A DNA stretch of 64,000 bases from NCBI RefSeq assembly GCF_018128245.1, contig NZ_CP072378.1, positions 248,001-312,000 on the forward strand. The letters are read 5' to 3'. The notes beneath the pieces are model-generated. The model was not told where the DNA came from. It did not search any database and saw only the letters and a program-made list of their open reading frames with translations. Made by a program: the position numbers and the translations under genes. Below, piece after piece: positions 1 to 64,000 of this stretch. Within the stretch, counting starts at the first letter, position 1. Each line of letters opens with the position of its first letter. The stretch is from Leptotrichia sp. oral taxon 221 (GTDB lineage Bacteria > Fusobacteriota > Fusobacteriia > Fusobacteriales > Leptotrichiaceae).

Positions 1-744
1 TTAGGAGGAATTGGATTTTCAACAATATTAAATTGTTATAATGTATTTAGAAAAAAAGAAAAAAGATTGACAACGACAACAAAATTAAGTATTAAAATAT
101 CGATATTCCTAGTTTTAATCGGAACGATAGCAATATTTATTTTAGAGTATTCTAATCCAAAAACAATAGGAAATTTGCCACTTTTTCAAAAATTAGGAGC
201 AGCATTTTTTCAAAGTGTAACTACCAGAACAGCAGGATTTAATACGGTTTCAATTTCGGGATTAAAAATTTCTACATCATTTTTATTTATTATTTTTATG
301 TTTATCGGAGCATCTCCTGGTTCAACTGGTGGAGGAATAAAAACAACAACGTTTGGACTGATTGTTTTAGGAACTTGGGCGACATTAAAAAATAGAAATA
401 TAATCGAATATAATAAAAGAAGTGTAAGTTGGAGAATTTACAACAAAGCTATTGCAATATTGTTCATATCGCTTATTTATACGTCAATTTGTGTATTTTT
501 ATTAACTTTGTTAGAAAGAAACAGAAATCTTTTAGATTTAGCATTTGAAGTATATTCAGCTTTTGGAACAGTTGGACTTTCGAGAGATTTGACGCCGAAT
601 TTAACAAGTATTTCTAAATTCGTACTTATTGTTACAATGTTTGTCGGAAGAATTGGACCACTTACAATTGCTTTAGCATTATCAAAATCGAAAATGAAGA
701 AAGAAAATATTAGTCGTCCACAAGAAAATATTTTAATTGGATAA
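1..744 (+). CDS. ktrB: KtrB/TrkH-family potassium uptake channel, C-terminal part (cut by window edge)
   Basis: The reading frame is open from base 1 and has no start in the window, so this is the C-terminal half of a K+ translocating membrane subunit. The first residues read LGGIGFSTIL, a TrkH/KtrB pore-type segment. Further pore-loop motifs follow: TTRTAGFNT, GASPGSTGGGIKTTT and a last FGTVGLSRDLTP, matching the repeated selectivity-filter glycines of this family. Several hydrophobic helices lie between them. A TTG at 67 is an internal codon, not a start. The KtrA gene begins 15 bp after the stop, so this is a Ktr/Trk operon. Calling it KtrB rather than TrkH rests on the small single-RCK partner next door. 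Confidence 0.9.
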   Translation, partial: LGGIGFSTILNCYNVFRKKEKRLTTTTKLSIKISIFLVLIGTIAIFILEYSNPKTIGNLPLFQKLGAAFFQSVTTRTAGFNTVSISGLKISTSFLFIIFMFIGASPGSTGGGIKTTTFGLIVLGTWATLKNRNIIEYNKRSVSWRIYNKAIAILFISLIYTSICVFLLTLLERNRNLLDLAFEVYSAFGTVGLSRDLTPNLTSISKFVLIVTMFVGRIGPLTIALALSKSKMKKENISRPQENILIG

Positions 745-759
745 ATTTTAGGAGGAAAA

Positions 760-1431
760 ATGGCAGGATATTTAGTTATAGGAGCTGGAAAATTTGGAAG
801 AACTATTGCAAAAACACTTTATAAATTTAATCAAACTGTACTTGTGATTGATAAAAATGAGGAACTTGTACAGCAGATAATAGATGATGAGATTGTTGGA
901 GAGGCAGTTTCTTTTGATGTGACAGAAGAAAATGCATTAAAGAAAGTGGTTAATAGTGATGATTTTGAAGTGGCTTTCATTTGTATTGAAGGGAGTTTGC
1001 AAACGAGTGCATTAGTTACAGTTATGTTGAAGGAACTGGGAATAAAGAAGATTATTTGTAAGGCTATTACGAAAATTGAGGGAAAAGTTTTAAAAAAAAT
1101 AGGAGCAATGCAAGTTGTATTTCCTGATGAAAGTGTAGGAAAGGAATTAGCTCTTAAAATTTTAAGACCAAATTTGACTGAACATTTAAAATTTTCTGAA
1201 AAATATAGAATTTTTGAGTTTAAGGCATCCAAAAAAATTATAGGAAAAAACCTTAAAGAGTTAGATTTGAGAAAAAAATATGAAATGAATGTTATTGGAA
1301 TTCAAAGAGAGGGAGAAGAGCTAAGAATATCGCTTTCTCCAGATGAAAAAATTCTAAAAAATGATATGATACTAGCAATTGTGAATGTTGAAAAAATGGT
1401 AAAATTTGATAAGGAATATTTAGAAAAATAA
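760..1431 (+). CDS. ktrA: KtrA/TrkA-type potassium channel regulatory subunit (RCK domain)
   Basis: A 223-residue cytoplasmic ring subunit that gates the KtrB channel in response to bound nucleotide. The N-terminus has a Rossmann fold with a GAGKFGRT loop at residues 8-15 and an acidic residue (VIDKN) after strand 2. A TrkA-C domain occupies roughly residues 140-223. One RCK plus one TrkA-C matches KtrA; classical TrkA is about twice as long. ATG at 760 has a strong AGGAGG site 7 bases upstream. It is co-transcribed with ktrB. Confidence 0.92.
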   Translation: MAGYLVIGAGKFGRTIAKTLYKFNQTVLVIDKNEELVQQIIDDEIVGEAVSFDVTEENALKKVVNSDDFEVAFICIEGSLQTSALVTVMLKELGIKKIICKAITKIEGKVLKKIGAMQVVFPDESVGKELALKILRPNLTEHLKFSEKYRIFEFKASKKIIGKNLKELDLRKKYEMNVIGIQREGEELRISLSPDEKILKNDMILAIVNVEKMVKFDKEYLEK

Positions 1432-1451
1432 ATTTTGATAAGGATAAAAAA

Positions 1452-1478
1452 TATGAGAGCTACAATTTAGCTCTCATA
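1452..1478. terminator. Bidirectional terminator between ktrA and argS
   Basis: A perfect 10-bp stem (tatgagagct / agctctcata) with a 7-base loop sits between two convergent genes. On the minus strand it is followed by a T-rich tract (complement of aggataaaaa), so it best serves argS. On the plus strand the trailing tract is weaker. Confidence 0.8.
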
Positions 1479-1488
1479 AAATCCTTTA

Positions 1489-3213
1489 TTACATTCTATC
1501 AACAGTTTCAATTCCTAATAGATTCAATCCTTGTTTCAAGATAGATGCTGTTTTCTGAGCTAACAAAATACGAGCATCCATAACCTTTTTATCAGTTTCC
1601 TTCAAAATAGATTTAGAATTATAGAAATTGTTAAATAATTTTGCAGTATCGAATAAATAATCTGCAATAATATTTGGTCTGTAAGTTTCATAAGATTTTA
1701 CAACAGTTTGTGGGAATCTTAATAAAGCTACTGCCAATTCTCTTTCAATATCAAACATATCATCTAAAATAATATCATTATTTTTAACAGAAATATTTTC
1801 TTCTTTCAATTTTCTCAAAATTGATTGGATTCTTGCGTAAGTATATTGTAAATAAGGCCCTGTATTTCCTTCAAAACTCAATACTTTATCCCAAGTAAAC
1901 AAAATATCAGAAGTACGGTTTTGACTCAAGTCAAAATATTTGATAGCTCCAGTACCAACAATTTCAGCAATTTTTTCTTTTTCATCTTCAGGAATATTAG
2001 GATTTTTTTCATCAATAACAGATTTTACTTGTTTTTTAGCTTCATCTAGCAAATCTACAAGTCTAATGATATTTCCGCTACGAGAAGAGAAAATCATTCC
2101 ATCTCCAAATCTCATAATTCCAAAATAAACATGTGATTTTTCATAATTGTAAGGTGCTCCAAGCATTTCACTAATTTCAAAAACTTGCTTAAAGTGATTT
2201 TGTTGACGCTCATCAGTTACGTACACAGCTTTATCCACATTTAATTCATTTTTTCTAAACTTAATTGTCGCTAAATCAGAAGTTGCATAAAGAAAACTTC
2301 CATCTTTCTTTTGTACAAGAGCAGGTGGCAATTTATCTTCTTCAAAGAAAACAACCAAAGCTCCTTGATCTTCCTTCGCAATATTTTTTTCCTTCAATTC
2401 TTCCAACACATCTGGCATCAGATCATTATAGAATGATTCTCCAAAATAGTGATCAAACTTAACACCTAATCTATCATAAACTTTATTATACTCTTTTAAA
2501 GAAATTTCGATAAATTCTTTCCAAAGTTTATTATTTTGCTCATCACCCATTTGTAATTTTCTCAATTCATTTCTTGCGACCTCTTCCAAAGTCGGATCTT
2601 TTTTTGCTTCATCAGAAAACAAAACATAAATTCTTTCTAATTCACCAATTGGATCAGCTTCATAAGCCTCTTTATCTAACCATTTATTATACGCCACAAT
2701 TAATTTCCCAAATTGAGTTCCCCAATCTCCAATATGGTTATCAGAAATCGTCTTAAACCCAATAAAATCTAAAATTCTTTTAATTGCATCACCAATTATC
2801 GTACTTCTCAAATGTCCAATATGCATTCTTTTTGCAATATTTGGTGAAGAATAGTCGATAATAACTGTTTCATCAACATTCAAAAACGAAAAATCATATT
2901 TTTCATTATCAATCTTTTTCACTTCATTATTCAAAAAATTATTTTTCAAATGAATATTAATAAATCCAGGTCCCGCAATCTCTAATTTTTCAATTAAATC
3001 GTTTTCCTTAAAATTTTCAACTAAGGTAGTTGCAATTTCTCTAGGATTTTTACCGATTGCTTTTGAATTCATCATTGCAAAATTTGTTTGAAAGTCACCA
3101 AATTCCTTTTTTGTAGAATTTTCAATATTTATTTTTTCAGAAAAATCTTGTTTAAAAATATTATTTATATTTTCTGAAAATATTTTTTTTAATTGATTAG
3201 TTAATAATTCCAT
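1489..3213 (-). CDS. argS: Arginyl-tRNA synthetase
   Basis: A 574-residue class I aminoacyl-tRNA synthetase that charges tRNA-Arg in the cytoplasm. The N-terminal Add-1-like domain occupies about residues 1-100. The HIGH motif appears as MHIGHLRS (HIGH at 131-134), preceded by SPNIAKR, which is typical of ArgRS. The second signature is the degenerate FSSRSGN. The C-terminal DALR anticodon-binding domain ends ...GLNLLGIETVDRM. The length is normal for the family. It is transcribed alone, opposite to its neighbours, from a promoter at 3343-3371. Confidence 0.97.
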   Translation of the reverse strand: MELLTNQLKKIFSENINNIFKQDFSEKINIENSTKKEFGDFQTNFAMMNSKAIGKNPREIATTLVENFKENDLIEKLEIAGPGFINIHLKNNFLNNEVKKIDNEKYDFSFLNVDETVIIDYSSPNIAKRMHIGHLRSTIIGDAIKRILDFIGFKTISDNHIGDWGTQFGKLIVAYNKWLDKEAYEADPIGELERIYVLFSDEAKKDPTLEEVARNELRKLQMGDEQNNKLWKEFIEISLKEYNKVYDRLGVKFDHYFGESFYNDLMPDVLEELKEKNIAKEDQGALVVFFEEDKLPPALVQKKDGSFLYATSDLATIKFRKNELNVDKAVYVTDERQQNHFKQVFEISEMLGAPYNYEKSHVYFGIMRFGDGMIFSSRSGNIIRLVDLLDEAKKQVKSVIDEKNPNIPEDEKEKIAEIVGTGAIKYFDLSQNRTSDILFTWDKVLSFEGNTGPYLQYTYARIQSILRKLKEENISVKNNDIILDDMFDIERELAVALLRFPQTVVKSYETYRPNIIADYLFDTAKLFNNFYNSKSILKETDKKVMDARILLAQKTASILKQGLNLLGIETVDRM

Positions 3214-3342
3214 TTATTTATTATAAATTGTCTTCAAAAAATGTAAAATTTCTATTTTTCCAATTATTTTTTAAAAACAATTTTCTCCTTTCTAAAAAAT
3301 TATATTTTAAATTTATTGCATGAATTTCAATATGTTGTGTAT

Positions 3343-3371
3343 ATTATAGTCTAAAAGTTATAATTTTACAA
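3343..3371 (-). promoter_or_regulatory. argS promoter
   Basis: Read on the minus strand, TTGTAA and TATAAT are separated by exactly 17 bases. Transcription would start near 3336, giving a leader of about 120 nt before argS. Confidence 0.7.
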
Positions 3372-3614
3372 GCATTTGACGATGTAAAAAAATTTATTCT
3401 AAATTATTTGGTTAATATATTTAAACGAGAACCGATATTTAGTATAATTTTTATTGAAAAGATGGTAAAATTGAAAGAAATTTTTCAAAAAAATATAAAA
3501 ATAGGTCTTTATTTTTTTCAAAATATATTATATACTAAATGAGTAATGGAACCGAAGAGGCTTATTTTAATTGAGAATTAATTTTTTGTTAATAATAAAA
3601 TAATGAAAATGTAG

Positions 3615-3698
3615 TATAATACATTCAGATCAAAAAGATCTGAAACCTCAATTAACCCCCCCTTTTATAAAGACCTCTTCTTTAAGAGGTCTTTTTAT
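3615..3698 (+). ncRNA. Candidate orphan small RNA (about 70 nt) with C-rich loop, or attenuated leader
   Basis: A TATAAT box (3615-3620; no good -35) is followed at once by a hairpin at 3626-3642 (cagatc/gatctg, A5 loop). Next comes a single-stranded segment with seven consecutive C residues (3656-3662), and then an intrinsic terminator at 3670-3698. No start codon lies between promoter and terminator. A C-rich unpaired loop is the usual seed type of sRNAs that cover AGGAGG sites, but that function is inference. Alternatively it is the terminated leader of the 3797-4950 genes. Confidence 0.5.
3670..3698 (+). terminator. Intrinsic terminator of the candidate sRNA/leader
   Basis: A perfect 10-bp stem aagacctctt / aagaggtctt with a 4-base loop, followed by a T-rich tail. 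Confidence 0.85.
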
Positions 3699-3796
3699 TA
3701 TTTAGTTTTTGAATAATAAAAAGTTAAGAAATAGACAAAGGAGCGGTTCATTAAAATTAGTATAAGTACAAAAATAAAAAGGAAAAGAGGAGAAAG

Positions 3797-4087
3797 ATGG
3801 GAAAAAAAGACAATTACGGATATGTTTATACCCGTGAAAGAGAAAAAGAAAATGAAAGCAAAAATTTAAAGAAAGTAGGTATTTTACTTCTAATTTCAAT
3901 AGTGTTGACAGCGTTTACACATTTTGTTTTAGTTAATAAAAAAGCAACTGTAGAATCTGAAATTCCTACATTGAAAGTAGAAAAAGAAAAAGTAGCAAAA
4001 GAAGTTAAAGAAATAGACGATAGAATTAAAATGACCGAAGAAGGAACAAAAAAAACTCAAGAAATCGTAGAAAAATATAGTAAATAA
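3797..4087 (+). CDS. Small single-pass membrane protein with C-terminal coiled coil, function unknown
   Basis: A 96-residue protein I cannot assign to a family. It has a short charged cytoplasmic N-terminus (residues 1-25), one transmembrane helix (about 27-47, VGILLLISIVLTAFTHFVLV) and a Lys/Glu-rich coiled coil to the end (about 55-96). The topology resembles small bitopic division proteins such as FtsL/DivIC/FtsB, but there is no sequence motif to prove it. ATG at 3797 follows a ggagaaag site. The deacetylase gene starts 11 bp after its stop, and that protein has the same membrane-helix plus coiled-coil layout, so the two may work together at the cell wall. Confidence 0.75.
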   Translation: MGKKDNYGYVYTREREKENESKNLKKVGILLLISIVLTAFTHFVLVNKKATVESEIPTLKVEKEKVAKEVKEIDDRIKMTEEGTKKTQEIVEKYSK

Positions 4088-4098
4088 AGGAGAAAGTA

Positions 4099-4950
4099 AT
4101 GAAAAAAGGATTATCAATTATTGGATTTTTAATAGCTTGTGCAGGATTTGTTTATTCAGGATTGAATATTTATGGATCTACATCGAAAATTGCACAAAGT
4201 AGTAGTTTAAAAGGTAATATCAAAAAATTAAATGAAGAAAAAGCAACTAAACAGAAACAACTTGCAGAAATATCTAAAAAAGAAGAAGTAGTGAAAGAAA
4301 AATATGAAAAAATGAAAAAAGAAGGGAAAATAAAAATAGTTCATTTAACATTTGACGATGGACCTTCTAACAATACTGACAAAATTTTAGCAATTTTGAA
4401 AAGAAACAATATAAAAGCAACATTCTTTGTAATAGGACGTGATCAAGATCAATATAAAAAAATCGTAGATGCAGGTCATGCAATAGGATTGCACAGTTAT
4501 ACACATGAATACAAATATATTTATGCAAATGAACATAATTTCTTTGAAGATTTGTATAGATTACGTGATGCTGTAAAAGCTAAAACTGGAAAAGATGTTA
4601 AAATTACAAGATTCCCTGGAGGTTCTAGTAATGCAATTGCATCAAAAGCCTTGAAACAACAAATTATTACTAGAATGGCAAGAGAAGGATATATTTATCA
4701 CGATTGGAACTGTGATTCAACAGATGCTAGTGGAAATGGAGTACCTGTACAAAAATTAATTAAATATGGAATTTGTACTAATCACCCAGAAATTGACGTT
4801 TTAATGCACGATACAAATGTTAAAGGAACAACTGTTCAAGCATTACAAACTATTATTGATGGATATAAAAAGGCTGGATATAGCTTTGAAGTAATTACTA
4901 CAAGTAGTGAAAAAATTCAACACGTAAAAGAACCAGAAATCAAGAACTAA
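4099..4950 (+). CDS. Membrane-anchored polysaccharide (peptidoglycan) deacetylase, NodB domain
   Basis: A 283-residue carbohydrate esterase family 4 enzyme. An N-terminal membrane anchor or uncleaved signal (residues about 5-25) is followed by a coiled coil (about 38-75) and the NodB domain. Catalytic motifs are visible: motif 1 HLTFDDGPS (about 82-90), motif 2 H-S-Y-T-H (132-136), motif 3 RFPGGSS, motif 4 DWNCDSTD and motif 5 LMHDT. These supply the metal-binding Asp/His/His and the catalytic base. It probably removes N-acetyl groups from peptidoglycan sugars in the periplasm; the exact substrate is inferred. It follows the 96-residue membrane protein. Confidence 0.92.
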   Translation: MKKGLSIIGFLIACAGFVYSGLNIYGSTSKIAQSSSLKGNIKKLNEEKATKQKQLAEISKKEEVVKEKYEKMKKEGKIKIVHLTFDDGPSNNTDKILAILKRNNIKATFFVIGRDQDQYKKIVDAGHAIGLHSYTHEYKYIYANEHNFFEDLYRLRDAVKAKTGKDVKITRFPGGSSNAIASKALKQQIITRMAREGYIYHDWNCDSTDASGNGVPVQKLIKYGICTNHPEIDVLMHDTNVKGTTVQALQTIIDGYKKAGYSFEVITTSSEKIQHVKEPEIKN

Positions 4951-4982
4951 GAATGTTCTAAGCGCTTGGGTTAGTAAAATAT

Positions 4983-4990
4983 GCTATAAT
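4983..4990 (+). promoter_or_regulatory. Extended -10 promoter for the RlpA-like gene
   Basis: TGcTATAAT (TG at 4982-4983) is an extended -10 box 32 bases before the RlpA-like start codon. The nearest -35 candidate (ttgggt) is too close, so the promoter probably relies on the extended -10. Confidence 0.6.
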
Positions 4991-5021
4991 GTGTGGATAA
5001 TAAAGATATGGAGGAGATTTT

Positions 5022-5507
5022 ATGAAAAAAATAATAGCATTACTTTTGGGATTATCTCTATCAACTTCATTGATTACAACAGCAAAAGAAACAGGAACAA
5101 TTTTTATAAAAGAAGAAATGATAAAGAACAACGTTGATAATGATTTAGATGTCAATGTTTCAGAACAAAGTAATAAAAAAATTACAATACCAGAAAAGGA
5201 TCTTGATAAATTCACACATTATCAGTCAGGAATGGCTTCTTATTACAGCAGTAATTTACATGGTTCAGCAACGGCAAGTGGTGAAAGATTTAATAATAAC
5301 GCTTTAACTGCGGCACATAGAAAATTGCCATTTGGAACAAAAATTAGAGTAACAAATGTAAATAATGGAAAATCAGTAATTGTAAGAGTAAATGATAGAG
5401 GACCTTATACCAAAGGAAGGGTAATAGATTTAAGTAAAGCAGCATTTTCAAAAATTGCTAGCATAAGTGCAGGAGTAACAAGAGTAAAATTAGAAGTGAT
5501 GAAATAA
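5022..5507 (+). CDS. Septal ring lytic transglycosylase RlpA family protein
   Basis: A 161-residue secreted protein. It has a signal peptide ([20 protein letters not shown], likely cleaved near TTAKE) and a double-psi beta-barrel domain (about 70-160) with the RlpA hallmarks [41 protein letters not shown] and VIDLSKAAF. The Asp of the NDRGP motif is the expected catalytic or structural acid. No lipobox and no SPOR domain are present, so it is a minimal form. It probably trims septal peptidoglycan. It lies directly after the deacetylase but has its own promoter. Confidence 0.92.
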
Positions 5508-5600
5508 AAAAATTTTTCAATAAACAATTTGAAATTTTAAAATTTTAAGTTATACAAATATTTAGAAAAAAAAATTAAAAAGTAGGAAGGTGGAAAAACA

Positions 5601-6311
5601 GTGTTAAATGGGAAAATAGCTTTAATAACAGGTGGAGCAAGGGGAATTGGAAAAGAAATAGCTTTAAAATTTGCAGAAAATGGAGCAACTGTAATTTCAG
5701 GAGATTTGATGGATGCTGATTATACACACGAAAATATAACTCACATTAAATTAAATGTAACCGATAGAGAAAATATTAAAGAAGTTGCAAAAGAATTAAA
5801 AGAAAAATATGGAAGATTAGATATTTTAGTAAATAACGCAGGAATTACAAGAGATTCTTTATTACAAAGAATGAAAGAAGCAGATTGGGATTTAGTTGTA
5901 GACATTAACTTAAAAGGTGTTTTCAATGTAATGCAAGGATTCGTTTCATTATTGTTAAAAAGTAAAGCATCAAGCGTAATTAACATGGCTTCAGTAGTTG
6001 GAGTTGACGGAAACTTAGGACAAACTAACTATGCAGCAACAAAAGGTGGAGTTATTGCAATGTCTAAAACTTGGGCTAAAGAATTTGGAAGAAAAAATTT
6101 AAGATCGAATGCGTTGGCACCAGGATTTATTAAAACAGATATGACACATGTGTTGCCAGAAAAAGTTGTAGAAAAAGTTCTAGATAACACACCTTTAAGA
6201 AAAATGGGAGATGCTGAAGATGTAGCAAATGCAGCATTATTCTTAGCAAGTGACAATTCTAAATTTATTACTGGACAAGTTTTAAGAATAGACGGTGGAT
6301 TAAACTTATAA
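5601..6311 (+). CDS. fabG: 3-oxoacyl-[acyl-carrier-protein] reductase
   Basis: A 236-residue short-chain dehydrogenase, the NADPH-dependent second step of each fatty-acid elongation cycle. The cofactor loop TGGARGIG is at residues 10-17, NNAG at 78-81, catalytic Ser131 (NMASVVG), Tyr144 and Lys148 (YAATKGG), and the typical C-terminal ITGQVLRIDGGL. The start is GTG at 5601, placed 8 bases after an aggaaggtgg site. It stands apart from other fab genes here and is followed after 3 bases by the RNase H gene. Confidence 0.93.
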   Translation: MLNGKIALITGGARGIGKEIALKFAENGATVISGDLMDADYTHENITHIKLNVTDRENIKEVAKELKEKYGRLDILVNNAGITRDSLLQRMKEADWDLVVDINLKGVFNVMQGFVSLLLKSKASSVINMASVVGVDGNLGQTNYAATKGGVIAMSKTWAKEFGRKNLRSNALAPGFIKTDMTHVLPEKVVEKVLDNTPLRKMGDAEDVANAALFLASDNSKFITGQVLRIDGGLNL

Positions 6312-6314
6312 TTT

Positions 6315-6944
6315 ATGAAAAAAAATAAAAAAGTTTATGCATATTATCTTTTAGAAACTGGGAAAACTGATATTGTAGATACTTGGGAAGAGTGTCAAGC
6401 AGCAACAAAAGGTAAAAAAGCAAGATATAAATCTTTTAAAGACTTAGATGAGGCTACTCAATGGTTAATTAATGGTGCAGAATATGAGAAAAAGCAAGAA
6501 GTAAATGAAAAATTATTAGAAAAACTTGATAGGGATGCGATTTATTTTGATGCGGGAACTGGTAGAGGAGAAGGTGTTGAAGTTAGAGTGACTGATTTTG
6601 ATGGAAATTCTTTACTCTATCAAATTATGTCTCCAAAAAAGATAAATGAACATGGAAATTATAATGTTGCACCAACAAGAACTAATAATTTTGGTGAACT
6701 TACTGGATTGTTTATCGCTTTGAAAATTGCTGCAAAATATGGGAAAAGTATTATTTGTGGTGATAGTATGCTTGTGATTGATTATTGGTCAAAAGGTAGA
6801 TTTAATGCAAATAATTTAGAAATGGATACTATTGAGTTAATAAAAAAAGTCTCGAAGTTAAGAGAAGAATTTGAAAGAGAAAATGGTAAAATAAAAAAAA
6901 TTTCAGGAGATGTAAATCCAGCAGATTTGGGATTTCATAGATAA
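6315..6944 (+). CDS. rnhA: Ribonuclease H with N-terminal viroplasmin (hybrid-binding) domain
   Basis: A 209-residue protein. Residues 1-55 form a viroplasmin/HBD-like domain (YAYYLLETGKTDIVDTWEEC, then KARYKSFKDLDEATQWL), known to bind RNA:DNA hybrids. Residues about 75-209 form an RNase H fold with the acidic set Asp79 (YFDAGT), Glu128 (FGELTG), Asp150 (CGDSML) and Asp204 (NPADLGF). It should cleave RNA in hybrids during replication and repair. The ATG lies 3 bases after the fabG stop, so the two are probably co-transcribed or translationally coupled. Confidence 0.88.
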   Translation: MKKNKKVYAYYLLETGKTDIVDTWEECQAATKGKKARYKSFKDLDEATQWLINGAEYEKKQEVNEKLLEKLDRDAIYFDAGTGRGEGVEVRVTDFDGNSLLYQIMSPKKINEHGNYNVAPTRTNNFGELTGLFIALKIAAKYGKSIICGDSMLVIDYWSKGRFNANNLEMDTIELIKKVSKLREEFERENGKIKKISGDVNPADLGFHR

Positions 6945-6957
6945 GTTTGGAGGAATA

Positions 6958-7524
6958 ATGAAGAAATTATTAGTATTGATGATGTTACTTGTATGTTCTG
7001 TATGTACATTTAGTTTAGAGTTAAAGACTAAAGAAACTAGAAGAGAAGACAGAGCAGCAAGAGCAAAAGCAAAAGCACAGGCGAAAGAAAAAGCTAAAGA
7101 AGAAAAACAAAAACAAAAAACATCAGCAAAAGAATTCGAAGGTCAATACTTAAAAGCAACTAATACATTTTATTATGTAAAAGATAAATTGGTATTACCT
7201 AACAAAAAAGTAACATATACATTAAATGATCAAACAGGATTAATTGATGGAATTTATCAATTTATGGCTGAAAAATATGGTGTTTCTGATATGGATTTAG
7301 TAACTTTTAAAGTTAGTGGAACAGTTTCAAAAGATGGAGTTTTGACAGTAAGTAAAATAAGAAATTACAGAATTCCTGAAGATAAATTGTATCAAAATGG
7401 TGGATATATCGATGGAGGATATGTTCCAACAACAACTGATACACCAGGAGTAACAGTACAACCACAAAGTTCACCAGAAGAAGTAAGAATATTGGATATA
7501 CCTTCTATAGGACCAAATAAATAA
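6958..7524 (+). CDS. Secreted protein of unknown function
   Basis: A 188-residue protein with a clear signal peptide (MKKLLVLMMLLVCSVCTFS, cleavage near SLE). A Lys/Ala/Glu-rich helical segment follows (about 24-60), then a compact domain (about 62-150) with YYVKDKLVLPNKKVTYTLND and LVTFKVSGTVSKDGVLTVSKI, which reads like beta strands. A Pro/Thr-rich tail closes it (from about 158). No family is recognised. ATG at 6958 has a ggaggaat site just upstream. A strong terminator follows. Confidence 0.7.
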   Translation: MKKLLVLMMLLVCSVCTFSLELKTKETRREDRAARAKAKAQAKEKAKEEKQKQKTSAKEFEGQYLKATNTFYYVKDKLVLPNKKVTYTLNDQTGLIDGIYQFMAEKYGVSDMDLVTFKVSGTVSKDGVLTVSKIRNYRIPEDKLYQNGGYIDGGYVPTTTDTPGVTVQPQSSPEEVRILDIPSIGPNK

Positions 7525-7540
7525 TTGTAAGAAAAAAAGA

Positions 7541-7583
7541 AGAGGCAAGGTTATTTTCGGATAGCCTCTGTTTCTCTTTTTTT
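7541..7583 (+). terminator. Terminator after the secreted-protein gene
   Basis: The core stem agaggc / gcctct (7541-7546 with 7564-7569) extends, with a bulge, through the flanking A- and T-rich arms, and ends in a T7 run. Confidence 0.75.
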
Positions 7584-7586
7584 ACA

Positions 7587-7631
7587 AAAGATAGCAAAGT
7601 TCCTGCCTTTAAAAGTGGGAGTAGTTCACAT
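7587..7631 (+). repeat. Solo IS605-type right-end-like sequence (relic), copy 1
   Basis: This 45-bp stretch begins aaaagatagcaa, contains an imperfect hairpin (cctgcc...gtggga) and ends gagtagttca. It resembles the segment at 24370-24415 and the right end of the element at 14601-14629 (hairpin, then ggaggttca). No transposase gene lies next to it. I read it as the leftover end of an IS200/IS605-type element or a stand-alone guide-RNA scaffold. Confidence 0.45.
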
Positions 7632-7797
7632 AAAAGTCTATTCAAAAACAGATTTATGTAATCTTATCAAATTAAAAATCAAGAATTTATGTTTTAAAAT
7701 ATTAAAAAAATTGTTATGTATATTGGAAGAGTAAAAGTGTTAAAAAAATTTATCTCAAAAAAATTAAAAATTTGAAGAGGAAAAGAGGTTGAATCGA

Positions 7798-9363
7798 ATG
7801 GCAGAAGAAAAAAAAGAGCCAGTAAAAAGAGGTAGGAGAAAAAAAGAAGAAGTAGAATTAGAAGAAAAGAAAGAACCTGCTAAGAGAGGTAGAAGGAAAA
7901 AAGTAGAAGTTGAGACTGAAGAAGTTGAAAAAAAAGAGCCTGTGAAAAGAGGTAGAAAGAAAAAAGAAGAACTAGAAAATACAGAAATTGAAAAAGTTGA
8001 AAATTTTGAAAAAGAGAAAGAAGAAGTTAAAGTTACGAAAGAAATGGTAGATTTAGAAGATACAGAGAAAGAGAAAAATATAGAAGAGAAAAAAGAGAGA
8101 AATTTTTTTGAGGAGGATAAAAATTCTGATGAAGAAATATTGATAAAAAATATTTTAGAAACGAAGATAACTCCGCTGAAAAAAATGGCAAAAGAATATA
8201 AAATTCCTAATTTTTCAATAATGACGAAACATGATTTAGTAAATGAGATTTTGATGAAAAAAGGTGAAGAAAACGGGAAAACATATGGTTTTGGGAAATT
8301 GGATATAATTAATGAAGGAAGTTATGGATTTTTGAGACAGACAAGTGTTGGACCTGATGTGTATGTTTCGATTTCTCAAATAAAAAGATTTAACTTGAGA
8401 AATGGTGATACGGTATTTGGAGAGTTGAGAGTACCGATTGGAACGGAAAAAAATTATGGGATTTTGAAGGTGTTATTAATAAATGGAGATTTGCCAGAAA
8501 AATCATCGCAAAGACCATATTTTGATGATTTGATTCCATCTTATCCAGATGAAAAAATTAATTTAGGAAAAGGGCACATTGCTTCAAGAATAATTGATCT
8601 TGTGGCACCAATTGGTAAAGGACAAAGAGGATTGATTGTGGCACCGCCTAAAGCTGGTAAAACAGTGCTTTTATCGACATTGGCAAATGATATTATTAAG
8701 TATAATCCTGAAATTGACGTTTGGATTTTGCTAATTGATGAAAGACCTGAGGAGGTTACGGATATTAAGGAAAATGTTAAAGATGCAGAGGTTTATTCAG
8801 CGACATTTGATGAGGATCCAAGAGTTCATACACAAGTTACTGAAAAAGTATTGGAAATGGCTAAAAGAGAAGTTGAAAAAGGGAAAGATATTTTAATATT
8901 AATGGATAGCTTGACAAGATTGGCTAGATCGTACAATATTACAATTCCTTCAAGCGGAAAATTAATTTCAGGAGGTATTGATCCAAATGCCTTGTATTAT
9001 CCAAAAAGATTTTTAGGGGCAGCAAGAAATATTAAAAATGGTGGAAGTTTGACGATAATTGCTACAGCACTTATTGAAACAGGAAGTAAAATGGATGAAG
9101 TAATTTTCGAAGAATTTAAAGGTACTGGAAATATGGAAATTATTTTAAGTAGAGCACTTCAACAATTGAGAGTTTTCCCAGCAATTGATGTTTTGAAAAG
9201 TGGTACAAGAAGAGAAGAATTATTGATTCCTAAAGATAAATTGGAGAAAATATGGAAATTAAGAAGAGAATTGGATAAAGAATCTGATAGTGATGGAATA
9301 AGAAAATTAAAAGAATTGATAAAAAGATTTAGTTCAAATGATGAATTGTTAGAAAATTTATAA
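7798..9363 (+). CDS. rho: Transcription termination factor Rho
   Basis: A hexameric RNA-dependent ATPase that ends transcription. The first 55 residues hold three near-copies of a basic repeat ([36 protein letters not shown]), then an acidic linker to about 115. A Rho-N segment ([10 protein letters not shown]) and the cold-shock RNA-binding domain ([17 protein letters not shown]) follow. The ATPase core has P-loop [22 protein letters not shown] and Walker [18 protein letters not shown] at 7798 is preferred (gagg site, 9-base spacing); the TTG at 7789, in frame, abuts that site but has a second site farther upstream. Confidence 0.95.
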
Positions 9364-9426
9364 AAATTATGAAAAAAGAAATTTTGAAAAAGTTTGAAGA
9401 TTTATGAAAAAAAATAAAAAACAAAT

Positions 9427-9455
9427 TTGACAATTGTAGATTTGTAAGGTAAACT
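9427..9455 (+). promoter_or_regulatory. Promoter of the mannose-family PTS operon
   Basis: A perfect TTGACA -35 (9427-9432), a 17-base spacer and a weaker TAAACT -10, about 70 bases before the EIIAB start. Confidence 0.6.
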
Positions 9456-9526
9456 TAAAAGTAGAGAGTAAAGGTATATTTTTATAATAAATTTACGAAA
9501 GTATTACAGGAGGAGGTAGTAAAAAT

Positions 9527-10516
9527 ATGGTAGGAATTATCGTGGCAAGTCACGGTGAATTTGCTGCTGGTATTAAACAATCGGCTTCAATGATTCTGGG
9601 AGAAGCAGAGTTATTGGAATCAGTTGTGTTTATGCCGAGTGAAGGACCAGATGACTTATATAAAAAAATTCAAGACGCCATTGAAAAATTAGGGACAGAA
9701 GAAGTTCTATTTTTAGTTGATTTATGGGGAGGAAGTCCATTTAATCAGTCTAATCGTTTCTTTGAAGAAGCACCTGAAAAGAGAGCAATTGTTGCAGGAC
9801 TTAATTTACCAATGTTACTTGCAGCATTGTCAGAAAGAGAAGATTATGACACAGCTCATGAAGTAGCAAAAGCTATTGTTCCAGAAGGGAAAGACCAAGT
9901 TAAAGTTAGACCTGAAGAATTGGAACCAAAAGAAGCAAAAGCAACTGCAGCAGCACAAGATGACACACCAAAAGGTGCAATTCCAGAAGGAACTGTTATA
10001 GGTGATGGTAAAATTAAATTTGTATTGGCTCGTATCGATACTCGTTTGTTACACGGACAAGTTGCTACAAGTTGGACAAAAGCAACTAATCCAAACAGAA
10101 TAATCGTTGTGTCAGATTCTGTTTCAAAAGATGAATTACGTAAAAAATTAATCGAACAAGCGGCGCCTCCAGGTGTACGTGCACATGTTATCCCACTTGA
10201 TAAATTGGTGGAAGTTTCAAAAGATCCAAGATTTGGAAATACAAAAGCATTGTTGTTATTTGAAAATCCTCAAGATGCACTTTATGTAATTGAAAAAGGT
10301 GTGGATATTAAAGAGTTAAATGTAGGTTCGATGGCACATACTGTTGGAAAAGTTATGGTTAATAACGTACTTTCAATGGATCAAAAAGATGTTGACACTT
10401 ACAAAAAACTAAGAGATTTAGGTGTAAAATTCGACGTAAGAAAAGTTGCTGCTGATAAGAGAGCAGATTTATTCAAATTAATTTCAGAAAAAGCAAATGA
10501 AGGATTAAAACTTTAA
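9527..10516 (+). CDS. manX: PTS mannose-family EIIAB component
   Basis: A 329-residue cytoplasmic phosphocarrier of a sugar phosphotransferase system. EIIA (1-125) carries the phosphorylated His9 in VASHGEFA and the LWGGSPFN motif. An Ala/Pro/Glu-rich linker spans about 128-160. EIIB (about 162-329) has RIDTRLLHGQVATSW with phosphorylated His176. Phosphate passes HPr-EIIA-EIIB-sugar at the EIIC/EIID membrane complex. The A-B fusion matches ManX/LevDE-type systems, and the sugar may be mannose, glucose or another hexose. ATG 9527 follows an aggaggagg site. First gene of the operon. Confidence 0.93.
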   Translation: MVGIIVASHGEFAAGIKQSASMILGEAELLESVVFMPSEGPDDLYKKIQDAIEKLGTEEVLFLVDLWGGSPFNQSNRFFEEAPEKRAIVAGLNLPMLLAALSEREDYDTAHEVAKAIVPEGKDQVKVRPEELEPKEAKATAAAQDDTPKGAIPEGTVIGDGKIKFVLARIDTRLLHGQVATSWTKATNPNRIIVVSDSVSKDELRKKLIEQAAPPGVRAHVIPLDKLVEVSKDPRFGNTKALLLFENPQDALYVIEKGVDIKELNVGSMAHTVGKVMVNNVLSMDQKDVDTYKKLRDLGVKFDVRKVAADKRADLFKLISEKANEGLKL

Positions 10517-10535
10517 TTTTATTTAGGAGGATATT

Positions 10536-11354
10536 ATGGATTTTAATATAGTTTCAATTATTCTAGTATTAATAGTTGCATTTCTGGCAGGAATGGAAGG
10601 TATCCTTGACCAATTCCAATTCCATCAACCAATTATTGCGTGTTCATTAATTGGATTAGCAACAGGGCATATGCCAGAATGTATTATTTTAGGAGGAGCA
10701 TTGCAACTTATCGCATTAGGATGGGCAAATGTTGGTGCGGCAGTAGCTCCAGATGCAGCTTTAGCTTCAGTAGCTTCAGCTATTATTTTTGTAAAAGCAG
10801 GAAACTTTACTGCAGATGGTCGTAACGTAGCAATTGCAGCAGCAATTACTCTAGCGACAGTTGGTTTAGTATTAACAATGGTAGTTCGTACATTGTCAGT
10901 AGTTATTGTTCACCAAGCAGACCGTGCAGCAGAACAAGGTAACTTCCGTGGTGTTGAATTTTGGCATATGGTTGCATTAGCATGTCAAGGATTACGTATT
11001 GCTATCCCTGCAATCTTGTTGTTATTCATCCCTTCAGAAGTAATTCAACACACATTAGGTTTATTACCAGAATGGTTTACAAAAGGAATGACAATCGGTG
11101 GTGGATTCGTAGTAGCAGTAGGTTATGCAATGGTTATCAACTTAATGGCTACTAAAGAAGTATGGCCATTCTTCTTCTTAGGATTTGCATTGGCTCCATT
11201 AAAAGAATTAACATTAATTGCAACAGGAATTATCGGAGTTTGTGCAGCAATTATTTACTTAAATGTTACAAAAAATGGTGGAGGAAGCAACAATGGTGGA
11301 GGAACTTCATCAGGTTCAGGAGATCCACTTGGAGATATATTGAATGATTATTAA
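10536..11354 (+). CDS. manY: PTS mannose-family EIIC component
   Basis: A 272-residue polytopic membrane protein forming half of the sugar translocator. It has several hydrophobic helices and family motifs such as GMEGILDQFQFHQPI and GGALQLIALGWANVGAA near the N-terminus. The C-terminus ends in an unusual Gly/Ser/Asn-rich tail (NGGGSNNGGGTSSGSGDPLG), likely a flexible cytoplasmic extension. It starts 19 bp after EIIAB with an aggagg site and precedes EIID by 21 bp. Confidence 0.93.
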   Translation: MDFNIVSIILVLIVAFLAGMEGILDQFQFHQPIIACSLIGLATGHMPECIILGGALQLIALGWANVGAAVAPDAALASVASAIIFVKAGNFTADGRNVAIAAAITLATVGLVLTMVVRTLSVVIVHQADRAAEQGNFRGVEFWHMVALACQGLRIAIPAILLLFIPSEVIQHTLGLLPEWFTKGMTIGGGFVVAVGYAMVINLMATKEVWPFFFLGFALAPLKELTLIATGIIGVCAAIIYLNVTKNGGGSNNGGGTSSGSGDPLGDILNDY

Positions 11355-11375
11355 TAATTTAGGAGGAAAGTAAAA

Positions 11376-12290
11376 ATGGCAGAAAATAAAATAAAATTAT
11401 CAAAAGCTGATCGTCGTAGTGTAATGCTTCGTTCTCAATTTTTACAAGGTTCTTGGAATTATGAACGTATGCAAAATGGAGGTTGGGCTTATTCATTAAT
11501 CCCAGCATTGAAAAAATTGTATCCGAAAAAAGAAGATGCGTCAGCAGCTTTAAAAAGACATATGGAATTTTTTAACACTCACCCATACATTGCAGCACCT
11601 ATTTTAGGAGTTACTTTGGCGTTAGAAGAAGAAAGAGCTAACGGAGCAGCAATTGATGATGCAGCAATTCAAGGGGTTAAAGTAGGAATGATGGGACCAT
11701 TAGCAGGTATTGGAGATCCAGTATTCTGGTTTACAGTACGTCCAATTTTAGGAGCAATAGCAGCATCACTTGCTACAGGTGGTTCAGTAATTGCACCATT
11801 ATTCTTCTTTATTTTATGGAATGTAATTCGTATTTCGTTCTTATGGTATACACAAGAATTTGGATATCAAAAAGGTTCAGAAATTACAAAAGATTTATCA
11901 GGTGGATTGTTACAAACAATTACTAAAGGAGCTTCAATTTTAGGTATGTTCGTTATGGGAATTTTGGTTCAAAGATGGACATCAATTAATTTCCCAATGA
12001 TAGTATCAAAAGTACCTTTATCTAAAGGAGCATTTATTGAATTTCCAAAAGGTACAGTTACAGGTGCACAATTGCAACAAATTTTAGGAGATCAAGCAAG
12101 TGGAGTTTCACTTTCAGCAGAAAAAGTTACTACATTACAAAATAACTTAGATCAATTGATTCCAGGATTTGCAGCATTATTATTGACATTCTTATGTATG
12201 TGGCTACTTAAGAAAAAAGTAAGTCCAATTTTAATAATATTCGGATTATTTATAGTTGGAATTGTAGGACACGTAGTTGGAATTTTCTAA
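11376..12290 (+). CDS. manZ: PTS mannose-family EIID component
   Basis: A 304-residue membrane subunit that pairs with EIIC. The soluble N-terminal part carries family motifs: SQFLQGSWNYERMQNGGWAY (about 20-39), FFNTHPYIAAPILG and MMGPLAGIGDPVFWFTVRP. C-terminal membrane helices follow, the last near residues 280-304. ATG at 11376 has a taggagg site. A strong terminator hairpin follows about 60 bp later, before manO. Confidence 0.93.
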   Translation: MAENKIKLSKADRRSVMLRSQFLQGSWNYERMQNGGWAYSLIPALKKLYPKKEDASAALKRHMEFFNTHPYIAAPILGVTLALEEERANGAAIDDAAIQGVKVGMMGPLAGIGDPVFWFTVRPILGAIAASLATGGSVIAPLFFFILWNVIRISFLWYTQEFGYQKGSEITKDLSGGLLQTITKGASILGMFVMGILVQRWTSINFPMIVSKVPLSKGAFIEFPKGTVTGAQLQQILGDQASGVSLSAEKVTTLQNNLDQLIPGFAALLLTFLCMWLLKKKVSPILIIFGLFIVGIVGHVVGIF

Positions 12291-12350
12291 TATTTAATAA
12301 ATTTAAAAAAAAATCAATATTAATAAATTAAATTTGGAGATTTTTATGAG

Positions 12351-12422
12351 AAAAAGAACTATTTTAATGAGATAATTTAGAAAAATATTCGTAATTATTG
12401 TTGTTAAAAATAGTTCTTTTTT
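12351..12422 (+). terminator. Terminator/attenuator between EIID and manO
   Basis: A perfect 15-bp stem (aaaaagaactatttt / aaaatagttcttttt) with a 41-base loop and a T-rich tail. It should reduce, not necessarily abolish, read-through into manO. Confidence 0.7.
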
Positions 12423-12550
12423 GTATAATAGAATAAATGGTGTTGAATAAAATTATATTCGATATTTTCATTTAGGATAAATTAGTTATAACGTTTAATT
12501 TATAAATATTTTAAATTTTACAATAAAAATAAAAAGGAAAGGAGAAACAA

Positions 12551-12667
12551 TTGGCAATTTCAAAAAATACAAAAGTTTTATTTAACACAAAAGGAAATTT
12601 GTTGAGTGGAATGGTAGGAAATAAAAATGGTGATATTTTAGTAGGCGATAAAGCATTTGAATTTTAT
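12551..12667 (+). CDS. manO: manO (DUF956), 5' exon interrupted by an IStron
   Basis: The first 39 codons of a DUF956/ManO protein, which in many bacteria follows the mannose-PTS EIID gene. TTG at 12551 is 6 bases after an aaaggag site. The reading begins LAISKNTKVLFNTKGN and ends GDKAFEFY, where the family continues with FYNSRxP...IPWEEV. At 12668 an inserted element brings an immediate TAA. The last exon base is T. Joined to 14630-14890 this gives an unbroken 125-codon frame, a normal DUF956 length. Function of the family: thought to adjust expression or activity of the adjacent PTS. Confidence 0.85.
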
Positions 12668-13200
12668 TAAATAGTGTAAGAACACTCGCGACTTTAGTCG
12701 TGAGATGAATTGCACGAAAATTTTAGTAAGCATATAGGGAAACTTGTATGTAGACACGGAGCAAAACCGTGCAACAAAGAAACTGAATTGCTGGGAACTC
12801 TTAAAGCTAGTATAACCACAACATAATACCTTCGTTCAAATATGGTATAAGTGTGAAGGTAGCGAAAGCAGAAAAAATATACTAGATGGTGCAAGGTTAA
12901 ATCCTAAACACTGAGCCATATAGAAAGGCATACAATAGACAATCAGCAGCTAAGCCTGAAAAGGAAAGTTCAACGACTATCCCTCGTGAGGGGAGTACAA
13001 TACAAGCGATAGGTATTGGAAGTGGTTTCGCCTAAGGTGTTGAGATACACTATGGATAAGATATAGTCTGTGCTTGTTAGAGATAACAAGAAGTTCAAGG
13101 CTAATCTCCTTAATTTATTAAGGAGTATATATGCCAAGAGAACTGCATAAGTAGTAGCGAACTTATGTGAACGACGCTTCCCGCTGTTGTGGGGTTTTAA
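12668..13200 (+). ncRNA. Group I intron ribozyme core of the IStron (3' splice site at 14629)
   Basis: Core elements are visible. P-like segment gaattgctgggaactc at 12785-12800. P4: tgctg (12789-12793) with cagca (12944-12948). R element gttcaacgacta at 12968-12979. S element aagatatagtc at 13058-13068. P7: gacta (12975-12979) with tagtc (13064-13068). A P1 can form between exon TTTAT (12663-12667) and gtaag (12676-12680), placing the expected U.G pair at the 5' splice site. The insert ends in G (14629), the conserved last intron base. Splicing should therefore join 12667 to 14630. The end coordinate of the core is approximate. Confidence 0.85.
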
Positions 13201-13267
13201 AAACTTTAAAAATATTTAAAAATAAATAAAAATATTACTTTTTTGACAGATAAAATGTAGAATACAT

Positions 13268-13275
13268 GGTATAAT
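13268..13275 (+). promoter_or_regulatory. Internal promoter for tnpB inside the IStron
   Basis: TGgTATAAT is an extended -10 box 28 bases before the tnpB start. A perfect TTGACA lies at 13243-13248, but the 21-base spacer is long. It would let tnpB be expressed independently of manO transcription. Confidence 0.55.
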
Positions 13276-13302
13276 ACCTCTGATGAAAAGGAGGTGATAT
13301 CT

Positions 13303-14550
13303 ATGTATTTAACTTTAAAACAACAAGTAAAACACCTTAGCAAAAAAGAATTTAGAAATTTAAAATATTTGTGCCATATAGCTAAAAATTTAAAGAATCA
13401 AGCTATATACAATGTTAGACAATACTATTTTGAAAATAAAAAGTATTTAAGTTATAATGAAAACTATAAAATGCTTAAAAATATTGAGAACTATAAGAAG
13501 TTAAATTCTAATATGGCTCAGCAAATTCTAAAAGAAGTAGACGGAAGTTTCAAATCATTTTTTGGACTTTTAAAACTTGCTAGGAATGGTCAATATAATT
13601 TTAAAGATATAAAATTACCTAAATATCTTGCTAAAGATGGTTTTACAACTCTTGTTATAGGATTTGTTAGATTAAAAGACGATATTCTGATAGTTCCTTA
13701 TTCAAATTCGTTTAAGAAAACTCATCAGGAAGTTAAAATTAAGCTGCCACCAGTATTGAAAGGTAAGAAGATAAAAGAAATTAGAATAATACCAAAACAA
13801 CATTCTAGGTACTTTGAAATTCAATATACTTATGAGATAGAAGAAATTCAAAGGGAATTAAATAAAGAAAATGCACTAGGAATTGATTTAGGTATAGATA
13901 ATCTTTGTACTTGTGTAACTAATAACGGAGCATCATTCATAATAGATGGTAGAAAATTAAAATCAATAAATCAATACTATAACAAGACAAATGCAAAATT
14001 GCAAAGCATTAAAGATAAGCAAAAGATAGAGCATATAACATTAAGACAAAAGAGAATAGCTAGAAAGAGAAGTAATCGTATAGAAGATTATCTTTCAAAA
14101 GCAGCAAGAATAATAATAAATTATTGTCTTAATAATGATATAGGAAAACTAGTTCTAGGATACAATGAAGATTTTCAAAGGAAATCAAATATTGGAAGTA
14201 TAAATAATCAAAACTTTGTAAATATACCATATGGAAAATTAAGAGATAAATTAATATATCTATGTAAACTATATGGAATAGAATTTAAACTGCAAGAAGA
14301 AAGTTATACATCAAAAGCAAGTTTCTTTGATGGAGATGAAATTCCAATATATGATAAAGAAAATCAAAAAGAATATATATTCAGTGGAAAAAGAATAAAA
14401 AGAGGACTATATCAAACAAGCACAGGTAAAATCATAAATGCGGATTGTAATGGAGCATTAAATATATTAAGAAAAAGTAAAGTTGTGGATTTAAGTATCC
14501 TATACAATAGAGGTGAACTGAACACACCTAAAAGAATAAGGGTAGTGTAA
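13303..14550 (+). CDS. tnpB: TnpB RNA-guided nuclease of the IStron (IS1341-type)
   Basis: A 415-residue TnpB, an RNA-guided DNA endonuclease that favours retention of its element. ATG 13303 is 8 bases after ggagg; an in-frame GTG at 13294 overlaps that site and is rejected. RuvC-I is ALGIDLGIDN (Asp195). The region where RuvC-II Glu usually lies reads LVLGYNEDFQRKSNIG, while a conserved EESYTSKASF (Glu332/333) follows. RuvC-III is NADCNGALNIL (Asp381). The CxxC...CxxC zinc finger usual between RuvC-II and III is missing. This matches the TnpB subgroup with a relocated active-site glutamate. The gene lies between intron core and right end. Confidence 0.93.
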   Translation: MYLTLKQQVKHLSKKEFRNLKYLCHIAKNLKNQAIYNVRQYYFENKKYLSYNENYKMLKNIENYKKLNSNMAQQILKEVDGSFKSFFGLLKLARNGQYNFKDIKLPKYLAKDGFTTLVIGFVRLKDDILIVPYSNSFKKTHQEVKIKLPPVLKGKKIKEIRIIPKQHSRYFEIQYTYEIEEIQRELNKENALGIDLGIDNLCTCVTNNGASFIIDGRKLKSINQYYNKTNAKLQSIKDKQKIEHITLRQKRIARKRSNRIEDYLSKAARIIINYCLNNDIGKLVLGYNEDFQRKSNIGSINNQNFVNIPYGKLRDKLIYLCKLYGIEFKLQEESYTSKASFFDGDEIPIYDKENQKEYIFSGKRIKRGLYQTSTGKIINADCNGALNILRKSKVVDLSILYNRGELNTPKRIRVV

Positions 14551-14629
14551 AGCTATCAAACTTCTTAGAAAATTTTTAAATGTTTTTAAAGATTTTAGAA
14601 CCCTGCGACTTTAGTCGTGGGAGGTTCAG
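14480..14629 (+). ncRNA. Predicted TnpB guide RNA (omega RNA) scaffold, 3' part of the IStron
   Basis: In this superfamily the guide RNA overlaps the 3' end of tnpB and the right end, and the guide is the flanking host DNA. Here the right-end hairpin (14601-14623, around gcgactttagtcgtg) is followed by gaggttcag, and the guide would start at 14630 (AATTCGAGG...). The 5' boundary given is a guess; the 3' boundary is fixed by the element edge. The same edge is the 3' splice site, so splicing and guide formation compete for one transcript. Confidence 0.6.
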
Positions 14630-14890
14630 AATTCGAGGAATCCAGAAGATTATGTTCAAATTCCGTGGGAAGAAATAAAACTTGTTAGAGCTCAAATATT
14701 TTTTAATGATAAATATATAAGAGGATTTTTTGTTGATACAAAAAGTGCAGGAACGTTTAATTTTGTAGTGAAAAATGCAGGTAAAACGTTGAAAACAATG
14801 CGAGATTTTATTGGGAATGAAAAAATTGTTAGAAATAAACCGTTATTTTCGATTAAAAATTTATTTTCTAGGAAGAAAAGCGAAAAATAA
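14630..14890 (+). CDS. manO: manO (DUF956), 3' exon after the IStron
   Basis: 86 codons, without a start of their own, reading NSRNPEDYVQIPWEEIKLVR through to FSRKKSEK and TAA. This is the C-terminal two thirds of a DUF956 protein (family motifs: IPWEE, then a beta-rich GTFNFV segment and a basic tail). Frame continuity with 12551-12667 is exact (FEFY|NSRNP). Without RNA splicing the gene is a pseudogene; with it, the protein is complete. Followed by the DUF2721 gene 33 bp later. Confidence 0.85.
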   Translation, partial: NSRNPEDYVQIPWEEIKLVRAQIFFNDKYIRGFFVDTKSAGTFNFVVKNAGKTLKTMRDFIGNEKIVRNKPLFSIKNLFSRKKSEK

Positions 14891-14923
14891 ATATTATAAA
14901 TTTAAAAAAGTTAGGAGGATAAG

Positions 14924-15322
14924 ATGAATTTAGAAATTACAACACCGGCAGTATTATTTCCGTCAGTATCGTTATTATTGTTAGCATACACGAATAGATT
15001 TTTGACAATTGCTGGGTTGGTTCGGCAAATGAATGTTTGTAATCCTAATGAATATGAGATAAGTCAAATTGAGAATTTAAGAAAAAGATTGCAATACATA
15101 AAAAAGATGCAATATTATGGAGTTAGTAGCCTTTTAATGTGTGTACTTTCGATGTTTTTCTTGTTTTTTAAATTAGATTTATTTGGAATGATAACATTCG
15201 TGATTAGTTTGATACTGATGATTGCGTCGCTATTTTTTACATTAAAAGAAATACATATTTCATTGGAAGCATTAAAAATCCACTTAAATCATTGTCAGTA
15301 TGATGATGACGATGAAAAATAA
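14924..15322 (+). CDS. DUF2721 family membrane protein
   Basis: A 132-residue protein with an N-terminal helix in TTPAVLFPSVSLLLLAYTNR, a cytoplasmic, helical, charged segment (about 35-64, including LVRQMN and ISQIENLRKRLQYIKKM) and two closely spaced transmembrane helices (about 67-112). The pattern and size fit DUF2721, whose role is unknown. ATG 14924 has an aggagg site. It follows manO and may be read with it. Confidence 0.8.
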   Translation: MNLEITTPAVLFPSVSLLLLAYTNRFLTIAGLVRQMNVCNPNEYEISQIENLRKRLQYIKKMQYYGVSSLLMCVLSMFFLFFKLDLFGMITFVISLILMIASLFFTLKEIHISLEALKIHLNHCQYDDDDEK

Positions 15323-15338
15323 ATTTTGCGTATAATGA

Positions 15339-15367
15339 TTGAATAAAAAAGAAAAAATTGTTATAAT
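15339..15367 (+). promoter_or_regulatory. glmU operon promoter
   Basis: TTGAAT, a 17-base spacer and an extended -10 TGtTATAAT. The leader before glmU would be about 107 nt; no riboswitch or glmS-type ribozyme is recognisable in it. Confidence 0.75.
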
Positions 15368-15480
15368 CTAATATATATAAATTAAATGATAATATTATGT
15401 TTATTAAAATTTATTGTTTTCAAAAAAATTTATCATTTGGTTAAAAAGCAAATTTTAGATTATTGTTTAGAGGAGGAAAA

Positions 15481-16821
15481 ATGATATCATTAATCTTGGC
15501 TGCAGGAAAAGGTACAAGAATGAAATCTGAAAAACCTAAGGTTTTGCATGAAGTAAATGGAATGCCTATGTTGAAAAGAGTAGTAAAAGTTTTGGAAAAT
15601 TCTGGAATTGAAAAAAATCTTTTCATTTTGGGGCACAAAAAAGAAGTTGTTCTTGAAGCAATGGGCGATGTAATGTATGTTGAGCAAAAGGAACAATTAG
15701 GGACTGGACATGCAGTTTTAATTGCAAAAGAAAAATTAGGAAATTTAAAAGAAGATGTTTTAATTACTTGTGGAGATACACCTTTATTAAAATCTGAAAC
15801 TTTTAATAAAATGAAAAAAATCTTTGAAGAAAAAAATTTAGATTGCATAGTTCTTTCATGTAAAGTAAAAAATCCTTTTGGATATGGGCGAATTATTAAA
15901 GAAAATGGAAATATAGTTGATATTGTTGAGGAAAAAGAAGCGACTGATGAACAAAGAAAAATTGATGAAATTAATACAGGTGTGTATATTTTTAAAAATG
16001 AAAAATTGTTAGAAGCAGTTGAAAAAATTAATAATAACAACTCAAAAGGTGAATATTACTTGACAGATGTAATCAAAATTTTATCTGGCGAAGGACAAAA
16101 AGTTGAAAGTTTTCAAATTGAAGATGAAGACGAGGTTTTAGGAGTAAATTCAAAAGTCCAATTAGCTCAAGCTAATCGAATTTTAAGAGAAAGAAAAAAT
16201 GTAGAATTAATGGATAATGGAGTAATTTTGTTAGATCCAGCAACTACTTATATCGAAGAAAATGTTGAGATTGGAGAAGACACAGTAATTTATCCAAATG
16301 TAACAATTCAAGGAAATACAAAAATTGGAAAAAATTGTGAAATTTTAGGAAATACGAGAATTGAAAATTCGGTAATTGGAGATAATGTGAGAATTGAGGC
16401 TTCTGTTGTGGAACAATCGACTTTAGAAGACGGTGTTACAGTAGGACCATTTGCACATTTAAGACCAAAAGCTAACTTAAAATTGAATGCTCACGTAGGA
16501 AACTTTGTAGAAATTAAAAATGCTACTTTGGAAGAAGGCGTAAAAGCAGGACATTTGACATATATTGGAGATGCACAAGTTGGAGAGAGAACAAATATAG
16601 GAGCAGGGACAATAACTTGTAACTATGATGGAAAAAATAAACATAAAACAAAAATAGGAAAAGATTCATTTATTGGAAGTAATTCAATAATAGTTGCACC
16701 GGTGGAAATAGGTGAAAAATCATTTACTGCAGCTGGATCAGTAATTACCGAAAATATACCAGATGAAACTTTAGCATTTGGTAGAGCTAAACAGATAAAC
16801 AAAGAAGGGTGGAACAAATAA
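15481..16821 (+). CDS. glmU: Bifunctional GlmU (glucosamine-1-P acetyltransferase / GlcNAc-1-P uridyltransferase)
   Basis: A 446-residue enzyme making UDP-GlcNAc for peptidoglycan and LPS. The N-terminal nucleotidyltransferase has [13 protein letters not shown] (4-16), KPKVLHEV and TCGDTPLL. The C-terminal left-handed beta-helix (about 245-446) consists of hexapeptide repeats ([17 protein letters not shown] and similar), with [10 protein letters not shown] and [15 protein letters not shown] acetyltransferase motifs. ATG 15481 follows gaggagg; a TTG 18 bases upstream in frame is rejected. prs follows after 1 base, the classical glmU-prs pair. Confidence 0.97.
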
Positions 16822-16822
16822 A

Positions 16823-17803
16823 ATGATAGCTTTGAGTAAAGAAGATAAAGAAAAAATAAGAATTTTTGCGGGGTCATCGAGTAAAGAATTAGCAAAAAAA
16901 ATAGCAGAGTACCTTGAAATAGATTTATCTTCAAATCAGATAGTAAAATTTGCAGATGGAGAAACTTTTGTAAAATCGAATGAAAGTGTTAGAGGTTGTA
17001 AAGTATTTATTATTCAATCAACTTCAAAACCAGTAAATGAAAGTTTAATGGAATTATTGATATTTATTGATGCGTTGAGAAGAGCTTCAGCAAGAGAAAT
17101 AACAGCAGTAATTCCTTATTATGGATATGCAAGACAAGATAGAAAAGCAAGTCCAAGAGAGCCAATTACATCAAAATTAGTTGCAAATTTATTGACAGTA
17201 GCAGGAGCGACAAGAGTAATTACAATGGATTTACACGCAAGACAAATTCAAGGATTCTTCGATATTCCAGTAGATCATATGGAAGCATTGCCAATTTTAG
17301 CAAAACATTTCATAAAATATGGATTCAGTCCAGAAGATACAGTTGTAGTATCGCCTGATGTTGGAGGAGTAAAAAGAGCTAGAGGATTGGCAAACTGGTT
17401 GCATACGCCACTTGCAATAATTGATAAAAGAAGGGCAAAAGCGAATGTGTCAGAAGTTATGAACATAATTGGAGATGTAAAAGGTAAGAAAGCAATTTTG
17501 ATAGATGATATGATCGACACAGCTGGAACAATTTGTAATGCAGTTCAAGCATTGATAGATAAAGGTGCAACAGAAGTTTATGGATGTGCGACTCACGCAG
17601 TATTTTCGGGACCAGCTATTGAAAGATTAAAAAATTCAGCATTTACAGAAGTTGTAATAACAGATACAATTGAATTGTCAGAAGATCAACAATTTGATAA
17701 ATTGAGAGTCTTGACAACAAGTAAAATGTTTGCTGAAACAATTAAGAGAATAACAACAAGTGAAGCAATAAGTGATTTATTTGAAATTCCAGTAGAAGAT
17801 TAA
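16823..17803 (+). CDS. prs: Ribose-phosphate pyrophosphokinase
   Basis: A 326-residue cytoplasmic enzyme that makes PRPP from ribose-5-P and ATP for nucleotide, histidine and NAD synthesis. Seen: IRIFAGSSSKELA, the flexible-loop region YARQDRKASPREPI, metal-binding DLHARQIQGFF, VSPDVGGVKRAR and the PRPP motif ILIDDMIDTAGTI. The length is typical. The ATG starts one base after the glmU stop, so translation is probably coupled. Confidence 0.97.
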   Translation: MIALSKEDKEKIRIFAGSSSKELAKKIAEYLEIDLSSNQIVKFADGETFVKSNESVRGCKVFIIQSTSKPVNESLMELLIFIDALRRASAREITAVIPYYGYARQDRKASPREPITSKLVANLLTVAGATRVITMDLHARQIQGFFDIPVDHMEALPILAKHFIKYGFSPEDTVVVSPDVGGVKRARGLANWLHTPLAIIDKRRAKANVSEVMNIIGDVKGKKAILIDDMIDTAGTICNAVQALIDKGATEVYGCATHAVFSGPAIERLKNSAFTEVVITDTIELSEDQQFDKLRVLTTSKMFAETIKRITTSEAISDLFEIPVED

Positions 17804-17835
17804 TAGTAAAAAATTAACAAAAGAGGATAATCAAA

Positions 17836-18438
17836 TTGGAAAAAATTGAAAATAAAGCAATAGAAATATTAAAAAAAGGGGGAGTTGTCATATTTCCAAC
17901 CGATACAGTGTATGGAATAGGGGCTCTCCCTAAAAAAAAATCAGTAGAAAAAATCTATAAAATTAAGCATCGTGATTTTTCAAAAAAAATTATAGCGTTG
18001 GTGAGTGATGTAGAAAAAATTCAAGAAATGATTGACGAGACACCTCAAAATTTGAAGAAAATTCAAAAGATTATTGATAAATTTTGGCCTGGAGAACTAA
18101 CAATTATTTTTAATGCAAATAAAAATTTTACGAAAAAATTTGATAAAAATTTGGACACAATAGGGATTAGAATTCCTAAAAATAAAATTGCTTTAGAATT
18201 AATAAGAAATGCAGGTGGAATAATTTTAACAACAAGTGCAAATTTATCAGGAGAACCAGCGACTACTGATTTAAAAAAAATTAATGTAGAAGTTTTAGAA
18301 AATGTTGATTTTGTGATTAAAGAAAAAGGAATGAAATTGACGGGAATGCCTTCAACAATTATAAAATTTGATGATGGTAAAATTGAATTGTTGAGAAAAG
18401 GAAATATTTCGTTAAAAGAGATACGAAAAGAAATATAA
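17836..18438 (+). CDS. tsaC: L-threonylcarbamoyladenylate synthase (Sua5/YrdC/TsaC family)
   Basis: A 200-residue enzyme that makes the threonylcarbamoyl-AMP used for the t6A37 modification of ANN-decoding tRNAs. YrdC motifs: GGVVIFPTDTVYGIGALP (about 15-32), YKIKHRDFSKKI, FWPGELT, IGIRIPKN and LTTSANLSGEPATTD. There is no Sua5 C-terminal domain, so it is the short form. The start is TTG at 17836, after an aaagagg site. It follows prs and may share its transcript. Confidence 0.92.
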   Translation: MEKIENKAIEILKKGGVVIFPTDTVYGIGALPKKKSVEKIYKIKHRDFSKKIIALVSDVEKIQEMIDETPQNLKKIQKIIDKFWPGELTIIFNANKNFTKKFDKNLDTIGIRIPKNKIALELIRNAGGIILTTSANLSGEPATTDLKKINVEVLENVDFVIKEKGMKLTGMPSTIIKFDDGKIELLRKGNISLKEIRKEI

Positions 18439-18472
18439 AAATAATTTTTTAAAAGGAAAGGTGATAAGGTTA

Positions 18473-18946
18473 ATGGCAAAAATGGTGAATCCAAATTCGG
18501 TTAACGATATGGAAATAATTAATGCAAAAGCACAAGCAAAAATGTCTCAGTTAGTTCAAAAAATTGGAAAAGGTAAAAGAAGAGTGACTGTAACATTTAA
18601 TAAAACTACGAGAAGTTATGTAGCAAAATTAATTGAAGAAATGAAAAAACAAATGATAGCATACGAAAAACAATTACCAAATTTGTTTAACTTTTTTAAT
18701 TATTTAGAAAAAGAAACAAAAGTGACTAAAGCAAACAAAAAAGAAAAAACAAAAGATGTTTTGCTTTCGTATGAAGAAGTTGATTTCTTGAAATTACAGT
18801 TGAAAGAAACTATAAAAGGGATAGAAATGCAATCAAAAAATTTAAAATGGTATAATTTTTTGAAAAAAAGTATGTACAAAATGTTGAAAAAACAAACTGA
18901 AGAAACTTTAGAAAATGTTAACAGTGGGAATGTTAAAAAGAAATAA
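18473..18946 (+). CDS. Conserved-looking hypothetical protein, basic and helical
   Basis: A 157-residue, strongly basic, Lys-rich protein with no signal or membrane helix. It is mostly predicted helix (KLIEEMKKQMIAYEKQ, LKLQLKETIKGIEMQ and a C-terminal FLKKSMYKMLKKQTEE). I do not recognise a family. ATG 18473 gives the usual spacing from aaggaaaggtg; a GTG at 18461 in frame is less likely. It sits between tsaC and the GspE-type ATPase without showing a link to either. Confidence 0.7.
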   Translation: MAKMVNPNSVNDMEIINAKAQAKMSQLVQKIGKGKRRVTVTFNKTTRSYVAKLIEEMKKQMIAYEKQLPNLFNFFNYLEKETKVTKANKKEKTKDVLLSYEEVDFLKLQLKETIKGIEMQSKNLKWYNFLKKSMYKMLKKQTEETLENVNSGNVKKK

Positions 18947-19044
18947 TTTAGTAAAAAAATTGAGGGAAAAAGGGAAATAAATAGTAATTTTAAATTACAA
19001 AAAATTGAAAAAATAAAAAATTAAAATAAAAGGGTGAGGGAAAA

Positions 19045-20181
19045 TTGAATAATAAGTTATTGTCGAGTAGTGTAATTTCGTATGTGAATGAAATTATTAA
19101 AAAAGGAATTTTGAAAAAAGCAAGTGATATTCATATCAAATTTGATGATTTGGATGGAATGGAAATAAAATATAGAATTGATGGAATTTTGCAGGAAGTT
19201 GAAGAATTATTTGATGTAATTGATAAAAAGATTTTGGAAAGAAATGTTGTAGAGATAATATCGCGTATAAAAATTTTGTCTGAAATGAATGTAGCAGAGA
19301 AAAGAAAGCCACAAGACGGTAGTTTTTCTTTTTTATTGGATGAAAAAAGGTATGATGTTCGAGTAGCATATATGCCTACAATAAATGGAGAGAGCATAGT
19401 TTTAAGAATATTGAAAAGTTTTTTGGAAAATACGGAGTTAAAAACATTGGGGTTTTCAAATAAAAGTGAAGAAATTTTGGAAAAAATGCTAGAGAGAAAA
19501 TATGGTATGATTTTAGTTAGTGGACCAACTGGTTCAGGAAAATCAACTACTTTGTTATCGATGATTGAAAAATTGAACGATGGAAAGCGAAAAATAATAA
19601 CGGTGGAAGATCCTGTTGAAAATAAAATAAAAGGAATTGTGCAAGTGCAGGTGAATAATGAGATCGGGGTAACTTTTTCAGAAGTTTTAAAAAGTTGTCT
19701 AAGAAATGATCCAGATATAATTGTTGTGTCTGAAATTAGAGATGAAATTACAGCAGAAATTGCCGTAAGAGCAGCACTTACAGGACATTTGGTAATATCG
19801 ACGATTCACACAAATAATGCAATTGCAACGATAACGAGGCTTGTAGATATGGGAATTCCAAAATATTTGATTTTAGACTCGATGATAGGCGTAGTAGCTC
19901 AAAGATTAATTGGGAAAAAATGCGATAATTACAGCAATCATTTAGACGAACATAGCTGTAATAGGTGTAATAACGGCTACGACGGACGAATTGTCATAAA
20001 TGAAATACTTTATCTTAACGAAGAAGTGAAAAATATTCTGAAAAAAAATGAGTTAGGAGAAAAAGTAAAAAAAGAAATAAAAGAATTAGAAACAGCAAAA
20101 TACATTGATTTTTCAATGGATGTAAATGAAAAAATAGAAAAAAATCTAATTTTTGAAAAGGATGCATTTGAATTTAGTTAA
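19045..20181 (+). CDS. GspE/PilB-type secretion or pilus assembly ATPase
   Basis: A 378-residue ATPase of the type II secretion / type IV pilus class. An N-domain segment (ASDIHIKFDD, YRIDGILQEV) precedes Walker A GPTGSGKSTTLL (about 151-162), an Asp box region (VEDPVENKI), Walker B DPDIIVVSEIRDE and a His box (GHLVISTIHTNNA). It is shorter than PilB/GspE (about 560) because the N1 domain is missing. The zinc site near the end has only three obvious Cys (C-x14-C-x2-C). It powers pseudopilus or DNA-uptake assembly in relatives. No pilin, platform or secretin gene lies nearby. TTG start. Confidence 0.85.
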   Translation: MNNKLLSSSVISYVNEIIKKGILKKASDIHIKFDDLDGMEIKYRIDGILQEVEELFDVIDKKILERNVVEIISRIKILSEMNVAEKRKPQDGSFSFLLDEKRYDVRVAYMPTINGESIVLRILKSFLENTELKTLGFSNKSEEILEKMLERKYGMILVSGPTGSGKSTTLLSMIEKLNDGKRKIITVEDPVENKIKGIVQVQVNNEIGVTFSEVLKSCLRNDPDIIVVSEIRDEITAEIAVRAALTGHLVISTIHTNNAIATITRLVDMGIPKYLILDSMIGVVAQRLIGKKCDNYSNHLDEHSCNRCNNGYDGRIVINEILYLNEEVKNILKKNELGEKVKKEIKELETAKYIDFSMDVNEKIEKNLIFEKDAFEFS

Positions 20182-20213
20182 AAAATTAGTAAAAATGCAG
20201 AAAGTGGAAGCAC

Positions 20214-20876
20214 ATGAAAAAAAAGATAATAGTGTACGATTTTGATAAAACAATATACGGTGGAGAAAGTGGGACAAATTTTTTTCAATACTATATGAAA
20301 AAATATCCTTTGGAAGCGTTCCTATTTTCTCTTTCGTATATAAAAGAAGTAATTTTTTATTTAGTAAAAATAATAGATTTAAAAAAATTGAAGGAAAGAT
20401 TTTTTGTTTTTTTGGAAAAACATAGCGAAGAAGAAAGAAAAAATTTAATAAAAGGATTTTGGGAAGAATACGGGAAAATGAATTACGATTGGACAAAAGC
20501 TGAATTGGCTAAAAATAAGCAAGAGTCCGATATGGTAATAGTCAGTTCTGCAACACCAAAATTCATAATAGATGATTTTTTGTTATCTTTAGGCTATGAT
20601 TTAGTTTTTGGAACAGAATTTGAAGGTGACGGTCAAAAAAAATTTATCTCAAAAATTAAAGGGGAAAACAATAAAGGTCAAGAGAAAGTCGAAAAATTGA
20701 ATAAATGGGCGAAAGAAAATAATATCGAATACGAAATAATAAAATTTTATTCAGATAGTTTAGCCGATAAACCTTTATTCGATTTGGCAAAAGAAAAATA
20801 TTGGATAAAAAGAGGTAAAAAAGTAAAAGGAATGCCTTCTAGAAAAACAATATTAGATAAATTATTTTGGAAATAA
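20214..20876 (+). CDS. HAD-superfamily hydrolase, subfamily IB (SerB-like phosphatase)
   Basis: A 220-residue cytoplasmic phosphatase. Motif I is VYDFDKTIY (nucleophile Asp9, acid Asp11), motif II SSATPKF, with a Lys-containing segment EKVEKLNKW for motif III and FYSDSLADKPLFDLA for motif IV. The helical cap lies between motifs I and II, as in HAD-IB enzymes. The substrate is unknown (phosphoserine-like or phospholipid head groups are options). The ATG lies 32 bases after the ATPase gene. Confidence 0.85.
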   Translation: MKKKIIVYDFDKTIYGGESGTNFFQYYMKKYPLEAFLFSLSYIKEVIFYLVKIIDLKKLKERFFVFLEKHSEEERKNLIKGFWEEYGKMNYDWTKAELAKNKQESDMVIVSSATPKFIIDDFLLSLGYDLVFGTEFEGDGQKKFISKIKGENNKGQEKVEKLNKWAKENNIEYEIIKFYSDSLADKPLFDLAKEKYWIKRGKKVKGMPSRKTILDKLFWK

Positions 20877-20887
20877 TAAGAAAATGA

Positions 20888-20916
20888 TTGACAAAGAGAA
20901 GGGGATATGATATCAT
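20888..20916 (+). promoter_or_regulatory. Promoter of tRNA-Thr
   Basis: TTGACA, a 17-base spacer and TATCAT, ten bases before the tRNA. Confidence 0.75.
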
Positions 20917-20925
20917 AATGATGTT

Positions 20926-21001
<76 letters not shown>

Positions 21002-21049
21002 TAATTACATAAAACAAAGAACATAAAATAAAATTTTAATGAATGAATC

Positions 21050-21078
21050 AGCTATCTTTTTGGAGAGCTTTTTTTTTA
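21050..21078 (+). terminator. Terminator after tRNA-Thr
   Basis: agctatc pairs with gagagct with one mismatch, followed by a run of nine T. Confidence 0.75.
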
Positions 21079-21105
21079 GCGTTTGAAAATTTCAATTTGA
21101 AAAGG

Positions 21106-21134
21106 TTGATTTTTTTTAAGTGATATGTTATAAT
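21106..21134 (+). promoter_or_regulatory. tuf promoter
   Basis: TTGATT, a 17-base spacer and extended -10 TGtTATAAT, about 50 bases before tuf. Confidence 0.75.
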
Positions 21135-21182
21135 TCATTCAAAAATAAGTATATTAAAAAATAAAAATGGAGGAAATAAGAA

Positions 21183-22367
21183 ATGGCAAAAGCTAAATTC
21201 GAGAGAAGTAAACCACACGTAAACATAGGAACAATTGGTCACGTTGACCACGGTAAAACAACAACAACAGCAGCAATTTCAAAAGTATTAGCTGAAAAAG
21301 GGTTGGCTGAAAAAGTTGATTTTGAAAACATTGACCAAGCTCCTGAAGAAAGAGAAAGAGGAATTACAATTAACACAGCTCACATTGAGTATGAAACAGA
21401 AAAAAGACACTACGCTCACGTAGACTGTCCAGGACATGCTGACTATGTAAAAAATATGATTACAGGAGCAGCTCAAATGGATGGAGCTATCTTAGTAGTA
21501 TCAGCAGCAGATGGTCCAATGCCTCAAACAAGAGAACATATCTTGTTGGCAAGACAAGTAGGTGTACCTTACATCGTAGTATACTTGAATAAAGTAGATA
21601 TGGTAGACGACGAAGAATTATTAGAATTAGTAGAAATGGAAGTAAGAGAATTATTAAACGAATACGGATTCCCAGGAGATGACGTACCAGTAATCAAAGG
21701 ATCTTCATTAGGAGCATTAAATGGAGAACAAAAATGGATAGATGCAATTGTAGAATTGATGGATGCAGTGGATGAATATATTCCAACACCAGAAAGACCA
21801 ATTGACCAACCATTCCTTATGCCAATTGAAGATGTATTCACAATTACAGGAAGAGGAACAGTTGTAACAGGAAGAGTAGAAAGAGGAGTAGTAAAAGTTG
21901 GAGAAGAAGTAGAAATCGTAGGAATTAAACCAACTTCAAAAACAACAGTAACAGGAGTAGAAATGTTCAGAAAATTATTAGATTCAGGACAAGCTGGAGA
22001 TAATATAGGAGCATTATTAAGAGGAACTAAGAAAGAAGAAGTGGAAAGAGGACAAGTACTTGCTAAACCAGGAACAATTACTCCACATACAGGATTTAAA
22101 TCAGAAGTATATGTATTGACAAAAGATGAAGGAGGAAGACATACTCCATTCTTTACAGGATACAAACCACAATTCTATTTCAGAACAACTGATATTACAG
22201 GAGAAGTAAACTTACCAGAAGGAGTAGAAATGGTAATGCCTGGAGATAACATTGAAATGACAGTAGAATTAATTCACCCAATTGCAATGGAAGAAGGATT
22301 AAGATTTGCGATTAGAGAAGGTGGAAGAACAGTAGCTTCAGGAGTAGTTGCAACTATTACTAAATAG
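21183..22367 (+). CDS. tuf: Elongation factor Tu
   Basis: A 394-residue GTPase that delivers aminoacyl-tRNA to the ribosome. G motifs: [12 protein letters not shown] (G1), RGITIN (G2), DCPGHADYV (G3), NKVD (G4) and GSSLGAL (G5), then beta-barrel domains 2 and 3 to VVATITK. It is unusually rich in preferred A-ending codons, as expected for the most expressed protein. It stands alone, not in a str operon, with its own promoter and terminator. Confidence 0.98.
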
Positions 22368-22414
22368 TAGTTACTCTAGAAGTAAAAGACATTTAAAATT
22401 AGTTAAAAAATAAG

Positions 22415-22454
22415 AAGTTTATTGCCTTTTAAAAAGATTAAAGGTAATAAACTT
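22415..22454 (+). terminator. tuf terminator
   Basis: A 15-bp stem aagtttattgccttt / aaaggtaataaactt with one G-U pair and a 10-base loop. The T-tract after it is weak. Confidence 0.65.
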
Positions 22455-22481
22455 TACAAAAGACAATAATTGTGCTATAAT
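22454..22481 (+). promoter_or_regulatory. Promoter of the porin-like gene
   Basis: TTACAA (directly after the tuf hairpin), a 16-base spacer and an extended -10 TGcTATAAT. Confidence 0.7.
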
Positions 22482-22533
22482 ATACGCAAGTTGTTTGAAA
22501 ATATAATTTAAGATATTATTTAGGAGGAAGATT

Positions 22534-23583
22534 ATGAAAAAATTATTAGGAATTTTAGCATTAGCTTTATCAGTTTCTGGAATTGCTTCTGCTGATCAAG
22601 ACGTTGTAAAAAATGTTTATTTAAATCAAGATTTCAGACAAAGCTATACAGATAAATCTGGAACTGATGCAAATGAATTAGGAAATGAAGGGTTCAAAAA
22701 AGCTAACAAAGAAAGATACAGAGTAAAAACTGAAGCTGGAACAACTTTAGGATTAAACGATGAATGGGGATTAGATGCAAATCTATACTACAAACATGAG
22801 GAAGATAGATTCTATGCTGGAGGAGATAGAACTTCAACTAAAAAAAGTTCTGATTTAGTAGATGCAAACTTATCTAAAAACATTCAATGGGGATCATTAG
22901 ACACTAACACTAAATTAGGAGTTAGACACTGGACTAAAAAAGCTGGTGTAGGTCACAAAGAAACTACTGGAGAATCTAACGAAATTTATTTCGGACCAAC
23001 TTTTGGAATGAATGTATTTGGACAAAACATTAAAACTACTTTAGAAGCAGTTTACTTTACACAAAATGGTACTGGTGACCAAGATGGTAGATATTATAGA
23101 GCAGCTAACCATAACAATGCTAACCACGGTTGGGGAGCTAACTTAATCTTAGGAACTGATGGTAAATTATTAGAAGGTGGATTCGGTTCAATTGGTTACT
23201 ATACAACATTGGAACACTATTTAAGAGATGCTAATGGAGAAAACAATAAATCAAATGTTAAATTAGACTACACAGTAGGATTAACTTATGATACTCCTTC
23301 ATGGCATGGATTATATGCATTTGTTAACCCTGAAAATGAATGGTCTAAACATACAGCTAAATATGGATATGAAAATGAATTTTCTGTATGGACAGGAGTT
23401 GGATATAAAGCTGATTTCGAAACTTCAGTTGGAACAATTTCAATTAATCCAAGCTTAAGATATAGACCAGTTCACAAAGATACTGAAAGTAAAAGAGATG
23501 CACTTACTAATAAAACATCTAAAACAACAACAGAAGCTAATGAATTAAGAGCAGGAGTTAAAGTAGGATTAACTGTTAAATAA
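22534..23583 (+). CDS. Major outer-membrane beta-barrel protein (porin-like)
   Basis: A 349-residue secreted protein with a signal peptide (MKKLLGILALALSVSGIASA, cut before DQD). The mature part is an alternation of short amphipathic strands and polar turns (for example YRVKTEAGTTLGLNDEWGL, LSKNIQWGSLDTNTKLGVRH), typical of a transmembrane barrel. The C-terminus KVGLTVK lacks the usual terminal aromatic residue. The strong isolated promoter and terminator suggest high expression, as for the main porins of Fusobacteriota. The exact family was not identified. Confidence 0.8.
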   Translation: MKKLLGILALALSVSGIASADQDVVKNVYLNQDFRQSYTDKSGTDANELGNEGFKKANKERYRVKTEAGTTLGLNDEWGLDANLYYKHEEDRFYAGGDRTSTKKSSDLVDANLSKNIQWGSLDTNTKLGVRHWTKKAGVGHKETTGESNEIYFGPTFGMNVFGQNIKTTLEAVYFTQNGTGDQDGRYYRAANHNNANHGWGANLILGTDGKLLEGGFGSIGYYTTLEHYLRDANGENNKSNVKLDYTVGLTYDTPSWHGLYAFVNPENEWSKHTAKYGYENEFSVWTGVGYKADFETSVGTISINPSLRYRPVHKDTESKRDALTNKTSKTTTEANELRAGVKVGLTVK

Positions 23584-23637
23584 TTAAATATTTAAACATT
23601 AATTTATTACGATAACCTTGAGATTATCATTAATAAA

Positions 23638-23664
23638 AGTCGAGATAAATTCTCGGCTTTTTAT
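23638..23664 (+). terminator. Terminator of the porin-like gene
   Basis: agtcgaga / tctcggct with a 5-base loop and a T-rich tail. Confidence 0.85.
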
Positions 23665-23720
23665 TTTGTTAAAAATGCTATTGTATTATTAATACTTTGA
23701 TAATAAAAATAAAAAAAAAT

Positions 23721-23749
23721 TTGACAAACTACAAAAAAGATTATAGAAT
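23721..23749 (+). promoter_or_regulatory. Promoter of the Fur-family gene
   Basis: A perfect TTGACA, 17 bases and TAGAAT, about 65 bases before the start codon. The spacing to the gene leaves room for an operator, but no clear 19-bp Fur/Per box is visible. Confidence 0.7.
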
Positions 23750-23814
23750 TGTAATAGATACAAAGTTAAAATATAATAAATAGAAATTAAAATTTTGTGT
23801 AGTAAGGAGGGCCA

Positions 23815-24237
23815 ATGTATATAGAAAATGTAGGAGAATATTTGAAAGAGAATGGAATTAAACCCTCTATTCAAAGAATTAAAATATTTCAATATTTATT
23901 AGACCATCATACTCATCCCACCGTTGATGATATTTTTAGAAATCTTTCTGGCGAAATACCAACTTTATCAAAGACAACAGTGTATAACACTTTGAATATA
24001 TTTGTTAAAAGCGATATCGTTCAAGAAATAATTATCGAAGAAAACGAAGTGAGATATGATGTAGTTACAGCTACCCATGGACATTTTAAATGTAAAACTT
24101 GTGGAAATATAATTGATTTTGATATTGATCTTTCAAAATTAGATTTGAAAAAATTGGGAAATGTTGAAATTGAAGAAACGTATTTTTACTTAAAAGGAAC
24201 ATGTTCAGAATGCTTGAAAAAGAAGTTGAAGCATTAA
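23815..24237 (+). CDS. Fur/PerR-family metal-dependent transcription regulator
   Basis: A 140-residue DNA-binding repressor. The N-terminal winged helix (about 1-80) contains HPTVDDIFRNLS and SKTTVYNTLNIF. The dimerisation domain has RYDVVTATHGHFKCKTCG (regulatory-metal ligands Asp/His/His and first CxxC) and the second structural zinc pair CSEC near the C-terminus. The YD-x6-HGH pattern resembles PerR (peroxide sensor) more than Fur, but Zur cannot be ruled out. ATG 23815 follows aaggaggg. Target genes are unknown. Confidence 0.9.
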   Translation: MYIENVGEYLKENGIKPSIQRIKIFQYLLDHHTHPTVDDIFRNLSGEIPTLSKTTVYNTLNIFVKSDIVQEIIIEENEVRYDVVTATHGHFKCKTCGNIIDFDIDLSKLDLKKLGNVEIEETYFYLKGTCSECLKKKLKH

Positions 24238-24303
24238 GAAATTAAAATGAATTTTTGGAGAGAAATTTATTTGTGAAATTAGTTTATTAGTTATATTACA
24301 TTC

Positions 24304-24332
24304 AAAGGTTGGAGTTAAATCCAGCCTTTTTT
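24304..24332 (+). terminator. Terminator of the Fur-family gene
   Basis: aaaggttgga / tccagccttt with a 6-base loop, then T6. Confidence 0.85.
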
Positions 24333-24369
24333 GATATTTTATTTTAGGATCCAAATGATGTTTTTTGAT

Positions 24370-24415
24370 AAAAGATAGCAAGAAGTCTCCGACTTCTACA
24401 TGTAGGAATAGTTCA
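24370..24415 (+). repeat. Solo IS605-type right-end-like sequence (relic), copy 2
   Basis: It begins aaaagatagcaa like copy 1 at 7587, has a partial hairpin around tccgacttctacatgtagga and ends atagttca. The same order (hairpin, G-rich strand, then agttca) marks the IStron right end at 14601-14629. No associated gene. Confidence 0.45.
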
Positions 24416-24468
24416 GATAGTCATATAATAAATATTTAAAATATCAATAAAAAATGGATTTCAAAAGT

Positions 24469-24497
24469 TTGACAATTAATGAAAAAAATGATAGAAT
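24469..24497 (+). promoter_or_regulatory. rpsB-tsf promoter
   Basis: TTGACA, 17 bases and TAGAAT. The start near 24504 gives a 124-nt leader that could carry S2 autoregulation, as known for rpsB leaders in other bacteria; the fold was not verified. Confidence 0.75.
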
Positions 24498-24627
24498 ATA
24501 TAACGATTATAAATCACACTTTGCATTTATTCAAAAATAGGGTGTTATCGAATATAATTATTAGAGGTAATCTGTTTTTGGAGATAAGTGGGAGATAAAC
24601 CAAAAAAAATTTAGGAGGAAATTAGTA

Positions 24628-25413
24628 ATGGCAGTAATTACAATGAAACAATTATTAGAAGTAGGAGCACATTTTGGACACCAAGCAAAAAGATGGAATC
24701 CAAAAATGAAACCTTATATTTTTACAGAAAGAAATGGAATTCATATTTTAGATTTGCACCAAACTTTAGGAGCAACTGAAAAAGCATACGAATTCGTAAG
24801 AGAAATTTCAGCTGAAGGTGGAAAAGTATTATTCGTAGGAACTAAAAAACAAGCTCAAGAAGCAGTTAAAGAAGAAGCAGAAAGAGCTGGAGGATTCTAT
24901 GTAAACCACAGATGGTTAGGTGGATTATTAACTAACTTAGAAACTATTAAAAAAAGAGTACAAAGATTAAAAGACTTAGAAGAAATGGATGCTGATGGAA
25001 CTTTAGATACAGCTTATACTAAAAAAGAAGCTGGATTGTTAAGAAAAGAAATGGCTAAATTGTCTAAAAATATCGGTGGAATTAAAGAAATGAACGAATT
25101 ACCAGCAGCTTTATTCGTAGTAGATATTAAAAAAGAATTCTTAGCATTAGAAGAAGCTAAAAGATTAGGAATACCTGTAATCGCATTAATCGATACAAAC
25201 GTAGATCCTGAATTAGTAACTTACAGAATTCCTGCAAATGATGATGCAATTAGATCAGTAAAATTATTCGCACAAGTTATTGCAAACGCAGCTGTTGAAG
25301 GAAACGGTGGAGTAGAAGGAGTTTCTGAAGAAGTTGCACCTGAAGAAGTAGTTACAGAAGAAGTTGTTGAAGAAGTAGTAACTGAAACTGAAAATGAAAA
25401 TACAGAAGCATAA
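24628..25413 (+). CDS. rpsB: 30S ribosomal protein S2
   Basis: A 261-residue small-subunit protein. Signatures: [62 protein letters not shown] and [13 protein letters not shown]. The C-terminus carries a long acidic, Val/Glu-rich tail (from about residue 230, [18 protein letters not shown]), longer than in many S2 proteins. Strong aggagg site. First gene of rpsB-tsf-pyrH-frr. Confidence 0.98.
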
Positions 25414-25445
25414 TTGAATTACAGAATAAATAAAATAAAAGGATA

Positions 25446-25465
25446 GGGGAATAAAACCATTCCCC
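25446..25465 (+). terminator. Hairpin between rpsB and tsf (partial terminator)
   Basis: A perfect 7-bp GC-rich stem ggggaat / attcccc with a 6-base loop, without a good T-tract. It may act as an attenuator or an RNA-processing/stability site that sets the S2 to EF-Ts ratio. Confidence 0.55.
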
Positions 25466-25513
25466 GATTCTTGTAAACACAGAAAATTTTAATAATTATA
25501 GGAGGGAAAAAAA

Positions 25514-26398
25514 GTGGCAATTACAACAGCACTTATTAAAGAATTAAGAGAAAGAACAGGAGCAGGAATGCTTGACTGTAAAAAAGCTTTACAAGAAAAC
25601 GGTGGAGACATCGAAAAAGCAATTGACTGGTTAAGAGAAAAAGGAATTGCTAAAGCAGCTAAAAAATCAGGAAGAGTAGCAGCTGAAGGATTGGTATTCG
25701 CAGCAGTTTCTGAAGATAGAAAAAAAGGTGCTATCTTGGAATTCAACTCTGAAACAGATTTCGTTGCTAAAAATGATGAATTCAAATCATTTGGAGAAAA
25801 ATTGGTAGACTTAACTTTAAACCATGATTTAACAAGTGAAGATGAATTAAAAGCAATTGAATTTGAAGGAAAAACTGTTGAAACTCATTTGACAGAATTA
25901 ATTGCTAAAATTGGTGAAAACATGAACATCAGAAGATTAAAAGTAGTTTCTACTGACGGATTCATCGAAACTTATATTCACTTAGGTGGAAAAATTGGAG
26001 TATTATTAAATGTTGAAGGAGAAGCTACTCCTGAAAATGTTGAAAAAGCAAAAGGAGTTGCAATGCATATCGCAGCAATGGATCCTAAATACTTAGATAA
26101 ATCAGAAGTTACAGTTGAAGATTTAGAAAGAGAAAAAGAAATTGCAAGACACCAATTAACTGCTGAAGGAAAACCGGCTAATATTATTGAAAAAATATTA
26201 GAAGGAAAAATGAGAAAATTCTACGAAGAAAACTGTTTAGTACAACAAAAATATGTTAGAGATGACAGTGTTACTATCGGAGAGTTTATTGCCCCTAGCA
26301 CAATAAATTCATTTGACAGATTTAAAGTTGGAGAAGGAATCGAAAAAGAAGAAGTAGATTTTGCTGCAGAAGTAGCTGCACAAATTTCTGGAAACTAG
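25514..26398 (+). CDS. tsf: Elongation factor Ts
   Basis: A 294-residue nucleotide exchange factor for EF-Tu. The UBA-like N-terminal domain has [20 protein letters not shown]. The core carries the TDFVAKN motif ([12 protein letters not shown]) that contacts EF-Tu, then IAAMDPKYL and [20 protein letters not shown] start at 25514 behind an aggaggg site. Confidence 0.97.
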
Positions 26399-26402
26399 AA
26401 AT

Positions 26403-26426
26403 TAGGGGGATTTTCCCCCTATTTTT
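26403..26426 (+). terminator. tsf terminator
   Basis: taggggga / tcccccta with a 3-base loop, then T5. Confidence 0.85.
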
Positions 26427-26427
26427 G

Positions 26428-26433
26428 TATAAT
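26428..26433 (+). promoter_or_regulatory. -10 box of a pyrH promoter
   Basis: A perfect TATAAT directly behind the tsf terminator, 26 bases before pyrH. The -35 would lie inside the terminator stem and is poor. Confidence 0.5.
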
Positions 26434-26459
26434 ATACTCATGAATGGGAGAAATGAAAT

Positions 26460-27170
26460 ATGCTTAAATATAAAAGAATATTATTGAAATTGAGTGGGGA
26501 AGCACTTGCTGGAGATAAAGAATTTGGATTTTCAAATGATGTACTTGAAAGTTTTGCAAGACAAATAAAAGAAGTTCATGACCAAGGAGTAGAAGTAGCT
26601 ATTGTAATTGGTGGTGGAAATATTTTCCGTGGAATAAGTGGAATGGAAAAAGGTTTTGATAGAGTGACTGGAGATACAATGGGAATGCTTGCAACTATTA
26701 TGAATGGGCTTGCATTGCAAAATTCTATCGAAAATTTAGGTGTGCCAACAAGAGTGATGAGTGCACTTCAAATGCCACAAGTTGCAGAACCTTTTATTAG
26801 AAGAAAAGCGATAAGACATCTTGAAAAAGGAAGAGTTGTTATTTTTGCAGGTGGTACAAGTAATCCGTATTTCACAACTGATTCATCTGGAGCGTTAAGA
26901 GCTGTAGAAATACATGCTGATGTGTTGGCGAAAGGAACAAAAGTTGATGGAATTTATGATAAAGATCCTATGAAATTTGAAGATGCAGTAAGATATGAAA
27001 CTGTTAGCTATGCAGAAGCTATTTCTAAAAATTTAAAAGTTATGGATACTGCAGCACTTTCATTATGTAGAGAAAATGAGATGCCAATAGTTGTATTTAA
27101 TGCTTTGGAAGAAGGAAATATCTTGAAAATGGCTCAAGGTGAAAACATTGGGACAGTTGTAACTGATTAA
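26460..27170 (+). CDS. pyrH: Uridylate kinase (UMP kinase)
   Basis: A 236-residue hexameric amino-acid-kinase-fold enzyme converting UMP to UDP. Motifs: RILLKLSGEALAG (5-17), IVIGGGNIFRG, DRVTGDTMGMLATIMNG and FAGGTSNPYFTTDSSGALRA, then KVDGIYDKDP. The position between tsf and frr is the usual bacterial order. Confidence 0.97.
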   Translation: MLKYKRILLKLSGEALAGDKEFGFSNDVLESFARQIKEVHDQGVEVAIVIGGGNIFRGISGMEKGFDRVTGDTMGMLATIMNGLALQNSIENLGVPTRVMSALQMPQVAEPFIRRKAIRHLEKGRVVIFAGGTSNPYFTTDSSGALRAVEIHADVLAKGTKVDGIYDKDPMKFEDAVRYETVSYAEAISKNLKVMDTAALSLCRENEMPIVVFNALEEGNILKMAQGENIGTVVTD

Positions 27171-27281
27171 TTGAAAAGGATAGGTTATTTTTAAAAATAC
27201 TCGCTTGAAGAAAGATAAAAAAATAACTTTGTGAGTTTGATTCAGAAAAAAATAAAATAAAAAATAGAAGGTGGTATAAAT

Positions 27282-27839
27282 ATGTTAAATACTATTTTAG
27301 CAGAAGCAGAAAGCAAAATGGAAAAATCTGTTGAAAATACAAAAGAAAAATTTTCACATGTAAGAGCAGGAAGAGCTAATGTATCTATGTTAGATGGTGT
27401 TTCAGTAGAAGCTTATGGAACTCCAACTCCATTAAATCAAGTTGGGACAGTTTCAGCACCAGAAGCTAGATTATTAGTAATTGATCCTTGGGATAAATCT
27501 TTAATTCCTGCGATTGAAAAAACAATTTTACAAGCAAACTTAGGATTTAATCCTTCAAATGATGGTAAAATCATTAGATTGGTAGTACCTGAATTGACTG
27601 AGGATAGAAGAAAAGAATATGTAAAAGTTGTAAAAAAAGAAGCTGAAGAAGGAAAAGTAGCTGTTAGAAATGTTAGAAAAGATGTAAATAACAAATTGAG
27701 AAAATTAGAAAAAGATAGCGAAATTACTGAAGATGAATTAAAAGCAAGTGAAGAAAAAGTTCAAAAATCTACAGATAAATATATTGCAGCTATTGATACT
27801 GCATTGGCGGCTAAAGAAAAAGAATTGTTGACAGTTTAG
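27282..27839 (+). CDS. frr: Ribosome recycling factor
   Basis: A 185-residue protein that splits post-termination ribosomes with EF-G. Signatures: HVRAGRANVSMLDGV, YGTPTPLNQVGTVSAPEAR, NDGKIIRLVVPELTEDRRKE and the long C-terminal helical arm. Normal length. Start ATG 27282 behind gaaggtgg. Confidence 0.97.
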   Translation: MLNTILAEAESKMEKSVENTKEKFSHVRAGRANVSMLDGVSVEAYGTPTPLNQVGTVSAPEARLLVIDPWDKSLIPAIEKTILQANLGFNPSNDGKIIRLVVPELTEDRRKEYVKVVKKEAEEGKVAVRNVRKDVNNKLRKLEKDSEITEDELKASEEKVQKSTDKYIAAIDTALAAKEKELLTV

Positions 27840-27870
27840 TTTCAACAAAATAGAGTATTAATGTAAAATA

Positions 27871-27925
27871 AAATTCGATAATCTAAAAACTATTATATTT
27901 AGAATTTAGGCTATCGAATTTTTTT
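27871..27925. terminator. Bidirectional terminator between frr and the UPF0210 gene
   Basis: A perfect 10-bp outer stem aaattcgata / tatcgaattt with a structured 31-base loop. T-rich on both outer sides, between convergent genes. Confidence 0.75.
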
Positions 27926-27952
27926 ATATTAAGTTTAATTCGAAATAATAAA

Positions 27953-29317
27953 TTAATTTTTCAATGCTTGAATTGGAGGGGCAACTCTTCCACCTCTATT
28001 AATTAATACTGAACAATCAAGACTATTGATATTTATGATGTCAGCTTCTCCTAAAAGTCCACCGAATACTACTCTATCTCCAGCTTTTTTACCAGGAACA
28101 GGAATTATACGAACGGCTGTTGTTTTACTGTTAACCATTCCAATTGCCATTTCATCTGCGATAATTCCAGAAATTACAGCTTCTGGAGTATCACCTGGGA
28201 TAGCAATCATATCTAATCCAACTGAACATACACAAGTCATTGCTTCTAATTTTTCTAATGTTAGGTAACCTTTACTTGTTGCATCAATCATTCCTTGATC
28301 TTCACTGACAGGGATAAATGCTCCTGTTAATCCACCGACACGAGAAGCAGCCATTGCTCCACCTTTTTTAACGGCATCATTTAAGATAGCTAATGCAAGT
28401 GTAGTTCCGTAAGCTCCTACAGATTCTAATCCAAATTCTTCAAGAACGTTTCCAACACTGTCTCCAATTGCAGGAGTAGGTGCTAGAGATAAATCCATAA
28501 TTCCAAAGTCAACACCTAATTTGGCAGCAACTTCTTTACCAACTAATTCTCCCATTCTTGTGATTTTGAAACTAACTTTTTTAATTGCTTCTGTAATTTC
28601 ATCAATTTTTGCATTTTTATCAATTTGAGATAAGACATGTCTTACAACTCCAGGTCCACTAACTCCTACATTTAATACTAAATCAGGATTTTCAACACCG
28701 TGGAATGCTCCAGCCATAAATGGATTGTCAGGAACAGCATTTGTAAATACTACAAATTTTGCTGCAGCAAGTCCATCTTGGTCAGCTGATAATTCGGCTA
28801 ATTCTCTTACAGTTTTTCCCATTATTTTAACTGCGTCTAAATTGATTCCAGATTTTGTTGAACCAACGTTAACTGATGAACAAACTCTGTCTGTTTCGCT
28901 CAAAGCTTTAGGAATACTATTTATTAAGTTAATATCTCCTTTTGTCATACCTTTGTCAACAAGAGCAGTAAATCCACCAATAAAGTCAATTCCAATTTCT
29001 TTTGCAGCTCTGTCTAATGCTTTTGCAAAAATTGTGTAGTCATCTGTATCAGTTGCGTTTCCTACAATAGCGATAGGTGTTACTGACACTCTTTTATTCA
29101 CGATTGGCACGTTATATTTGCTAGAAACTTCTTCTGCATATTTTACCAAGTGTTTACCATTTTTTACAATTTTGTTATAAATATTTTCGGCTGTTTTTTC
29201 AGCACTATGTTCGATACAATCCAATAAGCTAATTCCTAATGTAACAGTTCTTACATCTAGATTTTGCATATCAATCATGCTTATCGTTTCAAGTATCTCA
29301 TCAGGTAATAAATTCAT
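27953..29317 (-). CDS. PFL/UPF0210 (DUF711) family protein
   Basis: A 454-residue cytoplasmic protein of a conserved family of unknown activity, distantly related to pyruvate formate-lyase-like folds. Family stretches seen: [18 protein letters not shown] at the N-terminus, [50 protein letters not shown] and [17 protein letters not shown]. It lies just downstream of the UPF0237 ACT-domain gene, a pair found together in many anaerobes, so a shared ligand-sensing role is likely but not shown. ATG behind aggaga. Confidence 0.92.
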
Positions 29318-29349
29318 TATATTCTCCTTACTTTTTATTAAATATTATA

Positions 29350-29625
29350 TTATATTCTGTGCATAGTTTTAAAAATTTCTTCATGTTGTAAAAATACTCT
29401 TACACCAATTTTTTCTTCAAATACTTTAAATTCATCTTGAAGAGCTTTAATATCCTTGTGTTCTCCAGCTTCAACAAGCATAATCATAGCAAAAATATCA
29501 TCCTCAAAAACTTTTTGTGTAATATCAATGATATTCATTTTTAATTCACTTAATTTACTTGATACATTTGCTACAATACCTGTTTTATCACTACCAATAA
29601 CTGTAACTACGATTCTATTATTCAC
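29350..29625 (-). CDS. ACT-domain protein, UPF0237 family
   Basis: A 91-residue protein consisting of one ACT ligand-binding domain (IVVTVIGSDKTGIVANVSSKL, then NIIDITQKV). UPF0237 proteins are presumed amino-acid sensors. It has a GTG start at 29625 with an aggagg site; an out-of-frame ATG lies within that region. First gene of a two-gene operon with the UPF0210 protein. Confidence 0.9.
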   Translation of the reverse strand: MNNRIVVTVIGSDKTGIVANVSSKLSELKMNIIDITQKVFEDDIFAMIMLVEAGEHKDIKALQDEFKVFEEKIGVRVFLQHEEIFKTMHRI

Positions 29626-29849
29626 TTTACATCCTCCTAAATTATTTTTTCATTGCTCTAATTAAAGCAAAAAAATTATATATGATTTTATTATCGCACA
29701 AAAAAAAGAAATTAGCAAATGATTTTAGGTTATGTGACAATAAATATGGTAAATGTTTAAAAAAATATGAAAAATATTCAATAATTGTTGCAATTAAGGT
29801 AAAAAAGATATAAAATATGAGGGAAGTGAAATTTTTTGAGGAGGGAAAA

Positions 29850-30434
29850 GTGGTAGTTGGTTTAACTGGCGGAATTGGGAGTGGAAAAAGTACAGTAAGT
29901 AGGATTTTGCAGAAGAAAGGTTATCCTTTGATTGATTTGGATAAAATATCGCATGAGGTTATTGAGTATCCAGAGGTTATTGAAAAATTGGTGAAGGCTT
30001 TCGGTGAAGATATTTTGGATGAGAATGGAAAGATTTCTCGACGGAAATTGGGAGCAGTTGTTTTTGGGAATAAAGAAAAATTGAGAGAAATAAATTCGAT
30101 TATGCATCCTGTAATTTTGGCTGAAATGCGAAGGCAAGTGCGATTATTGGAAAAAATAAATAAAATTGTATTTGTGGAAATACAGCTTTTGTTTGAGGTG
30201 AAGTGGGAGAAGGAATTTGATGTTATTTTGCTGGTTTATGTTGATAGGGAAACACAGATAAAAAGGGTGATGGAGCGTGATGGCAGAACATTTGAAGAAG
30301 TTGAAAAAATTATAAATTCTCAAATAAATCTAGAAGATAAAAAGAAAAAAAGTGATTATGTCATAGATAATACAAAAAAAATTGAAGAAGTGGAATTGGA
30401 AATTGAAAAAATTTTAAAAGAATTGGAAGTTTAG
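29850..30434 (+). CDS. coaE: Dephospho-CoA kinase
   Basis: A 194-residue P-loop kinase for the last step of coenzyme A synthesis. It starts VVGLTGGIGSGKSTVS with the P-loop at about 7-14, then LIDLDKISHEV and the lid region VYVDRETQIKRVMERDGRTFEEV. GTG at 29850 has a gaggaggg site 5 bases before it and leaves the usual short N-terminus. An in-frame ATG at 29817 would add 11 residues but lacks a good ribosome site. Confidence 0.93.
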   Translation: MVVGLTGGIGSGKSTVSRILQKKGYPLIDLDKISHEVIEYPEVIEKLVKAFGEDILDENGKISRRKLGAVVFGNKEKLREINSIMHPVILAEMRRQVRLLEKINKIVFVEIQLLFEVKWEKEFDVILLVYVDRETQIKRVMERDGRTFEEVEKIINSQINLEDKKKKSDYVIDNTKKIEEVELEIEKILKELEV

Positions 30435-30460
30435 ACGAAGATTTCGTGAAAGGTGGAAAA

Positions 30461-31294
30461 ATGAAAAATTTTTTTAAATTAGTAATATTAGTAATTGGAA
30501 TATTGCTAATTGGATGGTTGTGTTTACCATATAATTTGTTGATAATTGGAAGTGATGCGAGACCTTGGGAAGAAATGAAAGGGACTAGAGCAGATGGGTT
30601 GATTCTTGTAAAGGTTGTTCCGTTACTAGCTAAAGTTGATATGATTTCTATACCAAGAGATACTTATGCAGAAATTCCTTGTGAGGATAATTGGAAAAGA
30701 GATAAAATAACGCACTCGTTTGCATTTGGGAGTGTGAGAGATGGGAAAGATGGAGGACGAAAATGTACCATTGAAGCTGTTGAAAATTTATTGGAAACAA
30801 AGATAAATTATAGTGTTGTATTTAGATTTGATGATGTAATAAATTTGACAACTTTGATAGGTGGAGTTGATATCGTTGCAAACCATACATTTACACAAGA
30901 TGAGCAACATTTTGATGAAGGTAAGAAATATAGAATTAGTGGAGAAAGAGCGTTAGCGTATACAAGACATAGAAAATCAGACGGTGCATTTGAAAGAGAT
31001 GGAAGACAAAGACAAGTAATGCAAGAAATTATAAAAAAATTAGTAAAACCAAGTGGTTGGAAATATATTCCAAGAGTTTATAAATATGTAAATAAAAGAA
31101 TGGAAATATCTGCTAATCCTATAAAAGCGTTAGCTGTGTTACCTGCAATATTGTTGAAAAAAGATGGGATAACTCAGAAGGAAATTACAGGAGACGGAAA
31201 AATGATGAATGGAATTTATTATTTCATTCCGAATGAAGAATCATTGGAAAAGGCAAAAGAAGATTTTTCAATGGATTTTAATTTAGGATTTTAA
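30461..31294 (+). CDS. LytR-CpsA-Psr (LCP) family cell-wall protein
   Basis: A 277-residue membrane-anchored protein. One N-terminal transmembrane helix (about 4-25) is followed by an extracytoplasmic LCP domain with NLLIIGSDARPW, KGTRADGLILVKV, DMISIPRDTYAEIP, DKITHSFAFG and ALAYTRHRKSDGAFERDGRQRQ, the Asp/Arg set that binds polyprenyl pyrophosphate. LCP enzymes transfer glycopolymers to peptidoglycan in Gram-positives; the role in this diderm is less clear. ATG 30461 follows aggtgg; the GTG at 30446 is less likely. Confidence 0.9.
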   Translation: MKNFFKLVILVIGILLIGWLCLPYNLLIIGSDARPWEEMKGTRADGLILVKVVPLLAKVDMISIPRDTYAEIPCEDNWKRDKITHSFAFGSVRDGKDGGRKCTIEAVENLLETKINYSVVFRFDDVINLTTLIGGVDIVANHTFTQDEQHFDEGKKYRISGERALAYTRHRKSDGAFERDGRQRQVMQEIIKKLVKPSGWKYIPRVYKYVNKRMEISANPIKALAVLPAILLKKDGITQKEITGDGKMMNGIYYFIPNEESLEKAKEDFSMDFNLGF

Positions 31295-31344
31295 TAGTAT
31301 TTGAAAAAAATTTAGAATAAAAATTATTAAAAAGGAGAAAAAAA

Positions 31345-31944
31345 TTGAGAATAAAAAAAGCTGATTTTGTGAAATCTGCAGTAAAAGAAGCAGATTATCC
31401 AGAATTTAACAGTATAGAATTTTCATTTATAGGGCGATCAAATGTAGGAAAATCGTCATTGATAAATTCGTTGACAGGAAGAAGAAGTTTGGCGAGAACG
31501 AGTAAAACGCCAGGAAGAACACAATTAATAAATTATTTTTTGATAGATAATGAAATTTATTTTATTGATTTGCCAGGGTATGGATTTGCGAAGGTGCCTG
31601 ATACAGTGAAAAAAGATTGGGGGAAAACAATAGAAACTTATTTAACTTCAAAAAGAAAGAAAATAGTATTTTTATTGTTGGATTTGAGAAGAATTCCTTC
31701 TGGAGAAGATATGGAAATGTTGAAATGGTTGGAACATTATGAGGTAGAATATTATATTATATTTACTAAATCAGATAAATTATCAAATAATGAGAAGTTT
31801 AGACAATTGAAGGAAATTAAGAAAAAATTACAGTTCGATAACGAAGATGTATTTTTCTATTCATCATTGAAAAATACTGGAAGGGAAGAATTGACAGATT
31901 TTATTTATAAGAGAAAAGAGGAATACGACAAAACTGGAGAATAA
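31345..31944 (+). CDS. yihA: Ribosome biogenesis GTPase EngB/YihA/YsxC
   Basis: A 199-residue small GTPase needed for assembly of the large ribosomal subunit. G1 GRSNVGKSSLIN (about 31-42), G2 T in KTPGRTQLINYF, G3 DLPGYGFA, G4 TKSDKL and G5 SSLKNTG. TTG start at 31345 behind aaaaggag. Normal length. Confidence 0.95.
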   Translation: MRIKKADFVKSAVKEADYPEFNSIEFSFIGRSNVGKSSLINSLTGRRSLARTSKTPGRTQLINYFLIDNEIYFIDLPGYGFAKVPDTVKKDWGKTIETYLTSKRKKIVFLLLDLRRIPSGEDMEMLKWLEHYEVEYYIIFTKSDKLSNNEKFRQLKEIKKKLQFDNEDVFFYSSLKNTGREELTDFIYKRKEEYDKTGE

Positions 31945-31992
31945 TTTTGTAATTCAAGAGTTAGATTTGTGCATATGAAGGAGGAAAAAATT

Positions 31993-33795
31993 GTGAAAAT
32001 TTTAAAAAAAATAAAATTTTTTAATATATTGCTCACAATTTTTTTTGTATTTTCAATTTTTTTAAATGCTGAAAGTATAAAAAATTATGATGTAACAGTG
32101 ACGATAAATAAAGATGCTACATTGACAGTAAAAGAAAAAATAGATTATGAATTTGATGGAATGAGGCATGGAATCTATCATGATATTTCGTTGGCTTCAA
32201 AAGAAAAAATTGATAATTTATATAAACCTTATGTGAAAATGTTGTCAGTAACAAGAAATGGTATGAAAGAAAAATATAGATCTCAGAATTTTTTTGATGG
32301 GGTGAGATATGCGATAGGAGATGGTTTTGAGGAAATTACTGGTTCGAATAAGTATGAAATTGAGTATAAAATTTATAACATGCTGCTTAGGAGAAGAGAT
32401 GCTTATCAAATATATTTTAATGTGATTGGAAAATTTTGGCAAATGCCGATAGAAAAGGCAAATGTTACAATAAAAATGTATGATGGGGAAGTTATTAAGG
32501 AAGATGAGATCGCAAAATTTGATGTTTATTCGGGAGAGTTTGGCGATTCATCTAATGATTATGAAGTAGTAAAGAATTTTGGGAAAATTACTATAAATTC
32601 GACAAATCAATTTGATATAAGTAATGGAATAACATTTTGGTTAAATTTGAAAACAGATAAAATTTCACCTACTGATTTTGATACATTGAAAATGTTGCTG
32701 GTAACTAATCCAGTTTTAGTAATAGGACCTGCATTAGTAATTCTTTTGATAATTTATGCGTTTTTTTCTTGGGCATTTTTTGGAAAAGATCCAGTAAAAA
32801 GAGCAATTGTACCAGAATTTAATCCACCAAAAGATATGTCTTCTATGTTTGTTGCTTATATTAATGGGACGAGAGATCCTAAAGAAATTATAAACATAGG
32901 AGTACTGTCGTTGATTTCTAAAGGATTTATAAAGGCAGTCGATAAAGAAGGTGATGGAAAAAATATTGAATATCTGATTTCAAGAGGGAAAAATCGAGAA
33001 GAATTGTTTAAGGAAGAAAAAATGTTGTTGGAAACTTTTTTTATCGAGAAGAATGACACATTTCAAGAAAGTGAGAAATTGTATATTATATCAAATAAAA
33101 TCTTGAATTATTTTAGTGAAATTCATGAAAAAGTTGTTTATCAAAAGAATCTTGGATTTTTAATGCCGTTTATTTTGAGCGTTACTTTGATTGTGCTAAT
33201 GGCAGTTATTGGAAATGGATTTTTGCAAGATGTGGGATTTGATGAGAATATATTTTTTGCATTTATCGTGTTGACGTTTGGAATTGTTATTGTTGAAATT
33301 TTGATATCATCAGTGAAAATTGGTTCTAAAATAGTGTTTGCGGTATTGGCGGTTGTTGGAGTAGTTATTATGATAAAAAGTGTAGTTTGCTCTTCTATAA
33401 TTTTAATGGTTTTATTGATTATTTTTCTAATTTATTCAAAATTGATTGGGAAATATACGAATGATATTATCAAGAAAAAAGAGTATATCAAAGGTATGAA
33501 ATTGTATTTGAAAACTGCTGAAGATAGTCAAATTAAGAAATTTAATGATGTTGATGAGATGGCAAATTATTTTAAAAGAATACTTCCGTTTGCAGCAGCT
33601 TTAGGAATACTTGATGATGCAATAAAGTTAATGCAAAAATCAATAAGTTTATACGGATATGAAGCTGACTACAGTTACATTGTCCAAAAATCGCATATGT
33701 CTTCATATGACAATCTTTCTTTGAGAGCAAAATTATATAATAGATATAACCGAGGTCAAGAAAAAATATTTCAAAGAAATCGTTCTAAATTTTAG
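31993..33795 (+). CDS. DUF2207 domain membrane protein
   Basis: A 600-residue protein. A signal peptide/first helix (about 8-25) is followed by an extracytoplasmic N-terminal domain of DUF2207 type (YDVTVTINKDATLTVKEKIDYEF, MRHGIYHDI). A transmembrane helix near 245-265 leads to a cytoplasmic part with AYINGTRDPKEIINIGVLSLISKGFI, and a cluster of helices at about 385-490. The C-terminal FNDVDEMANYFKRILPFAAALG is typical of the family. Function unknown. GTG at 31993 has aaggagg 8 bases upstream; earlier in-frame GTG/ATG codons overlap that site. Confidence 0.85.
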   Translation: MKILKKIKFFNILLTIFFVFSIFLNAESIKNYDVTVTINKDATLTVKEKIDYEFDGMRHGIYHDISLASKEKIDNLYKPYVKMLSVTRNGMKEKYRSQNFFDGVRYAIGDGFEEITGSNKYEIEYKIYNMLLRRRDAYQIYFNVIGKFWQMPIEKANVTIKMYDGEVIKEDEIAKFDVYSGEFGDSSNDYEVVKNFGKITINSTNQFDISNGITFWLNLKTDKISPTDFDTLKMLLVTNPVLVIGPALVILLIIYAFFSWAFFGKDPVKRAIVPEFNPPKDMSSMFVAYINGTRDPKEIINIGVLSLISKGFIKAVDKEGDGKNIEYLISRGKNREELFKEEKMLLETFFIEKNDTFQESEKLYIISNKILNYFSEIHEKVVYQKNLGFLMPFILSVTLIVLMAVIGNGFLQDVGFDENIFFAFIVLTFGIVIVEILISSVKIGSKIVFAVLAVVGVVIMIKSVVCSSIILMVLLIIFLIYSKLIGKYTNDIIKKKEYIKGMKLYLKTAEDSQIKKFNDVDEMANYFKRILPFAAALGILDDAIKLMQKSISLYGYEADYSYIVQKSHMSSYDNLSLRAKLYNRYNRGQEKIFQRNRSKF

Positions 33796-33806
33796 GACGA
33801 TTTTTC
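33777..33806 (+). terminator. Terminator overlapping the end of the DUF2207 gene
   Basis: aaatcgttct / aggacgattt (one G-U pair), 7-base loop, then T5; the stop codon lies at the loop. Confidence 0.8.
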
Positions 33807-33828
33807 TTATTTTATCAATGTTTTTTGT

Positions 33829-33857
33829 TTGAAAAAAAAGACAAAATATGATAAAAT
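33829..33857 (+). promoter_or_regulatory. prfA promoter
   Basis: TTGAAA, 17 bases and TAAAAT, about 64 bases before prfA. Confidence 0.65.
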
Positions 33858-33920
33858 ATACAAATATTGAGTTACGGAAATAAATAATATATTAATAAAA
33901 AATGGGAGTTGAAATTAAAT

Positions 33921-35000
33921 ATGTTTCAAAAATTAGATGACGTTGTATTAAAGCACGAAGAATTAACGAAAATGCTGATGGATCCTGAAGTAATATCAGA
34001 TCCTAAAAAGCTTATGGAATACAACAAGGCTTTAAACAGCATAGATGAAATAGTAAAAAAATATACATATTACAAATCGCAAAAAGAAGAAATGGAAAGT
34101 CTTAAAGAAGATTTAAAATTAGAAAAAGATCATGAAATGAAAGAAATGATGCTTGAAGAAATTCATTCGATAGAAGAAGAAATTCCAACATTGGAAGAAG
34201 AATTAAAAATACTTTTATTACCTAAAGATCCTAATGATGATAAAAATGTTATTATGGAAATTAGAGCTGGAGCAGGTGGAGATGAAGCAGCTTTATTTGC
34301 AGCAGATATTTTCAGAATGTTTATTCGATATGCAGAAAGAAATAGATGGAAAACTGAAATCATTGAAAAAAATGAAATTGGAGTAGGTGGATTAAAAGAG
34401 GTAACATTCTTGATTAAAGGGCATGGAGCTTATTCTAGATTGAAATTTGAAAGTGGAGTTCATAGAGTGCAAAGGGTTCCTGCTACAGAATCTTCTGGAA
34501 GAGTACATACTTCGACAATTACAGTTGCAGTATTGCCAGAAATTGATGATGTTAGTGAAGTTGAAATTAATCCAAGTGACTTGAAGATTGATACTTATAG
34601 ATCAAGTGGTGCAGGTGGACAGCACGTAAATACTACAGATTCAGCAGTTAGAATTACGCATTTACCTACAGGATTGGTAGTTACTTCTCAAGATGGAAGA
34701 TCGCAAATAAAAAATAAAGAAGCAGCAATGAAGGTATTAGCTTCAAAATTATATGAAATGGAATACGAAAAACAAAGAAAAGAAGTTGAAAGTGAAAGAA
34801 GATCGCAAGTAGGAAGTGGAGATAGATCTGAAAAAATAAGAACATATAATTTCCCTCAAGGAAGGGTTACAGATCACAGAATTAAATTGACATTACACAG
34901 ATTAGAAGCGGTGCTAGATGGAGATTTAGATGAAATGATTGATGCGTTAATCGCTTATGATCAAGCAGAAATGTTAAAAGCTGTTGGTGATAATGAGTAA
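33921..35000 (+). CDS. prfA: Peptide chain release factor 1
   Basis: A 359-residue factor ending translation at UAA and UAG. Codon-recognition PAT motif in [15 protein letters not shown]. The catalytic GGQ lies in [17 protein letters not shown]; its Gln is the substrate of PrmC, encoded next. ATG 33921 is chosen; a TTG at 33909 abuts the gggag site and is rejected. The stop overlaps the prmC start (ATG at 34993). Confidence 0.96.
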
Positions 35001-36093
35001 TTTGCTAGAAATATTAAATAAATCGGTTGATTATTTAGAAAAGCGAAAAATTAAAGAAGCAAGATTAAAAGTGGAGAGTATTCTCGCAGAAGTTTTATCG
35101 ATGCAGAGAATTATGCTTTATGCGAATTTTGAGAGAGAATTATCACAAAAAGAAATAGCAAAAATAAAAGAAAAATTAAATGGGATATTAAAAAAAGATG
35201 AATATAAATCTGATATAATAACAGCTGAAAGAGAAGAAAATTTGAAAGTGTTGTTAGATAAAAGTGTCAGTTTTTTAGAAAAGAATGAGATTCCTGAAGC
35301 AAGATTGAAGACAGAGATTATTTTTTCAAATGTTTTGGGAATTGAAAGAATGATGCTTTTTACTAAGTATAGAGATGAAATAGATGAAGAGAAAAAAAAT
35401 AAAATAAGAGAGTATATTCATAAAATTGGAAAAGAGAAATTTCCTATTCAATATTTATTAAATGAGCAAGAATTCTATGGTAGAAGTTTTTATGTTGATA
35501 AAGGTGTTTTAATACCTAGGTTAGATACGGAAGTTCTTGTGGAAAAGGCATTGAATATACTTAATGAGGAATCGATTGAAGAGCCAAAAGTTTTGGATAT
35601 TGGAGTAGGAAGTGGTGTAATTGGAATTACAATTGCATTGGAAGTACCGACTTCTAAAGTAATGGGAGTTGATATTTCTGAAAAGGCGTTGGAAATATCT
35701 TCTAAAAATAAGAAAATATTAAAGGCTGGGAATATTAAATTTATAAAATCAGATTTATTTAAGAATATTGAGTATAAAAAATTTAATATGATTGTATCGA
35801 ATCCGCCATATATTTCGTCTGATGAAACAGATGTAATGTCTGAAGATGCTTTGTTGCATGAGCCAAGCGAGGCTTTATTTGCTGGAAGTGAAGGATTGTA
35901 TTTTTATAATTCAATTTCAAAAAAAGCAATGGAATATCTGGATGAGAATGGATATTTGTTATTTGAAATAGGGTATAAGCAAGGAGAAATTGTTGCTAAA
36001 ATGATGGAAACATATGGTTTCAAGAATGTAGAAATAATAAAAGATTTAGCAGGAAATGACAGAGTAGTCGTAGGACAAAAATTAAATAATTAA
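34993..36093 (+). CDS. prmC: PrmC (HemK) release factor glutamine methyltransferase with duplicated N-domain
   Basis: A 366-residue SAM-dependent enzyme that methylates the GGQ glutamine of RF1/RF2. The catalytic domain has [16 protein letters not shown], the VSNPPYIS active-site motif and [14 protein letters not shown]. It is about 80 residues longer than usual. The N-terminal helical domain occurs twice: residues about 3-63 ([20 protein letters not shown]...) and about 79-140 ([20 protein letters not shown]...). The ATG overlaps the prfA stop, so expression is coupled to its substrate. Confidence 0.95.
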
Positions 36094-36220
36094 TAAAATT
36101 TATTTTATTAATAAAAATATCAGAATTTTGCAGTTTTGACTTTAGATTTCAATTTTAGATTGTGTTTTTAGTTGAGGTTATATGAAATGTCTGATATTTA
36201 AAAAGAATATTATCTAAAAC

Positions 36221-36249
36221 TTGTAATTTTTGCAGTTTTAGAGTATAAT
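36221..36249 (+). promoter_or_regulatory. Promoter of the lysozyme-like secreted protein gene
   Basis: TTGTAA, 17 bases and TATAAT, giving a leader of about 85 nt. Confidence 0.7.
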
Positions 36250-36339
36250 ATATTCGGAAAAAATTTGAATCAAATTAAAAGGATATTGATTCAATGATTA
36301 TAAAAATTACAAATTAAAGAAAAATAGGGAGATGAGAGA

Positions 36340-37389
36340 ATGAGTAGGAGTGAGAAAATTTTAAAGAAAACTGCAATTTTAATGTTCGGTTTAGCTTTAG
36401 GATATTCAAGTTTTGCTGCAACAACAGCTGACACTACTAAAAATACGGAATTAGAAAAATTAATAAGAAATCAATATAAAGACGGAAATACAGATTTAAA
36501 TATAAATAAAAAATCTGCAAATACAAATACAAGTTATAGAGATTCTGGAAATGTAAATAGAATGCCAGAATATACAGCAAATAAAAGAATACAAGGTGCA
36601 CCAGACTTGAATTTAACTAGAGAACAATTATTGTCTGTTGCAGATAAAATATTCCAAAATGAAACAGGAGGTTCAATAAACGAATTAGTTGCTTGGAATG
36701 ATGGAGAAAACTTTCCTTCACTAGGAATTGGACATTTTACTTGGTTTAAAGCAAGTGGAGGTAGAAGTGGATTTGGAGATAGTTTGCCAGAAATGGTAGC
36801 TTACTACAGAAAACAAGGTATAAAATTACCTAAAATTTTAGAAGAAAATAGATTCTCGCCATGGCAAAGTAAATCAGAATTAATGGCTAAAAAAGCTAGA
36901 GGGGATAAAGATATTCAAGAATTAATTTCTTTCTTTGATAGTACAAGAGATATTCAAGTAATGTTTATTTACGAAAGATTAAAATCATCACTTGATAAAA
37001 TGTTAAATGCTTCTTCAAATAAAGAAAACTTAAAAAATCAATTTAATAGAATGGTTGAAACACCAAATGGATTGTATGCTTTAATTGATTATGTAAACTT
37101 TAAAGGTGAAGGATTATCAGGAGTTTCTTCATATAATAATGTTGCTTGGGGATTAAGACAAGTGTTGGAAAATATGAGGGGAACTGCGGTTGGTCAAAGT
37201 GCGTTAGTAGAATTTAGTAATTCAGCAAAAGCTGTGTTAACAAGAAGAGTAAACAATGCACCGAGAAATGAAAGAAGATGGCTACAAGGGTGGTATAATA
37301 GAGTAGATACATATAAAACATTTGAAATTGGAAGTGCTGGTTCTACTGAAATCGGAAGCGCTGGATCTACTTACAGTAGCAATTTCTAG
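36340..37389 (+). CDS. Secreted protein, possibly lysozyme-like
   Basis: A 349-residue protein with a signal peptide (about 1-26, ending SFAA). A low-complexity Asn/Thr/Lys stretch (about 28-85) precedes a globular domain with FQNETGGSINELVAWNDGE and SLGIGHFTWFKASGG. The Glu in NETGG followed by GIGHFTW recalls the catalytic Glu and GxGH strand of lysozyme-superfamily enzymes, so a peptidoglycan or glycan hydrolase is suggested, not proven. The C-terminus has a short repeat, EIGSAGST twice. Own promoter, alone in its transcript. Confidence 0.7.
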   Translation: MSRSEKILKKTAILMFGLALGYSSFAATTADTTKNTELEKLIRNQYKDGNTDLNINKKSANTNTSYRDSGNVNRMPEYTANKRIQGAPDLNLTREQLLSVADKIFQNETGGSINELVAWNDGENFPSLGIGHFTWFKASGGRSGFGDSLPEMVAYYRKQGIKLPKILEENRFSPWQSKSELMAKKARGDKDIQELISFFDSTRDIQVMFIYERLKSSLDKMLNASSNKENLKNQFNRMVETPNGLYALIDYVNFKGEGLSGVSSYNNVAWGLRQVLENMRGTAVGQSALVEFSNSAKAVLTRRVNNAPRNERRWLQGWYNRVDTYKTFEIGSAGSTEIGSAGSTYSSNF

Positions 37390-37416
37390 TAATTTTATAT
37401 AAAAAGGAAAAATAAA

Positions 37417-38436
37417 ATGAATATTTTAGAATTTGATTTTGATTTACCAAAGGAATTGATTGCTCAGCATGCAGTGAATCCACGAGATCATTCAAAATTG
37501 TTAGTTTTGAATAAAGAAGAAAAAACTATGGAACATAAAAAGTTCTATAATATTATTGATTATCTAAAAGAAGGTGATGTATTAGTATTAAATAGAACGA
37601 AAGTAATACCAGCAAGACTTTTTGGAAAGAAAGAAAATGGAGTAGTACTAGAATGTTTTTTATTGAAGAGAATAGACTTGAATACTTGGGAAGTGTTATT
37701 AAAACCAGCTAGAAAATTAAAAATTGGACAAAAGATAATATTTTCTGAGGAATTGGAAGCGGAATTGTTGGAAGTAAAGGAAGATGGAAACAGAGTACTG
37801 AAATTTAATTTTGAAGGAAGTTTTGAGGAAATACTTGATAGATTAGGTGAAATGCCGTTGCCACCGTATATTTCAGAAAAATTGGAAGATAAAAATAGAT
37901 ATCAGACGGTTTATGCTAAGGAAGGTGAGTCAGTTGCTGCTCCGACAGCAGGGTTGCATTTTACCGAGGAATTGTTAGAAAAAATTAAAGAAAAAGGAAT
38001 AATTATTGCAGAGGTGTTTTTAGATGTTGGATTGGGAACATTTAGACCAGTTCAAGTTGAAAATATTTTAGATCATAAGATGCATGTAGAAAAATACAGC
38101 GTTCCAAAAGAGACTGTTGAAATAATAAATAATGCCAAGAAAAATAATCACAGAGTAATAGCTGTTGGAACGACATCTGTTAGAACATTGGAATCTTCTG
38201 TTGATGAAAATGGCAATTTAATTGCTTCAGAAGGTTATACAGGTATTTTTATTTATGGAGATTATAAATTTAAAGTAGTGGATGCGATAATTACAAATTT
38301 TCATTTACCAAAATCAACATTGATAATGTTAGTTTCGGCATTTGGAGGAAAAGAATTGATAGATGCAGCATATAAAAAGGCTATAGAAGAAAAATATAGA
38401 TTTTATAGTTTTGGAGATTCGATGCTAATATATTAA
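37417..38436 (+). CDS. queA: S-adenosylmethionine:tRNA ribosyltransferase-isomerase
   Basis: A 339-residue enzyme making epoxyqueuosine in tRNA. Seen: FDFDLPKELIAQHAVNPRDHSKLLVL, DVLVLNRTKVIPARLFG, GEMPLPPYI, VAAPTAGLHFT, DVGLGTFRPV and NFHLPKSTLIMLVSAFGG. Normal length. No other queuosine genes in the window. Confidence 0.96.
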   Translation: MNILEFDFDLPKELIAQHAVNPRDHSKLLVLNKEEKTMEHKKFYNIIDYLKEGDVLVLNRTKVIPARLFGKKENGVVLECFLLKRIDLNTWEVLLKPARKLKIGQKIIFSEELEAELLEVKEDGNRVLKFNFEGSFEEILDRLGEMPLPPYISEKLEDKNRYQTVYAKEGESVAAPTAGLHFTEELLEKIKEKGIIIAEVFLDVGLGTFRPVQVENILDHKMHVEKYSVPKETVEIINNAKKNNHRVIAVGTTSVRTLESSVDENGNLIASEGYTGIFIYGDYKFKVVDAIITNFHLPKSTLIMLVSAFGGKELIDAAYKKAIEEKYRFYSFGDSMLIY

Positions 38437-38485
38437 TTTTTTTCACATTATGTTTGAAATTATTTAAATAAAATAAAAATAACAG

Positions 38486-38523
38486 AAAATTCCCACTTGT
38501 TAATTAAAATGAGTGGGAATTTT
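38486..38523 (+). terminator. queA terminator
   Basis: A perfect 12-bp stem aaaattcccact / agtgggaatttt with a 14-base loop; the arm ends in T4. Confidence 0.8.
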
Positions 38524-38587
38524 AGCAAATATTAGAATAATTTATAGAGAGGAGTTTTAGAAAATAAAAGTATTTTCTATATTTAAT

Positions 38588-39334
38588 ATGAAAAAAATTT
38601 TTTTGAAATTATTTGTGATAATGATATTTTTGATTATGAGTTCTTTTATTTTCGCAGAAAAAAGTCAATTTTTAGCTGTTGGAAATGTTAAAATTGTTAG
38701 AGAAGAGCCGTTAGTTATAAAGAGAGAGGATATAAATATTACGATTGAGAAGGATAAAACTATAAAAGTTGAGAATTTGTACACATTTAAAAATATTGGA
38801 AATTACAATGTGAAATCGACATTTATGTTTTGGTTGGACCAAAATCTTGAAAATCCTACAAAAGATTATAGTAACGCAAATAAAAATAATCGAGGGAAAT
38901 ATCTAAAAAATTTAAAATTTTATTCAGATTATGACAAATCACAAAATTTAAGAGCTGTAATAAATTTTGATGAAAATATTTACGAAAATCAAAAAAACGA
39001 TAATGTTCAAAGGGAATGGTTTGCAGTATCGAAAGTATTGGAATCGCAAAAGGAAGGTAAATTGAATGTTTATTATGATTTAGTAAATACAGATTTTTCT
39101 AGAACTAAAAAATTTATTTATAGTTTCAATCTAGTAAACAATTTTTTTAATAAAAATAAAGCAGAAATTTTGTATGTAAATATTTACAATAAATCAAATT
39201 ATCCAATTGAAAATATCGAATTTAAAGGTTATAATTTTAAAAATGTTACTAAGAAAAATGATAGAGCAAAACATTATGAATTGTTAGTTGGGGATGTTAA
39301 TTTGGAAGATAATTTGGTGATTAGATTTAAATAG
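38588..39334 (+). CDS. Secreted protein of unknown function
   Basis: A 248-residue protein with a signal peptide (MKKIFLKLFVIMIFLIMSSFIFA). The mature part looks beta-rich: ITIEKDKTIKVENLYTFKNIG, STFMFWLDQNLENP and NKAEILYVNIYNKSNYPIENIEFKGYNF, reminiscent of secreted immunoglobulin-like or DUF4424-type folds, but no family is assigned. No lipobox. It precedes rsmD by 60 bases. Confidence 0.7.
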   Translation: MKKIFLKLFVIMIFLIMSSFIFAEKSQFLAVGNVKIVREEPLVIKREDINITIEKDKTIKVENLYTFKNIGNYNVKSTFMFWLDQNLENPTKDYSNANKNNRGKYLKNLKFYSDYDKSQNLRAVINFDENIYENQKNDNVQREWFAVSKVLESQKEGKLNVYYDLVNTDFSRTKKFIYSFNLVNNFFNKNKAEILYVNIYNKSNYPIENIEFKGYNFKNVTKKNDRAKHYELLVGDVNLEDNLVIRFK

Positions 39335-39394
39335 TTTTTTTGAAAATAGATAAAGAGATTGGGAAAGAGAATCAAAAAAAGAAAGGAAATTAGA

Positions 39395-39946
39395 ATGAGA
39401 GTAACTGCAGGAACATTGAAAAATAGGAAAATAAAGTCAAGAGAAGGGAGAGAGACTCGTCCTACATTGGAGAGAATTAAGGAAGCAATTTTTAGTATTA
39501 TAGAAGATAAGGTTGTGGATGCTAAATTTTTAGATTTGTATTCAGGGACTGGAAATATTGCGATTGAAGCGTTGAGTCGTGGTGCGAAAAGAGCTGTTAT
39601 GATTGAGCAAGACAAAGAGGCATTACGGATAATTATTGATAATATTGATACTTTGGGATTGACAAATGTGAGTAGGGCCTATAAAAATGATGTTTCAAGA
39701 GCAATTGAAATTTTAGGAAGAAAAAATGAGAAATTTGATATTATTTTTTTGGATCCACCGTACAAGGAAAATATATCAATATCAACTATTGAAAAAGTAT
39801 CTGAAAATAATATTTTAGCTGAAGGTGGAATAATTATTTCAGAACACAGTATCTATGAAAAAATGCCTGAAAAAATAGGAAATTTCGTGAAATATGATGA
39901 AAGAAATTACAATAAAAAAATAGTAACTTTTTATTGTTATGAATAA
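39395..39946 (+). CDS. rsmD: 16S rRNA (guanine(966)-N(2))-methyltransferase
   Basis: A 183-residue SAM methyltransferase for G966 of 16S rRNA. Seen: MRVTAGTLKNRKIKS, TRPTLERIKEAIFSII, FLDLYSGTGNIAIEALSRGA (SAM loop) and the FLDPPYKE active-site motif (D-P-P-Y). ATG at 39395 behind aaagg is chosen; an in-frame TTG at 39359 would add an odd basic 12-residue extension. Confidence 0.94.
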   Translation: MRVTAGTLKNRKIKSREGRETRPTLERIKEAIFSIIEDKVVDAKFLDLYSGTGNIAIEALSRGAKRAVMIEQDKEALRIIIDNIDTLGLTNVSRAYKNDVSRAIEILGRKNEKFDIIFLDPPYKENISISTIEKVSENNILAEGGIIISEHSIYEKMPEKIGNFVKYDERNYNKKIVTFYCYE

Positions 39947-40009
39947 TTTTTGTGAAAATAAATAAAAATGCAACTATTTATTTAAATAAAAAGAAGGGAA
40001 GTAATAGAA

Positions 40010-40231
40010 ATGGCAGGAAAAAAACAAACTTATGAAGAAAATATTGAACAAATTGATGAGATTTTGGAAAAATTGGAAAATGGAGAATTATCGTTGGAAG
40101 ATTCGATAAATGAGTATGAGAAGGCGATAAAATTGATTAAAGAATCAGAAAAATTGTTGGAAATTGGGGAAGGGAAAGTTTTAAAAGTTTTAGAAAAAAA
40201 TGGAAAACTTGAAACTGAAAATTTAGATTAA
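40010..40231 (+). CDS. xseB: Exonuclease VII small subunit
   Basis: A 73-residue helical protein: TYEENIEQIDEILEKLENGE, then LSLEDSINEYEKAIKLIKESEKLL. Typical XseB size and pattern. It partners XseA, which is not encoded nearby. ispA follows, as in many bacteria. Confidence 0.93.
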   Translation: MAGKKQTYEENIEQIDEILEKLENGELSLEDSINEYEKAIKLIKESEKLLEIGEGKVLKVLEKNGKLETENLD

Positions 40232-40318
40232 AAAAGTTTTTGATAAAAAAAGAGGATTTTATTGAAAAAATTTAAAATTGTGTTTTAAAAATTATTTTAG
40301 AAAATGGTGTGAGTGCTT

Positions 40319-41218
40319 ATGTTGAAAAAATATTTGAGTGAGAAGAAAGAGATTGTAGAGGGAAATTTACAAAAAAAATTACAAAAGTATGAATATCCTG
40401 ATGAATTGGCAGAAGGTATGGAATATGCTGTAATGAATGGTGGAAAGCGGATTCGTCCGATTTTGATGTATATGATTTGTGATTTGTTTGGGAAGGAATA
40501 TGAAGCGGTGGAAGATGTGGCGGTAGCATTGGAGTTTATTCATTGCTATTCGCTTGTACACGACGATTTACCTGCAATGGATGATGATATGTATCGACGT
40601 GGGAAATTGACGACGCATGTAAAATATGGTGAGGCACCAGCGATTTTAGTTGGAGATGTACTTTTAACGGAAGCGTTTAATGTGATTTCAAATTCTGATA
40701 AAATTAGTGATAAAAGTAAAGTGGAAATTATCTTGAAATTATCTAAATATGCAGGATTTTACGGAATGGTTGGTGGACAATTTGTAGACATTAAATCGGA
40801 AAATCAAATCATTGAAAAGAGTGAAAAAGGTGTGGCTGAAGCGAGAAAGACATTGAGTTATATTCATCAGCATAAAACAGGGAAATTGCTCACAGCGGCG
40901 ATAGAATTGCCTTTAATTGCGTTGGGAATTGAAGGGGAGAAGAAGAAAAAATTAATTGAATATTCGGAATTGATTGGGATTGCGTTTCAAATAAAAGATG
41001 ATATTTTGGATATTGAAGGGGATTTTTTGGAAACTGGGAAAGAATCAAATGATGAGGAAAATCACAAAATGACTTATCCGAGTTTGTATGGTCTTGAGAA
41101 AAGTAAAGAAATGTTGTCGGAATATTTGAAAAAGGCTAATGAAATTATTGAAAAATATTTTGATGGGAATGAATTATTTGTTGAATTGACAGATTATTTT
41201 GGAAATCGAAAAAAATAA
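40319..41218 (+). CDS. ispA: Polyprenyl (farnesyl/geranylgeranyl) diphosphate synthase
   Basis: A 299-residue trans-isoprenyl diphosphate synthase that builds the C15 precursor for quinones and undecaprenyl phosphate. Seen: GGKRIRPIL, first Asp-rich motif DDLPAMDDD, GDVLLTEAF, GQFVDI, KTGKLL and second Asp-rich motif KDDILD. ATG 40319 is preferred over the in-frame GTG at 40313. The neighbour xseB is the usual partner. Confidence 0.93.
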   Translation: MLKKYLSEKKEIVEGNLQKKLQKYEYPDELAEGMEYAVMNGGKRIRPILMYMICDLFGKEYEAVEDVAVALEFIHCYSLVHDDLPAMDDDMYRRGKLTTHVKYGEAPAILVGDVLLTEAFNVISNSDKISDKSKVEIILKLSKYAGFYGMVGGQFVDIKSENQIIEKSEKGVAEARKTLSYIHQHKTGKLLTAAIELPLIALGIEGEKKKKLIEYSELIGIAFQIKDDILDIEGDFLETGKESNDEENHKMTYPSLYGLEKSKEMLSEYLKKANEIIEKYFDGNELFVELTDYFGNRKK

Positions 41219-41231
41219 AAAGGGAGAAACG

Positions 41232-42041
41232 ATGTTTGTAGAAAAGGAAAATTATTATTTTATTGAAGAGTTTGAAAAACTTGGGATAAAAGCAGTTTAT
41301 ACGAAGAAAAATGCTGGAAATATGTCGGATTATTGTCCCCTTGAAAATCAAGTTCAAGGTATTCAAAAAGAGAATAGAAAAAAATTATTGGAAAAATTAA
41401 ATCTTGAAGGAAAGCAAGAAGTTATGGCATTTCAAACACATTCAGCAAATGTTTTTGTTATTGATGAAAATATTGATAAATATTATTATGAGAAGGAATG
41501 TGATATTGACGGATTTTTGACAAAAAGGAAAGATATTGCAATTTTTACTTTTTATGCAGACTGTCTTCCAATTTTTGTGTATGATAAAAAAAATGAAGTT
41601 ATTGGAGTATGGCATTCAGGTTGGCCTGGAACATTTAAAGGGATGATGAAAAGTGGTCTTGAAAAAATGAAAGAAGTTTTTGGGACTGATCCAAAGGATG
41701 TTTTAATGGGATTAGGAATTGGAATGCAACAAAAATATTATGAAGTTGGTCTAGATTTTTATGAAAATTTTGTGAATAAATTTGGAAAAGAAAGTGAATT
41801 GATACAAAAATCGTTTAAATGGAATGAAAATACTGGGAAATATCATTTTGATAATACAAAATTTAATGAGATAATGGCTCTATCACTTGGCATAAAACCA
41901 GAAAATTTAATTGTTTCTTACGAAGATACTTTTGGAGAAATTGATAAATTAGGGAATAGGAGCGACAAATTTCATTCGCATAGACGAGAAGGGAAAAATG
42001 CAGGGAGAGCAACTGCGATGATAAGTTTTTCTGAAAAATAG
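41232..42041 (+). CDS. pgeF: PgeF/YfiH family (laccase-domain) protein
   Basis: A 269-residue protein of the family that includes purine nucleoside phosphorylase-like enzymes and the peptidoglycan editing factor. Metal-ligand motifs: QTHSAN, FYADCLPIFVYD, VWHSGWPGTF and the C-terminal RSDKFHSHRREGK. ATG 41232 has agggag 5 bases upstream; an earlier in-frame ATG overlaps the ispA end and lacks this spacing. Confidence 0.9.
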   Translation: MFVEKENYYFIEEFEKLGIKAVYTKKNAGNMSDYCPLENQVQGIQKENRKKLLEKLNLEGKQEVMAFQTHSANVFVIDENIDKYYYEKECDIDGFLTKRKDIAIFTFYADCLPIFVYDKKNEVIGVWHSGWPGTFKGMMKSGLEKMKEVFGTDPKDVLMGLGIGMQQKYYEVGLDFYENFVNKFGKESELIQKSFKWNENTGKYHFDNTKFNEIMALSLGIKPENLIVSYEDTFGEIDKLGNRSDKFHSHRREGKNAGRATAMISFSEK

Positions 42042-42051
42042 ATAGTTTAAT

Positions 42052-42077
42052 AAAAAAAGGAGGATAATTTATCCTCC
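42052..42077 (-). terminator. Terminator of the liv operon
   Basis: An 8-bp stem ggaggata / tatcctcc with a 3-base loop around the livF stop codon. Read on the minus strand it is followed by a T-run (complement of aaaaaaa at 42052-42058). Confidence 0.8.
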
Positions 42078-42782
42078 CAAATATGCCTTTTTAATTTCAG
42101 GATTAACTAATAATCCTCTACCAGTTCCTTCTAAAATAATTTTACCAGTTTCTAAAACATATCCTCTATCAGCGATAGAAAGTGCCATATTGGCGTTTTG
42201 TTCAACAAGTAGAATTGTAACGCCCTCTTCTTTATTAATACGTTCAACAATTTTAAAAATTTCTTGAACAAGTAAAGGTGCTAGTCCCATTGATGGTTCA
42301 TCAAGAAGTAACAATTTTGGCTTAGACATCAAGGCTCTTGCCATTGCTAGCATTTGTTGTTCTCCTCCACTCATCGTTCCAGCAAGTTGTTTTTTTCTTT
42401 CAGCCAATCTAGGGAAAAGTTTAAACATTTTTTCCATATCAGCTTTTATTTCATCTCTATCGTTTCTAGTGTAAGCTCCCATTTCTAAATTTTCCACAAC
42501 AGTAAGTTGAGTAAAAATTCTTCTTCCTTCAGGAACGTGTGCCATTCCTTTTTTTATAAGTTTGTGAGCTTCAATATTAGTTATATTTTCACCATTTAGA
42601 GAAATTTCTCCAGCTTTAATAGGAACTAACCCAGAAATTGCGTGCAATGTAGAAGTTTTACCAGCACCATTAGCTCCAATAAGAGAAACAATTTCTCCTT
42701 TTTTTATATTGAATGATATATTTTTTATAGCGTGAATTCCACCATAATAAACATTCAAATCACTTACATTTAAAATATCCAC
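42069..42782 (-). CDS. livF: Branched-chain amino acid ABC transporter ATPase LivF
   Basis: A 237-residue cytoplasmic ATPase of the Liv importer. Walker A GANGAGKTSTL, signature MSGGEQQMLAMARAL, Walker B LLLLDEPSMGL and switch His replaced by Gln region LLVEQN, as usual for LivF. GTG at 42782 (VDILNVSDLNVYYGG) behind aggagg is the start. A longer upstream frame overlaps livG and is rejected. Last gene of livJ-H-M-G-F. Confidence 0.95.
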   Translation of the reverse strand: MDILNVSDLNVYYGGIHAIKNISFNIKKGEIVSLIGANGAGKTSTLHAISGLVPIKAGEISLNGENITNIEAHKLIKKGMAHVPEGRRIFTQLTVVENLEMGAYTRNDRDEIKADMEKMFKLFPRLAERKKQLAGTMSGGEQQMLAMARALMSKPKLLLLDEPSMGLAPLLVQEIFKIVERINKEEGVTILLVEQNANMALSIADRGYVLETGKIILEGTGRGLLVNPEIKKAYLGG

Positions 42783-42798
42783 AAAAATCCTCCTATTT

Positions 42799-43557
42799 TT
42801 ACTCACCCAAATAAGCAGTAATAACTTCTTTATTATTTTGAATTTCTTCAGGCAATCCCGAAGCAATAATTCTTCCAAAATTTAAAACATATAATCTTTC
42901 ACAAATACCCATTACTAAATCCATATCGTGTTCGATTAATAAAATTGAAATTTTAAATTTGTCTCTAATGAAACGGATAGTATTCATTAATTCTTTTGTT
43001 TCGTTAGGATTCATTCCCGCAGCTGGTTCATCAAGCAATAATAATTTTGGAGAAGTTGCAAGTGCTCTCGCAATTTCCAATTTTCTTTGCTGACCATATG
43101 ATAAGTTTCCAGCTGTAATATTTGCCATTTCCGCCATATCAAAGATATCTAATAAGTCTAATGCAGTATCAGTCGCTATTCTTTCTTCTCTCCAGTATTT
43201 AGGAAGTCTTAAAACAGCAGACAATGTAGAATAACTCATACTATTGTTTAAAGCTAATTTTACATTATCTAAAACTGATAAATTTTTAAATAATCTAATA
43301 TTTTGGAAAGTTCTAGCTACTCCAAGTGTAACTATTTGTGGAGTAGTTTTTTTGTTAACGCTTGTTCCGTTTATTGAAATATCTCCGTCAGTAGGCTTGT
43401 AAACACCTGTTAAAAGGTTAAAGATTGTCGTTTTTCCAGCTCCATTAGGTCCAATCAATCCAATCAATTCGCCTTCTTTAATTTCAATGTTTACATCATC
43501 AACGGCTCTAAGTCCACCAAATGATATTCCCAAATTCGTCGTTTTTAATAATGACAT
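42799..43557 (-). CDS. livG: Branched-chain amino acid ABC transporter ATPase LivG
   Basis: A 252-residue ATPase partner of LivF. Walker A GPNGAGKTTIF, LGVARTFQNIRLF, signature LSYGQQRKLEIARAL, Walker B LLLLDEPAAGMN and LLIEHDMDLVM. Starts 11 bases after livM and ends 16 bases before livF. Confidence 0.96.
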   Translation of the reverse strand: MSLLKTTNLGISFGGLRAVDDVNIEIKEGELIGLIGPNGAGKTTIFNLLTGVYKPTDGDISINGTSVNKKTTPQIVTLGVARTFQNIRLFKNLSVLDNVKLALNNSMSYSTLSAVLRLPKYWREERIATDTALDLLDIFDMAEMANITAGNLSYGQQRKLEIARALATSPKLLLLDEPAAGMNPNETKELMNTIRFIRDKFKISILLIEHDMDLVMGICERLYVLNFGRIIASGLPEEIQNNKEVITAYLGE

Positions 43558-43568
43558 AATTAATACTC

Positions 43569-44618
43569 CTATTTTTTATTTTTGTTTTTATTCAAAGTTT
43601 TATTTTTTATATTCTTAATTTTTCTTACAAATCTTGGTATTGTTAATTCTTTTGTTCCAAAAAGTCCTGATGGTCTAAAAATCATTAACACAATTAAGAT
43701 AATCGCATAAACTAAATATCTAAATTGAGAAACTTCTCTTAAATATTCATTTAATACAGTTAAGGCAGTTGCAGAGATAACTGCTCCAGTGATACTTCCT
43801 AATCCACCAAATACAACCATAACCAATATTTCAATAGAGAACATAAATCCAAATTTATCAGGTGTTAAAATTCCAATATTGTGTGCGAACAATGAACCAC
43901 CAATTCCAGCGAAGAAAGCTGATAAGGTGAATCCATATAATTTTGCTTTTTTAATATTAATACCAATATTTTCAGCAGCAATTTCATCTTCTCTTATCGA
44001 AATAATTTCTCTACCTTTTCTTGAAGTCATAATCATTGTCATAACGATAACCGAAACAACAACGAAAATGAATGAAATTTGGAAATTAGTTATTGTCGGA
44101 ATATCTTTTAATCCAGCAGCTCCACCTAAGAAATCTAAGTTTTGAATAACATATTTTATAATTTCTCCAAAAGCCAATGTAATAATTGCCAAATAATCTC
44201 CTCTTAATCTTAATGTACTCGCTCCTAATAAAAATCCGAAAACCGCTGCAACGATTCCACCAATTATTGAAGAAATAAGTAATTGAACGAAAGCAGGTAA
44301 ATTAGCGGCAACCATTGATTTAGAAATAAGAGCAGCAGTATATCCTCCAATAGCAATAAATCCAGCATGACCTAAACTAAGTTGTCCCATTAATCCAACT
44401 GCGATATTCAAGCTCACTGCAAACAATATATAAATCAAAATATTAATATAAACACCAGCAGTATAACTAAACATATCTTTACTATCAAAACTAAAATTTA
44501 AAATAATGAATAAAACTATAATGAATATGGTAGTCAAACTATAATTTTGTTTATTAAATTTATTGAAATAGTTCAAATCTCCCCATACACTTGTAGTTTT
44601 TTGTGTATTTTTTTGCAT
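43569..44618 (-). CDS. livM: Branched-chain amino acid ABC transporter permease LivM
   Basis: A 349-residue polytopic inner-membrane permease. Family motifs: NIAVGLMGQLSLGHAGFIAIGGYTAAL, RLRGDYLAIITLAFGEI, NFLGG-like FLGGAAGL and VFGGLGSITGAV. The C-terminal tail is Lys/Asn-rich (KNKTLNKNKNKK). ATG behind aggagg. Confidence 0.95.
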   Translation of the reverse strand: MQKNTQKTTSVWGDLNYFNKFNKQNYSLTTIFIIVLFIILNFSFDSKDMFSYTAGVYINILIYILFAVSLNIAVGLMGQLSLGHAGFIAIGGYTAALISKSMVAANLPAFVQLLISSIIGGIVAAVFGFLLGASTLRLRGDYLAIITLAFGEIIKYVIQNLDFLGGAAGLKDIPTITNFQISFIFVVVSVIVMTMIMTSRKGREIISIREDEIAAENIGINIKKAKLYGFTLSAFFAGIGGSLFAHNIGILTPDKFGFMFSIEILVMVVFGGLGSITGAVISATALTVLNEYLREVSQFRYLVYAIILIVLMIFRPSGLFGTKELTIPRFVRKIKNIKNKTLNKNKNKK

Positions 44619-44629
44619 TTTTCCTCCTA

Positions 44630-45526
44630 TTAAACTTTTTCTTTTTGATTTTTACCAAATAATCCGTTTGGTCTAAATATAAGTATTAAAACTAATACTC
44701 CAAAAACAATAGGATTTGCCCAAGTAGAAGAAATATAACCTTTTGTATAAGATTCAACAATTCCTAAAACGTAACCTCCAACCATTGCTCCAGGAATACT
44801 TCCTATTCCACCAAATACGGCTGCAATAAACGCTTTTAATCCAGGTAACATACCCATGTAAGGTTCTATTCTTGGATACATTATCGCATATAAAACTCCA
44901 CCTAAAGCTCCTAATCCAGAACCAATAGCAAAAGTAATTGCGATAGTCAAGTTAACGTTAATTCCCATTAATTTAGCAGCTCCAGTATCTTGAGAAACGG
45001 CTCTTGTAGCTTTTCCTAATTTTGTTTTTTTGATAAATAAATTTAAAACATACATACAGATTAAAGTAATCGCAATAACAAAAATAGTAAGCACACTAAT
45101 GTTGATAGCTCCTAATTTAATGTTGCTATCAGCCGACAAGAATGAAGGAATAGCATTTGTATTAATTACTCTTGGATTAGCTCCAAACACAATTAAAGCA
45201 ACACTTTCTAACAAGAAACTCATTCCAATCGCAGTAATCAATGCAGAAATTTTTGGTGCATTTCTCAAAGGTCTGTATGCAAAAAAGTCAATAAGTACAC
45301 CTAATATAGCACAAAAAACAATAGATATTACAAGTGCTGGAATAAACGGTATTCCAAATGAAAGACAAACTAAAACAATGTAAGATCCAATCATCAATAT
45401 ATCACCATGTGCAAAATTTATAAGTCCAACAATCCCATAAACCATAGTATAACCTAATGCAATTAACGCATAAATACTACCAGCTTGAAGACCATTGATA
45501 GTCTGTTCTATAAAGTTTTTTAACAT
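44630..45526 (-). CDS. livH: Branched-chain amino acid ABC transporter permease LivH
   Basis: A 298-residue inner-membrane permease. Motifs: INGLQAGSIYALIALGYTMVYGIVGLINFAHGD, RAVSQDTGAAKLMGIN and GLKAFIAAVFGGIGSIPGA. It forms the pore with LivM. It lies 150 bases after livJ, with a hairpin between. Confidence 0.95.
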   Translation of the reverse strand: MLKNFIEQTINGLQAGSIYALIALGYTMVYGIVGLINFAHGDILMIGSYIVLVCLSFGIPFIPALVISIVFCAILGVLIDFFAYRPLRNAPKISALITAIGMSFLLESVALIVFGANPRVINTNAIPSFLSADSNIKLGAINISVLTIFVIAITLICMYVLNLFIKKTKLGKATRAVSQDTGAAKLMGINVNLTIAITFAIGSGLGALGGVLYAIMYPRIEPYMGMLPGLKAFIAAVFGGIGSIPGAMVGGYVLGIVESYTKGYISSTWANPIVFGVLVLILIFRPNGLFGKNQKEKV

Positions 45527-45567
45527 TTTTACTCCTCAAATTTTATTTTTTATATGAATAAAAACTG

Positions 45568-45598
45568 AAAGAAGATAGTAAAATAACCTATCTTCTTT
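45568..45598 (-). terminator. Attenuator hairpin between livJ and livH
   Basis: An 11-bp stem aaagaagatag / ctatcttcttt with a 9-base loop and T-rich flanks on the minus strand. It probably reduces read-through, giving more binding protein than permease. Confidence 0.65.
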
Positions 45599-45676
45599 TC
45601 ATAAAAATTACTCATATTCTAATTATTTTAAGATTTTCTAATTAAATTGAATTGTATCATTTAATAGAATTTAAAA

Positions 45677-46792
45677 TTATAATTTTTCTTTTAATGTAAG
45701 TTTTCCACCTTTAACTTCTATGAAAGTAACTTTTTTATTAGGGTTTCTATCAGCGTCAAATTGGAAAGTTCCAGTAACTAGAGGTAAACCTTTAGTAGCT
45801 GCCATAGCAGTTCTGATAGATTCTCCTGATAAGTCTTTAGAATTTTTGATTGCATTTTCAACAACAATAACTGTATCATATCCTAATGCAGCAAATACTA
45901 AAGGATTAGAGTTAAATTTAGTTTTGTAATCTTTTATGAATTTTACTACAGTTGGATCAGTATCATCTGGAGCAAATTGACTCGAGAAGATAGTACCTTC
46001 AGCAACTTTTCCAAAGTTAGTTTGGATTCCATCCCAACCGTCTCCACCTAAGTAAGGAATTTTAAATCCTAATTCATTTGCTTGAGTAGCAATTAATCCA
46101 TTTGTATTGTAATAATCTGGGATATAAAGAGCTTCAGGATTTTGTCCTTTAATTTTAGTTAAAATTGATTTAAAGTCTTTATCATCTTTAGTATATTTTT
46201 CTTCAACAATAGTTATTCCATCTTGAGTTGCTTGTTTTTTGAATGCTTCAGCTAATCCTAATGAATAATCACTTGAAGTATTAGTTAAAACAGCAATTTT
46301 TTTGATACCTTTTGTTTTAGCATATTTTGCAACAGCAGTTCCTTGGAAAGGATCAGTAAATGTAGTTCTGAATACATAATCTTTACCTTTTGTGATATCT
46401 AAAGCTGTTCCAGATGCAGTAATCATAGGAACTTTAGCTTTTTGAGCTAATTCTGAAACTGCGATTGAAGCAGAAGAAATAACTTCTCCGATAACTAAGT
46501 TTACTTTATCTTGTGAAACCATTTTTTTGAAAATGTTAACAGCTTCTTGTGATTCACCTTTACTATCTGCGACAACAAGTTCAATTTTTTTACCATTGAT
46601 TCCACCAGCTGCATTTAATTCATCAACTTTTAATTGAACTCCATTTTTTACAGCCACACCATATTGAGCAACATCACCAGTAAGTGGTGCGATAACTCCA
46701 ATTTTAATTACGTTGCTATCTGCCGCTTTTTTACTACCACAGCTAACAACAAACAATAACAATAATGACATTACGAATAGTAATTTTTTCAT
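45677..46792 (-). CDS. livJ: Branched-chain amino acid-binding lipoprotein (LivJ/LivK type)
   Basis: A 371-residue periplasmic binding protein. Lipoprotein signal MKKLLFVMSLLLLFVVSCGS with lipobox VVSC. The mature part has IKIGVIAPLTGDVAQYG, GINGKKIELVVADSKG, PMITASGTALDIT, YVFRTTFTDPFQG and a type I periplasmic fold to KLTLKEKL. ATG at 46792 is the start; a longer frame to 46843 would bury the signal. First gene of the liv operon. Confidence 0.94.
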   Translation of the reverse strand: MKKLLFVMSLLLLFVVSCGSKKAADSNVIKIGVIAPLTGDVAQYGVAVKNGVQLKVDELNAAGGINGKKIELVVADSKGESQEAVNIFKKMVSQDKVNLVIGEVISSASIAVSELAQKAKVPMITASGTALDITKGKDYVFRTTFTDPFQGTAVAKYAKTKGIKKIAVLTNTSSDYSLGLAEAFKKQATQDGITIVEEKYTKDDKDFKSILTKIKGQNPEALYIPDYYNTNGLIATQANELGFKIPYLGGDGWDGIQTNFGKVAEGTIFSSQFAPDDTDPTVVKFIKDYKTKFNSNPLVFAALGYDTVIVVENAIKNSKDLSGESIRTAMAATKGLPLVTGTFQFDADRNPNKKVTFIEVKGGKLTLKEKL

Positions 46793-46859
46793 TGTTTTTC
46801 TCCTTTCAAAAATATAAAATTTAATTAATGATTTATAAAACATCTTAATTGAATATTTA

Positions 46860-46868
46860 ATTATAACA
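46860..46868 (-). promoter_or_regulatory. livJ promoter (extended -10)
   Basis: Read on the minus strand: TGtTATAAT, about 65 bases before livJ. No clear -35. Confidence 0.55.
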
Positions 46869-47061
46869 TAAATACATTGATAATTAAAATATTTATTATT
46901 AATAGAAATATTTATAAGATATATTTTTATTAGTTTTTTTTAGTAAAAAATAGTAAGGACATCATAATAGACTTTAGTATATTATGAAAGTTTACTAGAT
47001 AAAATAAATTCAGATGTGAGAGAAACTATAATTTTGTAGAGGTGTGTAAAAATTAAAAATC

Positions 47062-47088
47062 GGAGCTGTCTCAAAATGAAACAGCTCC
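47062..47088 (-). terminator. Terminator of the small porin gene
   Basis: ggagctgt / acagctcc with an 11-base loop; on the minus strand it is followed by a T-rich tail. Confidence 0.8.
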
Positions 47089-47136
47089 TTTTGTGTTGAA
47101 GATATAATTAAGAATCAATCATTTAAGATTTTTAAA

Positions 47137-47703
47137 TTATTGTCCTAAATTGAAGTTATAACCTACACCAAGAGTAACTCTTTTATAGTTAGCTTTAATG
47201 TTATCGTTTCCAGCTTTATATTTTCCTTGGTTTTCTTTATACATAACGTCAACATTTACATTATTAACATTAACTCCAGCACCTGCTCCGTAGTATAAAC
47301 CATCTTTAGCTTTATCTGTGTTAGCAGAATATCCTAAATCTCCTTTAATGTATGGTTTAACAACTGTTGGAGTGTCAAATGTATATTTTGCAGTTCCGTA
47401 AATAGGTACTGAATTGTAAAGTTCACCTTTTGAATCTTTTAAATCATTATGTTGTTGATAAGCTACTCCAGCTCCAACTTCTAAACCAGGAGTAACTTCG
47501 TATCTATATTCAGCTCCTGCTTCAAAAGCATTTCTTTTAGCATCAATATCTTCATCAATATTTTTGATATAAGTATTGTTTTTAGCATCTTTTATTTTAT
47601 ATTTTCCACCTAAATCATATCCACCTTTTACTTCAATTTTGTGAGCACTAGCGAAAGAAGCTAATCCTGCAACTAAAAATAATCCTAATAACATTTTTTT
47701 CAT
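47137..47703 (-). CDS. Small outer-membrane beta-barrel protein
   Basis: A 188-residue protein with a signal peptide (MKKMLLGLFLVAGLASFASA, cut before HKI). The mature chain is a series of strands (IEVKGGYDLGGKYKI, FEAGAEYRYEVTPGLEVGAG, KPYIKGDLGYSA, VTLGVGYNFNLGQ) and ends close to an aromatic-rich strand, as in 8-stranded OmpA/OmpW-like barrels. ATG at 47703 is preferred to the GTG at 47712. Own promoter with a palindrome across it. Confidence 0.85.
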   Translation of the reverse strand: MKKMLLGLFLVAGLASFASAHKIEVKGGYDLGGKYKIKDAKNNTYIKNIDEDIDAKRNAFEAGAEYRYEVTPGLEVGAGVAYQQHNDLKDSKGELYNSVPIYGTAKYTFDTPTVVKPYIKGDLGYSANTDKAKDGLYYGAGAGVNVNNVNVDVMYKENQGKYKAGNDNIKANYKRVTLGVGYNFNLGQ

Positions 47704-47778
47704 GTTAATCACCTTTCCTTTATAAACTTTCCTTTTATTTTTTTATCAAAGATTTGTTGTTATCCTTGATGTACCAGT

Positions 47779-47806
47779 AGTATACCTCAAATGACTTATA
47801 AGTCAA
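47779..47806 (-). promoter_or_regulatory. Promoter of the small porin gene with overlapping 14-bp palindrome
   Basis: Minus strand: TTGACT, 16 bases, TATACT. The perfect palindrome TGACTTATAAGTCA (47792-47805) covers the -35 and half of the spacer, the position of a repressor operator. Confidence 0.7.
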
Positions 47807-47972
47807 TTGATAAAAAGATATTTTTTGTATGGATTTTAGTGTATTTTTCCTTTGCAAAAATGAAAAAAGTGCTTGTAAATGGCTAAAATACTAGTGGAAA
47901 TTGATTTTATAAAAAATAAAAAAATGCAAAAAAATTAATAAAAAAAATATAGAAATTTTACTAAAATTATTA

Positions 47973-47978
47973 TATAAT
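47973..47978 (+). promoter_or_regulatory. -10 box for the cupin gene
   Basis: A perfect TATAAT 36 bases before the start codon; -35 not obvious. Confidence 0.5.
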
Positions 47979-48014
47979 TGGTATCAGAACAAAAATTAAT
48001 AGGAGTTGATATAA

Positions 48015-48296
48015 ATGTTAGGAACAGTGGAAAATAAAGCAGGATTATTGTTTAAAGGGAATAATTTCAAGGTAGTAAAAAAAGTGATAAATTTAGGAGA
48101 GCAAATACCTTCTCATAATCATGAAAATGAAGAAATTATTTTTTCTGTATTAAAAGGAAAAATGGAAATATTTTTAAATGGAGAAGAAAAACATATTTTG
48201 GTTCCAGGAGATATTTTGCATTTTGATGGGAAAAATTTTATTAGTGGAAATGCTTTGGAAGATTCTGAAATCAATATAACTTTGATTTTAAAATAG
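48015..48296 (+). CDS. Cupin-domain protein
   Basis: A 93-residue single-domain cupin. The metal-binding pattern reads IPSHNHENEEIIFSVLKGKME (H-x-H-x3-E) and a second half GDILHFDGKN. Small cupins of this type bind sugars or metals or sense ligands; no specific role can be assigned. It has a gagttg site and is followed 12 bases later by the TraX-like gene. Confidence 0.85.
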   Translation: MLGTVENKAGLLFKGNNFKVVKKVINLGEQIPSHNHENEEIIFSVLKGKMEIFLNGEEKHILVPGDILHFDGKNFISGNALEDSEINITLILK

Positions 48297-48308
48297 GATA
48301 AATAGAAA

Positions 48309-48956
48309 ATGAGTTTATTTATTTTAAAAATAATTGGAATTTTGTCAATGTTTTTGGATCACTATTATTTTATTATTGGTGGTCCAAGAATTCTGAATAT
48401 TATTGGGAGGGTCGCGTTTCCAATATTTGCTTTTGCATTAAATGAAGGTTACAGACATACAAAAAATTTAAAATTATATTTAATAAGGTTAGGGATACTT
48501 GCTTTGGTAATACAACTACCTTTATTTTTTTCAAGTACTAAATATCCAATGAACATATTTTTTACATTATTTACAGGTTTATTAATTATTACAATTATGA
48601 ACACAAAAAAAGTTAATATTTTTCCAAAAATATTAATAATCGCTTCGTTGTTTTATATAACAAAAAAATTTGAATTTGACTATTCAATATACGGAATATT
48701 GTTGATAATGATTTTTAATATTTTTTATAATCGAAAAATATTGATTTTTGTCAGTTTTTTGTTTTTAAATTTAATAATTGTATATTTTCCAGAAATATTT
48801 GATTTGAGTGAAATACAGTTTTATTCGATATTTTCGTTAATATTTATTTTTTTGTATAATGGAAAAAAAGGGAAGAGTATGAAGTATTTTTTCTATTTAT
48901 TTTATCCATTACATTTTTTTGTGATAGAGTTAATTAATAAATTTTTAATTAAATAA
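48309..48956 (+). CDS. TraX-family membrane protein
   Basis: A 215-residue polytopic membrane protein. The N-terminal family signature is clear: ILKIIGILSMFLDHYYFIIG, IGRVAFPIFAFALNEGYRHTKN, LYLIRLGILALVIQLPLF. About seven hydrophobic helices. TraX is the F-pilin N-acetyltransferase, but chromosomal members are widespread and probably acylate other envelope substrates. No conjugation genes are present. Confidence 0.85.
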   Translation: MSLFILKIIGILSMFLDHYYFIIGGPRILNIIGRVAFPIFAFALNEGYRHTKNLKLYLIRLGILALVIQLPLFFSSTKYPMNIFFTLFTGLLIITIMNTKKVNIFPKILIIASLFYITKKFEFDYSIYGILLIMIFNIFYNRKILIFVSFLFLNLIIVYFPEIFDLSEIQFYSIFSLIFIFLYNGKKGKSMKYFFYLFYPLHFFVIELINKFLIK

Positions 48957-49085
48957 AAAAATAATGGGATTTTATAAATTTTATTATTTATTTTATGAGA
49001 AAAATATGTTAAAATAAAAGGACGTTTTAGAGGGAGTTTTTTAAAAAACTTAGAAAAGGGAGTACGTAAAAAAACAGGAGTTAAA

Positions 49086-49735
49086 ATGACAAAAAAAGAG
49101 CGATTTAAAAAAATATTTCCAATATTAGAAAATAAGTTTGGTAAACCTAAATGTGCATTGGATTTTGAGACGCCATATCAGTTGATGGTAGCGGTGATTT
49201 TATCGGCACAATGTACAGATGTGAGAGTAAATATTGTAACAAAAGAGTTTTTTAAGGTTATGAAAGAGCCAAAAGATATTAGAGAAATGGATTTAGAAAC
49301 GATTGAAAAGTATATAAAATCAACTGGATTTTATAAGAATAAGGCTAAAAATATTAAATTGAATGCCGAAATGCTTTTGGAAAAATATAATGATAAAATT
49401 CCAAATAAAATGGAGCAACTAGTGGAATTGCCTGGAGTTGGACGAAAAACGGCTAATGTTGTTTTGGGAGAATTGTGGAATATACGAGAGGGAATTGTGG
49501 TTGACACTCATGTTAAGAGATTATCGAATTTAATTGGATTTGTGAAAAGTGATAATCCAGAAATAATAGAAAAGGAATTGATGAAATTTATTCCAAAAAA
49601 AATTGGTTTGAGTATTCGCATTATTTAATATTACAGGGGCGTGACAAATGTATTGCGAGAAGACCAAAGTGCGAAGAGTGTGAAATTAGGGATTTTTGTA
49701 AACATTATGAGCAATTACAGAAGATAAAAAAATAA
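49086..49735 (+). pseudogene. nth: Endonuclease III (nth), frameshifted at an A8 run before the iron-sulfur motif
   Basis: DNA glycosylase/AP lyase for oxidised pyrimidines. The frame from ATG 49086 gives the helix-hairpin-helix LPGVGRKTANVVLGE and catalytic VDTHVKRLSNL, then runs into IGLSIRII and a stop at 49628. In another frame from 49604 the protein continues WFEYSHYLILQGRDKCIARR, with the 4Fe-4S cysteines C-x6-C-x2-C-x5-C, to TAA at 49735. The A8 tract at 49595-49602 lies at the break; one extra A would restore about 216 residues. It may be a real lesion, a sequencing error or slippage-corrected. Confidence 0.88.
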
Positions 49736-49767
49736 ATTTATATATAAAAATTGAAGAAAGGAAGAAA

Positions 49768-51309
49768 ATGGTCGGTAAGTTAAAAAAAGTAATTATAGCA
49801 ACAAGTTTATTTGCAGTTTTATTAAATGCAGAGGGAACTTCTGAGGAAGGAGGAGCTTCAACATCAGCAACATCTGAGAAAGTGACAGTTAGAGAGGAAA
49901 AAAGTTCACCAAAATTTGAAGTGAAAAGGGAAGAAATTCATTCTAAGAAAAAAGAATCTGGAAGTAGTAAAATTCATGAAAAGCAGAAAAAATCAATAAA
50001 AAAATCAGAGAATTATTCTTCTAAATCTCACAAATCTGCTGTGAAAAATGAAAATATAGAGAACAATGAAGTAGAGAATAATGAGATAATTATATCAAGA
50101 GTTTCTTCAAAACCAGTAAACGAAACAGCAAATAAGATTTTAAACGACAAAAAAGCTAAGGAATTAAATAAAAAAAGAGCACAAATAGATAGTAAAAAAC
50201 CTGTAGTTAAAGCAGTGGAAAAAGAAAATGAAGGAGAATCTCAATATACTGGTAATTTAATTCAGTTTGTAGCGACAACTGATGGAGAGGTGTTGAAAAA
50301 AGAGGAAGAAACTAAAAAACATCCGATTGCATCTTTGACGAAAGTTATGAATATTTTAGTTGTTTTGGACCAAGTAGATAAAGGAAATGCAAAATTAAGT
50401 GATAAAGTTTGTTTTACATCTGATACGGTTAATACTGGTGGAAGCTGGTTAAATGCTCAACCTGGAGATTGTTATGCATTAAAAGATTTGCTGAGAGCAG
50501 AAATTATTTATTCTGCAAATAATGCGGCATACTTGGCAGCTAGTCATATTGGGAAAGGGAATTTGGATAATTTTGTGAAATTGATGAATAAAAAGGCACA
50601 AGAATTAGGAATGAAAAATACCGAATTTCATACACCAGCTGGACTGCCAACTTCTATTACAAAAAAAGGAATGGATATGTCTACAGCATATGATGTTTAT
50701 TTATTGGCGAAAGCGGCGGTTAAAGATAAAAGGATTAGCGAATGGGCAAGTGAAGAAGAGTTAGTTTTAATGAATCCTAGAGGGGAACAAGTGGTTTATA
50801 ATAATAGAAATCATTTGTTGGATAAATATGGAATTTATGGATTGAAAACAGGATTTCATGCTCAAGCTGGATATAATATGATGGTAGCTAGTAAAATGGG
50901 GAATTTAGATATAATTTCAGTTTCTCTTGGAAGTAAGAGTGATTTGGATAGAACAAAAGATCAAGAAACAGAATTTATTGACATCAAGAAAAAGACAAAA
51001 ATGATTTACAAAGAAGGTCAAGAAATGAGTAAATTCAAAGTAAAAAATGTTAAGAAAAAACAAATTAAAGGGATTTTATCTGAAAACGTGTATCAATTAA
51101 GTAATACGACTGATTACAAATTTAGAGTAAAAGATTTAGAAACAGTTGCTGGAAAAGATGGAATAAAAAAAGGTGATGTTATCGGTAAATTAGAAGTTTT
51201 ATCTAAAGGAAGAGTTGTTGAAAATGTTGATATTTTAGCAGAAGAAGATTCTAAGGCGCTTACTTTGTTTGAAAAAGTATTGAGAACGGTGACTTTTGGT
51301 TTAATTTAA
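49768..51309 (+). CDS. D-alanyl-D-alanine carboxypeptidase (DacA/PBP5-type)
   Basis: A 513-residue low-molecular-weight penicillin-binding protein that trims peptidoglycan pentapeptides. Signal peptide (about 1-23) then a long Lys/Ser/Glu-rich linker (25-150), unusual for the family. Catalytic motifs: SLTK (SxxK, in HPIASLTKVMN), SAN (YSANNAAYLAA) and KTG (GLKTGFHAQAG). A C-terminal beta domain (about 395-500) follows. The hydrophobic end may anchor it. Typical DacA is about 400 residues. Confidence 0.93.
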   Translation: MVGKLKKVIIATSLFAVLLNAEGTSEEGGASTSATSEKVTVREEKSSPKFEVKREEIHSKKKESGSSKIHEKQKKSIKKSENYSSKSHKSAVKNENIENNEVENNEIIISRVSSKPVNETANKILNDKKAKELNKKRAQIDSKKPVVKAVEKENEGESQYTGNLIQFVATTDGEVLKKEEETKKHPIASLTKVMNILVVLDQVDKGNAKLSDKVCFTSDTVNTGGSWLNAQPGDCYALKDLLRAEIIYSANNAAYLAASHIGKGNLDNFVKLMNKKAQELGMKNTEFHTPAGLPTSITKKGMDMSTAYDVYLLAKAAVKDKRISEWASEEELVLMNPRGEQVVYNNRNHLLDKYGIYGLKTGFHAQAGYNMMVASKMGNLDIISVSLGSKSDLDRTKDQETEFIDIKKKTKMIYKEGQEMSKFKVKNVKKKQIKGILSENVYQLSNTTDYKFRVKDLETVAGKDGIKKGDVIGKLEVLSKGRVVENVDILAEEDSKALTLFEKVLRTVTFGLI

Positions 51310-51340
51310 TATTTTGAAATATTTAAGAAATTTTCATAAA

Positions 51341-51392
51341 AAATACGTCAGATTGCAAATGTCTTTTGACATAGATAACTGGCGTTTTTTAT
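51341..51392 (+). terminator. Terminator of the carboxypeptidase gene
   Basis: Outer stem acgtcag / ctggcgt, inner hairpin atgtc / gacat, then T6. Confidence 0.75.
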
Positions 51393-51461
51393 TTTAATAT
51401 TATAATATTTTAAATATAATACTTTTATTCTGTCATTTTAATATGATAGTTCATAAAAAAT

Positions 51462-51490
51462 TTGAAATAAATTTTTGCATAAGGTATAAT
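51462..51490 (+). promoter_or_regulatory. kdsB promoter
   Basis: TTGAAA, 17 bases and a perfect TATAAT. The leader is about 95 nt. Confidence 0.7.
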
Positions 51491-51591
51491 GAATATTGAA
51501 AAAAGCATAATAGAGAGTAATAAAAATTTAATTTGAAAAATATGAAAATATCAGTAATTAGAAGAACTTTAAAATAGAAAAGGAGATGGAG

Positions 51592-52338
51592 ATGAAAATA
51601 CTAGGAGTAATACCAGCGAGATATGCTTCAACAAGATTTGAGGGGAAACCATTAAAAGATATTTGTGGACATTCTATGATTGAGTGGGTTTACAAAAGAG
51701 CTAAAAATGCAGATATTGATGAGTTAGTTGTGGCGACTGATGACGAGAGAATTTTTGAGGCTGTGAAAAATTTTGGTGGAAATGTGGTTATGACATCGAG
51801 TGAGCATGAAAATGGGACTTCAAGAATAATTGAAGTTATAAATAAAAATGAGTTTAAAAATTATGATTTTGTAATAAATATTCAAGGGGATGAACCTTTG
51901 ATTGATATTGAATCAATTAATATTTTAGCGAATAATTATCGAAATGAAAAATCGGAGATTATTACGTTGAAGCAGGAAATTCGTGAGGAAAGAGAAATTT
52001 TAAATCCAAATATTGTGAAAGTGATAACAGATTTTAATGAGAATGCAATATATTTTAGTCGTTTGCCAATTCCTTATGAACGTAATAAAAATGAGAATTT
52101 TAAACATTTTAGACATATTGGAATTTACGGATACACAACGAAATTTTTGAATGAATTGAAGAATTTGAGAGAAGGGGTGCTTGAAAAAATTGAGTCACTT
52201 GAGCAGTTGAGATTTATGGAAAATGGTCACAAAATAAAGGTTCTTGAGACAAAATCGAGCGTGATTGGTGTTGATACAGAGGAAGATTTAAAAGAAGTAA
52301 TTGAATTTATTGAAAAAAATGGAATAAAATTAGATTAG
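51592..52338 (+). CDS. kdsB: 3-deoxy-manno-octulosonate cytidylyltransferase (CMP-Kdo synthetase)
   Basis: A 248-residue enzyme that activates Kdo for lipid A core synthesis; it shows the cell has LPS. Seen: GVIPARYASTRFEGKPLKDI, VVATDDERI, TSSEHENGTSRI, NIQGDEPLI, YFSRLPIPYERN and RHIGIYGYT. ATG 51592 is 6 bases after aggag; the ATG at 51586 abuts that site. Confidence 0.96.
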   Translation: MKILGVIPARYASTRFEGKPLKDICGHSMIEWVYKRAKNADIDELVVATDDERIFEAVKNFGGNVVMTSSEHENGTSRIIEVINKNEFKNYDFVINIQGDEPLIDIESINILANNYRNEKSEIITLKQEIREEREILNPNIVKVITDFNENAIYFSRLPIPYERNKNENFKHFRHIGIYGYTTKFLNELKNLREGVLEKIESLEQLRFMENGHKIKVLETKSSVIGVDTEEDLKEVIEFIEKNGIKLD

Positions 52339-52359
52339 GGGTATTGAAGGAGGATTTTT

Positions 52360-53802
52360 ATGGAAAATGGAGTAATGATACAGTATTTTGAGTGGAATTT
52401 ACCGAATGATGGAAAACATTGGCAAAGATTGAAGGAAGATGCAAAACATTTGAGAGAAATTGGTGTTACTGGAGTTTGGATTCCACCTGCATATAAAGGG
52501 ACTTCGCAATTTGATGTTGGTTATGGAGCTTATGATTTGTGGGATTTGGGAGAATTTGATCAAAAAGGAACTGTTAGAACAAAATATGGGACGAAACAGG
52601 AATTGATTGAGGCGATTGAAGAATTGCATAAATACGATATTGAAGTTTATTTGGATGCTGTTTTGAATCATAAAGGTGGAGCAGATGAAACTGAAACGTT
52701 TTTAGCAATAGAAGTTGATCCTGAAAATCGAAATGTGGAAATATCAGCACCATTCGATATTGATGGATGGACGAAATTCACTTTTCCTGGAAGAAACAAT
52801 AAGTATTCTGCGTTTAAGTGGAATTTTACTCTTTTTGATGGTGTTGATTACGATAATCGGACTGGAAAAAATGGAATTTATAAAATTGTTGGAGATAATA
52901 AGAATTGGGATCAGGGAGTAGATTCTGAATTGGGAAATTATGACTATTTAATGAACGCTGACATTGATTTTTCACATCCAGAAGTGCGTGAAGAAATAAT
53001 TCGATGGGGAAAATGGGTTGTGAATGAATTGAAAATCGATGGATTTAGAATGGATGCCGTAAAACATATAAATGATGAATTTATGGCAGAATTTTTGACG
53101 AGAATAAGAGAGACTTATGGAGAAGATTTTTATTCTGTGGGAGAATATTGGCGTAATGATTTGGGGAAATTGAAGGAATATTTGAACAATGTTGGTTATG
53201 AAACTGATTTATTTGATGTTGGACTGCATTTCAATATGTTTGAAGCATCAAAAAATAGAAGAGATTATGATTTGAGAAGAATTTTTGATAATACGATAGT
53301 TGCTGCAAGTCCGTTAGAGGCTGTGACATTTGTAGATAATCACGATTCACAAAGAGGTAGTGCTTTAGAATCACAAATTGAAGATTGGTTTGTTCCACAT
53401 GCATATGCTTTGATTTTATTAGCAAAAGATGGATATCCATGCCTATTTTATGGAAATTATTACGGTATAGGTGGTGAAAAAAGTCCACATCAATGGATAA
53501 TTGACAAACTTTTAGAAGTGAGAAAAAACAATGCTTACGGAGACCAAATAAATTATTTCGATAATCCAAATGTAGTTGCGGTTCATAGAACTGGTAAAGA
53601 TGAATGGACAGGTTGTGTTGCGGTACTTTCAAATTCTGATTATGATAGTGAAATTCAAGTAGAAGTTGGAAGAGAAAGAGCTGGACAAATTTGGCAAGAA
53701 GTTACTGGAAGTGGATTTGAGGATGTTGTGATTAATGAAGAAGGAAAAGGTGATTTTAGAGTAAAAGCTGAAAAAATCGCTGTTTGGGTGCGAAAAAATT
53801 AG
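52360..53802 (+). CDS. Cytoplasmic alpha-amylase, glycoside hydrolase family 13
   Basis: A 480-residue amylase without signal peptide, resembling the E. coli AmyA / Bacillus liquefying type. GH13 regions: DAVLNHKGGAD (region I), GFRMDAVKHI (region II, nucleophile Asp), VGEYW (region III, acid Glu) and FVDNHDSQ (region IV, transition-state Asp). The C-terminal beta domain ends KIAVWVRKN. It probably degrades internal glycogen or imported maltodextrins. Starts 21 bases after kdsB. Confidence 0.95.
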   Translation: MENGVMIQYFEWNLPNDGKHWQRLKEDAKHLREIGVTGVWIPPAYKGTSQFDVGYGAYDLWDLGEFDQKGTVRTKYGTKQELIEAIEELHKYDIEVYLDAVLNHKGGADETETFLAIEVDPENRNVEISAPFDIDGWTKFTFPGRNNKYSAFKWNFTLFDGVDYDNRTGKNGIYKIVGDNKNWDQGVDSELGNYDYLMNADIDFSHPEVREEIIRWGKWVVNELKIDGFRMDAVKHINDEFMAEFLTRIRETYGEDFYSVGEYWRNDLGKLKEYLNNVGYETDLFDVGLHFNMFEASKNRRDYDLRRIFDNTIVAASPLEAVTFVDNHDSQRGSALESQIEDWFVPHAYALILLAKDGYPCLFYGNYYGIGGEKSPHQWIIDKLLEVRKNNAYGDQINYFDNPNVVAVHRTGKDEWTGCVAVLSNSDYDSEIQVEVGRERAGQIWQEVTGSGFEDVVINEEGKGDFRVKAEKIAVWVRKN

Positions 53803-53850
53803 CTAGAATCAAGGAAGTATGATATAGAAATGTTTGAACAGGAGAAAAAA

Positions 53851-54993
53851 ATGAAAAATAATAATAAGAGAGAAGAAATATTAGAGAATGTTCAAAGAGT
53901 CGTTGTAAAAGTGGGAACATCGACCCTTACGACTGAAGATGGACGTTTAAATATTGATAAAATAAAAAAAATTGTAATGGAACTAAGTAATTTGCAAAAT
54001 AAGGGATATGACGTGATACTTGTAACTTCTGGAGCAGTTGGTGCTGGGATGGGACTTCTTAATATAAATGAAAAACCTAAAACATTGGCAGAAAAACAGA
54101 TGTTATCAGCTGTTGGTCAGGTTTCGCTTATGCAGATTTATCAGACGCTTTTTAAAGAACATAACAAAATAATTGGGCAACTTTTGTTGACAAAAGAGGA
54201 ATTTTCAAATAGAAAAAGATATTTGAATATGAGAAACGTTTGTAACGCATTTTTGAAAAGAAAGATTATTCCAATTATAAATGAAAATGATGCGATTGTA
54301 TCAAATGCTTTAAAAATAAAGGTTGGTGATAATGATACGATGTCAGCACTTGTTTCAGGATTGATTGATGCTGATTTATTGATTATTTTGTCGGATATTG
54401 ATGGGCTTTATAATAAAAATCCTAGAAAATATGAGGATGCTAATCTAATTAATATGGTTGGAGACATTAACGAAGACATAAAAAATATGGCAGGAGCAGA
54501 AGGCTCAAAATTTGGAACTGGTGGAATGATTACAAAAATTGTTGCTGCAGAGATGGTAACAAAAATAGGAACAAGTTTAGTTATTGCAAGTGGAGACGAC
54601 CCTAGAAACATAACTAGAATTGTTGAAAAAGAAAATATTGGAACACTTTTTGTGAAGAAAAATAAAAAAATCAGCTTGAAAAAATATTGGCTTGCTTACG
54701 GTCCTAACAAAGAAGGCGTAGTAACAATTGATAATGGTGCAAAAACAGCCTTGAAAAATGGTAAGAGCCTATTATCTGTTGGAATAAAATCAGTTGAAGG
54801 AAATTTTGATAAAGGAGCTGTTATTGAAATCGAAAATTTAGAAGGAAAAGTTATCGCAACAGGAATTTCAAATTATTCGGCAGAAGAAATTAATCTTATA
54901 AAAGGTGTTAAAAGTGAAAATATTGAAGAAATTTTAGGTTATAAATATGATGATGCAGTGATTCATATTGATAATGTTGTAGTAAAAAAATAA
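53851..54993 (+). CDS. proB: Glutamate 5-kinase
   Basis: A 380-residue enzyme, first step of proline synthesis. Kinase domain: RVVVKVGTSTLTTEDGRL, VTSGAVGAGMGLL, PIINENDAIV, KVGDNDTMSALVSGLIDADLL, LSDIDGLYNKNPR and GTGGMITKI. The C-terminal PUA domain starts near 290. ATG 53851 has caggag 6 bases upstream; the earlier ATG 53830 does not. First gene of proB-proA-proC. Confidence 0.96.
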   Translation: MKNNNKREEILENVQRVVVKVGTSTLTTEDGRLNIDKIKKIVMELSNLQNKGYDVILVTSGAVGAGMGLLNINEKPKTLAEKQMLSAVGQVSLMQIYQTLFKEHNKIIGQLLLTKEEFSNRKRYLNMRNVCNAFLKRKIIPIINENDAIVSNALKIKVGDNDTMSALVSGLIDADLLIILSDIDGLYNKNPRKYEDANLINMVGDINEDIKNMAGAEGSKFGTGGMITKIVAAEMVTKIGTSLVIASGDDPRNITRIVEKENIGTLFVKKNKKISLKKYWLAYGPNKEGVVTIDNGAKTALKNGKSLLSVGIKSVEGNFDKGAVIEIENLEGKVIATGISNYSAEEINLIKGVKSENIEEILGYKYDDAVIHIDNVVVKK

Positions 54994-55034
54994 AAAAATA
55001 TATATAAATTAAAAAATGAGAAATGAGGGAAAAT

Positions 55035-56306
55035 ATGAGTTATATAGAAGAACTTGGAGAAAAAGCAAAAATTGCGTCAAAAAAGTTGTTGACATTAGAT
55101 ACAAAAACGAAAAATAGAGCTTTATTGGCGATTGCAGACGAATTGATTAATAAAAAGGATGAAATTAAAGCAGCGAATAAAATTGATTTGGAAAATGGAA
55201 AAGCGTCTGGATTGAGTTTTGCATTGTTGGATAGATTGGAATTGACAGACAGTAGAATTGAAGGGATGGCACAAAGTTTAAGAGAAATTGCAGCTTTTGT
55301 TGATCCAATTGGAGAAATTTTGACAGGTTGGAATCATGAAAATGGAATGTCGATTGCCAAAAAAAGAGTTCCACTTGGTGTAATTGGAATGATTTACGAA
55401 TCAAGACCGAATGTAACAATTGATTCAGCAGGACTTTCAATAAAATCGTCAAATGCAGTAATTTTAAGAGGTTCATCTAATGCAATAAATTCAAATATTT
55501 ATCTAAATAAACTTTTTAATGAAGTTGGAGAAAAAGCTGGATTACCTAAAAATTCAGTTCAATTAATTGAAAAAACAGATAGAAAATTAGTAAAAGAAAT
55601 GATAACTTTAGATAAATTTATTGATGTTTTAATTCCAAGAGGCGGAAAAGGACTGAAAAAATTTATAATTGAAAATGCAACTATTCCTGTAATTGAAACA
55701 GGAGCAGGAGTTTGCCATATTTTTGTTGATGAAAGTGCAGATATTGAAATGGCGCTTCCAATAATAGAAAATGCGAAAACACAAAGACCAAGTACTTGTA
55801 ATTCGATTGAAACAGTTTTAGTTCATAGAAAAATAGCTGAAAAAATATTACCAGAATTGACAGAAATGTTATTGAAAGATAAGGTTGAGTTGAGATATAG
55901 TGAAGAGGCTTATGAAATAGTGAAAAATACTGATTTTGATCACAAGGAAAATTTGAAATTAGCTACAGAAGAAGATTTTGGAGCAGAATATTTGGATATG
56001 ATAATGTCGTTGAAATTAGTAGATAATGTCGAAGAAGCTATAGAATACATAAATGAACACGGAACTCATCATTCAGATTCAATCATGACCAAAAACATTG
56101 ATAATGCAGAAAAATTTTTAAATGAAGTAGATTCAGCAGCAGTTTATTTAAACGTTTCAACAAGATTTTCAGATGGAGGAGAATTTGGATTTGGTGGAGA
56201 AATTGGAATTTCTACACAAAAATTACATGCTCGTGGGCCTATGGGTGTAAGAGAATTAACAACAACTAAGTATGTAATCCGCGGAAATGGACAAATTAGA
56301 GAATAA
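55035..56306 (+). CDS. proA: Glutamate-5-semialdehyde dehydrogenase (gamma-glutamyl phosphate reductase)
   Basis: A 423-residue NADPH-dependent reductase of the aldehyde dehydrogenase fold. Seen: PLGVIGMIYESRPNVTIDSAGLSIKSSNAVILRGSS as the substrate/cofactor region, VIETGAGVCHIFVDESAD, TQRPSTCNSIETVLVH with catalytic Cys, GTHHSDSIMT and FGFGGEIGISTQKLHARGPMG. ATG 55035 behind gaggg is chosen over 55023. Works directly after ProB. Confidence 0.96.
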   Translation: MSYIEELGEKAKIASKKLLTLDTKTKNRALLAIADELINKKDEIKAANKIDLENGKASGLSFALLDRLELTDSRIEGMAQSLREIAAFVDPIGEILTGWNHENGMSIAKKRVPLGVIGMIYESRPNVTIDSAGLSIKSSNAVILRGSSNAINSNIYLNKLFNEVGEKAGLPKNSVQLIEKTDRKLVKEMITLDKFIDVLIPRGGKGLKKFIIENATIPVIETGAGVCHIFVDESADIEMALPIIENAKTQRPSTCNSIETVLVHRKIAEKILPELTEMLLKDKVELRYSEEAYEIVKNTDFDHKENLKLATEEDFGAEYLDMIMSLKLVDNVEEAIEYINEHGTHHSDSIMTKNIDNAEKFLNEVDSAAVYLNVSTRFSDGGEFGFGGEIGISTQKLHARGPMGVRELTTTKYVIRGNGQIRE

Positions 56307-56322
56307 TTTTTAAATCTGAAAT

Positions 56323-56430
56323 TATAGTAAAACTACTTTAAAGCTAAACTTAAAAGTTATGGTTACTTACTTAAAATCTAAATTTATACAATTTTAGTAG
56401 TTTGATTTCAAATAGGTTCGGGTATATTTA
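56323..56430 (+). repeat. 108-bp dispersed repeat, copy 1
   Basis: Starts tatagtaaaactacttta and ends ggtatattta. It is about 89% identical by hand alignment (12 differences) to the reverse complement of 63504-63611, and more distantly similar to 62313-62407. It lies between proA and proC. It contains inverted arms aaactact (56330-56337) and agtagttt (56396-56403). Confidence 0.85.
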
Positions 56431-56480
56431 TTAGAATTTTAGAAAAATGTACTATTGTAAAAAACTGAGAAGGAGGAAAA

Positions 56481-57284
56481 ATGAAAATAGGATTTATAGG
56501 TACAGGAAATATGGGAAGTTCTATAATCAAAGGTATTTCTATTTCAAAATTTGTAGAAAGTGAAAATATAAATATTTTTGATTTAGATAAAGAAAAAGTG
56601 AGAACATTAGTTGAAAAATATGAAGTTAATGCTTTAAGCAGTGAGAAAGAATTAGTTGAAAATAGTGATATTGTCATTTTGGCAGTAAAACCTCATATAA
56701 TTCCAAGTGTTTTAGAAAAATTGAAAGGAAATGTAAAAGAAAATACAATTATTTTGACAATTGCAGCAGGAATAAGTATTTCTGTATTGGAAAATACTTT
56801 AGGAGCAGATAAAAAAATTGTTAGAACAATGCCAAATACTCCAGCACAAGTTTTAGAAGGAATGACAGCAGTTTGTTTCAATAAAAATATTTTAGAAAAT
56901 GAGAAAAAAACAATTTTTGAATTATTAAACAGTTTTGGAAAAAGTATTGAAATCGAAGAAAAATTGATGCATGCATATACTGGAATTAGTGGTTCATTAC
57001 CAGCTTATGTGTATATGTTTATGGAAGCACTTGCCGATGGAGGTGTTTTAGAAGGAATGCCTCGTGATAAAGCTTACAAAATCATATCACAAGCTGTATT
57101 AGGTTCAGCAAAAATGCTTCTTGAAACAGAAAAACATCCTGGACAGTTAAAAGATGAAGTGTGTTCTCCTAGTGGAACAACAATCGAAGCGGTAAGAGCT
57201 TTGGAAAATGGTAATTTTCGTGGAAATTTGATAGAAGCAGTTGTTGCTTGTACAGAAAAATCAAAAAGAATGGCTGGAGAATAA
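56481..57284 (+). CDS. proC: Pyrroline-5-carboxylate reductase
   Basis: A 267-residue enzyme, last step of proline synthesis. Rossmann start KIGFIGTGNMGSSIIKGI, VILAVKPHII, TIAAGISIS, RTMPNTPAQVLEGMTAV and the C-terminal signature GSAKMLLETEKHPGQLKDEVCSPSGTTIEAV. It is separated from proA by the dispersed repeat but clearly belongs to the pathway cluster. Confidence 0.96.
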   Translation: MKIGFIGTGNMGSSIIKGISISKFVESENINIFDLDKEKVRTLVEKYEVNALSSEKELVENSDIVILAVKPHIIPSVLEKLKGNVKENTIILTIAAGISISVLENTLGADKKIVRTMPNTPAQVLEGMTAVCFNKNILENEKKTIFELLNSFGKSIEIEEKLMHAYTGISGSLPAYVYMFMEALADGGVLEGMPRDKAYKIISQAVLGSAKMLLETEKHPGQLKDEVCSPSGTTIEAVRALENGNFRGNLIEAVVACTEKSKRMAGE

Positions 57285-57329
57285 AAAATCTTAAAAAATA
57301 AAAATTATTGAAAAAAACAAAAAAAGTAG

Positions 57330-57358
57330 TTGACAATTTTTTTTGTTTTTGATATAAT
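57330..57358 (+). promoter_or_regulatory. rRNA operon promoter
   Basis: A fully consensus promoter: TTGACA, 17 bases, TATAAT. The leader of about 130 nt contains hairpins gatac/gtatc (57366-57381) and ggactttt/aaaaagttcc, then the 16S gene. Confidence 0.9.
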
Positions 57359-57497
57359 ATTTCTTGTCGATACGAAAATGTATCATGTACAATAAACAAA
57401 TAAATAGAAGAAGCATATACCATGAAAGATGTGATAAATAAGGACTTTTAATAATAAAAAGTTCCTGTCAATAAGACTTTAAAAGGTGAAAATAAAT

Positions 57498-59013
<1,516 letters not shown>

Positions 59014-59131
59014 AAGGAGTATATAAATACTAAATCTGTTTGGATTATGTTTCTTCTAGCATAAGGACAATGGGAAATGAATAGTAGGTAAAAAGATTAC
59101 AATGAAAACAGGAAAACTGTTAGAGTTAGAA

Positions 59132-62042
<2,911 letters not shown>

Positions 62043-62090
62043 TTCTTTTTACCGTACTATTTATTTCTCATTGTCTTTATTAAGTTTTAA

Positions 62091-62205
62091 GTTTGGTGAC
62101 AATAGCGACAGGGATACACCTGGTTACATTTCGAACCCAGTAGTTAAGTCTGTTTACGCCGAAGATACTTAGAGTTATCTAGGGAAAATAGGAAATTGCC
62201 AAACT
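62091..62205 (+). rRNA. rrf: 5S ribosomal RNA
   Basis: About 115 nt with terminal helix gtttggtg...gccaaac, loop-B region cacctggttacatttcgaac and ccagtagttaag. Typical sequence order of bacterial 5S. Confidence 0.93.
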
Positions 62206-62235
62206 TTTTTTATAGAACTTTGGAAAGTGTTATAT

Positions 62236-62268
62236 AGACCAACTTAAAAAATTGAGTTGGTCTTTTTC
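62236..62268 (+). terminator. rRNA operon terminator
   Basis: A perfect 9-bp stem agaccaact / agttggtct with a 10-base loop, then a T-rich tail. Confidence 0.9.
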
Positions 62269-62312
62269 TTTAATATTTATAAAAAATATTAATATTAACT
62301 TATAAGTTTAAA

Positions 62313-62407
62313 TATAGTAAAACTGCTTTAAAACTAAACTCAAAAACTATGACTATTTTACTCAACTCTTAAATTTACATAATTTTAAATAGTTTTGAGT
62401 ATATTTA
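62313..62407 (+). repeat. Dispersed repeat, copy 2 (diverged, 95 bp)
   Basis: Shares the start tatagtaaaact-ctttaaa and the end gtatattta with copies 1 and 3, but the middle is shorter and diverged. Its own inner arms still pair: ctcaaaaactat with atagttttgag. It lies upstream of the esterase, inverted relative to copy 3. Confidence 0.75.
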
Positions 62408-62480
62408 TTGTTAATTTAAGAATTTTTATTAATTTATATAGTGAATAAAAATTTATTATTTTATGAATAGAGGTGTTAAA

Positions 62481-63416
62481 ATGTTTAAATCACTTTGTTT
62501 AGTAGATATAGAATATAAAATGATAGCTAATAATTTTTTGCTGGATATAACAGATAGTAGAATATTAAAAAATCTAGTAAGAGGTAAAAGGGCATCGAAA
62601 ACGGTTAAGTATAGTGAGAAAATTCTTGTGAAGAATGGTGATAGAGACGTTACTTTGTATGTTTTTGAACCAGATACTTTAATGACTGAGAAATTACCAG
62701 TTATCTATTATATGCATGGTGGTGGTTATATAATGGGTGATGCTAGAATGAATGAAAATGTTTTAAAAGATATAGCTAACAAGAACAATGTGAAAATTAT
62801 CAGTGTAGAGTATACATTAGCGACAGAATTACCATTTCCACAAGATTTAGAAGATGCATATGTGGGGTTGAAATATTTATTTGAGAATGCTGAAAGTCTT
62901 GGAATAAATGAGAAAAAAGTAGCAATTATGGGGGAAAGTGCTGGAGGAGGATTAGCTGCAAGATTGTCTTTGAAGGTGCGTGATGAAGGAGAGTATCATC
63001 TTATTGGACAAATATTAATTGCTCCAATGCTTGATTATAGAACAGGTGGGGATGATTGTCCTTATAATAATAATTATGCTGGAGAATTTGTCTGGACGAA
63101 AGCTTCTAATCAGTTTGCATGGAAAGTTTTAGCAGGTGATAAGATGATTCCTAAAGATCAAATTCCATATTTTTCACCTATTATGGCAAGTAATTTTAAA
63201 GGAATACCAAAAACTTTTATTATTGTAGGAGGATTGGATTTATTTGTTGATGAGAATATAAGTTTTGCAAAGAAATTATTAGAAGCAGGGGTAAAAGTTG
63301 ATTTGAATGTAATATCTGGAGTATTTCATTTATTTCAATCAATAAAGCCAAATTCAAAAAAAGCGAAATTTTTTGTAGAGTTACGTGATAAATATATTGA
63401 ACAATTATTTATATAA
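62481..63416 (+). CDS. Alpha/beta hydrolase (HSL-family esterase/lipase)
   Basis: A 311-residue cytoplasmic carboxylesterase. Oxyanion motif YYMHGGGYIMGD (HGGG), nucleophile elbow MGESAGGGLAARL, catalytic Asp in VGGLDLFVDEN and His in SGVFHLFQ. This is the hormone-sensitive-lipase-like family acting on short-chain esters. ATG 62481 is 6 bases after agaggtg; ATG 62463 is less likely. Flanked by inverted copies of the dispersed repeat and followed by a miniature transposon-like hairpin, so it may sit on a transferable segment. Confidence 0.9.
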   Translation: MFKSLCLVDIEYKMIANNFLLDITDSRILKNLVRGKRASKTVKYSEKILVKNGDRDVTLYVFEPDTLMTEKLPVIYYMHGGGYIMGDARMNENVLKDIANKNNVKIISVEYTLATELPFPQDLEDAYVGLKYLFENAESLGINEKKVAIMGESAGGGLAARLSLKVRDEGEYHLIGQILIAPMLDYRTGGDDCPYNNNYAGEFVWTKASNQFAWKVLAGDKMIPKDQIPYFSPIMASNFKGIPKTFIIVGGLDLFVDENISFAKKLLEAGVKVDLNVISGVFHLFQSIKPNSKKAKFFVELRDKYIEQLFI

Positions 63417-63422
63417 AATTAA

Positions 63423-63498
63423 AAGAGTGCCCAGAATTTTGTGTAAACTGATTATATAAATCCAGAATTCTTATTTACACAAAAATTTTCACACTCTT
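63423..63498. mobile_element. 76-bp miniature element with IS256-like terminal inverted repeats
   Basis: Left arm aagagtgcccagaattttgtgtaaa and the reverse complement of the right arm, aagagtgtgaaaatttttgtg, match imperfectly over about 25 bp. The ttttgtgtaaa core resembles IS256-family ends. There is no coding capacity; it would fold into a long hairpin and may also terminate the esterase transcript. No target duplication is evident. Confidence 0.55.
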
Positions 63499-63503
63499 AA
63501 ACT

Positions 63504-63611
63504 TAAATATACTTGAACCTATTTAAAATCAAACTATTAAAATTGTATAACTTTAGATTTCGAGTAAACAAGCATAACTTTTAAGTTTGGTTTTAAAGTA
63601 GTTTTACTATA
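63504..63611 (-). repeat. 108-bp dispersed repeat, copy 3 (inverted)
   Basis: Reverse complement starts tatagtaaaactacttta and ends gtatattta, same length as copy 1 with about 12 differences. With copy 2 it forms an inverted pair around the esterase gene. Confidence 0.85.
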
Positions 63612-63631
63612 AAATAGAATTAATTGTTTCT

Positions 63632-63942
63632 TCAAGTAAAATTATGGGTGATATATTTTACTTTTCTTTTGAGATTAGTCCATAATTTTTTTATTGGATT
63701 TAAATTTGGTGAAGATGAAGATGATGGGAGAAGTAATAGACGTCCTGTTTCTTTCGTTTATTAATAGCTCTTAAAAATATTTCTATGAACTATTTTTAAA
63801 AAAATTTACTTTCCATCGTTTTCCTATATATCATGTTTCCTTATTAGTACATTCACTATTTTTATAGTAATCATAATTATTCTATTGATACACTTCTTTT
63901 CCCTTAAATAGTCCCCTTTTTGGTTCCAGTCATATTTATGAT
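63632..63942 (-). pseudogene. IS630-family transposase remnant
   Basis: Read on the minus strand, 63757-63632 gives TGRLLLLPSSSSSPNLNPIKK then LWTNLKRKVKY and a stop, matching the conserved C-terminal block of IS630 transposases (LPPYSPxLNPIExxWxxLK). Upstream on the same strand, near 63930-63860, another frame reads KYDWNQKGDYLREKK, like the YGWxxKGEYL segment of the same family. The two pieces are in different frames with stops between and no start codon, so the gene is dead. Ends are approximate. Confidence 0.7.
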
Positions 63943-63951
63943 GAGAATATT

Positions 63952-63991
63952 AAAAGCCTACTTCATCAATTTTTTATTGATATAGGCTTTT
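63952..63991. terminator. Long hairpin at the right edge
   Basis: aaaagccta / taggctttt with an inner atcaat / attgat pair, T- and A-rich outside. It could be a bidirectional terminator or the end of a decayed insertion sequence. Confidence 0.5.
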
Positions 63992-64000
63992 ATCTGTTTG

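What the first reader, a model, noticed from the sequence alone, without database searches (positions are those of the whole stretch)
12551..14890. manO is interrupted in DNA but exactly restored if the insert is removed as an intron
Seen: 12551-12667 encodes the N-terminus of a DUF956/ManO protein ending FEFY; 14630-14890, in frame, begins NSRNPEDYVQIPWEE. Joining them without adding or losing a base rebuilds a 125-codon frame across the family motif FYNSRxP...IPWEE. The exon side of the left junction ends in U and the insert ends in G, the two bases group I splicing requires. Inference: a sugar-PTS accessory gene is kept functional at the RNA level despite a transposon in it.
Basis: partly seen in the sequence, partly recalled or inferred. 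Interest (0 to 1): 0.88.

Follow-up and report, generated by a model that had tools for sequence, protein, structure and literature searches.

The report
Self-splicing IStron inside sugar-uptake gene manO
A transposon that carries its own self-splicing intron sits inside a sugar-uptake accessory gene, and the sequence evidence indicates that it cuts itself out of the RNA so that the gene can still work; this kind of element is already known.

Summary
manO (DUF956) is split into 12551-12667 and 14630-14890 by a 1962-bp insert, 12668-14629. The halves match adjacent profile positions, and 20 uninterrupted homologues have no extra or missing codon at the junction. The insert is a group A IStron: a class IA2-like group I intron fused to an IS200/IS605-type tnpB, with the published marks (TTTAT upstream, TCAG end, U·G in P1, IS part after GAACGA, no tnpA). 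LbISt1 of Leptotrichia buccalis is a published member.

Exact rejoining alone would not prove splicing, since such transposons insert without target duplication. Stronger evidence comes from 54 copies in 8 genomes. The intron structure covaries. 34 of 53 bounded copies lie inside genes, all in sense, against at most 1 of 16 copies of an intronless IS605. One copy interrupts the only full dnaB-type gene found in its genome; another splits the start codon of the only guanylate kinase gene found. The splice guide matches the transposon target and changes with it (TTTAT/GUAAG, TTGAT/GUCAR).

New member of a known kind. No RNA was seen; RT-PCR remains decisive.

The parts
12551..12667 (+). manO (DUF956) 5' exon, TTG start, 39 codons
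   Evidence: Pfam DUF956 positions 1-37
12663..12667 (+). TTTAT: transposon target and last five bases of the 5' exon
   Evidence: 54 of 54 copies; pairs with GUAAG in P1
12668..14629 (+). the IStron, 1962 bp
   Evidence: boundaries shared with 53 other copies; no missing codons in homologues
12668..13174 (+). group I intron part, P1 to P9.2 and the GAACGA motif
   Evidence: Intron_gpI 55.4 bits over window 12680-13090; structure
12685..12704 (+). left-end hairpin CTCGCGAC-TTTA-GTCGTGAG
   Evidence: helix 4
12726..12730 (+). internal guide GUAAG, pairs with UUUAU
   Evidence: 53 of 54 copies; helix 1
12779..12784 (+). P3, 5' strand (partner 13024-13029)
   Evidence: helix 7, added by hand; nearly invariant
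12975..12980 (+). P7, 5' strand (partner 13063-13068)
   Evidence: helix 18, added by hand; nearly invariant
13303..14550 (+). tnpB, 415 codons
   Evidence: OrfB_IS605 E 1.7e-30 and Cas12f1-like_TNB E 7.6e-9
14601..14621 (+). right-end hairpin CCCTGCGAC-TTTA-GTCGTGGG
   Evidence: the most common last-36-base string is shared by 24 of 53 copies
14626..14629 (+). TCAG, 3' end of the element; 14629 would be the terminal G of the intron
   Evidence: 53 of 54 copies
14630..14890 (+). manO 3' exon, 86 codons plus stop; its first bases would also be the guide of TnpB (inference)
   Evidence: Pfam DUF956 positions 38-111

Best explanation
12668-14629 is a group A IStron that inserted 3' of TTTAT in manO, in the sense direction. 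SHOWN by sequence: the boundaries, the intact halves of manO, a covarying group I structure whose internal guide GUAAG pairs with the target TTTAT, and an open tnpB. INFERRED: the precursor RNA folds; guanosine attacks after the U of UUUAU; the freed exon attacks after the terminal G at 14629; the exons are ligated and restore the 125-codon ManO frame; translation of unspliced RNA stops at the UAA at the junction. Because the transposon's target and the intron's 5' splice site are the same five bases, nearly every sense insertion brings its own splice site. The 3' end with the adjacent exon bases probably also serves as guide RNA of TnpB, which would cut empty sites and so retain the element; that RNA and splicing would compete for the same 3' end. 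Movement most likely relies on a TnpA encoded elsewhere.
For: Adjacent DUF956 halves and 20 of 20 gapless homologues. 54 copies with the same ends. Structure with 99.2% of cells paired, 16 pairs changed on both sides and 53 such cells, against 7.6 and 11.7 in shuffles. 34 of 53 bounded copies intragenic, all sense, against 1 of 16 for an intronless IS605 (Fisher P 4e-5). P for all sense is 1.6e-3 with the neighbour rate and 1.0e-4 with site density. dnaB split at profile 1-133|134-255, the only full DnaB_C match in G048. Start codon AT|G of the only guanylate kinase match in G045. Guide changes with target in 10 of 10 TTGAT introns. In-vivo splicing of a group B IStron, BcISt1, is published (PMC4227781, section read).
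Against: No RNA data. cmscan did not report the intron, and one search listed only 2 of the 3 copies in this genome, one of them (uvrB, 49.6 bits) below the cut-off. P1, P3 and P7 hardly vary, so for them there is no covariation. 50 of 54 copies point with the replication fork, which explains part of the sense bias. manO is not known to be essential. No promoter was identified. 10 of 54 copies lack a full-length tnpB with all three motifs searched, and L120 lacks the guide, so not every copy is sound.
Confidence: 0.88

Rival explanations
1. manO is simply knocked out: the intron is dead or inefficient here, and the perfect junction only reflects IS200/IS605 insertion without target duplication into a dispensable gene.
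For: Exact rejoining needs no splicing. 10 of 33 family genomes have no DUF956 match at all, so the gene can be lost. No RNA was seen.
Against: The catalytic core, guide and terminal G of this copy match the family. The intragenic and sense-only pattern and the dnaB and gmk cases show that copies of this family are tolerated where a knock-out would not be. Both manO halves are open and unmutated. The split manO of G047 differs from its uninterrupted relatives mostly at silent sites (dN/dS 0.022 and 0.042; the same calculation failed for the window's own gene).
Confidence: 0.08
2. The gene is restored at the DNA level: the element is excised without a scar by a TnpA acting in trans, in part of the population.
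For: IS200/IS605 excision is scarless (recalled). Y1 TnpA genes exist elsewhere in this genome, C1:1521799-1522194 and C1:956173-956544.
Against: It would not explain a conserved, covarying ribozyme or growth with dnaB interrupted. The intronless IS605 copies belong to the class with its own TnpA, yet they are not found in genes.
Confidence: 0.02
3. The insert is a mis-assembly or chimera in this genome.
For: None found.
Against: Same boundaries in 54 copies from 8 genomes, and the same manO site independently in G047 (L103).
Confidence: 0.01

Closest known systems
Group A IStrons: LbISt1 (Leptotrichia buccalis), CdISt1, FnISt1, FnISt2; Tourasse et al. 2014, PMC4227781 (abstract and sections 10, 14, 15, 18 and first part of 20 read; passages elsewhere)
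   Same: Target (TTTAT is one of the three listed), TCAG end, IA2-type intron, IS200/IS605 OrfB behind GAACGA, truncated or missing OrfA, mostly intragenic.
   Different: Length 1962 against 1760 for LbISt1; LbISt1 is listed once per strain, whereas up to 18 copies per genome were found here (a capped count). Sequence identity to LbISt1 could not be tested.
IStrons of Fusobacterium nucleatum subsp. polymorphum (PMC1924603, passages seen)
   Same: Intron followed by tnpB, inserted behind a pentanucleotide.
   Different: Their target is TTGAT, as for the ten related introns here. That paper predicts most copies to be inactive.
Group B IStrons, e.g. BcISt1 (PMC4227781) and the IStron of Zedaveinyte et al. 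2024, Science 385:eadm8189 (only a reference-list entry seen; content recalled)
   Same: Intron plus tnpB; splicing shown in vivo for BcISt1; splicing and guide RNA in conflict (recalled).
   Different: IS607 type, GG-ending target, 3' end CGG.
Intronless IS605 element of the same family of genomes (16 copies read)
   Same: IS200/IS605 family; 93-96% identical copies spread over several of the same genomes.
   Different: No intron match, different target (TTAAC in 15 of 16, TTAAT in one), has tnpA, hardly ever in genes.

Membership tests
Group A IStron | inserted behind TTGAT, ATTAT or TTTAT; no target duplication | tested here: met
   TTTAT in 54 of 54 copies; no extra codons in 20 of 20 homologues
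Group A IStron | 3' end TCAG | tested here: met
   window 14626-14629; 53 of 54 copies
Group A IStron | P1 with the U·G pair flanked by paired bases on both sides | tested here: met
   columns 5-13 with 82-90, 28 of 28 sequences
Group A IStron | IS part behind P9.2 after GAACGA or a similar motif | tested here: met
   GAACGA at 13169-13174; GAAC[GA]A found in 53 of 54 copies, not in L120
Group A IStron | IS200/IS605 OrfB; OrfA may be missing | tested here: met
   OrfB_IS605 match; no OrfA-like reading frame in the insert
Group A IStron | subterminal palindromes at both ends | tested here: met
   seen at 12685-12704 and 14601-14621; left one supported; binding by TnpA not tested
Group A IStron | inverted-repeat stem enclosing the ORF region | not tested
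   not examined
Group A IStron | splices in vivo | not testable with these tools
   no RNA
Group I intron, class IA2 | P3-P8 core with P7.1, P7.2, P9.1, P9.2 | tested here: met
   all these helices at 99% or more of cells paired; P9.0 and P10 not tested
Group I intron, class IA2 | match to Rfam Intron_gpI | tested here: inconclusive
   55.4 bits, over the cut-off of 50; not reported
RNA-guided nuclease TnpB | RuvC motifs and a guide RNA from the right end | tested here: inconclusive
   GID[LS]G, EESYTSK and NADCNGALNI with full length in 44 of 54 copies (roles of the motifs recalled); guide RNA and cutting not tested; no PDB sequence match

The most novel reading that the evidence does not exclude
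In this bacterial family an IStron has become an obligatory part of core gene expression: at least one species can replicate its chromosome only if a transposon splices itself out of the dnaB message. The same sites (nagB in three genomes, manO in two) stay occupied while the resident copies are exchanged, through TnpB cutting of empty alleles and conversion from other copies.
Probability: 0.25. Interest if true: 0.75.

Novelty: new member of a known kind. Interest (0 to 1): 0.45.

Why it matters
It turns an apparent knock-out into a probably working gene, so annotating manO, uvrB, a cobalamin adenosyltransferase and a MarR-type regulator of this genome as broken would probably be wrong. The family offers natural experiments, above all an interrupted dnaB with no second full copy found, in which splicing efficiency, guide-RNA production and host fitness could be weighed against each other. 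The matched change of target and guide (TTTAT/GUAAG, TTGAT/GUCAR) shows in sequence how an intron and a transposon are fitted to the same five bases.

Tried and rejected
Rfam cmscan on the window and on the region gave no intron hit; not resolved. TnpB had no sequence match in the PDB. The promoter scan gave no clear excess over shuffles (18 against 14.8, sd 4.4), so no tnpB or manO promoter is claimed. The element tree does not group same-site copies, and the alignment looks mosaic, so I do not read insertion histories from it. dN/dS of the window's own manO could not be computed (errors). A base bias right after the junction (no C at +1) looked strong against the whole window but shrank to P about 0.01 with a phase-matched coding background. 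A plain 50:50 test of sense bias was dropped as unfair, because copies follow the replication fork. Phage and plasmid searches gave partial relatives; the best covers 85% at 72.5% identity on Finegoldia magna plasmids. The genome-contig scan gave 6 tnpB relatives from other groups, not followed. IStron with dnaB in the held papers: 1 paper, where the two dnaB passages seen concern an intein. Four further intronless copies of another type (L190-L193) were fetched and compared but not put through the coding test.

Full report
What is there. The window encodes a mannose-type PTS: EIIAB (PTSIIB_sorb and EIIA-man domains) at 9527-10516, two further reading frames to 12290 that look like EIIC and EIID (by eye), then manO. 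manO (DUF956) starts at a TTG at 12551 and is cut after 39 codons by a 1962-bp insert, 12668-14629; the remaining 86 codons and the stop follow at 14630-14890. The two pieces, scanned apart, match DUF956 positions 1-37 and 38-111. Of 33 genomes of the family, 23 have a DUF956 match and two of these have it split: the window's genome and G047. Twenty uninterrupted homologues, and the two split ones with exons joined, align without a gap at the junction (one further uninterrupted homologue was not picked up).

What the insert is. Its ends and content fit the published definition of group A IStrons (Tourasse et al. 2014, PMC4227781; sections 10, 14, 15, 18 and the first part of 20 read): TTTAT target, TCAG end, IS part behind GAACGA, IS200/IS605 OrfB, no OrfA. 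LbISt1 from Leptotrichia buccalis is in that paper's table. A search of the held library for Leptotrichia with group I intron listed 4 papers; by title only that one is about IStrons.

Copies. A search of 33 family genomes with the intron part found matches in 13. I fetched every listed match that spans nearly the whole query (50) and one match in two pieces: 51 places in 7 genomes, plus 3 in the window's genome, 54 in all. Scoring was capped at 18 candidates per genome, and G045 and G048 had 91 and 68 candidates, so the counts for these are lower bounds. Shorter matches were not fetched, except all ten places with a related intron. By genome: G045 18, G048 15, G002 6, G047 5, G043 3, G042 3, G000 3, G044 1. 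54 of 54 left ends read TTTAT|TAAATA; 53 of 54 right ends end in TTCAG. L102, whose right end was not found, is left out of the counts of 53.

The ribozyme. RNAalifold on 28 of the 54 copies, with nine exon bases included, finds unaided that UUAU|UAAA pairs with UUUAGUAA, with U·G at the splice site. The full structure, with P3 and P7 added by hand, has 126 pairs: 99.2% of cells paired, 16 pairs with changes on both sides and 53 such cells, against 7.6 and 11.7 in shuffles and at most 4 and 16 when slid. P8 and peripheral helices carry the covariation; P1, P3 and P7 are nearly invariant, so they rest on conservation. The window's RNA folds at z = -5.0. Rfam Intron_gpI scores 55.4 bits, where the uvrB copy scores 49.6 (below the cut-off of 50) and the third copy is not listed; cmscan reports none.

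Target and guide are fitted to each other. GUAAG, complementary to UUUAU with a U·G pair at each end, is in 53 of 54 copies (L120 lacks it). Ten related introns, two in the window's genome and eight in G043, G047, G048 and G017, lie behind TTGAT instead, and 10 of 10 have GUCAG or GUCAA: a U-A pair has become G-C. The five bases that the transposon needs are the five bases that the intron needs. By eye, two of the ten (G047 in L124, G017 in L125) are followed by a tnpB-like reading frame.

Does it splice? Exact rejoining follows from the way IS200/IS605 elements insert, so I looked for evidence that depends on splicing. (a) Position: with a codon model trained on the window, 34 of 53 bounded copies have at least 30 open codons on both sides in the best-scoring frame; all 34 are in sense, none antisense. 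The other 19 lie near starts or stops or between genes. (b) Control for direction: 50 of 54 copies point with the replication fork (dnaA places), and 96 of 116 neighbouring ORFs share the element's direction. TTTAT is rarer in sense than in antisense in window ORFs (196 against 291). The chance of 34 of 34 in sense is then 1.6e-3 with the neighbour rate and 1.0e-4 with site density added; after removing three repeated sites, 2.8e-3 and 2.4e-4. (c) Control element: an IS605 with tnpA and tnpB but no intron, 16 of the 17 listed copies fetched, 13 of the 16 from genomes that also hold IStrons. 1 of 16 passes the same test at exact boundaries, as an antisense call with negative coding scores on both sides (L180); allowing boundary shifts of up to 3 bases, again 1 of 16 passes, another copy (L183). 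34 of 53 against 1 of 16 gives Fisher P 4e-5. The control has a different target (TTAAC in 15 of 16), so it is not a perfect match. (d) Essential-type genes: in G048 the only full DnaB_C match is split at profile positions 1-133 and 134-255 by a copy; a third, weak match (positions 4-108) has counterparts in the three other genomes tested. In G045 a copy splits the start codon (AT|G, GAGG upstream) of the only guanylate kinase match. That these genes are essential is established knowledge, not tested here. (e) Pieces scanned apart give adjacent halves for SmpB, MTHFR, QueA (L075, L091), HIGH_NTase1 and others; 18 of the 63 pieces of relatives' genes scanned had no family hit.

Other insertions in this genome. 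uvrB is split after ...VSAIY and resumes GLGSPEAY; the 3' piece hits UvrB domains, the 5' piece ResIII. A cobalamin adenosyltransferase has its start codon split AT|G behind GAGG. A MarR-type gene is split by a TTGAT-type intron.

How it would work. Transcription of the man operon, or from a promoter that was not identified, yields a precursor; the intron folds and splices, and ManO is translated. Unspliced RNA meets UAA at the junction. UAAAUAG gives a stop within seven bases in two of three phases; phase 1, in which ribosomes would read further into P1, is under-represented among the 34: 3 against 8.1 expected, with phase 2 at 22 against 12.2 and phase 0 at 9 against 13.7 (P 0.002). The excess of phase 2 over phase 0 is not explained; Tourasse et al. 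report more than half of intragenic IStrons in frame and make the same argument about ribosomes. TnpB looks intact, and its guide would be exon 2 itself; that is inference. The insert has no tnpA-like frame; TnpA genes occur elsewhere in this genome.

Same sites, different residents. nagB (Glucosamine_iso for the 3' piece of L082) is hit at the same base in three genomes and manO in two, yet same-site copies are not neighbours on the element tree. On the manO tree, G000 sits with G042 and G045, and G047 with G048, all four partners... that is, G042, G045 and G048, being uninterrupted. Either insertions recur or copies convert one another; the alignment looks mosaic. This is open.

Verdict. A group A IStron, new member of a known kind, very probably spliced. 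What is added is the control comparison, the dnaB and gmk cases, and the matched change of target and guide.

Noticed in passing
L122 (G048), L121 (G043), L123 (G047), L090: One gene (DASHPYA motif, recalled from CbiJ/CobK) holds two TTGAT-type introns at what look like the same places in three genomes; in G048 it also holds a full IStron, whose TTTAT site is empty in G043. A bacterial gene with three introns.
   Followed up: partly
L111 (G048:C1:689546 region), L106 (G045:C1:449178 region): IStron in the only full DnaB_C match of G048, and in the start codon of the only guanylate kinase match of G045.
   Followed up: yes
L082, L093, L114 (nagB); L103 and the window (manO): The same base is occupied in different genomes by copies that are not neighbours on the element tree.
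   Followed up: partly
G002:C1:875437 and 839984, G042:C1:1643869, G048:C1:880949 and 1984672, G047:C1:761331: Matches of 71-83 bases, 86-91% identical, to only the left end of the IStron: solo ends or a small related element.
   Followed up: no
34 intragenic IStrons in the fetched genomes and G000: Codon-phase bias: 22 in phase 2, 9 in phase 0, 3 in phase 1, against 12.2, 13.7 and 8.1 expected; also A at the second exon base in 21 of 34 against 11.7 expected.
   Followed up: partly
L070 (G043), L075 (G048), L091 (G042): queA (Queuosine_synth) is hit by IStrons at three different places in three genomes.
   Followed up: no
NC_010371.1:124328-125935 and NZ_CP085956.1:148879-150486: Finegoldia magna plasmid stretches 72.5% identical to bases 295-1962 of the element, annotated as TnpB: perhaps unannotated IStrons.
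   Followed up: no
54 IStron copies: 50 of 54 point with the replication fork, as expected for elements that insert into the lagging-strand template (the expectation is recalled).
   Followed up: partly
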